Positions 1 to 28,482 of a DNA stretch of 28,482 nucleotides are shown here, piece by piece. The position numbers and the translations under genes are program-made. The notes under the pieces were generated by a model. It saw only the letters and a program-made list of their open reading frames with translations, was not told the origin of the DNA and did not search any database. The stretch lies in the IMG/VR virus record IMGVR_UViG_3300021961_000464, positions 1 through 28,482 of that record. The stretch is one strand, 5' to 3'. The DNA is from a virus. The first letter of the stretch is position 1, and every line of letters begins with the position of its first letter.

Positions 1-151
1 TCGCGAGCAGCACCGGGTCAAACAACTGCTGCCGGTTAGTTAGGGCTGTCTCAAGCTCTTCTTGAATGCGTAAAAAATCTTCAAGACTTTTCTTTTCACC
101 GGGCGTCTCGGTGTAGTAAGAAACGGGCAAAGCGCCTTTGGAAGTAGTCAT
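1..151 (-). CDS. Partial phage protein, N-terminal 50 residues only (runs off the left edge)
   Basis: An ATG at 149-151 opens a frame that stays open to the window edge. It encodes 50 residues starting MTTSKGALPVSYYTETPGEK and ending ...QLFDPVLLA. The start lies 3 bases after the stop of the 357-aa gene, and a GGGA stretch about 10 bases upstream could be a weak ribosome binding site. The visible part is soluble, with a charged helical stretch (KKSLEDFLRIQEELETAL), and has no signal peptide. By position it follows two proteins that look like internal virion (ejection) proteins, so it may be another virion protein. I cannot name the family from this fragment. Confidence 0.7.
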   Translation of the reverse strand, partial: MTTSKGALPVSYYTETPGEKKSLEDFLRIQEELETALTNRQQLFDPVLLA

Positions 152-154
152 AAT

Positions 155-1228
155 TTATGTCCCAAAATCACCCATCAGACCAGTTTCTGTACCCCCTCCC
201 CCGATAGGGCCTAAAGATCCCCAACCGCTATTACCTATACCACTGAAAATGTTCTCAACACCACTGATGATTTTGTTACCGATACCTTGACCACCTGACG
301 GAAACGCCGCTCCGACTAAGGTTCCAAGTCCGGCGATCTGCTGCAACGGTGAGGGGGCGAAAGTTGTTGGAATCGTTTCAGCGGTTTCAGTCGAGCTGGT
401 GGGGTAGGTGTAACCGCGCATAATCTCAGCCACATTCAAAGCTCGCTTGAGCGGTGCTTCTATCTTAGACTGATCATAAGCCAACTTAGCAGCCCCCACG
501 TCACTCAAAGTCTTCAACCCCGAAGTTGCGGCCGCCTGCTCCTGAGAACCTAAACCTGAGAGAGCACTCGTGGCGGTTGCTAATTGGCCTTGCTGTTTGA
601 GCGCAGCGTCTAGTGCGGTTTGAAAACCTTTCGACCGAGCAGCGGTCTGCTGCGCTTGAAGATTGGCCGCAATGTCCGCAAGTGCCTGACCGCTAATGTT
701 TCCAGTGCGACTGCTCCCTAACGCTCCGCCCATACCGCTCACCCCCAGCGCTTTGAGGGCGGGCAGCACGTTACGCTGCACGTTGATGTCAGACTGCTTT
801 TGCATTTCATCTATGACTTGCTGTTGAAATGGGTCATAAAACGATCGTAGCTCGTCTGAGAAAATGGGTTTCCCCTCTGCGTCATACGTGAGTCCGATGT
901 TCTTAGAGGCTGCTTTCCCCGCCGTAAGAGCTTGATCCAACGCGCTCTGATAACGCGTCAGGTCTGAAAGACCCGGCAGACTTGCGTCAGTCTTCGGAGT
1001 CATGAGCGTTTTATAAAAATCGGGAAGGTCAGCTACTAAATCTGTTTTTGTAAACGGTGTAAACGTTGAAGCGCCGCTACCAGTGCCTGGTGTAGCCGTA
1101 CCCAACGCACCCATTCCCGCTTGAGACAGCGCGGTGAGATAGTTGGTGAGATACTCCGGCGCTTTTGCGGCCGAGGTTTTAGTTAGTTCAACGGGGTCTG
1201 GAGCAGAACCTTCAAATAATCCGGCCAT
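155..1228 (-). CDS. Ala/Gly-rich virion protein, possible ejection protein (357 aa)
   Basis: The protein is rich in Ala, Gly, Gln, Ser and Leu. A central helical part (about residues 90-250) carries runs such as AALKQQGQLATATSALSGLG and QALADIAANLQAQQTAA. A conserved-looking stretch near 265-300 (LNVAEIMRGYTYPTSS, then TTFAPSPLQQIAGLGTL) is followed by a glycine-rich tail. I recall this arrangement (a helical Ala/Gln region, RGYT-P, SPLQQIAGLG) from hypothetical proteins of uncultured podophages. It lies 1 base after the 1723-aa gene, with an AAAGG ribosome binding site 8 bases before the ATG. Composition and position resemble the internal virion (ejection) proteins of short-tailed phages. 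No enzymatic motif is visible. The ejection role is inference. Confidence 0.75.
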   Translation of the reverse strand: MAGLFEGSAPDPVELTKTSAAKAPEYLTNYLTALSQAGMGALGTATPGTGSGASTFTPFTKTDLVADLPDFYKTLMTPKTDASLPGLSDLTRYQSALDQALTAGKAASKNIGLTYDAEGKPIFSDELRSFYDPFQQQVIDEMQKQSDINVQRNVLPALKALGVSGMGGALGSSRTGNISGQALADIAANLQAQQTAARSKGFQTALDAALKQQGQLATATSALSGLGSQEQAAATSGLKTLSDVGAAKLAYDQSKIEAPLKRALNVAEIMRGYTYPTSSTETAETIPTTFAPSPLQQIAGLGTLVGAAFPSGGQGIGNKIISGVENIFSGIGNSGWGSLGPIGGGGTETGLMGDFGT

Positions 1229-1229
1229 G

Positions 1230-4200
1230 TTATTTGCCTTTCTTCAGGTAATCGAGTGGGCTTTTGTGCGCCGGCGGAGGCAGGTCTTTCGGGTGTTTTG
1301 AGCGAGCACGACCTCTGATCTCATGCATCATCTCGTAGAGTTTTTCGGTTCCGGCCTTTGTTGAGCCGTTTCCGAGGGCGCTGACCACATCCGCCGGGAA
1401 GACGAACTCCCCGTCAGCGAGCCACGCCGGAATATCATCCGACTGCCCATCACCGGGACCAGCCACATGTTTACCGTCGCGGAAGTCTTCACGAGCGTGC
1501 CCACCTTTGGCGTACATCATTTGAATGTTCAACGGGGATACTTTTCCGCCTGATTTGAACACCGGAACGTAATCCGATTCATTATAGCTTGAAGATTCTT
1601 GATCGGGCAAGCCCAGAACTTCATCAATCGAGGGCTCTTGGCCATAGGTGTAGTAGGGCATAGCACCGCGCTCCGTTAAAACATTAGCTAGTTCGGGTTG
1701 TATTTGACTGAGTAGTTGCTGTTGATCGGCTTGTTGCTGCAAGGCTTGAAATTCAGCGAGCGGGTCAACGTAAGTGCCGCGCTCTTTAGACTTCAAAAAC
1801 TGCGGGCCTAACCAATCAACACCTGCCGCTACGACACCCGCAGACGGAATCACGGCACTTGAAGTGCTGCTTGGTTGAGAAACTTTAGGCTGCGGAGTCT
1901 TAGGGGTTGGTTCCGCAGGTTTAACAGGCTCAAGAGGCGCAACAATATCAATCTTGGGAGGATCGCCAACATCGATATCATCAAAAACAGTTTCCTGACC
2001 TTCAGGGTCCGTATACGTCACCTTGGTCGTTCCGTCAGGACTCCACGTTACAGTAACTTTAGTGTTTGTGTTCGTATCTGTAACGACCTGTGTCGTGACA
2101 TTCGTGTTGGTGTCAACCGTAACATCTGTTGAGCGAGTGCCATCAACCGTCGTTTGAGTGGTCACGCCCGTGTTTACATCGCTTGTGACCGTAGTGGTCG
2201 TGCTGCCAACCGTCGTTACTTGCGAAGTGACGTTGTTATTGGTTGTGATGGTCGTTGACGTATTGTTGGTACTGTCAACCACGGTCTGACTCGTTACACC
2301 CGTCGTCGCATCCGTTGCGGTTGTGGATGTGACATTGTTGTTTGTTGTGCTATTTGCCGTGATGTTTGAGTTCGCACCCGTAGCTGCCGCGATAGCCGTG
2401 TTGGTGTCCGTGCCAGCAGCGATCGCAGCCGTAATCGAAGAAGCCGCAGCAACCGAGGCGTTAGCCCCTGCATTAGTGGCTGCAGTCACAGCGGAGCTAA
2501 CAGCAGTGCTTGCATCAACGCCGCTTGCGATTGCGATTGATACGGCCGTGCTCGTTGAGCCTGTAACAACTGCCGTCGAATTGGCACCGCTTTGCGTAGC
2601 TGTCGAGACGGCCGCAGTTACCGATGACGCGATAACGGTCGAGGCGTTAGCCCCAGCAGCAAGTCCTGATGTCACCGCAGAATTAACCGCACCTGTAACC
2701 ACCGTTGAAGCACTCGCGCCATTATTTAAGGCTGTTGATACGGCTGAACTGACCGAGCTTGTAACCACCGTTGAGGCATCGGCCCCGGTTGCAATGCCTG
2801 TTTTAACGGAAGACCCAACGGTTGAATCAATAGCTGTCGTGACATTAACGCCGTTATTAAGTGATGCGGTAACCGACCCGGCAACAATTGTGCTTACGGT
2901 TGCTGAAGTACCTGCGCCACTGCTTAAAGCGGTTGAAAGGCCGGCATCAACTGACGAAGCGATAGCAGTTGACATATCGACGCCCGATTGAGCGGCTGTG
3001 CTGATGACTGTTGAAACCGCCGCGCCAGGATTGAGACCATTATTTATTGCGGTCGTAACCGAGCCAGTTGAAGCCTGAACGATGTTGCCAGTCTGAGCGA
3101 GTGTGTCATTGAATGAGGCTTGAACGCCTGAGCCAATCGATGTTGATGCGGCCTGATCGAGCGTATCAAGCCTCGTGCCCTGCATAGAGCCTGCCGTAAC
3201 GCCACCATACAAAGCACCGCCCGTCATGTTTGTGAGCGCGTTTACAGCATCGACAGGCCTACCCAACGCCAAATCAATCGACCCGGCAATGCTGCCTTCC
3301 TCGAGCACTTCCTGCGCTGACTCTTTCAGCGTGGTCTTGCCAACTTGAGATACGCCACTTGCTGCCTCATCAGCCTGGCTGCCAAAGACTTTGCCTGCCA
3401 CCTTGCCTAAGCCAGCAGCACCGCCTGCCAGGGCTACGGTGACGCCAGCAGCCGTGCCGGCAGCTTTCTGGGCGGCTAGGTGCGCATCTTCCTTGGAAGC
3501 GCCTTTGGCAATCTGTGACTCATACTCCGTGTTGTAAGCAGCACCGCCATTTTCTAAGGCTGAGGCAACGGTCTCTTTGACAAGGAAGCTGCCAGGAAAC
3601 TTAAGTGTGGCAAGTTGCAATACTTCTTCAACAACTTCACTGCCGACAGTAGCGCCAAATGCTTTTGGATTATTAAAAGCCGTTGATACTAAGTTACCAA
3701 TATTGGTAGCAAAGTCTTTGATTCCAGAGGACTCGCCAACTCTTTGGATGGCAGCATTGATGTCCTTCTTACCTTGCGTGATGTCAGCGCCTTCTGCTGC
3801 AGTAGCGGCAGCAGCAATTTGATTGGCCTTATCAAGCACTGTCCTACCCGCATCTGTAAAGCCAAGTGCGCTTAATGCGCCAGCGATTGAGTTAGCTCCG
3901 AAGCTCGCTACGCCTTGCGCAGCAACACTGCCAAGCACTGAGTCCACCCTGGGCTTTTCCATTGTGACCGGGCCTGTGGTCGATGGCATCTCTTTGCCAG
4001 CACTATTGACTGATGCTGGCGTGATAAGGGTTCCTGACTTGCCTTCGCTGATTAGCGCGTTTACTGCCTGAACGTACTTGGCGTAATCAGCATCGCTTGT
4101 ACCTCCACCGGCCTGAATAAAGGCTGCGCGGTTATGCATACCGTTGGGTGCAACATACGGGACTTCAGTGGATGGCTTGCTTGTTGTGCCTGATAGGTCA

Positions 4201-6401
4201 GGTCTTTCTGCTGCCGTGGCAGTGCTATAAGTTTTACCTTGCCAGGTAAACGTGGCATCAGCACCGAGTTTATCCCGCGCTAAAGCATAGGCATCATTGA
4301 AATTGCTCTTGCCTGCAATCTCGCCCCTGATGTCGGGCAGGTTCTCAGCGCGAACCTGTGCTTGCTCACCAGAGGTTAATTTGCTGCCTTCAAGAACACC
4401 TCGGCCTCGAGTGACAAGTTCGTTGATCTGCGCGTCGCTATAGCCAGCAGAGGTCAAGGCGCTGCGTAATTGATCTTCAGAGCCTTTGCCTTGCGTAAAG
4501 TTTTGATATGCAGACTGAACGCTTAGCCGGTTTTCAAGCTTGATCGCATTTTGCGCATCAATACCGTTCAATATTTCATTAGCACGATCTGATGTGAAGC
4601 CAGCCGCCACAAGTTCTTGTGTAGCCGTGTTTCGATCAAGCTGTGGTGTGCCGAACTCAGGATCAATCTTTGAGTAGCGGCTCATCACGTCAGCGCCAAC
4701 GCGCTGCATATTGATTCGCTGATCTGCTTGTAGTGCGAAACCTTCGGCCTGATCTGCCGTGAAGCCAAGGTTTTTCAATTGACTAACAAGACCTTCACGG
4801 CTTAAGTCATTACCTGGCCCCAGGTAATCTGATAGGGCTTGATTGGCAGCATTTTGACGCTGCAGCAGTGCGATCTGCTCATCTTCAGCGGCGATCGGAC
4901 TAAGCGCACTCACGCCAAGCGGTGAAGCGTTAGCCTCAAGAAATGCAGCACGATCTTGCGGACTCATATCCGAGGTCGAGCCTTGGGCTAATGAGCCTAA
5001 TACACCGGACTGCAAAAGTGACGTAGCTGCGCCCGTTAAATCGCCCTGCACAGCTCTGTAACCTGCGTTCAAAAGCGATGTTGCTGTGTTCTTATCAAGA
5101 CCCGTTTCAGCCGCCACAAGGTCACCCGCAGCGGCCATGCCGGCACTTGTTGCCAAGGCAACTGGGTTAATTTTTCCTGTCGTGATGAGTTGAGAAACAA
5201 TATTTTTACCGGCAGCCGAAAATTCTGCAGGTAACATGTTTGAAAATTGATTGGCTATCTGCCCCGCACCATAACTTAGAACCGAACCTTTTAGTGCATC
5301 AAGCGGGTCCTGACCGCGTAGCAGTTGAGCACCAAAATTCAGTGCTCCGCTACCCAGGGAAGCCGCACTTGCACCTGTAAGCGCACCGCCTGAAAGGGTG
5401 CCACCTAAGGCTTCGGCTATTCCCGAGCCACCCGCTGCTGCGAGCAGCATAGGTAAAACACCTTCGATCAAAAACTCTTTGAAAAATGGCGTCTCTTTAG
5501 GTACGGTGTAAGGCTTGGCTTCGCCAACGGGCGTTAGCTGCCCGTTTTTCATCATGTAGGCTTGAGCGACGCGATTCTGGCCTGCGTAATCACCACCTGG
5601 CGCACCCCCTACATAGAACAGCACATTGCCCGATGCTATGTCTTGGGGGGTGGCTTGAATAGGTGTTAGCTTACCGTTCTCAACTTTGAAAGTCTCAACA
5701 AATGTTCCGTTATAACGATCACTTGAGCCAGGTTTGAAAAATGCTTGCTGGATGTTAGGGTCCGCAGCCATGAGGAAATCCTCAGCCGCTGTGGTACTAG
5801 CTCTGAAATCAACCCCCGGTTTGACACCAGTTACCGCCTCGGTTTCATTTGAAAGATCGGCCAGATCAGCGCCTAATACGGGTCCAGTCGCTGTTGAAAG
5901 AGCACCTGTAACTGTGTCATTACCTGTTGCACCCGTAACCGAAGTTGCGCCAGTGCTAGAAACAAGGGTGGGCTTGCCAGTAATAGGGTCAAACACATAT
6001 TGACCGGCGTTAGGGTCTGCTATGTAGTATTTTGACGCAGGGTCATTAGGGTTATAACGATCTTCTGTGTAAGTCGCGTCTACATCGGTTTTTGGATCTA
6101 CGGTCGATGCGGACGCAAGTGCCCCGCTGGCAGGTGTCGCGGTTGAAGCAACCACGGGTTCAGGAGTGTAAACAGGCTGCGGAACAACTGAAGCCAACCC
6201 ACCGGGCTTAACACCCGTGACAGCTTCGGTTTCTGTCGGTGCGTAAGAACCCTGATAACCTTGGCTCTTCATCCAATCAATGTCGGCTTGAGAGGCGTAA
6301 TTACGAAGCGTCCCTTCATCGACTTGGTTTGCGTTAAACCAGTCGATTTTTTGCAAGGGATTGTAGTTTTCCCAGCCGCTCGGTAATGCCGGTAGAGCCA
6401 T
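1230..6401 (-). CDS. Giant repeat-containing virion protein, probable internal/ejection protein (1723 aa)
   Basis: The frame is open from 6506, but I place the start at the ATG at 6401 (MALPALPSGWENYNPLQKID). A GAGGA ribosome binding site lies about 10 bases upstream, and the 82-aa gene stops just before it. Parts in order: an N-terminal region holding ETEAVTGVKPG twice; hydrophobic Ala/Gly-rich segments (from about residue 310); a helical region of repeated L-x3-GFT-x2-QA units (about 540-690); a short aromatic module with FTWQGKTYST; further Ala/Gly-rich hydrophobic helices; a 22-residue repeat array (about 1110-1340); a Thr/Asn-rich segment (about 1340-1455); a Pro/Lys-rich linker; and a C-terminal domain with FKSGGK, YAKGGH and GPGDGQSDDIPAWLADGEF. 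From memory, that C-terminal motif is widespread in phage virion proteins. Size and amphipathic content suit a DNA-ejection channel component, as in T7-like phages. A transglycosylase or other enzyme motif is not evident. The family assignment is inference. Confidence 0.8.
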   Translation of the reverse strand: MALPALPSGWENYNPLQKIDWFNANQVDEGTLRNYASQADIDWMKSQGYQGSYAPTETEAVTGVKPGGLASVVPQPVYTPEPVVASTATPASGALASASTVDPKTDVDATYTEDRYNPNDPASKYYIADPNAGQYVFDPITGKPTLVSSTGATSVTGATGNDTVTGALSTATGPVLGADLADLSNETEAVTGVKPGVDFRASTTAAEDFLMAADPNIQQAFFKPGSSDRYNGTFVETFKVENGKLTPIQATPQDIASGNVLFYVGGAPGGDYAGQNRVAQAYMMKNGQLTPVGEAKPYTVPKETPFFKEFLIEGVLPMLLAAAGGSGIAEALGGTLSGGALTGASAASLGSGALNFGAQLLRGQDPLDALKGSVLSYGAGQIANQFSNMLPAEFSAAGKNIVSQLITTGKINPVALATSAGMAAAGDLVAAETGLDKNTATSLLNAGYRAVQGDLTGAATSLLQSGVLGSLAQGSTSDMSPQDRAAFLEANASPLGVSALSPIAAEDEQIALLQRQNAANQALSDYLGPGNDLSREGLVSQLKNLGFTADQAEGFALQADQRINMQRVGADVMSRYSKIDPEFGTPQLDRNTATQELVAAGFTSDRANEILNGIDAQNAIKLENRLSVQSAYQNFTQGKGSEDQLRSALTSAGYSDAQINELVTRGRGVLEGSKLTSGEQAQVRAENLPDIRGEIAGKSNFNDAYALARDKLGADATFTWQGKTYSTATAAERPDLSGTTSKPSTEVPYVAPNGMHNRAAFIQAGGGTSDADYAKYVQAVNALISEGKSGTLITPASVNSAGKEMPSTTGPVTMEKPRVDSVLGSVAAQGVASFGANSIAGALSALGFTDAGRTVLDKANQIAAAATAAEGADITQGKKDINAAIQRVGESSGIKDFATNIGNLVSTAFNNPKAFGATVGSEVVEEVLQLATLKFPGSFLVKETVASALENGGAAYNTEYESQIAKGASKEDAHLAAQKAAGTAAGVTVALAGGAAGLGKVAGKVFGSQADEAASGVSQVGKTTLKESAQEVLEEGSIAGSIDLALGRPVDAVNALTNMTGGALYGGVTAGSMQGTRLDTLDQAASTSIGSGVQASFNDTLAQTGNIVQASTGSVTTAINNGLNPGAAVSTVISTAAQSGVDMSTAIASSVDAGLSTALSSGAGTSATVSTIVAGSVTASLNNGVNVTTAIDSTVGSSVKTGIATGADASTVVTSSVSSAVSTALNNGASASTVVTGAVNSAVTSGLAAGANASTVIASSVTAAVSTATQSGANSTAVVTGSTSTAVSIAIASGVDASTAVSSAVTAATNAGANASVAAASSITAAIAAGTDTNTAIAAATGANSNITANSTTNNNVTSTTATDATTGVTSQTVVDSTNNTSTTITTNNNVTSQVTTVGSTTTTVTSDVNTGVTTQTTVDGTRSTDVTVDTNTNVTTQVVTDTNTNTKVTVTWSPDGTTKVTYTDPEGQETVFDDIDVGDPPKIDIVAPLEPVKPAEPTPKTPQPKVSQPSSTSSAVIPSAGVVAAGVDWLGPQFLKSKERGTYVDPLAEFQALQQQADQQQLLSQIQPELANVLTERGAMPYYTYGQEPSIDEVLGLPDQESSSYNESDYVPVFKSGGKVSPLNIQMMYAKGGHAREDFRDGKHVAGPGDGQSDDIPAWLADGEFVFPADVVSALGNGSTKAGTEKLYEMMHEIRGRARSKHPKDLPPPAHKSPLDYLKKGK
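2035..2370 (-). repeat. Thr/Asn/Val-rich low-complexity segment inside the 1723-aa gene
   Basis: This stretch encodes about 110 residues made almost only of Thr, Asn, Val, Ser and Asp, with recurring elements NNNVTS, TTTVTSDVNTGVTTQT and DTNTNVTTQVVTDTNTNT. The alternating Thr/Val pattern suggests beta strands or a beta-solenoid stalk, unlike the helical-looking repeats just before it in the protein. It ends in a conserved-looking sequence (VTWSPDGTTKVTYTDPEGQE). The boundaries are approximate. Confidence 0.7.
2380..3075 (-). repeat. 22-residue (66-bp) imperfect tandem repeats inside the 1723-aa gene
   Basis: About ten imperfect copies follow the pattern S-x-V-x2-A-V-x2-A-x3-G-A-x-A-S-T-x-V-x. 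The clearest are SSVSSAVSTALNNGASASTVVT, then GAVNSAVTSGLAAGANASTV and SSVTAAVSTATQSGANSTAV, which follow without gaps at a period of 22 residues. Spacing becomes less regular at both ends. The DNA copies have diverged considerably, so this is an old array rather than a recent microsatellite expansion. It also produces a long open frame on the opposite strand, which I do not consider a gene. Confidence 0.8.
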
Positions 6402-6402
6402 T

Positions 6403-6651
6403 TTAGTTAGTCCTCGGGTTAACGGCCCCGACCACTGCCGAGGCCCACTCTTGCCAGTCGTCGAACTGATACGGTTCGGGGATAGCCTCATTGGCGAACA
6501 CGTCAATGGCTTTTAGGCCTGCCGCCCAGGACTTCCAATCCAAGTCCGTTGTGGGGATTTGGAGCTGCTGCGCAGCGTACAGCTCACACATCAGCGCCGC
6601 CCAAGAATCAAACGTATGGTAGCGCGGGTCATAGATTAGTGCTACGCTCAT
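6403..6651 (-). CDS. Small acidic, Trp-rich phage protein of unknown function (82 aa)
   Basis: A small soluble acidic protein with many aromatic residues (YDPRYHTFDSWAALM, DLDWKSWAAGLKAID, PYQFDDWQEWASAVVGAVNP). Two similar halves each carry a D/F-W-x-x-W/A motif, so it may be an internal duplication. Its ATG overlaps the stop of the nozzle-like gene (ATGA), which suggests translational coupling. It lies directly before the giant 1723-aa virion gene and could be a chaperone or structural partner of the neighbouring tail proteins. That is inference from position only. I do not recognise a named family. Confidence 0.75.
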   Translation of the reverse strand: MSVALIYDPRYHTFDSWAALMCELYAAQQLQIPTTDLDWKSWAAGLKAIDVFANEAIPEPYQFDDWQEWASAVVGAVNPRTN

Positions 6652-8945
6652 ACGGTGTACCCTCGGACGTCGCCCGTATCAGCGTCAACGATGATCTTAC
6701 CGACTTGATAGTCGCCACCTGCGACGTTGCTCACGAATTTCAAACGCAGCAGCCGGCGCTGCTCTTTCATATCGATTTTGCCCGTGCCTGGTGCAAACGT
6801 ATACGGTCCCGTGGTTTTGTCAGGCTGATCGGGATAGGGTCGTCCGACGACATACAACTCAAGGTCACCAGTTTGAATAAAGTTTGGCTCGACGCGCTCG
6901 ATTCTTGTCCAGCGGTTTTCACCCACGGGGGAGTAAGTCGCCGGACCTCCGGCCACCACACCTAAATCCGAGGTTGTGAAGTAGCTCTCAATCGCCAGCA
7001 CCTGAGTGCCCTGCACGAGGTCTTTGCCGATTTCATTTTGCCACAGTGAAACCTCTTGCCGAACGGAGTCAACCGTTAACTCAAAGTTAGCGCCCCCGCC
7101 CGCTAGCGTAGCCGTCAACAGGTCACTTACCGAGTAGCCGGTGCCTCGGTTGTTGATGGTGACCGTGATGACTTTACCCCCAATCACCGTTATATTAGCC
7201 GTAGCTCCCGTACCCGTGCCGCCCGTGAGCGGCTCGTAAAAGTAGGTCTGATTGGTGTAACCGGAGCCGGCGTTTGTGATGCTGACCGCGTTGATGGAGT
7301 CCGAGTTATTTACTTCATAACCTGCCTGGACGGGAAACCTAAAGACCTGCGAGAAGTAACCTGCCGAGCGCTGTGCTCCGAGAGCTTCCCCGGTGTCATA
7401 CCAGGTGTTTTCGCGCACGTTGTAAATCACCGCATCGGTACACTCAACTGCTGAACCCCGTGGGTAAAACCACCACACTTCGCCGTAACGCGGCACTTTA
7501 GTGGCCCAAACCTTTTGCCGTTGGTTGTAGTTGAGATTGTCGAAAAAGTAATTCTGATTGAACGTATTTGGGATCTCTTTTGTAACGCCGTTGTAGAGCA
7601 AAAACCGATCAACCCCTGTCCAAAAATAAATGCCATCGTACTCAATAACGCCTGATGATGACAAAAATGAGGACTGAGAGGTGATGATGTCGTAACGCCA
7701 GTAAGTGGTAGCCGCAAAGTTAGCCGTACCCGCAACACCAAGGCTCTGTGGCGCGTAAGATACCCGAACCAATGAGTCCAAAGACCAGAAAAGTCCACTC
7801 GGTGAGTTTGAGCCTCCTCGCACCGGTAAACCCTGCAGTATCTTGCCCGTGGCAGCGTTTACGCGATTAGCATCAGCCGAAACCCAATCGTCAATGTCTC
7901 CTGCCGAGCAGTTCCAGATCAAACCGTTGTTTCCGTAAACAAACACATACGGATGTAGGGACACCACGCCGCCCGAGATCGAAACCTCATTGTCAAAGGT
8001 GAGCGTAGTGGTGCTCGAAACAGTAGCGTTCTGACTCAGGGTGACCGTCGTAGCCACCACAGACTCAACAGTGGTGCCCGCCGGTATACCGTAGCCTTTT
8101 ACGACCTGACCTGCGGCTATTTTCAAATTTAACGCCGAGAGCGTCACGGTTTTTGAAGCACTCACAACCGAGCACCCATCAACGGCAAACAGCCCCGCCG
8201 CCCAGAGCGTTGTCCCCGTTAGCGGGCCGCATAGCAACCTAGTGTTGGTTTCTGAGTCAATGCTGTTGAGGTCCTGCGACGGGTGCGCTAGCAGCAAATT
8301 TGCGCTGTATCCAACGGTGTCGGTAAACGTATCAAACTGCCAGGAGTTGTCATCCGAAGCTGTAAAAGGCGAGTCGATTGCAGTCACTTTTAGTAGCAAC
8401 CCCGAACCCGCACCCCCACCAATATCGGCAGTACTCGCAGTTAGCAGGTCCTGCTCAACGTAACGTATCCCGCCACCTGTGATGGTAACGGCTGTAACCA
8501 CATTACCCGCTACGGTGACGGTGGCTCGCGCTCCCAGCCCTGTGCCCGAAGTGCTGTAGCTCAGTGGCACATTAGTGTAAGTGCCGTTAACATAGCCTGA
8601 CCCTGCCGTAACGATTGACAGCGTGGTCAACGGGCCGCCAAAAGCAAAGTCTTTAATACCTGAGCCAACCCCTGAGTTGTTAATGGGCACCACCTGAAGA
8701 CCGTCGTTGTAGCCACTGTAGACGTTGTTGAAAAGGTTTCGGACGACAACGTAAATACCTCGGGAGGGGCCAGCCAGCCCGTTCACAATCTGACGGTAGC
8801 CGCCCATTTTCCGAGGACGAGCAAACTCGCCCCCGAACTTTTGAAAACGCACCCAGCGCCCATCGGTGTAATACTCTTTGTCGAAAAGGGTACCGTCTCG
8901 CTGTATGCCAGGCCGAGTATCAAGGGCAAAGACCTTCTTGGTCAT
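6648..8945 (-). CDS. Tail nozzle-like / packaged-DNA-stabilisation protein with inserted modules (765 aa)
   Basis: The core resembles the nozzle proteins of short-tailed phages (P22 gp10-like or T7 gp12-like beta-propellers). N-terminally there is FDKEYYTDGRWVRFQKFGGEFARPRKMGGYR. In the middle are HPYVFVYGNNGLIWNCSAGD, DDWVSADANRVN and QGLPVRGGSNSPSGLFWSLD, then IEYDGIYFWTGVDRFLLYNG. Near the C-terminus come GENRWTRIERVEPNF and MKEQRRLLRLKF. Three segments look inserted: two Gly/Thr-rich GSGY modules (about residues 106-190 and 551-628) and one GYGIPAGTTV module (about 258-318). The ATG overlaps the stop of the preceding fibre-like gene (ATGA). It would extend the tail below the adaptor ring and help hold the packaged DNA. 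The functional assignment rests on remembered family motifs, not a search. Confidence 0.7.
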   Translation of the reverse strand: MTKKVFALDTRPGIQRDGTLFDKEYYTDGRWVRFQKFGGEFARPRKMGGYRQIVNGLAGPSRGIYVVVRNLFNNVYSGYNDGLQVVPINNSGVGSGIKDFAFGGPLTTLSIVTAGSGYVNGTYTNVPLSYSTSGTGLGARATVTVAGNVVTAVTITGGGIRYVEQDLLTASTADIGGGAGSGLLLKVTAIDSPFTASDDNSWQFDTFTDTVGYSANLLLAHPSQDLNSIDSETNTRLLCGPLTGTTLWAAGLFAVDGCSVVSASKTVTLSALNLKIAAGQVVKGYGIPAGTTVESVVATTVTLSQNATVSSTTTLTFDNEVSISGGVVSLHPYVFVYGNNGLIWNCSAGDIDDWVSADANRVNAATGKILQGLPVRGGSNSPSGLFWSLDSLVRVSYAPQSLGVAGTANFAATTYWRYDIITSQSSFLSSSGVIEYDGIYFWTGVDRFLLYNGVTKEIPNTFNQNYFFDNLNYNQRQKVWATKVPRYGEVWWFYPRGSAVECTDAVIYNVRENTWYDTGEALGAQRSAGYFSQVFRFPVQAGYEVNNSDSINAVSITNAGSGYTNQTYFYEPLTGGTGTGATANITVIGGKVITVTINNRGTGYSVSDLLTATLAGGGANFELTVDSVRQEVSLWQNEIGKDLVQGTQVLAIESYFTTSDLGVVAGGPATYSPVGENRWTRIERVEPNFIQTGDLELYVVGRPYPDQPDKTTGPYTFAPGTGKIDMKEQRRLLRLKFVSNVAGGDYQVGKIIVDADTGDVRGYTV

Positions 8946-10180
8946 GTGAACGTACCCCCGCTCACCCCACCTGAGAAAGTTCCCGTTCCCGCTATTGATA
9001 AACCCGTGGCACTCAAGTCAAAGCGACTAACACCTAGTATCGACAGACCAAATCGCCCGGCCCCTGGTCTGTAAATACCCGTGTTGGTTTCAGCCAGGAA
9101 ATTAATCGCTGGTGCAGCCGCCGAGCCGCTAATGATTGAAAGCGCCGTTGCACCGGCGATGGTTGTATTAGCGTTGAGGAAGTTTGTTCCGTCGCAGATT
9201 AAGGTGGCCTGCGAGTTGGAGGGCACCGTGACTGAAGCCGACCCGCCGATTCCGGTGGTTACGGTAAACGTGTCCCCAGTGCATTGGTTGCTGATGACAT
9301 ACAGATTTACAACGGGCGGAAAAACTACAATCTCCGGTGATCCGAGTGCTCCCGTATAAAGCTGAATAACATTAGATGCCTCAACAGCAGTAAGCGTGTC
9401 CGTTCCACCTGAGACAGTTTTAGTCAAAATACCGAATTCAAAATTGGTGCTGGTCCCGAACCCAACCGTCACAAACGCTGTGCCCGTGCATATAACAAAA
9501 GCCGACTCAGCAGGTTGAAAGGCTTTTGAAGCATTACCGTCAATCAGGTCAGACCCCGCACCGTTGACCGTGAGGGTTCCTGTACCGTTGTTTTTGATCA
9601 GCAAAAACCAGTTATCACCCACCACACTCGCCGCAGGTAGTGTGCAGCTCGTTGCGCCACCACTCCAGATGTAAGTTTTTGCGCGATCAGAGCTGATGAA
9701 TGTGTAAGAAGCCGCAATCGAACTGGTAGGGTGGCTCTGGTTCAGCGTCGCTCCCGAAGCGAGCAGTCCGGCCCCGGCGAGCGTCGCCGCATCGGCGGCT
9801 GAAGTCCCCGCACCAAACTCAAAGTTGGCCCACGTGCCGTAGGTGTTACCGTTGTCGGTCAGGTAAATATAACGTGCCGTCCCAGCCGGCAGCGACACAA
9901 TCGTTCCGTTGCCGTTGTAGGTCTTGACGGTGAAAGTTTCAGAACCCGTGTTTTTGATCAACGCATCCTGACCCACCGACACTTGATTACCCGGCGGCAT
10001 ACGCAGCTCAAGACCGGCACTCGAAGCCGTCACCTCCATGATTCGGGCAGCGGGCGTGTCGCCGGCGGTGTTGCCGTTAATCGGCCAAACCAACTGCAAG
10101 TTGGCGGTGAGCGTAATTGATTCGTAAGAGACGTCGGTCGGTTGAACCACGTCACCTGTGAACGGACTTGTATAGCTCAT
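8942..10180 (-). CDS. Beta-repeat tail/fibre-like structural protein (412 aa)
   Basis: I choose the ATG at 10180 (MSYTSPFTGDVVQPTDVSYE), 4 bases after the stop of the adaptor gene, over the TTG at 10201. The protein starts in a way I remember from many uncultured aquatic phages. It contains about three related beta-rich units, each with a pattern like ALIKNTGSETFTVKTYNGNG ... IYLTDNG-x-YGTWANFEFG. These occur around residues 70-125, 190-255 and 290-340. The C-terminal part (INFLAETNTGIYRPGAGRFG ... FSGGVSGGTFT) resembles a fibre module. No adhesin tip or S74 domain is present. The gene sits between an adaptor and the nozzle, so the product may be a tail-attached structural or fibre protein. 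Confidence 0.75.
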   Translation of the reverse strand: MSYTSPFTGDVVQPTDVSYESITLTANLQLVWPINGNTAGDTPAARIMEVTASSAGLELRMPPGNQVSVGQDALIKNTGSETFTVKTYNGNGTIVSLPAGTARYIYLTDNGNTYGTWANFEFGAGTSAADAATLAGAGLLASGATLNQSHPTSSIAASYTFISSDRAKTYIWSGGATSCTLPAASVVGDNWFLLIKNNGTGTLTVNGAGSDLIDGNASKAFQPAESAFVICTGTAFVTVGFGTSTNFEFGILTKTVSGGTDTLTAVEASNVIQLYTGALGSPEIVVFPPVVNLYVISNQCTGDTFTVTTGIGGSASVTVPSNSQATLICDGTNFLNANTTIAGATALSIISGSAAAPAINFLAETNTGIYRPGAGRFGLSILGVSRFDLSATGLSIAGTGTFSGGVSGGTFT

Positions 10181-10184
10181 GATT

Positions 10185-10820
10185 TTAACTATCCGCAGCA
10201 ACGGCCTGTCGATCCGCTATACGTAGCTTATCTTCGGCCATAAGGGTTTGCATGATGGTGTTGTACTGGGCCTGCCACATGGGCACGCGTTCATCATTTT
10301 TCAAAAAGGGCATCGCCTGCAGCAGTGAGCCGTAAAGCAACGCCTGCGGAGCGTAAACGGTAAACCAGTTGGTTTGATTGCTCGAGTCTAACGGTTGAAT
10401 CCGTTCATAATACAACACCTCAAAGCTATAAGCGGCGTCAGGCGTAGGAGCCACCAACCAGTGAGTGTAGTCGTAATCACAGTAAAACCGAGGCACATCG
10501 GTCTGAGTGGGGTCAGGCCAGTACTCGCGCAGGTACTCATACCGCCTCAACAGTACGGGTTGCCGCTCGCCCGCTACGGTCAGATTCATGCTGACGGTTT
10601 TGTGCCAGCGGGCCGGTTTATTAATAATCGGGTCTGAAGGGTTGAGCGTGGCGGTTTGAACCGTTAGATTTCCAAGAAATTTAATCTGACTAGCGATGAT
10701 CTGCTCGGCTAGTCCGATGAACGTCGGAATGCGCTCAAGAGTGGCCGTATCGGTCCGCTCGAGGTACTGCTGAATGTCAATGACCAAACTGTCGTAGGTC
10801 ATAACGTAGGCGACGGTCAT
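10185..10820 (-). CDS. Head-tail adaptor-like protein (211 aa)
   Basis: The sequence MTYDSLVIDIQQYLERTDTA ... RIPTFIGLAEQIIASQIKFL, followed by ARWHKTVSMNL, RRYEYLREYWPDP, PRFYCDYDYTHWLVAPTPDA and FEVLYYERIQPL, matches my memory of the podovirus adaptor family (SU10-adaptor-like / T7 gp11-like tail tubular). It has an N-terminal helical bundle, a beta-sandwich middle and a C-terminal helical stretch. Such proteins form the ring between the portal and the tail nozzle. The ATG at 10820 has a distant AAAGG. The internal ATG at 10802 (MTYDSL) is an alternative start. It lies far from the portal end and close to the nozzle gene. A second adaptor-like gene is at 20052-21122. Confidence 0.75.
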   Translation of the reverse strand: MTVAYVMTYDSLVIDIQQYLERTDTATLERIPTFIGLAEQIIASQIKFLGNLTVQTATLNPSDPIINKPARWHKTVSMNLTVAGERQPVLLRRYEYLREYWPDPTQTDVPRFYCDYDYTHWLVAPTPDAAYSFEVLYYERIQPLDSSNQTNWFTVYAPQALLYGSLLQAMPFLKNDERVPMWQAQYNTIMQTLMAEDKLRIADRQAVAADS

Positions 10821-10825
10821 GGCAG

Positions 10826-10990
10826 TTACCAGCCTTTCTTGGCTTTTGCACCGGCCATGTTAGCCACAAGCGAAGGGTACTTAGTGCCCGAACGCTTTGC
10901 AAAGGCTTTAGCGGCGCGTTTCTGATTAGGGCTCAAAGACTTGGGCTTGCCGAGTGACTTAGGCCGTGGTTTTTCCCATACCTCTTTCAT
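10826..10990 (-). CDS. Small basic phage protein (54 aa)
   Basis: The ATG at 988-990 of the 10 kb block is preceded by a strong GAGGA site 5 bases upstream. It starts MKEVWEKPRPKSLGKPKSLS, continues NQKRAAKAFAKRSGTKYPSL and ends ...NMAGAKAKKGW. The protein is very rich in Lys, Arg and Ala. The pattern SPNQKRAAKAFAKRSGTKYPSLV-x-N is one I recall in short proteins of aquatic phages with no assigned role. The charge suggests nucleic-acid binding or packing inside the virion, which is inference. The gene fits between the endolysin and the second adaptor, ending 5 bases before the adaptor start. Confidence 0.75.
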   Translation of the reverse strand: MKEVWEKPRPKSLGKPKSLSPNQKRAAKAFAKRSGTKYPSLVANMAGAKAKKGW

Positions 10991-10997
10991 AGCTTCC

Positions 10998-11459
10998 TCA
11001 CCCCATTAGATTGCATTCAGCCTGACGCCTAAGCACCAAACCGCGTAACACTTTTCCACCCCCGCGCACCCAGAGCATGAGCTGCTCTTTTGCGCCTTCC
11101 CAGTCTTGAGCGTTTATTTTACGCCTCAAAGTCGAAGTTTGTAAGCGCCCCACCCCTAGATTATAGCAGAAATCTACGACGGCGTTTAACTTTCCCCAAT
11201 CTTTATTTTGAATCGCCAAGGTCAACAGTACCGGGCAGGCCCGAACCGCCCCCGGTGCGTAGGTGTGGACTAACTCATGCATGAGCAGCTGCTCGGCGTA
11301 TTCGCGGGTAATCGGGGGGTCGTCTTTTGTGACCCGGTCGCCGCTTTGATAATAAGTCGACCCGTAGCCGATTGTCCACACCCCCGCAGGGCATAGGTAA
11401 GGTTTAGCTGAAAAACCTTCAAACCTCCGGCACAGTTCAGCGGCTAGGTCTAGTTTCAC
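10998..11459 (-). CDS. Endolysin, GH24 lysozyme (153 aa)
   Basis: A muramidase that would cleave the glycan backbone of peptidoglycan at lysis. The GH24 signature is clear: Glu14 in RRFEGFSAKPY, then eight residues to Cys23 (YLCPAG, the Cys variant of the Asp position), then five residues to Thr29 in VWTIGYGST. The later parts (PITREYAEQLLMHEL, AVVDFCYNLGVGRLQTSTLRR, LRGLVLRRQAECNL) match the rest of the fold, and the length is normal for the family. There is no N-terminal signal or SAR membrane helix, so release should depend on a holin. The start is a GTG overlapping the stop of the upstream holin-like gene (GTGA), which suggests translational coupling and holds the lysis genes together. 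Confidence 0.95.
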   Translation of the reverse strand: MKLDLAAELCRRFEGFSAKPYLCPAGVWTIGYGSTYYQSGDRVTKDDPPITREYAEQLLMHELVHTYAPGAVRACPVLLTLAIQNKDWGKLNAVVDFCYNLGVGRLQTSTLRRKINAQDWEGAKEQLMLWVRGGGKVLRGLVLRRQAECNLMG

Positions 11460-11953
11460 GCTAGCCCTCTGGCCTTCAATGTACGGTCAAGAAACCAATA
11501 GTTAAACGTGCCTGCTACCAGTGCGGCAAAGTCTGGCGACATGATCATCTTGAAGACTTCCTGCACGGGTAGCCCTTCACGGGAAGCGATGATCGCAAAC
11601 CAGATATGCGATGCCGACCAGATAGCCAAAATCCAGTAAGTCACCACCGGCCTGACTGAAGCCGAGAGCGATGCCACCCAGCCACCGGCAGCTTTAGCCA
11701 TCTCGGTTTGTGAGTTGATGGCAGCTTCGAATGCAGCCATAACGCCAGTATCGATTGCTTTATCACGTTCGGCTCCTATTTCGGCCAGCTTCATTTCACC
11801 GCGAATCTGCTCAAGTTCACACTGACGGTTGAACATGCTGAGTTCATGCTGGCGTTCGTTCTTGCGGTCCAAAAACTTCAAAACCTCAGGTGCCAGGCGA
11901 AACAAGCCACCGAAGATCGTACCGAAAAGACCGCCACCAATAATATCTAACAT
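11456..11953 (-). CDS. Holin-like membrane protein (165 aa)
   Basis: The N-terminus is hydrophobic and glycine-rich (MLDIIGGGLFGTIFGGLFRL). A charged helical region follows (about residues 29-80, ending in IGAERDKAIDTG), then a membrane segment VRPVVTYWILAIWSASHIWF (about 101-122) and a C-terminal weakly hydrophobic stretch near FAALVAGTFNYWFLDRTLK. This resembles the 3-TM holins described for phages and gene transfer agents. The gene directly precedes the endolysin with a GTGA overlap, the usual holin-endolysin order. It would form the inner-membrane lesion that releases the lysozyme. The holin call rests on topology and context. Confidence 0.8.
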   Translation of the reverse strand: MLDIIGGGLFGTIFGGLFRLAPEVLKFLDRKNERQHELSMFNRQCELEQIRGEMKLAEIGAERDKAIDTGVMAAFEAAINSQTEMAKAAGGWVASLSASVRPVVTYWILAIWSASHIWFAIIASREGLPVQEVFKMIMSPDFAALVAGTFNYWFLDRTLKARGLA

Positions 11954-12246
11954 CAGTGTTCTCCGTTCTTATTGATCTGTTCCTTAGCCCTTTGTGTTTC
12001 GCGCTGGATTTTCTCGCCTCGGAGTTGTAACACCGTCTGGAGTTTTTCATCCAGCCTAATCAAATCGTTATCCAACATCCTGACCCGATCAATGAGTGAA
12101 ATGACAGACTTTTTGGCTTGACCCAGGGTTGGATCAATCTCTTCCGTTGACCACTTCCAAACATAAAACACCAGATAAATAAGACCGACCACGGCAATTG
12201 TTGGGAAGCCATACTCCTCAACCAGTTTGCCAACATTGAAGTCCAT
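11953..12246 (-). CDS. Small membrane protein with coiled coil, lysis-module candidate (97 aa)
   Basis: One N-terminal membrane helix (FPTIAVVGLIYLVFYVWKW, about residues 14-32) is followed by a charged helical tail (SLIDRVRMLDNDLIRLDEKL ... IQRETQRAKEQINK). A single N-terminal anchor plus a coiled coil resembles an inner-membrane spanin (Rz-like) or an accessory holin. No partner outer-membrane lipoprotein with a lipobox is visible inside or beside it, so the spanin reading is weak. It is joined to its neighbours by TAATG and TGATG stop/start overlaps, which indicates one lysis operon. Confidence 0.75.
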   Translation of the reverse strand: MDFNVGKLVEEYGFPTIAVVGLIYLVFYVWKWSTEEIDPTLGQAKKSVISLIDRVRMLDNDLIRLDEKLQTVLQLRGEKIQRETQRAKEQINKNGEH

Positions 12247-12527
12247 TAATCCTTCCTGTTGTCCTCTTTTTCAGCCCTTGCCAACCGACCGTAATCAGGC
12301 TGTAAGCCAAGGCTGTGAGTCACTTTGACATCAATCCTCTGAAGCTGCGTGTTCATGGTCTCGATACGCTTTTCAAGCTGGGTAACCATACTTGCCACAC
12401 TGTTGACGCCATTTGTAACACCAGCCAAGATGAATTTCAGCGTTAGGAAAACAAAGTAACCGCCAACGCAAGCGGCAGCAATAGGCAGACCCACAGAATG
12501 AATAAACACAAAAAGGTCAAGACTCAT
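12246..12527 (-). CDS. Small membrane protein with coiled coil, lysis-module candidate (93 aa)
   Basis: The N-terminal half is hydrophobic (FVFIHSVGLPIAAACVGGYF, then VFLTLKFILAGV, about residues 6-37) and could form one or two membrane helices. The second half is a predicted coiled coil (VTQLEKRIETMNTQLQRIDVK) with a charged C-terminus (RLARAEKEDNRKD). The architecture parallels the 97-aa neighbour, with membrane segment first and coiled coil second, so the two may be partners or ancient paralogues. Its ATG overlaps the stop of the 65-aa gene (ATGA). A role as holin, antiholin or other lysis accessory is inferred from position. Confidence 0.75.
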   Translation of the reverse strand: MSLDLFVFIHSVGLPIAAACVGGYFVFLTLKFILAGVTNGVNSVASMVTQLEKRIETMNTQLQRIDVKVTHSLGLQPDYGRLARAEKEDNRKD

Positions 12528-12721
12528 ATCCCAAGCAGTTTCTTAACGAACATGGCCGCAACCCCAGGCCCAAGCAAGACGGCAGCAATCGTGATGTACA
12601 GCAACCACTCGATACGCTGCATACGCCTTGAGCCGTCATCAAAGCGCTTTTCGATGTTTTCATATCTAGTCGCACAAATTGCTTCATGCACCGACAAGCG
12701 TTTGTCAAGATCGTCAGACAT
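12524..12721 (-). CDS. XhlA/holin-like small membrane protein (65 aa)
   Basis: I start this gene at the ATG at 12719-12721 (MSDDLDKRLSVHEAICATRY). The frame is open farther upstream, but that part is Arg/Ser-rich and overlaps the previous gene. The chosen start overlaps the preceding stop by only 8 bases. The protein has a short amphipathic or coiled-coil N-terminus (HEAICATRYENIEKRFDDGS) and one C-terminal membrane helix (WLLYITIAAVLLGPGVAAMF). This order and the motif HE-x-IC-x-x-RYE-x-IEKR resemble haemolysin XhlA-type and related phage holin-associated proteins. It is the first membrane gene of the lysis block. Confidence 0.75.
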   Translation of the reverse strand: MSDDLDKRLSVHEAICATRYENIEKRFDDGSRRMQRIEWLLYITIAAVLLGPGVAAMFVKKLLGI

Positions 12722-12896
12722 TCTGCGCCTCGGGCTTGGACTCCTGTGGCTGAGGTACAGGGAGTTGCGGTACGGTCTGCTCACGGATCTTTTCAATCAA
12801 AGGGCTGACCTGCACAAAAGGCAGATTACCCAACGCGGTGAGGCAGGCGTTGACTTCATCAAGAGTGAGCGTGAGGTTGACTTGTACAGGGTTCAT
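12714..12896 (-). CDS. Small conserved-looking phage protein (60 aa)
   Basis: The open frame begins at 12929, but the ATG at 12894-12896 has a GGAG site at good distance and gives MNPVQVNLTLTLDEVNACLT. The body continues ALGNLPFVQVSPLIEKIREQ and ends in a Pro/Gln-rich tail (VPQLPVPQPQESKPEAQNV). The pattern V-x-L-T-L-T-x-D-E-V-N-x-x-L-x-x-LG-x-LP is one I remember in short phage proteins of unknown role that often sit near lysis or tail genes. It is soluble and is the first gene of the lysis block, after a gap of about 39 bases. Confidence 0.7.
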   Translation of the reverse strand: MNPVQVNLTLTLDEVNACLTALGNLPFVQVSPLIEKIREQTVPQLPVPQPQESKPEAQNV

Positions 12897-12935
12897 GCGT
12901 TGCTCCAATGAATTAGAAAATAAACACAAGCAGGC

Positions 12936-13307
12936 TCATTGCCCTTCATACCATCCACCTGCCCAGCCACGGACAGGATTGTTAGGGATAACAACGTACT
13001 GTCTCAAAGACTCAGGTAGCTCCGAGTAATGTAATCGTACGTTGACATGATGCCCTGCGATAGCTGCCATTTCCTGCGTCTGCATGTCGCCCTGCTGGAT
13101 GACATTACCTGTGGGCTTGTAGATGGTTCCGATGACATCAAAGTCTTTGCCATTCGTATCTAACCACTTACGCTTTACAACGGGTTCTGCTGGCTCTTGG
13201 CCCATTTCTACCGTCTGTGGTTCGTATTCGTACTTTACCCAGTTGCAAGCATCAGCAGCAGTCCACCATGTAGCTTCGTCGGGTAGTTGGAGTCTGTAGT
13301 CGTTCAT
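12936..13307 (-). CDS. Unknown phage protein after the tail fibre genes (123 aa)
   Basis: A soluble protein with many Trp, Tyr and Glu residues (LPDEATWWTAADACNWVKYE ... VVIPNNPVRGWAGGWYEGQ). The middle (GKDFDVIGTIYKPTGNVIQQ) looks beta-rich. The start has a strong AAGGAG site 7 bases upstream. It directly follows three large receptor-binding candidates, the usual place for a tail-fibre assembly chaperone or a small tip protein. I do not recognise a chaperone signature, so this remains a positional guess. Confidence 0.75.
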   Translation of the reverse strand: MNDYRLQLPDEATWWTAADACNWVKYEYEPQTVEMGQEPAEPVVKRKWLDTNGKDFDVIGTIYKPTGNVIQQGDMQTQEMAAIAGHHVNVRLHYSELPESLRQYVVIPNNPVRGWAGGWYEGQ

Positions 13308-13316
13308 GTTTGCTCC

Positions 13317-15125
13317 TTAAGTGGTAAGCGCGACAAGATTGGTGTTTGAAACTCGCTGCGGGTAAAAAGCAAACTTTTTAATTCTGCACGATTGAATGTC
13401 AGAACCGGCTGCCGATGCAGCTAAAACAAGAGCGTTGCAGTTTGGTATTGTGCAGACTGAATCGGTAACAACAGCACCTGCATTCCATGATGCGGCAGAA
13501 TTATTAACTTCAAAACCAAATGAATTTCTGTAAAAAACATTATCCGTCACGCTTGAAGTTAAAGTTGCCTGCATTTGGTAGCCGCCACCTGAATATATTC
13601 TGGCGTACAGAATGGTTCCAGCAGAATCAAAATTTAATGAAATCTCTTCGTTTGTTGCGCCATTACTAATGGAATACAAATACCCGTATGCTTTTACACC
13701 AAATTTAGCAAATTCTGTATATACGGTTCCTTCTCCATTACCAAACCAACTACTAAAGTTCGTCCCAGTCATGCTGGCAGCATCTGCATTGCGGGTTACT
13801 GTTGAGGCTACTGTGGGTATGTAGGAAGTGGCGAAGGAGCCTGCTTCTAGCTGCCCGCCCCAAACGTAGATGCCGTTCCATCCGTTTCCGGTGTAGGAGG
13901 CGCTTCTTGCCGACGCTCCACTATTAATCAACCACAAATATGGTCTGCCAGTTGCAGCAGATAAGGTACTGGTTATGGAAATTCTATACCAGCCGTTTCC
14001 AACCAATGTAATAGATGCGCTTGTATAAGTTCCAGCCGTTACCGTTCCATTAAGAATATCAAAGTTTGCATAATTTGTAGATAAAGAAGAAGTCCACAAA
14101 ATTTGAACAAATTGAGCCTCGGATTGTTTGACAAAAAATGTAGCGGTGTGATCTGCTGCTGTAACGGTAACCGAACTCCCTCCCACTCCAGTTTGGGCAG
14201 TTGCGCTAGCAGAAACAATTTTGTCTCCAGTCAAAGTTCCATCAGGAGCAATAACAACATTCGACGACACTGTGCAGCTATCTTTTGCCCAAGCCGCATT
14301 ACTTAAGTCATTGCTATACGTCAGCAAGTTCGTCCTCGCCTCCTCTATCAACAACCCCAGAGACTCACCCGTGGTTGGGTTGTGGTCAAACCTAGCCTGC
14401 CCTGCTGATGCTGTCTGTAATACAGGGATGTAGTTGGTAATGGCTTGGGATGTAGTGGCTGTGTAGGCAGTGACCGAAGAGCGTTGTTCTAGTTGTGCGC
14501 CCCAGAGGTAAACGCCAGAAGTGCCGTTAGCCAAAAATGCGGCTCTTCGTGCGGCTGTACCTGAGTTGACGATGTTAAATCGTAATAGTTGGCTACCCGT
14601 TAAAGACGGGGTGTAAGTAACAATACATCTATACCATCCGTTACCAGCGTCTTGAATACTTCCTGAAATGTTTGCACCAGAAGTTGCTGTAACTGATGCG
14701 CTTCCGCTTGTAATATCAAAATTTACATAAGAAGTGTCAAAGCCTGAGTTAATTTGCAAATAATTGTATCCATTTGCTTTGGCGTAAATAGAACCAATGA
14801 TGCTGCCAGAAGAATAATTGATACTTTGACCAATATTATGCTCAGCGTTCGTTGCAGATGGAATCATGGAATCTGCTGTTGATGTTCCATCAGGAGCCGT
14901 GGTTGCATTCGCAGTAACGGCAGCATCTGCTTTACTCCACGCCGCATTATCAAACTCTTGCGAATACGTCAGCAGATTCTCCTCAGCCTTCGCTGTGGTC
15001 ACACCATCGTAGTAGGTAGCTGTCGTCGTGCGGGTAAAGGTAATGCGCGGGTCTAATACCTTGCTATTTGCAAAATCCAAAAGCAGTGATGGGTTGATGC
15101 TTGGGTATAGGGATGCAATGCTCAT
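13317..15125 (-). CDS. Receptor-binding candidate with duplicated beta-sandwich modules and a lectin-like C-terminus (602 aa)
   Basis: After an N-terminal part with the phage motif DPRITFTRTTTATYYDG, the protein holds two copies of a carbohydrate-binding-like beta-sandwich. Copy A (about residues 49-222) has NLLTYSQEFDNAAWSK, APDGTSTADSM, GNGWYRCIVTYTPS and VYLWGAQLE. Copy B (about 264-436) has NLLTYSNDLSNAAWAK, APDGTLTGDKI, GNGWYRISITSTLS and IYVWGGQLEAGSFATSYIPT. A C-terminal domain (about 445-602) resembles a concanavalin/laminin-G-like fold ending FYPQRVSNTNLVALT. This module type is common in phage tail proteins. It would bind surface glycans or decorate the virion. The DNA looks more AT-rich than its neighbours, which fits separate acquisition. 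The start has an AGGAA site and overlaps the stop of a 15-codon mini-ORF. Confidence 0.8.
   Translation of the reverse strand: MSIASLYPSINPSLLLDFANSKVLDPRITFTRTTTATYYDGVTTAKAEENLLTYSQEFDNAAWSKADAAVTANATTAPDGTSTADSMIPSATNAEHNIGQSINYSSGSIIGSIYAKANGYNYLQINSGFDTSYVNFDITSGSASVTATSGANISGSIQDAGNGWYRCIVTYTPSLTGSQLLRFNIVNSGTAARRAAFLANGTSGVYLWGAQLEQRSSVTAYTATTSQAITNYIPVLQTASAGQARFDHNPTTGESLGLLIEEARTNLLTYSNDLSNAAWAKDSCTVSSNVVIAPDGTLTGDKIVSASATAQTGVGGSSVTVTAADHTATFFVKQSEAQFVQILWTSSLSTNYANFDILNGTVTAGTYTSASITLVGNGWYRISITSTLSAATGRPYLWLINSGASARSASYTGNGWNGIYVWGGQLEAGSFATSYIPTVASTVTRNADAASMTGTNFSSWFGNGEGTVYTEFAKFGVKAYGYLYSISNGATNEEISLNFDSAGTILYARIYSGGGYQMQATLTSSVTDNVFYRNSFGFEVNNSAASWNAGAVVTDSVCTIPNCNALVLAASAAGSDIQSCRIKKFAFYPQRVSNTNLVALTT
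13818..14336 (-). repeat. Second copy of the duplicated beta-sandwich module in the 602-aa protein
   Basis: This part of the gene encodes residues of about 264-436. It matches the first copy (14460-14981) in order of motifs: NLLTYS-x-x-x-x-NAAW-x-K, APDGT-x-T, an FD-I/D strand, GNGWYR, a Y/V-WG-x-QLE strand. The copies are clearly diverged, so the duplication is old or the two modules were acquired separately. Confidence 0.75.
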
Positions 15126-15169
15126 TTGTTGTTCCTTATGGCAACGTAGCCACTGGTGAAAGCTATCAT
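15122..15169 (-). CDS. Possible 15-codon leader ORF between two fibre genes
   Basis: Between the 640-aa and 602-aa genes there is an ATG at 15167-15169 with a full AAAGGAG site 8 bases upstream, inside the end of the 640-aa gene. It encodes MIAFTSGYVAIRNNK. Its TGA overlaps the ATG of the 602-aa gene (ATGA), the arrangement used for translational coupling. It could be a real leader peptide that sets fibre expression, or the remnant of a former fibre N-terminus. It may also be chance in a 47-base gap. I cannot support a protein function. Confidence 0.3.
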   Translation of the reverse strand: MIAFTSGYVAIRNNK

Positions 15170-15172
15170 GGC

Positions 15173-17095
15173 TTAAGCTCCTTTCAGTGCAGCAAGTTCG
15201 GCTTTCACCGTGTCGAGTTCAGATTTGAGTTCTTGGATGGCTGCGGTCAACAGCGGAACAATTTCCGTGTAGTTGACACCCCAGTAGTTCTGCTCACCAG
15301 ATCGTGGATCAGTTTCATGGGTTGGCACATCAACGACTTCTGGTAGCACTTGATGGAGTTCTTGTGCAATGAAACCAAGATTCTGAGCATTTGCCGCATC
15401 ACGCTTCCATGAGAACCACACTGGATTCATTGCCTGAACTTTGGCAAGCGCCCCAGTGATGCCGCCAGTCACATTCTTGAGTCGTGCGTCAGAAGAACTT
15501 GTCCAACTTGTGCCTCCGTTCGCAACATACGGGCCTTGCGTATATACGATTCCATTGCTTATACTACCTATAGGGGAGGTATAAGTAGTAATGTTGCTAC
15601 CAAAATTGATCCGGGATGAATAGTCATTAACTGAATAAATGAATCCAGTACTAGTTGGTGCAAAGCCATAACCAACAGACCCATAATTCCCGCTTGGTGC
15701 GCCAATAGAAATACAGCCATAGCCCCCGTTGTTGTAATCCGCAACCAACAGCATGACGCCAGCCGCTTGATTAAGAGCGGTAATTGAATTGCCTACGGTA
15801 AATGCACCGTTTCCATTCCCGTAAAACCTCGGATTCCCATCCCCATCCGACAGCACGATGTAGTTGCTGGAGGTGCGGATGTCGAGGCCACCTTGGTTGC
15901 CGGTGTAAGCACCAATGATGGTGTTTTTCTGACCCGTTGTAATTGCAGAACCAGACCCATATCCAATCGCAGTGTTGTACCCATTCGTGTCGGCTGTTCT
16001 GTTGCTAGCATTAAGTGCCTGCCAACCAACAGCAGTGTTATAAGAGGCGGTGGTGTTGGAAACAAGAGATTGACCTCCTACCGCAGTGTTGTATGAACCG
16101 CCTGTTAACGCACTAAGAACTGCTCGCCCAATACCGACGTTATCCTGTCCTGTGACGCCCGCACTGTTGTTCATTACATAAGAGCCAAGCGCAGTGTTAT
16201 TAGAGCCCGTAGTAATCGTTCGTCCAGCATCATTGCCAACAAGGGTGTTATCTGAGCTTGTAACAAAGTATCCAGCCCGACTGCCAACAGCAGTGTTGGT
16301 TGCGCCGGTGATGTTGGAGTAGAGAGCAGTATTTCCAACAGCAGTGTTGGTAGCCACAGCGCCTGCGCCACGGCCTACTCTTACACCGTAAACTGTTATA
16401 TCTGAGGTATCACCATCCTGATACGCCATACTTCCCAGATACTGATTCAACGGGATTTCGTTAGGGGCAGTTCCAATGTCGGATTGGGAGACAACTGGGT
16501 AGCTGTTTTCAGTGAAGGCGGTTGAAGAAACGCTGCTCAGACCAGTAAGTGAGTCAACCCACTGCGGAGCCGAGCCGCTTGAAGTCATCACACGGTTTGC
16601 AGCACCGACGGCCAACTTGGTCAGCGTCGTGCCTGTGCTGTAGTAGACCATATCCCCAGCGGTGTAGGAGGACAGGCCCGTGCCGCCATTGGAAGTAATT
16701 AGCGTACCAGCAACGGTCACCGCGCCTGAGGTCGCTGTGCTAGGCGTAAGTCCCGTGGACCCAAAAGAGATAGTGTTAACACCCAGCGATGAAAGGTCTG
16801 CCCAAGTGGGCGCTGCTGCTCCGTTTGAGCGCAAAATTTGGCCTGAAGAACCTGCTGCTGTTAGCGCCAGGGCACTTCCCGTTCCGTACTGAACGCCACC
16901 ATTTGTGGGCGTTACCGTACTTGACCCATACCCGATAGACAACAACCTAACATTGCCGCTACTGTTTTTATAAAACAATTTACCGTCAGCAATGTTGATC
17001 GCAAGCTCACCGCTGACGAGGTTACCCGCTGTAGGCTCAGCCGCAGCCGTGGTCGAGTAGTAGAGGGATATAGGGGTGAACCCTGATGCTGCCAT
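15173..17095 (-). CDS. Tail fibre/spike with YadA-like head repeats and C-terminal S74 self-cleaving chaperone domain (640 aa)
   Basis: The N-terminus (GFTPISLYYSTTAAAEPTAG, then GELAINIADGKLFYKN) is typical of phage fibres that attach to the virion. A GGTGLSSYTAGDMVYYS module follows (about residues 138-180). Residues about 240-402 hold nine NTAVG-type repeats like the head of trimeric autotransporters, which form a beta-roll trimer. The C-terminus is a peptidase S74 (intramolecular chaperone) domain: SDARLKN gives the predicted Ser535/Lys540 dyad, followed by NPVWFSWKRD, NLGFIAQELHQVLPEVV, NYTEIVPLLTAAIQEL and a terminal coiled coil. By analogy with phage endosialidases, the trimer would fold with this domain and then cleave just before Ser535. 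It is likely a receptor-binding protein. A GAGGAC ribosome binding site precedes the ATG. Confidence 0.88.
   Translation of the reverse strand: MAASGFTPISLYYSTTAAAEPTAGNLVSGELAINIADGKLFYKNSSGNVRLLSIGYGSSTVTPTNGGVQYGTGSALALTAAGSSGQILRSNGAAAPTWADLSSLGVNTISFGSTGLTPSTATSGAVTVAGTLITSNGGTGLSSYTAGDMVYYSTGTTLTKLAVGAANRVMTSSGSAPQWVDSLTGLSSVSSTAFTENSYPVVSQSDIGTAPNEIPLNQYLGSMAYQDGDTSDITVYGVRVGRGAGAVATNTAVGNTALYSNITGATNTAVGSRAGYFVTSSDNTLVGNDAGRTITTGSNNTALGSYVMNNSAGVTGQDNVGIGRAVLSALTGGSYNTAVGGQSLVSNTTASYNTAVGWQALNASNRTADTNGYNTAIGYGSGSAITTGQKNTIIGAYTGNQGGLDIRTSSNYIVLSDGDGNPRFYGNGNGAFTVGNSITALNQAAGVMLLVADYNNGGYGCISIGAPSGNYGSVGYGFAPTSTGFIYSVNDYSSRINFGSNITTYTSPIGSISNGIVYTQGPYVANGGTSWTSSSDARLKNVTGGITGALAKVQAMNPVWFSWKRDAANAQNLGFIAQELHQVLPEVVDVPTHETDPRSGEQNYWGVNYTEIVPLLTAAIQELKSELDTVKAELAALKGA
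15890..16378 (-). repeat. Nine YadA-like NTAVG repeats in the 640-aa fibre
   Basis: The encoded repeats start near residues 250, 267, 283, 300, 319, 336, 353, 374 and 391: NTAVGNTAL, NTAVGSRAG, NTLVGNDAG, NTALGSYVM, NVGIGRAVL, NTAVGGQSL, NTAVGWQAL, NTAIGYGSG and NTIIGAYTG. Spacing is 16-21 residues. This is the pattern of left-handed parallel beta-roll heads of trimeric adhesins. DNA identity between copies is moderate (recurring GCAGTGTT cores on the plus strand), so slippage or recombination could change copy number. Confidence 0.85.
16556..16684 (-). repeat. GGTG-SYTAGD fibre module, copy in the 640-aa fibre
   Basis: The encoded segment is GGTGLSSYTAGDMVYYSTGT, then TLTKLAVGAANRVMTSSGSA and PQW. 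The same 43-residue module occurs three times in the upstream 866-aa fibre (18558-18686, 17583-17711, 17322-17450). These related DNA stretches are possible sites for recombination between the two fibre genes. Confidence 0.8.
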
Positions 17096-17108
17096 GATTT
17101 CAGTCCTC

Positions 17109-19709
17109 TCAGAAAGTGCCGCCTGCGACGCCGCCAGTTGCGGTCAAAATACCCGTCGAAGGGTTAAAGCTCAACTTGGTTGAAGTGACCTTAGTGGGAA
17201 GGTTGCCAGTGTTTGTCGTGACCCAGACGGGATACATTGTTGCGTTGGTGGTTGCATCGTCCGTAATGCCTACGTTTACAGCGTTTGTGGCAGTACCAAC
17301 CGTGATACCTGAAGGTATTGACCACTGGGGTGCTGACCCTGATGAGGTCAGGATGTAGGTGTTTGAGCCAATAGCTAACTTTGAAAGCGTTGTACCCGAG
17401 GCGTAATAAAGAAGATCGCCTGCGTTGTAGCTCGATACGCCAGTGCCACCTCGGCCTGTGGCGAGTTCCCCTGCCCAACCTAACGTAAGTGACGCCGCAT
17501 TCAGTAGTGCAGTTGAAGGGCTGCCACCCAGCGTTAGCGTAACGTTGGTGTCATCGGTTTTAGTCAGTGCGGCTGCAGCCGACCATTGCGGCGCAGTGCC
17601 CGAGCTTGAAAGGTAGGCACCACTCGCTCCTACCGTTAGCTTATTGAGTGTGGTTGCTGCGGTGGCGTAGATGAGGTCTCCAGCCGTGTAGGAGGTAATA
17701 TTCGTACCACCAAAATCCACAGGTACCGTGTTGAGCGAAATAACCGTACCAGAAACCTGAATGGGCGAAGTCCCTGTGTACACCTGGGACGTTGAAAACT
17801 CCGCAAACGTAATAGCCGTGGTCCCAAAGGTGATCGTGCCCACTGTGGTCAAGACGTATGAAGTGCCTTTGTTAACAGTACCGTTCTGAACGAAAAAGTA
17901 ATCATTCAGACTCAAGTCACCTGTGCCCGTGCCGTAGCTGTCAGCATCGGTAGCGCGGGTCAGGACCAACCCACCCGTAGCCCAGGTGTAAATGCCGTTG
18001 TACGCTTGGTTTATCTCGTCTTTAACGAGGATGCGATTAGTGTTAGCAAGCGAGTAACCATCCAACGTCGTAAGTGCTACGGAAAGCGTAATCGTCGCGC
18101 CAACACCACTCGCACCGTTGTTATAAATAACAGTACCCCCAGTCTGGGTCGCAAGGTCTTGCGTCGTGGCGGCTTGAACAGGTTGATGATAGGTCAGGCC
18201 TGTTGACACCAACCCGTCAACGTACTGCTTAGTGGTTAGTTCAAACGCTGTTGAGGGGTCTTGCGTAACGCTAACAGTAGTCAACCCACCCAGGGTCAGT
18301 GAGGTGGCCCCAAGGGCGATCGAAGTGGTGCCTATAGTTACCGCAGAGTTAGAAAGCGCAGCGTTGGGTATGCCTGAAAAGTTAGTGCCCGTCAGCGAAG
18401 GCGAGTTGCTGTAAGAGGGGGTTGAACCACCAACCAACACCCCTGAACCCGCAGCGAGCATGCTCGTTGCACCAGAACCTGTTTGATACGGTATAGAGCC
18501 AGCAGCACCACCCGCAAGGTTTGTCGCTGTGCCTACGCTCAGGGTTGAGCCATTCACCCACTGAGGGGCGGCTCCCGTTGAGGTCATGACCTGATTGACG
18601 CTCCCAATTGTTAACTTTGAGAGCGTCGTATTCCCCGAGGCGTAAAGTGTGTCCCCAATGGCATAGCCACTTATGTTGGTGCCACCTTGCACAACGGGCA
18701 AAGTGCCCGAGGTGATTTGAGAAGCCGAAATAGCAATTGAAGTGTTAGAAGCTGCCGTCAAACGGCCTTTTGCATCAACCGTAAACTGTGCTACTTGAGA
18801 TGCCGACCCATAGCTGGCAGCCGTTACTGCGGTGTTCACCAGTGAAGGTGTGATGTTGACTCTGGAGTTCGCTGGGTCATCTACGGGAGTCAGCACTACG
18901 TCCGTTCCCGTGATCAGGTTCAACGCGGGTTCAGAGCCGATGAGCGCCCCGTCAAGCTGAATGGCGACGTTACCCCCACCACCACCCCCACCACCTAACG
19001 AACCCCAAGCCGAGCCGTTATAGCCCTCAAATTGCGCCAGCGACGTATTAAAACGCATGGCCCCTGCCGAGGGTAGCGCAGTGCGCTGACCCGTAGTGCC
19101 CGAAGGTACTCGTACCGAGCCTGTGCCTGGCAGGGTTGGGTTAGAGGCTATGCCGATTTGCGGATTGCTAGCCCCCGACCCATCAGCTATCGTTATCTGA
19201 TCAGCCACGCCCTCGAGCGTCACGACTTGCGCCCCGCCACCCGAAGTCCTAACGACTAAGCCCGCGCCCGTGGTGAGGCCGGCGACCTGTGCCGCGTAGC
19301 CGGCGAGCGAAATCGTGGGGTTACCCGCTATGCCGTCCCCGTTTGTAACACTCAACCCGTTACCGCTATAGGTAAAAGTGCGTGCCGTGAGTGTGGCAGC
19401 CCCCGTTTTGACTTGCAATCCCGTGCCCGAAGTGATCAAACTCGCCGGAGCACCCGAAAGGGCCAGAGCCAACGTTGACCCTGCGCCATTGTCGGTCAGC
19501 GTAAGACCGTTACCCGGTGTTGAAAGCAACCGTGAATCGGGCAATCCCGCCTCGGAAGTCGCAGTCAAAAAGCTAAATGTCAACGTCGGCGCATTGGCGA
19601 TATCGGCTACGGTGGTCTTAACGGTACCGCCGTCCTGCACGATAGGCACTAGCTCGGTACCAGTGAGCGCGTTCGCGGTAGGCAACTGCGTGATAGTCTG
19701 ATTAGCCAT
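17109..19709 (-). CDS. Modular tail fibre protein (866 aa)
   Basis: The first 35 residues (ITQLPTANALTGTELVPIVQ, then DGGTVKTTVADI) match the start of the 194-aa C1q-like protein and look like a shared virion-docking peptide. A Gly-rich repeat region follows (40-235), then a polyglycine stretch (about 239-246) and VDAKGRLTAA (about 311-320), a common fibre motif. A GGTNISGYAIGDTLY module is at 342-384. A typical phage fibre domain (about 480-640) has STAFELTTKQYVDGLVSTGL, ILVKDEINQAYNGIYTWATG and GTTAITFAEFS. Two further GGTN/GGTG modules lie at 667-709 and 754-796. The end is STGILTATGGVAGGTF, without a receptor-binding or S74 domain, so it may act as a connector fibre for the 640-aa protein encoded next. 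The ATG overlaps the previous stop (TAATG). Confidence 0.85.
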   Translation of the reverse strand: MANQTITQLPTANALTGTELVPIVQDGGTVKTTVADIANAPTLTFSFLTATSEAGLPDSRLLSTPGNGLTLTDNGAGSTLALALSGAPASLITSGTGLQVKTGAATLTARTFTYSGNGLSVTNGDGIAGNPTISLAGYAAQVAGLTTGAGLVVRTSGGGAQVVTLEGVADQITIADGSGASNPQIGIASNPTLPGTGSVRVPSGTTGQRTALPSAGAMRFNTSLAQFEGYNGSAWGSLGGGGGGGGNVAIQLDGALIGSEPALNLITGTDVVLTPVDDPANSRVNITPSLVNTAVTAASYGSASQVAQFTVDAKGRLTAASNTSIAISASQITSGTLPVVQGGTNISGYAIGDTLYASGNTTLSKLTIGSVNQVMTSTGAAPQWVNGSTLSVGTATNLAGGAAGSIPYQTGSGATSMLAAGSGVLVGGSTPSYSNSPSLTGTNFSGIPNAALSNSAVTIGTTSIALGATSLTLGGLTTVSVTQDPSTAFELTTKQYVDGLVSTGLTYHQPVQAATTQDLATQTGGTVIYNNGASGVGATITLSVALTTLDGYSLANTNRILVKDEINQAYNGIYTWATGGLVLTRATDADSYGTGTGDLSLNDYFFVQNGTVNKGTSYVLTTVGTITFGTTAITFAEFSTSQVYTGTSPIQVSGTVISLNTVPVDFGGTNITSYTAGDLIYATAATTLNKLTVGASGAYLSSSGTAPQWSAAAALTKTDDTNVTLTLGGSPSTALLNAASLTLGWAGELATGRGGTGVSSYNAGDLLYYASGTTLSKLAIGSNTYILTSSGSAPQWSIPSGITVGTATNAVNVGITDDATTNATMYPVWVTTNTGNLPTKVTSTKLSFNPSTGILTATGGVAGGTF
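17322..17450 (-). repeat. GGTG-SYNAGD fibre module, third copy in the 866-aa fibre
   Basis: It encodes GGTGVSSYNAGDLLYYASGT, then TLSKLAIGSNTYILTSSGSA and PQW (about residues 754-796). It is the copy most like the one in the 640-aa fibre. The first copy in this protein is at 18558-18686. Confidence 0.8.
17583..17711 (-). repeat. GGTN-SYTAGD fibre module, second copy in the 866-aa fibre
   Basis: It encodes GGTNITSYTAGDLIYATAAT, then TLNKLTVGASGAYLSSSGTA and PQW (about residues 667-709). It matches the other three copies in length and order of motifs. Confidence 0.8.
18558..18686 (-). repeat. GGTN-GYAIGD fibre module, first copy in the 866-aa fibre
   Basis: It encodes GGTNISGYAIGDTLYASGNT, then TLSKLTIGSVNQVMTSTGAA and PQW (about residues 342-384). 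It stands about 280 residues before the second copy, with a different fibre domain between them. Confidence 0.8.
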
Positions 19710-20050
19710 TATGGTGAAATCGCTATTCCATCAAGATTCCCATTGTTCTCGGGCGTCTGGGTATTGCCTTCGGTTGAAAGTATAACGCTTTGTTGATTAT
19801 TGGTGACGAGGTTGTTCTGAATCGCCGCTACGGAAACATCAGGCCGAGGGAAACGCAAATTAATGCGCTCGGTCTGCCGTGCTGGAAGGCGATACGGATC
19901 TTTTTGATCCGCGCAGTTCTCATTACAAACCCTCAAACCCGCAAAGTTCGGGTCATTCATCAACACCGAATACGGGCGTTTCATCCGGCAACGGTCGCAG
20001 ATCGCAATCGCCAGCGATGAGTATCCGGTGGTGTCAAGGAAGATAGGCAT
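19709..20050 (-). CDS. CxxC / CxxxC putative zinc-binding phage protein (113 aa)
   Basis: Cys18 and Cys21 (AICDRCRMK) pair with Cys42 and Cys46 (VCNENCADQ), a spacing that would suit a zinc knuckle. It is followed by DPYRLPARQTERINLRFPRP and a Gln/Asn-rich tail. I recall this same arrangement (FLDTTG-x-SSLAIA-x-CDRC, then DP-x-RLPARQ) in small proteins near the tail genes of uncultured phages, with no known role. The gene starts 1 base after the adaptor stop and its own stop overlaps the fibre start (TAATG). It could be a small structural or assembly factor. A metal-binding role is inference. Confidence 0.75.
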   Translation of the reverse strand: MPIFLDTTGYSSLAIAICDRCRMKRPYSVLMNDPNFAGLRVCNENCADQKDPYRLPARQTERINLRFPRPDVSVAAIQNNLVTNNQQSVILSTEGNTQTPENNGNLDGIAISP

Positions 20051-20051
20051 G

Positions 20052-21122
20052 TCAGGCCGTGTAAACGCTAATATTCGGCGCGAAGTAAATAGGAGAACGG
20101 TCGCGTTCTTCTTGCTCGGCCAGGTTCAGGTACTTTTCGGCTTGCGTTTCGAGGTACTGAACGCGGTCGAGAGGGACTGCGGGCAGTTCGAGCGACAACT
20201 GGTGGCTGAGCATAGCGAGTGTGGCGAGGTACCACCTCTGAGGTATCTGCAGGTCATCGGTAAGCCGCCCAACGTCCATGATTTGCTTCGAATACCAAAC
20301 GGTCATCTGCACAAACGGATCTGAAGGCGTCGGCCAGAGGTAAATTTCAGGCTGCGGAATGGTGCGGTTGAACCAGAACTGATAAGGTTGGTTGGCCGTG
20401 AAGTTCTTGTTAGGCAAGTTGGTGTAATCATCACGGTTCAGGCGCGACATCGTGATCTCGCGACTGTTGTTACCCACGTACCACTCACGCAGTGCTAACG
20501 TCGTGCCCCCTGAGGCCTCAATTCGGTAATACCGAACGGTCTGACCGGGGTCAATGTCATACCACAACCATTGATTGTCAGTCACCGCCGTAGTGCCGAC
20601 GTTCTCAAGTGTGTTCCAAGTCGACCCATCAGCTGAATACTTCAGGGTGAAGGTCCAAGTGGCACTTCCACCACCCGAAACATAAGGCAGCACACCGATA
20701 GATCCCGCATAAACGGGGTTATCTGTTCCGAAATCGACCGTAATGTTGCCGTTAGCTGAGGTCTGCTGGCAGTACGTGTCGACGTCATTGTCGGCTACGT
20801 TGCTGACCGTTCCCCCAGCCGAGGTGCTATAGCTACCCGTGGGGCGGTTCATAGTGCGATACAGCGCATTCAGCACATCATTAGCCCCAACGGGCAACTT
20901 GTAAATGTATTTGTCGGGGGTCAGACCGATGACTTCTTTTTCAACCGCCCAGTACTGTATACCGATATTGATCAAATTGGTCATCACAAAGCCCAGCGAC
21001 TCCCGCGCCGTAAGCAGCTGCTCGCTGGTGAGCTCTTCGGCCAGCTTTCCGCATCGCCGAGCGGCATGGTCGATGAGCGTCTGGACGTTGTAGATCTGAC
21101 CGTAAGTGTCTGAGTAAGCCAT
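20052..21122 (-). CDS. Head-tail adaptor-like protein with nested F5/8C (discoidin) domain (356 aa)
   Basis: The outer parts look like a head-completion/adaptor protein (P22 gp4-like). The N-terminal helices are VQTLIDHAARRCGKLAEELT, QLLTARESLGFVMTNLINIG and WAVEKEVIGL. After the insert come NREITMSRLNR-type residues, RDDYTNLPNKNF, PQPEIYLWPTPSDPFVQMTV and helices RWYLATLAMLSHQLSLELPA and VQYLETQAEKYLNLAEQEER. Between about residues 96 and 216 sits a jelly-roll resembling F5/8 type C domains: a VADNDVDTYCQQTSANGNIT start, NITVDFGTDNPVYAGSIGV, FTLKYSADGSTWNTLENVGT, and RYYRIEASGGTTLALREWYV. The adaptor would dock under the portal, and the insert would project outward, perhaps to bind glycans. 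This is the first adaptor after the capsid genes. Confidence 0.8.
   Translation of the reverse strand: MAYSDTYGQIYNVQTLIDHAARRCGKLAEELTSEQLLTARESLGFVMTNLINIGIQYWAVEKEVIGLTPDKYIYKLPVGANDVLNALYRTMNRPTGSYSTSAGGTVSNVADNDVDTYCQQTSANGNITVDFGTDNPVYAGSIGVLPYVSGGGSATWTFTLKYSADGSTWNTLENVGTTAVTDNQWLWYDIDPGQTVRYYRIEASGGTTLALREWYVGNNSREITMSRLNRDDYTNLPNKNFTANQPYQFWFNRTIPQPEIYLWPTPSDPFVQMTVWYSKQIMDVGRLTDDLQIPQRWYLATLAMLSHQLSLELPAVPLDRVQYLETQAEKYLNLAEQEERDRSPIYFAPNISVYTA
20475..20837 (-). other. Inserted F5/8 type C-like domain within the adaptor gene
   Basis: This segment encodes about residues 96-216. It has the sequence order of a discoidin fold (D-x-D-x-T-Y/W ... DFG/DLG ... S-x-DG-x-TW ... RY-x-RI ... 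AL-RE-x-x-V) and begins and ends within what otherwise reads as one adaptor protein. The domain boundaries are estimated by eye. Confidence 0.7.
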
Positions 21123-21128
21123 CTTCGT

Positions 21129-21533
21129 TCACCACCCAGGGCAGTTCCAGCGTTTCATAGAAGCCCGAGCCCGTGACCCGCGCTCAGACTTACGTGCTAC
21201 GGGACCCATCCGGGCACAAAACGAATCGCGCCGTGGGCCGCCTTCGGGCTGAGGAGCTTTCAGGTTTGAGCCGGTGGCTCGGTTGTACTTGGCGCGGCCT
21301 TTCGCCGTGAGACCCGCGCCCTGAGACGCCGGTAACTTTTCACCGCGACCGATCGCAAGGCTCGGACCACCGTTCTTAAGCCGTTCAGGAAGTTTTGCAT
21401 ACGATTTCCCTTTCACATTGGACTGCGTAAACTCTGCAGCCACATCAGGTCGAATGCCTACTTTCTTGGCAAACTTTGGATTATTCTCAGCCGCTTTCAT
21501 CAGCCGGAACTGTGCTTTAGTCTTGGCAGGCAT
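21129..21533 (-). CDS. Basic phage protein with C-terminal Cys/Arg motif, DUF6321-like (134 aa)
   Basis: A very basic protein. The N-terminal half (MPAKTKAQFRLMKAAENNPK, FAKKVGIRPDVAAEFTQSN) precedes a C-terminal motif block GLTAKGRAKYNRATGSNLKA, then PQPEGGPRRDSFCARMGPV and MKRWNCPGW. I remember this block (KGRAKYN-x-x-TG-x-NLK, then SFCARM, then R/K-W-x-C) as a phage-wide domain, probably Pfam DUF6321, with no known function. Both cysteines (FCARM and WNC) are kept. The gene is abutted by the C1q-like gene upstream and the adaptor downstream. The charge suggests binding to DNA or RNA, or packing inside the virion, which is inference. Confidence 0.8.
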   Translation of the reverse strand: MPAKTKAQFRLMKAAENNPKFAKKVGIRPDVAAEFTQSNVKGKSYAKLPERLKNGGPSLAIGRGEKLPASQGAGLTAKGRAKYNRATGSNLKAPQPEGGPRRDSFCARMGPVARKSERGSRARASMKRWNCPGW

Positions 21534-22118
21534 TTAAGCTATCTGCCCCATAGTAACAATCAACGAGGGGATGGCCGGGTACGCAGGCGTCACACTCGAT
21601 GGCAATGCTTCAAGCGTTACATCCGTCGATTCAGGCAGCCAAAACAACTGCACATAGTTGGTGGCGTTCAGATCTAAATAGAAGTTCCAAGCAGCTACCG
21701 CAAAACCAAAAATACCTGCATTCTTACGCGCTGGCACCGTAACTTGCGTGGCTGAGTTGGCAAGATCCGAACCGTTGACCTTGATCCAAATCGTAACGAT
21801 ATGCTGCTCGTTAGCGACGTTCTTGAACTGGGCGCTGAACTGAAAGTTATAAATGCCGTCATTGGGCACCGTAAAACGGCTATTGCTAACCAGGGTAATG
21901 CCGTCGGTAATATCCGTAGTGTTGCAAGTCATGGCTGTGCCAGCCGTGGTGCTTCCCGTCTGATCTAGGGTGCTGCTAAAGCCGCCATAAGCCGCGCCAA
22001 ACGCACGCAAATCACCAACAGTTGATTGCACATTCGCACCACTTTGCACTAACGGCACAAGCTCTGCGCCCGTCAGCGTTGCGGCTGCTGGCATTGCGCT
22101 AATTTTCTGGTCGGCCAT
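21534..22118 (-). CDS. C1q/TNF-like jelly-roll virion protein with fibre-type docking peptide (194 aa)
   Basis: The first 35 residues (KISAMPAAATLTGAELVPLV, then QSGANVQSTVGDLRAF) are closely similar to the start of the 866-aa fibre. The remaining part looks like a C1q/TNF jelly-roll: FTVPNDGIYNFQFSAQFKNV, HIVTIWIKVNGSDLANSAT, WNFYLDLNATNYVQLFWLPE, and PAYPAIPSLIVTMGQIA. Such proteins are common in phages as trimeric tail tips or head fibres. Its short length suggests one docking peptide carrying one trimeric knob. The ATG overlaps the stop of the 79-aa gene (TAATG). Confidence 0.8.
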   Translation of the reverse strand: MADQKISAMPAAATLTGAELVPLVQSGANVQSTVGDLRAFGAAYGGFSSTLDQTGSTTAGTAMTCNTTDITDGITLVSNSRFTVPNDGIYNFQFSAQFKNVANEQHIVTIWIKVNGSDLANSATQVTVPARKNAGIFGFAVAAWNFYLDLNATNYVQLFWLPESTDVTLEALPSSVTPAYPAIPSLIVTMGQIA

Positions 22119-22357
22119 TATGATTGCTCCAAAACAATTTTGCTGCTGTCTTCTTGCAGCACATACCCTGGCGTTGTCTCATCCAGGATATAAAACGTGG
22201 TTGGCGGCAGGGTGCCGTAAGTATCAACTACGCCGTCATCGCCAACATCAAGCCCGTAGTCAGTACCCCCGATAACGTTCTGGGCACCGACGCCTAACGC
22301 AAAGCCGTCTGAGGTGTTGGCTTGGTTGGCGACGCTTGAGTAGCCGACAGGCGCCAT
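22118..22357 (-). CDS. Small phage protein of unknown function (79 aa)
   Basis: A small acidic, Gly-rich soluble protein (GFALGVGAQNVIGGTDYGLD, VGDDGVVDTYGTLP). It ends with a strand-like tail (YVLQEDSSKIVLEQS) of the LQEDGS-I-LLE type found at the end of several phage structural proteins that I remember. Its start overlaps the previous stop (TGATG) and its stop overlaps the next start. A minor virion protein is the likeliest role, by context only. Confidence 0.75.
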   Translation of the reverse strand: MAPVGYSSVANQANTSDGFALGVGAQNVIGGTDYGLDVGDDGVVDTYGTLPPTTFYILDETTPGYVLQEDSSKIVLEQS

Positions 22358-22659
22358 CAGATACCCGCTTGAACGATTTTAAGCGTTGCCGTACCAGAGC
22401 CTGAATTAACAAGCAGTTTGATAGCCGTTACGGGGAACGCATAGTTGCCATCAGCCGCCGCAACTTCACCCGCTACTGTGGGATGACTGAACCAGGTAGA
22501 AATCGTACCACTGGGGTCGTCAAATGAGTGCTGGACGGTGTAATCAACCGTGCCTGATACCGTGACACCAAAGCCCACATTGAACGGGCTAATATTGGTA
22601 TTCATGACCACGGTGCTACTTGAGCCGACACCAGTCTTTGAAACCGATTGAACTCTCAT
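22357..22659 (-). CDS. Small beta-rich phage protein, possible virion component (100 aa)
   Basis: I choose the ATG at 22657-22659 rather than the GTG just before it, because the AAGGA site upstream is at a normal distance from the ATG and too close to the GTG. The protein (MRVQSVSKTGVGSSSTVVMN, VDYTVQHSFDDPSGTISTWF, FPVTAIKLLVNSGSGTATLK) is composed of predicted beta strands and contains no cysteine. I recall similar small proteins next to head genes of aquatic phages. It could be a head-decoration or stopper protein. It is the first gene after the hairpin at 22677-22698. Confidence 0.75.
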   Translation of the reverse strand: MRVQSVSKTGVGSSSTVVMNTNISPFNVGFGVTVSGTVDYTVQHSFDDPSGTISTWFSHPTVAGEVAAADGNYAFPVTAIKLLVNSGSGTATLKIVQAGI

Positions 22660-22676
22660 CACAAGTCCTTAAAATG

Positions 22677-22698
22677 AGCGAGGGCCGAAGCCCCCGCT
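22677..22698 (-). terminator. Hairpin with UUCG tetraloop after the basic GG-repeat gene
   Basis: Read on the minus strand, a 9-bp stem (AGCGGGGGC pairing with GCCCTCGCT) closes a TTCG loop through a C-G pair, and is followed by CATTTT. One pair is G-U in the minus-strand RNA but would be an A-C mismatch in a plus-strand RNA, so it favours minus-strand transcription. It begins 2 bases after the stop codon of the 274-aa gene. The T run is short, so it may reduce read-through or mark an mRNA end rather than stop transcription fully. Confidence 0.75.
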
Positions 22699-22700
22699 AT

Positions 22701-23525
22701 TTAGCACGCGCCGCCGTAGGCCTTTTTCTGTACTCCGCCACCCTTTTTGAAGGTTCCGGACTGCAGGTCATTAGCCACGGGTTTCGACACCGGGTGCCGA
22801 GGCATCGCTACGGGACGTCCGCTATCGACTAGACCCCCCGTAGCATAACGCTTTCCCAACGCACCGCCTTTCTTAAAGCCCCCGGCGTTGCCTTTCTTCA
22901 CTTCGCCAGTGGTGGTGTTGGTTGGGCCGGGGTGTGACGTCGAAACATTGCCTTCGACTCCGCCACCTTTAGCGTACTTGGGACTGCCGCCGTGCTTGTA
23001 GCCGCCGGGTTTGCCCATTGCCACATCGCCAGTCTTCTTCGGGGTGTGATGCTCGCCTGAAGCAGTGTCCATCTTGGTCTTAACATAACCCTTAGCTCCC
23101 TTTTCAGAGACCGCTACGCCAATTACTCCACCCTTTTTGAACCCTGCCTGACCCATTGCCACACCGCCGGTTGCAAGACCTTTGTGAGCTTTAGAAGCAG
23201 GCATCGAGGCGTGCTTTTTGAGCTTAGCCTCGGTGCCCATCATCTTCTTCATCTCAGCGGCGTGCTCAGCTTTGCTTTCGCCGCCCTCTTTCATCATCGG
23301 GCGAGCCATCATCGCTTTGCGGCGCATAGCCATCGAAGGACGTGCCGGGGCAACCGCCGGAGGCATCCCGCCTCGGGCACCGGGCGCAGGCGCGGCCGCA
23401 AGGCCACGCATCACCCCACCGTCCATCATCTTTTTGGGCGCTTTGACCGAACCGCCTTTCTTCAGTTTCAGAATCACTGAAGGCTCGGTGGTCATCATTT
23501 TAACCATCGGTTTAAATTGGCCCAT
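22701..23525 (-). CDS. Very basic, Gly/Lys/Met/Ala-rich GG-repeat protein (274 aa)
   Basis: A low-complexity protein with recurring basic-GG signatures: LKKGGSV, FKKGGVI, YKHGGSP, YAKGGGV, FKKGGAL, YATGGLV and FKKGGGV. A longer unit appears three times, VAMGQAGFKKGG (about residue 122), VAMGKPGGYKHGG (168) and VKKGNAGGFKKGG (209). The N-terminal half is rich in Met, Pro and Arg. There is no membrane segment. Similar YAKGG and FKSGGK motifs occur at the C-terminus of the 1723-aa protein. The AAGGAG site is strong. Possible roles are binding packaged DNA or serving as a disordered glue inside the virion, both inference. It forms a two-gene unit with the lectin-like protein, between two terminator-like hairpins. 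Confidence 0.75.
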   Translation of the reverse strand: MGQFKPMVKMMTTEPSVILKLKKGGSVKAPKKMMDGGVMRGLAAAPAPGARGGMPPAVAPARPSMAMRRKAMMARPMMKEGGESKAEHAAEMKKMMGTEAKLKKHASMPASKAHKGLATGGVAMGQAGFKKGGVIGVAVSEKGAKGYVKTKMDTASGEHHTPKKTGDVAMGKPGGYKHGGSPKYAKGGGVEGNVSTSHPGPTNTTTGEVKKGNAGGFKKGGALGKRYATGGLVDSGRPVAMPRHPVSKPVANDLQSGTFKKGGGVQKKAYGGAC

Positions 23526-23527
23526 GA

Positions 23528-24211
23528 TTAGCGCTCCTTGGCTACATAGACATAGTCCACGGTCATGGTCTTGGCGACGGCTTCACCATTCTGGATCGCG
23601 ATGGTGATGGTCATGTCCTCATCGTCGGGCAGGTTGGTGGTTACCGAACTACCAGCGATTGAGCCATTCACAAAGTACTGCACCGCCGAAACTCCGTCAT
23701 AGTAAAAGCCAAGACGGATGTAGGTGTCGTCAGCCATCGTGGCCACAGCGCTCGCGGTGGTTGCCGTGTTGTTTTTCTCAACAAGGAAATTGACCGTCGC
23801 AGCACCATCAGCTTTGATGAAGAAGACGCCATCAGACACATCAAGCGGGGTCGTGTCGGTGATCTGCAGACCAATGACAACATCCGATTGCGTGGCATCA
23901 CTAACCTTGAAACGGGCCTCGAAGAACAGCGCTTTGCCAGCCTCAAAACGGAATGACTCACCCTTCTTCTGCAACGACACAAGGTCATTGTCAGCAGCGG
24001 TGTTAGTGATGAGCAGCAAGCCGCCATCACCATCAGTCAGCGCCTGGGTTGCACCTGCGTCCGTTTCTGTGACAGTCCAGTCGGCCGCCGCGTAGTAGTC
24101 GAAGTCTTCAAAGTAGGTGTGATACAGCGTGGCTGCGGGCTGGCCTAGCTCAGCAAACAGCGACTGCTCACCCACGTTGGTGACCCCATTAGGAAACCGA
24201 GTCGTAGTCAT
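23528..24211 (-). CDS. Lectin-like (concanavalin-like beta-sandwich) virion protein (227 aa)
   Basis: The N-terminus (MTTTRFPNGVTNVGEQSLFA) is one I associate with virion proteins encoded directly after the coat gene in aquatic podophages. The rest is beta-rich and resembles a concanavalin/laminin-G-like sandwich: YHTYFEDFDYYAAADWTVTE, ALFFEARFKVSDATQSDVVI, GVFFIKADGAATVNFLVEKN, YIRLGFYYDGVSAVQYFVNG and AKTMTVDYVYVAKE. It has no signal peptide. A strong AGGAG site lies 7 bases upstream of the ATG. It could be a head-surface fibre or glycan-binding decoration. Function is inferred from fold and position. Confidence 0.75.
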   Translation of the reverse strand: MTTTRFPNGVTNVGEQSLFAELGQPAATLYHTYFEDFDYYAAADWTVTETDAGATQALTDGDGGLLLITNTAADNDLVSLQKKGESFRFEAGKALFFEARFKVSDATQSDVVIGLQITDTTPLDVSDGVFFIKADGAATVNFLVEKNNTATTASAVATMADDTYIRLGFYYDGVSAVQYFVNGSIAGSSVTTNLPDDEDMTITIAIQNGEAVAKTMTVDYVYVAKER

Positions 24212-24230
24212 ACTTTAACTCCTATAAAGC

Positions 24231-24246
24231 GGGGGCCGGAGCCCCC
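24231..24246 (-). terminator. Hairpin with UCCG tetraloop after the major capsid gene
   Basis: On the minus strand, a 6-bp all-GC stem (GGGGGC pairing with GCCCCC) closes a TCCG loop through a C-G pair, the stable cUNCGg class, followed by GCTTTATAG. It lies about 8 bases after the stop of the probable coat gene and before the ribosome binding site of the next gene. With a weak T run it may act as an attenuator or mRNA-stabilising end that keeps coat mRNA in excess over downstream genes. Confidence 0.7.
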
Positions 24247-24254
24247 TGGTTTCC

Positions 24255-25172
24255 TTAGACTCCGGGCGTGCCGTACATTGCGCGCCAATCGGTGAAGCCC
24301 ACATCATAACGCTCAGTGGCCTTGTAGCGCATGGAGTCGGTTTCGAAGTCACCTTCCATGGTCTTTTCAAGGGCACGACGCATCATGAGCTTCATACCTT
24401 CGGGCGTGTCGGTCTGCACCCACCATGCGGTCGAGCTGGTCAAACGCGACAACACTGCGGCACCCTCGTCGAGCAAGCCAATCGACTTGACCGGGTTGAT
24501 GTCGTTGTTGGCTTGACCGGCACGCAGCACACTCTTGAGCAACACTTCGGCTTGGAAGATGTTGCCCGGAGCGACGACGAGCTGTCGTGGCACGAGGCGA
24601 ATCTTTTTGCCGTTGTTGTCAACCGCCTGACGCACCTGAATGAGCATCTGCTCAAGGGAGGTCTGGCTGAGGTTGGCCGCTGTGGTGAGGAGGTTGCTCA
24701 CCGTACCGTTTACGATGGGGTGCGAGGCGCTGTTAAGCGCTACACCGTCACCACCGGCATACTGCCCGCCCGTAAAGGCGTTGTTCAGCACGTTGGCGCA
24801 CAGGGTTTCTTTGGTCTCGACCAAAGACTGTGCCAGGTGACGAGCGTACACCGACCCGATGCGGATGTGGTCGCCGTCTTCGACGAGGACTTTCGTCAAC
24901 GCGAAGGCTAAACCGTACACCGAGTAGACGTAACGCTTCAGGAACAACACGCCGCCCTGCTGATAGGTTACGGGGCTGCCGTCGGGAAGCAACGGTGCCA
25001 AGCCGAAACCGTACAGGACGGGTTCCTCATGGTAATTACGGGGAATGCCGTTCTGCTCGCGGAAGACTCGCGACCACTCATCGGCACGCTGATCATAGAC
25101 TCCGTCGAAGCACTCGTTCAGGATAGGCTCAACGATGCTCCGAAAGTCCGTACTGCGCATTGGGGCTGCCAT
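24255..25172 (-). CDS. Probable major capsid protein (305 aa)
   Basis: Position (after scaffold and decoration genes), size and an excellent ribosome binding site (AAGGAGG, 8 bases from the ATG) fit the most highly expressed virion gene. The sequence resembles HK97-fold coat proteins of the Mu gpT-like group. It has an N-terminal arm (FRSIVEPILNECFDGVYDQR), an E-loop-like stretch, and helix HIRIGSVYARHLAQSLVETK followed by ETLCANVLNNAFTGG. After that come DGVALNSASHPIV, the spine-like helix LEQMLIQVRQAVDNNGKKIR, LVPRQLVVAPGN and ARRALEKTMEGDFETD-like residues near the end (FTDWRAMYGTPGV). It would assemble the icosahedral shell around the scaffold. A hairpin follows the gene. Confidence 0.85.
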   Translation of the reverse strand: MAAPMRSTDFRSIVEPILNECFDGVYDQRADEWSRVFREQNGIPRNYHEEPVLYGFGLAPLLPDGSPVTYQQGGVLFLKRYVYSVYGLAFALTKVLVEDGDHIRIGSVYARHLAQSLVETKETLCANVLNNAFTGGQYAGGDGVALNSASHPIVNGTVSNLLTTAANLSQTSLEQMLIQVRQAVDNNGKKIRLVPRQLVVAPGNIFQAEVLLKSVLRAGQANNDINPVKSIGLLDEGAAVLSRLTSSTAWWVQTDTPEGMKLMMRRALEKTMEGDFETDSMRYKATERYDVGFTDWRAMYGTPGV

Positions 25173-25186
25173 TTGTTAGCCCTCCT

Positions 25187-25801
25187 TTAAGCTACGGTAA
25201 CGGGGTAAGCCACCGCCGCACCTTCGTAAATACCAGCGTACTGGAACTCAGCGATCTGCACACGAACGATCGTGTACGAATCACCCCATGCGTTGCCCGG
25301 ATACGGTGCCAAGTCGATGACGCGCAGCGTCTTGGTAGCGTTAGCGCCAGCAGCGGTTGTACCCATAGTGGCTTGAGACAGACCAACGAGCGTCGGATCC
25401 CCTGTGGTGGGGTTGTACGGGTTGGTGATGTCAAACTCCTGGCCCAGGGCGGTTTGCGCAATCGAGCCTTCGGCTTGAATTTCGTAAACCACTTTCGGGT
25501 CGGTCCAAACGTACGCAATGAGTGAGCCGCTCTGATACCCCGTGCCCGAAGGCCAGCAGTTCGAAACGCGGCGACGCCCCGTCGTGTCTGTCCACTCGAC
25601 GCCATCAAAGACGCCGTAGATTGGATCGCCACTCGCGGCACGAACGATATACCCAGTTGTTGGGTCGAGCTTGACGGCCTGACCCTTCAAGATGTTCTGA
25701 GCATACCCCGACTGAATCACATTGGCCAGCCCCTGCGCACGATCGAGCCCCGAGGGGTGATACGCAGGCCGCAAACCAAAGGGTGCTAAGGTTGCAGACA
25801 T
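25187..25801 (-). CDS. Probable capsid decoration/cement or minor structural protein (204 aa)
   Basis: The start MSATLAPFGLRPAYHPSGLD is a signature I remember in structural proteins encoded just upstream of phage coat genes. The body is beta-rich (ILKGQAVKLDPTTGYIVRAA, PIYGVFDGVEWTDTTGRRRV, IAYVWTDPKVVYEIQAEGSI) with a C-terminal strand region (YTIVRVQIAEFQYAGIYEGA). These features suit a cement protein binding the outer capsid face. A GGAGT site precedes the ATG. The order scaffold, unknown, decoration, coat supports it. An alternative is a minor head protein. Confidence 0.75.
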   Translation of the reverse strand: MSATLAPFGLRPAYHPSGLDRAQGLANVIQSGYAQNILKGQAVKLDPTTGYIVRAASGDPIYGVFDGVEWTDTTGRRRVSNCWPSGTGYQSGSLIAYVWTDPKVVYEIQAEGSIAQTALGQEFDITNPYNPTTGDPTLVGLSQATMGTTAAGANATKTLRVIDLAPYPGNAWGDSYTIVRVQIAEFQYAGIYEGAAVAYPVTVA

Positions 25802-25819
25802 GATGTTGTAAACTCCAAA

Positions 25820-26368
25820 TTAACCCTCGAAGACCGGGGGTCGGTTGACGGATGAATTTGCCACTCGTCCGAAGCCTTCGCCTTCCGTTTTCAGGAGTTT
25901 GTGTCCTGAGCTGTCAGCGCCCTGTTGAAGTTCCTCCATACGTTCCATGATCGCTTGGGTTGCTTCCATTGGTTTTTGGTAATGAAAGTGCGTCATGACC
26001 CGCTGGTAGAGTTCAGTCGGAATCTTAAACAGCAACATTTCGTTGCACGAAATGTGACCCACATGCTCGCCCGCTTTTACGCGATAATTCTCAAACCCAG
26101 GTAACTCATCGGCTGTCACCGGAACGTACCCCAGTCGGATTCGCTTGTCAATCGTGTCGTAGCTGTTAGTGGTGGAAAGCCAGCACATGTGCCAACCCGG
26201 CAGGGCGGGCACGTTCGGCAGGGCGGTTTGCGTCCACTCGTCACTCCACATTTTGTCAATGTCCTGTGAGGCGGCGAACATAGTCTCCGGCGGAAGGCGG
26301 TCGAGGTCTTCGCTTGCGCGGCTTTCTCGGCCTCCGGCGGAGAGAGATTTCTTGAGTCTTGAATCCAT
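25820..26368 (-). CDS. Unknown head-operon protein (182 aa)
   Basis: A soluble protein with an N-terminal charged part (MDSRLKKSLSAGGRESRASE, then DLDRLPPETMFAAS), a middle with unusual Trp, Cys and Tyr (GWHMCWLSTTNSYDTIDKRI, RLGYVPVTADELPGFENYRV), KAGEHVGHISCNEMLLFKIP, and a helical C-terminal part (YQRVMTHFHYQKPMEATQAI, MERMEELQQGAD). The sequence around GYVPVTADELPGF and NEMLLFKIP looks like a conserved phage domain that I recall between scaffold and coat genes, without a known role. An AGGA site lies upstream. It is probably a head assembly or minor head protein. Confidence 0.75.
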   Translation of the reverse strand: MDSRLKKSLSAGGRESRASEDLDRLPPETMFAASQDIDKMWSDEWTQTALPNVPALPGWHMCWLSTTNSYDTIDKRIRLGYVPVTADELPGFENYRVKAGEHVGHISCNEMLLFKIPTELYQRVMTHFHYQKPMEATQAIMERMEELQQGADSSGHKLLKTEGEGFGRVANSSVNRPPVFEG

Positions 26369-26386
26369 TTGTGTGCGTCCTTTGAA

Positions 26387-27379
26387 TTAGCGTGGGTTAG
26401 CAGCAGCACGTTTGCGGGCTTCCGCCGCGTAGCGCTTGATCATGCTGTTGCGCTTGACGGGGTCGTCCCAAAAGCCGGCATCCTTCATGGCGCGTACTTG
26501 ATCGGGCTCAAGCATGAACTGCCCCTTAGGGGAGCCGCCACTATTTGATGATTCGCGACCGGTGCTAGTTTGCATATTCCGAGGCCTTGAACGCTGGTTC
26601 GGCGCATTATAGCTCAATTCATACCGATGAGGCAAGTACTTTTTTGCGCGATCATCGAGTTCATCCCAATAGTCCTGGCTCGCGGGGTTCCAGCCCTCGG
26701 CGGTGAGCTCTTCGTCGATCTGTTTGACGATGCGGGAGTCGGTGTCGCGATGCTGCGGGTCGTACCATTCGCTGCGCTTGATCCACTCGGCCGCCATCTT
26801 CTGCACTCTCGGGTCGGGCAGGGTGTTGGGCTGCTGCTTGGGGGTGGAGCTCGCCTTTTTCAGATTCTTCAAAGATTCGAGCTGCTGCCTGGACTCGTAC
26901 CACATTTCTTGCGCCTGCGCCAGGGCGTCGCCGTCTTGAGCACGGGTCGCTTCGGCAATCTTGCGTTTAGCGTACTCGAGCCGCAGCTCTTGGTCTTCGA
27001 CCGCCCGGTCCAACTTGGCGAGTTCGCCGGCGTGGGTTTTGCGCTCAACAACGCTCAACCGCTCCATCAACTCTTGATTCTGCCGCTGGAGTAGCTGCAA
27101 CCGCTGGTCTTTCTCGGCGCTGGTTTTGCGGGCTAGTTCGCGCTTGGCACGGCGGCGCTCGCGTTTAGCGTTGCGTAGCGCCTCGGTGTCGTCGTCAGCG
27201 TCGGCGTCAGCGGGATCGTCGGCGGGGCCGCCTTCAGCCTTGCTTTGCGGTGGGTCGTCATCGTCGTCGTGCTGGTCCGGGGGCGGGGCGAGGTCTTCCG
27301 GCAGCGCCACCGCGACTGAACCGTCGGGCTGTTCGGTGATCTCGATATCGGGTTCTTTTGTGTCTGTGCTCGTACTCAT
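26387..27379 (-). CDS. Probable capsid scaffolding protein (330 aa)
   Basis: The composition is that of a scaffold. An acidic, disordered N-terminus (about residues 35-67, Asp/Pro-rich) precedes a long charged coiled coil (about 65-185, with RERRRAKRELARKTSAEKDQ, LQLLQRQNQELMERLSVVER and LDRAVEDQELRLEYAKRKIA). The C-terminal part holds PRVQKMAAEWIKRSEWYDPQ and DYWDELDDRAKKYLPHRYEL, then a basic end (SMIKRYAAEARKRAAANPR) of the kind that contacts coat protein. It would guide coat assembly and leave or be degraded. The ATG overlaps the stop of the GroES-like gene (ATGA), suggesting coupled translation. No protease domain is visible. Confidence 0.8.
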   Translation of the reverse strand: MSTSTDTKEPDIEITEQPDGSVAVALPEDLAPPPDQHDDDDDPPQSKAEGGPADDPADADADDDTEALRNAKRERRRAKRELARKTSAEKDQRLQLLQRQNQELMERLSVVERKTHAGELAKLDRAVEDQELRLEYAKRKIAEATRAQDGDALAQAQEMWYESRQQLESLKNLKKASSTPKQQPNTLPDPRVQKMAAEWIKRSEWYDPQHRDTDSRIVKQIDEELTAEGWNPASQDYWDELDDRAKKYLPHRYELSYNAPNQRSRPRNMQTSTGRESSNSGGSPKGQFMLEPDQVRAMKDAGFWDDPVKRNSMIKRYAAEARKRAAANPR

Positions 27380-27816
27380 AGGAATGCCTTAGTCTCGAGG
27401 GGGTTAGTGGTGATTCGGGCAATGACCTCATGGTCATTCACGATCATAAACAACGCGGGGTCTTCAAGGTGGTCCTCACCGGGCACTTTGACCTCCCAAC
27501 GGTCGCCGCCCCACTTGGGCACACGAATAAAGTCACCCACCGCGCACCACGACCCCTCGGGCCAGGGGTTCATCGAGTCGCGATGCCGAAAGGCGAGCGG
27601 CCCCACGGCGATGACTTTGGCGACCTGGGTGTTCCACTTTTCGGTCTCTTTGGTTTCCTCAACAAGTACGATTCCTGCTTTGGTGGTCTTTTTGCGGCTG
27701 CGGCGCAACTGCACCAACAATCGCCCACCTAACGGCTGCGCACCAGGATCCACGCTCGGGAAAGCCCAAGCCATCTCAGCGTCTTGCGACGCTACTGGTT
27801 CAGTCATCATGTTCAT
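27376..27816 (-). CDS. GroES-like co-chaperonin (146 aa)
   Basis: Residues about 28-136 resemble GroES/Cpn10: PLGGRLLVQLRRSRKK, the mobile-loop region TKAGIVLVEETKETEK, VAKVIAVGPLAF, GSWCAVGDFIRVPKWGGDRW, and ALFMIVNDHEVIARI. Ile49-Val50-Leu51 align with the GroES tripeptide that binds GroEL. Phages such as T4 (Gp31) encode GroES analogues to fold their coat protein in the host chaperonin. It is longer than GroES (about 97 aa), with extra residues at the N-terminus (about 28) and in the dome region (residues 76-95). The start has a GAGGA site and overlaps the previous gene by 17 bases. Its stop overlaps the scaffold start (ATGA). It likely helps fold coat or scaffold proteins. Confidence 0.85.
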   Translation of the reverse strand: MNMMTEPVASQDAEMAWAFPSVDPGAQPLGGRLLVQLRRSRKKTTKAGIVLVEETKETEKWNTQVAKVIAVGPLAFRHRDSMNPWPEGSWCAVGDFIRVPKWGGDRWEVKVPGEDHLEDPALFMIVNDHEVIARITTNPLETKAFL

Positions 27817-27991
27817 CTTCTTCCTCTATAAAGTTCTCAATAATATCAAGGGCTTTTTGCAGCCCCATGTGTTCGCCGACCATGCGCTGGTACGCCTCCC
27901 ATGACGCAGCGTTACCCGCCGCTAAGGACTGGCCTATCTCAGCCTGACGTGCCTTATACGCGCCGATCAGCTGGCTCAGGGTTAGGGTCAC
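27800..27991 (-). CDS. Small helical phage protein (63 aa)
   Basis: A small protein predicted to be fully helical (MTLTLSQLIGAYKARQAEIG, QSLAAGNAASWEAYQRMVGE, HMGLQKALDIIENFIEEEDE), ending in an acidic tail. It starts with GTG and overlaps the stop of the 55-aa gene (GTGA). Its 3' end overlaps the GroES-like gene by 17 bases. I recall similar short helical proteins near the portal genes of aquatic phages without a known function. The dense overlaps place it in the head operon. Confidence 0.75.
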   Translation of the reverse strand: MTLTLSQLIGAYKARQAEIGQSLAAGNAASWEAYQRMVGEHMGLQKALDIIENFIEEEDEHDD

Positions 27992-28155
27992 TTGTTTTTA
28001 CGTGCTAACGGGGCGGGGGCTCCTTTTGATGAGGGTTGAGGGGCGGTGCTACCTTTAGACTTGAGACTAGTACCGTCGAGCGCCGCACCCATAGCGATGC
28101 GCTTGTGATAGGGGACGGCTTCGTTGTCTTTGAGGTTATTGGATGGTTGGGCCAC
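27988..28155 (-). CDS. Small basic phage protein downstream of the portal (55 aa)
   Basis: A GTG at 28153-28155 has a clear AGGAG ribosome binding site about 7 bases upstream. The product begins MAQPSNNLKDNEAVPYHKRI, contains AMGAALDGTSLKSKG, and ends in a Ser/Pro/Ala-rich basic tail (PSSKGAPAPLARKNK). It overlaps the end of the portal-like gene by 20 bases and ends in GTGA shared with the next gene. The central AVPYHKRIAMGAALDG stretch looks conserved but I do not know the family. It is disordered apart from that. Confidence 0.65.
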   Translation of the reverse strand: MAQPSNNLKDNEAVPYHKRIAMGAALDGTSLKSKGSTAPQPSSKGAPAPLARKNK

Positions 28156-28482
28156 GTTCAGCTCCTAGGTTACGTTGGGCTTCGTTTTGAAGCCGGATTG
28201 CAGTTTCCAACTGCTCGGTGCGCAGCCTGTCATCTTCTTGAGTCAGGCGTGCGGTTTCTATACGCTCGCGGGTCAGGTTATCCGAGGCGTTCAGCGCCAC
28301 GTCAATCTGATCACGCTCGGCGGCGCGTTGCTGTTCGGCTTGAAGCCGCGCCAGGTCAATTTGCCCCCGCTGTTGCATGTCAGCCCCTTTGAGCTGCATC
28401 TCGGCCTGATCGCGCTGGGCGCGACGTTGGGTTTCGGCCATCGCGGTCTCTTTGAGCACCAACGCCTTGGGCGGTAGCTGAG
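28136..28482 (-). CDS. C-terminal end of a probable portal protein (partial, runs off the right edge)
   Basis: The frame is open to the window edge (...QLPPKALVLKETAMAETQRR) and ends with TAA at 28136-28138. A TTG at 28462 is only an internal codon here, so the true start lies outside. The visible 115 residues form a long charged helix or coiled coil rich in Gln, Arg, Glu and Ala (DQAEMQLKGADMQQRGQIDL, ARLQAEQQRAAERDQIDVAL). The C-terminal coiled coil and the position before the scaffold match portal proteins of P22-like and related podophages, in which such a helical barrel projects into the capsid. A coiled-coil protein encoded between portal and scaffold is an alternative. Confidence 0.65.
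   Translation of the reverse strand, partial: QLPPKALVLKETAMAETQRRAQRDQAEMQLKGADMQQRGQIDLARLQAEQQRAAERDQIDVALNASDNLTRERIETARLTQEDDRLRTEQLETAIRLQNEAQRNLGAERGPTIQ

What the first reader, a model, noticed from the sequence alone, without database searches (positions are those of the whole stretch)
27376..27816. A GroES-like co-chaperonin encoded inside the head-assembly operon
The sequence shows the GroES order of strands and an exact Ile-Val-Leu tripeptide (residues 49-51) in the mobile-loop position, which in GroES contacts GroEL. It is known that T4 supplies Gp31 because its coat protein needs a larger folding cage. Here the gene sits between the portal end and the scaffold, with an ATGA overlap to the scaffold gene, unlike T4 where gene 31 is apart. 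Extra residues in the dome region (about 76-95) could enlarge the cage for the 305-aa coat protein. The link to coat folding is inference.
Basis: partly seen in the sequence, partly recalled or inferred. Interest (0 to 1): 0.65.

Follow-up and report, generated by a model that had tools for sequence, protein, structure and literature searches.

The report
Phage co-chaperonin in head operon
The gene is a genuine viral version of the bacterial folding helper GroES; it sits with the virus's shell-building genes in every close relative examined and probably helps the host's chaperonin fold shell proteins, which was already known for related viruses.

Summary
The finding holds. The minus-strand ORF 27376-27816 (146 aa) is a real Cpn10/GroES-family protein by profile (PF00166, PHROG 3188), by fold (AlphaFold model against GroES and Gp31) and by strong purifying selection. 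I49-V50-L51 lies in a low-confidence mobile loop, and the 4-base ATGA overlap with the next ORF is present. It is not an isolated curiosity: all 19 deposited phage records with a relative of this coat protein carry a Cpn10, 18 of them in the same head-gene order, and GroES is already reported as a core gene of HTVC023P-type pelagiphages. No GroEL was found in 30 records, so it would act on the host's GroEL. The 'enlarged dome' idea is not supported: the roof is retained (Gp31 lacks it) and the coat is only 33.6 kDa (T4 gp23: ~56 kDa). What is conserved instead is a 4-residue lengthening of the mobile loop's C-terminal arm, in every member of the window's clade and of one divergent sister clade and most of another, and absent from the bacterial and unrelated phage GroES checked. 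Gp31 also has a longer loop, but lengthened on the other arm. Verdict: new member of a known kind, with a testable dedicated-co-chaperonin hypothesis; the client is inferred.

The parts
27376..27816 (-). Cpn10/GroES-family co-chaperonin, 146 aa (P0001)
   Evidence: PF00166 E 3.2e-7, 30.7 bits over cut-off 21.1, residues 27-115; PHROG 3188 co-chaperonin GroES 3.2e-9; AF2 model matches Cpn10 structures; dN/dS 0.03-0.10
27637..27696 (-). mobile loop (about residues 41-60) with GroEL-binding-type tripeptide I49-V50-L51
   Evidence: block means of 52 and 46 pLDDT for residues 41-60; tripeptide in relatives IIL/IVL/IML/ILL/LIV in all 59 window-clade rows; C-terminal arm 14 residues against 10 in bacterial GroES
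27535..27600 (-). roof/dome segment (about residues 73-94), 4 residues longer than E. coli GroES
   Evidence: anchor-to-anchor length 21 against 17 in E. coli GroES and 10 in T4 Gp31
27376..27379 (-). ATGA overlap: end of groES and start of the next gene
   Evidence: same 4-base overlap in 60 of 80 relatives
26387..27379 (-). 330-aa acidic, charged ORF, scaffold candidate (function inferred)
   Evidence: PHROG 28737, unknown function; a relative is found near groES in 80 of 80 relatives
25820..26368 (-). 182-aa head-module ORF of unknown function
   Evidence: conserved position in relatives
25187..25801 (-). 204-aa head-module ORF (PHROG 37556, unknown function)
   Evidence: conserved position
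24255..25172 (-). major capsid protein, 305 aa, 33.6 kDa; suggested client
   Evidence: PF25209 2.1e-12, PHROG 4523 4.8e-15; mass
28136..28480 (-). C-terminus of the portal protein (runs off the window)
   Evidence: matches the 853-aa portal in L006, E 4.9e-59; PHROG 1216 portal 2.8e-15
27800..27991 (-). 63-aa small ORF between portal and groES, overlapping the groES start
   Evidence: relatives in 83 of 88 sequences searched
27988..28155 (-). 55-aa small ORF after the portal
   Evidence: ORF only

Best explanation
The gene encodes a phage GroES. Seven copies should form a cap whose mobile loops (tripeptide I49-V50-L51) bind the apical domains of the HOST GroEL, replacing or supplementing host GroES late in infection, so that GroEL folds head-module proteins; the 33.6-kDa coat protein is the most likely client. 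Shown here: family, fold, disordered loop with the tripeptide, purifying selection, lack of a phage GroEL in 30 related records, and fixed placement with the coat and scaffold-candidate genes. Inferred: heptamer, GroEL binding, late timing, and the identity of the client.
For: Family. Fold: PDB best E 8.1e-6, top 21 rows all GroES, Hsp10, Gp31 or Cpn20-type chains or complexes holding them; Z 8.7 to M. tuberculosis Cpn10; 7.8 to Gp31 in the GroEL complex. Tripeptide conserved. Selection. No PF00118 GroEL in 30 records, control ringing in 14 of 14 genomes. Linkage to the coat: 19 of 19 phage records with a coat relative carry a Cpn10, 18 in the same order; divergent coat clades in IMG/VR 44 of 44 and 30 of 30 loci with at least 4.5 kb upstream, against 0 of 80 T7-coat and 0 of 4 Mu-coat loci; with the Pfam model alone 19 of 21 records against 0 of 14. 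From the GroES side 57 of 57 loci with enough downstream DNA have the coat gene. GroES stays beside the scaffold candidate when the portal is 9-11 kb away (CRP-901, CRP-902, MW202675).
Against: No binding, oligomer or folding data. The coat is small, so no cage-size argument exists. Co-occurrence is inherited with a whole head module and cannot separate coat, scaffold candidate and other neighbours. In some QDWS535-like relatives the tripeptide is degenerate (IEL, LDL, LIK), so GroEL binding may not be kept everywhere. In the distant vir526-like coats only 3 of 12 loci have a Cpn10.
Confidence: 0.7

Rival explanations
1. A general GroES supplement: it caps host GroEL, but to raise or retune overall folding capacity for many phage or host proteins, not the coat in particular; its place in the head operon only gives late expression.
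For: Bacterial-type GroES occurs in jumbo and other phages outside a head operon, e.g. Flavobacterium phage immuto beside its own GroEL, Vibrio phage D93, BcepSauron. Gp31 itself can replace GroES for all E. coli clients (PMC6318259).
Against: Strict linkage to one coat lineage and retention beside scaffold-candidate and coat genes when the portal has moved.
Confidence: 0.22
2. A GroES fold re-used as a head-assembly or structural ring without GroEL.
For: Position between portal and scaffold candidate; degenerate tripeptide in some QDWS535-like relatives.
Against: In the window clade all 59 rows keep a hydrophobic tripeptide, in a loop predicted with low confidence as in GroES, which is what GroEL binding would require.
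Confidence: 0.05
3. The extra dome residues enlarge the cage for an oversized coat.
For: Roof segment is 4 residues longer than in E. coli GroES.
Against: Coat 33.6 kDa against ~56 kDa for gp23; Gp31 gains volume by lacking the roof and lengthening the loop; roof length varies among coat-linked relatives (9 to 21), while the loop's +4 hardly does.
Confidence: 0.02
4. Chance resemblance, or the real gene is the antisense ORF 27407-27904 (+).
For: A 165-aa ORF is open on the + strand.
Against: The antisense frame is open in only 10 of 86 relatives, while the minus-strand protein has dN/dS 0.03-0.10.
Confidence: 0.01

Closest known systems
GroES of HTVC023P-type pelagiphages (HTVC023P, HTVC027P) and related head modules (CRP-901, DSL-LC04, Pag-Yong1, Caulobacter phage RW)
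   Same: Same gene order GroES - ~300-350-aa ORF - ~155-185 aa - ~185-205 aa - coat; same loop lengthening; GroES is in the 13-gene core genome of HTVC023P-type phages (PMC9599517)
   Different: 31-63% identity to the window protein; the window clade has 3-4 more roof residues than HTVC and a longer C-terminal hairpin
Bacterial GroES / Cpn10 (PF00166)
   Same: Fold, strand order, mobile loop with hydrophobic tripeptide
   Different: Mobile-loop C-terminal arm 14 against 10 residues, roof 21 against 17, N- and C-terminal extensions; far below NCBIfam GroES cut-offs (best 26.7 against 120 bits)
T4 Gp31
   Same: Phage-encoded Cpn10-fold co-chaperonin; model aligns to 1g31 and to the GroEL-Gp31 complex 2cgt (Z 6.9 and 7.8); longer mobile loop than GroES
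   Different: Gp31 lengthens the front arm (19 against 15) and lacks the roof (10 against 17); the window protein lengthens the back arm and keeps the roof; gene 31 lies near rIII, cd and DNA ligase genes
GroES of Shewanella phage 1/44 and Vibrio phage 1.050.O
   Same: GroES within the structural operon of phages whose protease-coat fusion is a distant relative of the window coat (blastp of two sequences 1.8e-6)
   Different: Placed between tail-completion and major tail genes; ordinary loop length of 10

Membership tests
Cpn10 / GroES family (PF00166, PHROG 3188) | Profile score above the curated cut-off | tested here: met
   30.7 bits against 21.1; PHROG 3188 3.2e-9
Cpn10 / GroES family (PF00166, PHROG 3188) | GroES beta-barrel fold | tested here: met
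   AF2 pTM 0.76; Foldseek E 8.1e-6; Z 8.7 to 1p3h, 96 residues, rmsd 2.8
Cpn10 / GroES family (PF00166, PHROG 3188) | Flexible mobile loop with hydrophobic tripeptide for GroEL | tested here: met
   Low pLDDT at 41-60; IVL at 49-51, hydrophobic in all 59 window-clade rows
Cpn10 / GroES family (PF00166, PHROG 3188) | Heptameric ring | not testable with these tools
   Only single chains can be predicted
Cpn10 / GroES family (PF00166, PHROG 3188) | Binds GroEL and supports folding | not testable with these tools
   Needs biochemistry
Housekeeping GroES (NCBIfam equivalogs) | Score above the NCBIfam equivalog/subfamily cut-off | tested here: not met
   Best 26.7 bits, cut-offs 96-142
T4 Gp31-type co-chaperonin | Roof hairpin absent | tested here: not met
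   Roof segment 21 residues against 10 in Gp31
T4 Gp31-type co-chaperonin | Lengthened mobile loop | tested here: met
   About 5 residues longer than E. coli GroES, mainly in the C-terminal arm; in Gp31 the other arm is longer
T4 Gp31-type co-chaperonin | Required for folding the phage coat protein | not testable with these tools
   Co-occurrence with the coat gene is consistent with it but is not a test
HTVC023P-type head module | Gene order GroES - ~300-aa ORF - two ORFs - homologous coat | tested here: met
   Window genes

The most novel reading that the evidence does not exclude
The co-chaperonins of this portal/coat module form a dedicated viral lineage whose mobile loop has gained four residues on its C-terminal arm, so that the cap sits differently on host GroEL; this would be a Gp31-like adaptation reached independently and bound to one coat-protein lineage, implying that this coat fold needs a custom GroEL cap.
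Probability: 0.3. Interest if true: 0.6.

Novelty: new member of a known kind. Interest (0 to 1): 0.35.

Why it matters
Phage GroES genes are known, but outside T4 their client is mostly unproven. A module in which GroES and the coat gene are practically inseparable, in phages of the abundant marine SAR11 group, of Roseobacter, of freshwater cyanobacteria and of the laboratory host Caulobacter vibrioides, lets one ask directly why some HK97-like coats come with their own chaperonin cap and others (T7) do not. The near-constant +4 loop gives a defined structural feature to test.

Tried and rejected
Enlarged-dome mechanism: rejected on coat mass and roof/loop lengths. Antisense ORF 27407-27904 (+): open in 10 of 86 relatives only. 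Phage-encoded GroEL partner: none in 30 records. Host inference from bacterial genomes: the 8 hits are mostly short contigs in MAGs assigned to several phyla, most likely phage contigs binned with bacteria, so the host stays unknown. Separating portal from coat by co-occurrence: portal relatives are found in 18 of the same 19 phage records, so only gene distance gives a hint. Search for a published description of this exact linkage: none found in the held library; Marine et al. [quoted passage not shown]

Full report
OBSERVATION. The window record is a 28,482-base virus contig. The finding's coordinates correspond to a minus-strand ORF, ATG at 27816 and TGA ending at 27376, 146 aa. Ile49-Val50-Leu51 is present as stated, and the stop overlaps the start of the next ORF (330 aa, 26387-27379) in an ATGA.

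FAMILY AND FOLD. Pfam Cpn10 PF00166 matches residues 27-115 at E 3.2e-7, 30.7 bits against a curated cut-off of 21.1; PHROG 3188 'co-chaperonin GroES' at 3.2e-9; single-sequence phmmer against the PDB finds Thermus and mycobacterial Cpn10 at 0.002-0.013, and a profile of 34 viral relatives finds GroES, Hsp10 and Cpn20 chains at 1e-9 to 1e-22. An AlphaFold2 model from that alignment has mean pLDDT 80 and pTM 0.76, with low confidence at the N-terminus and around residues 41-60, the mobile loop. Foldseek and VIA-align place it with Cpn10/GroES and also with T4 Gp31; in BFVD the best matches are viral proteins named GroES. It is far from housekeeping GroES: NCBIfam GroES models give at most 26.7 bits against cut-offs of 96-142. 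Pairwise dN/dS against relatives is 0.03-0.10 (synonymous changes are near saturation in the more distant pairs), so the protein is under strong purifying selection.

NEIGHBOURHOOD. Upstream is the portal C-terminus and two small ORFs; downstream are the 330-aa charged ORF (scaffold candidate, PHROG 28737 of unknown function), ORFs of 182 and 204 aa, and the 305-aa coat (PF25209). The same order occurs in MW202545, Caulobacter phage RW, HTVC023P, HTVC027P, DSL-LC04, 023Pt_psg01, CRP-901/902, MW202785, Pag-Yong1/Pra-JY27, QDWS535, MW202796 and, with insertions, MW202675.

LINKAGE TO THE COAT. tblastn with the window coat finds 19 records among 50,697 phage records; every one carries a Cpn10, the vir526 record (methanogen hosts) being the only one with it elsewhere. 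Some of the 19 are near-copies (four Caulobacter phages, three 65,014-base cyanophage records). As a baseline, tblastn with a bacterial GroES finds it in only 95 phage records in all (this misses divergent ones). In IMG/VR I took two divergent coat clades (MW202675-like and QDWS535-like): of loci with at least 4.5 kb upstream of the coat gene 44 of 44 and 30 of 30 have a Cpn10 on the same strand 1.8-3.4 kb upstream; T7 coat loci 0 of 80, Mu coat loci 0 of 4, and the remote vir526-like coats 3 of 12. The HMM used there included members of these clades, so I repeated a sample with Pfam alone: 19 of 21 records at E <= 0.001 (16 over the cut-off) against 0 of 14 T7/Mu records. From the GroES side, 57 of 57 loci with at least 3.6 kb downstream have the coat gene and 64 of 64 with upstream DNA have the portal C-terminus. 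Portal relatives occur in 18 of the same 19 records, but in CRP-901, CRP-902 and MW202675 the portal is about 9-11 kb away while GroES remains directly beside the scaffold candidate. All these are related modules, so the counts are not independent events; they show an inherited, practically unbroken association, not a mechanism. More remote coat relatives are looser: MW202601 has a Cpn10 far from its coat gene, and the 10.8-kb fragment MT836833 has none. A partly separate case is Shewanella phage 1/44 and Vibrio phage 1.050.O, whose protease-coat fusions are distant relatives of the window coat and whose GroES lies elsewhere in the structural operon.

LOOP AND ROOF. With E. coli GroES as ruler, the segment between the tripeptide and the following strand is 14 residues in the window protein against 10 in E. 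coli. It is 14 in 58 of 58 distinct window-clade proteins and 48 of 48 MW202675-like ones, and 13-16 in 30 of 31 QDWS535-like ones; it is 10 in six bacterial GroES and 10-11 in three vir526-linked ones, and 8-10 in six GroES of unrelated phages. The profile alignments to solved Cpn10s show the same 4-residue gap. The roof segment is 21 in the window (17 in GroES, 10 in Gp31) and varies from 9 to 21 among coat-linked relatives. Gp31's larger chamber is attributed to longer mobile loops (22 against 16 residues) and to missing roof loops, for a client of ~56 kDa (PMC6318259). The window coat is 33.6 kDa.

MECHANISM. No GroEL was found in 30 records, 29 of them related and one T4 (control: 14 of 14 genomes), so the partner must be host GroEL. 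The best explanation is a phage GroES cap, made with the head genes, that engages host GroEL to fold head proteins, the coat being the likeliest client. Family, fold, loop, selection and linkage are shown; heptamer, GroEL binding, timing and client are inferred.

KNOWN OR NEW. GroES is already named as one of 13 core genes of HTVC023P-type pelagiphages (PMC9599517), labelled in CRP-901-type genomes (PMC10149686) and annotated in most relatives. The window gene is a new member of that kind. I found no description of the strict coat linkage or of the +4 loop in the held papers, but Marine et al. 2017 could not be read.

Noticed in passing
window 20052-21122 (-): 356-aa protein combining an F5/8 type C (discoidin-like) domain with a sub-threshold SU10-type head-tail adaptor match: an adaptor with a possible carbohydrate-binding domain inserted or fused.
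   Followed up: no
window 15173-17095 (-): Tail fibre of 640 aa ending in a Peptidase_S74 intramolecular chaperone domain.
   Followed up: no
window 1230-6506 (-): 1758-aa ORF without any PHROG or Pfam match, next to a 357-aa ORF that is also without a clear match.
   Followed up: no
L373 4016-4291, L374 3992-4297: Vibrio phage 1.050.O and Shewanella phage 1/44 carry a GroES with an ordinary loop between tail-completion and major tail genes, with a protease-coat fusion distantly related to the window coat.
   Followed up: partly
L199-L248 Cpn10 genes (e.g. L215, L229, L201): QDWS535-like phages have Cpn10s with degenerate tripeptides (IEL, LDL, LIK) and, in 14 of 31, a front loop arm of 22 residues instead of 15; these may have altered or lost GroEL binding.
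   Followed up: partly
L097 1-270 (BK063670.1): A virus record assigned to methanogen hosts (vir526) carries a Cpn10 upstream of the terminase rather than in the head operon.
   Followed up: partly
L120 record (G022, 90,582 bases): Two Cpn10 matches of identical score on opposite strands in one viral contig, possibly a duplicated or palindromic assembly.
   Followed up: no
window 27407-27904 (+): A 165-aa antisense ORF over groES; open in only 10 of 86 relatives, so not a gene.
   Followed up: yes
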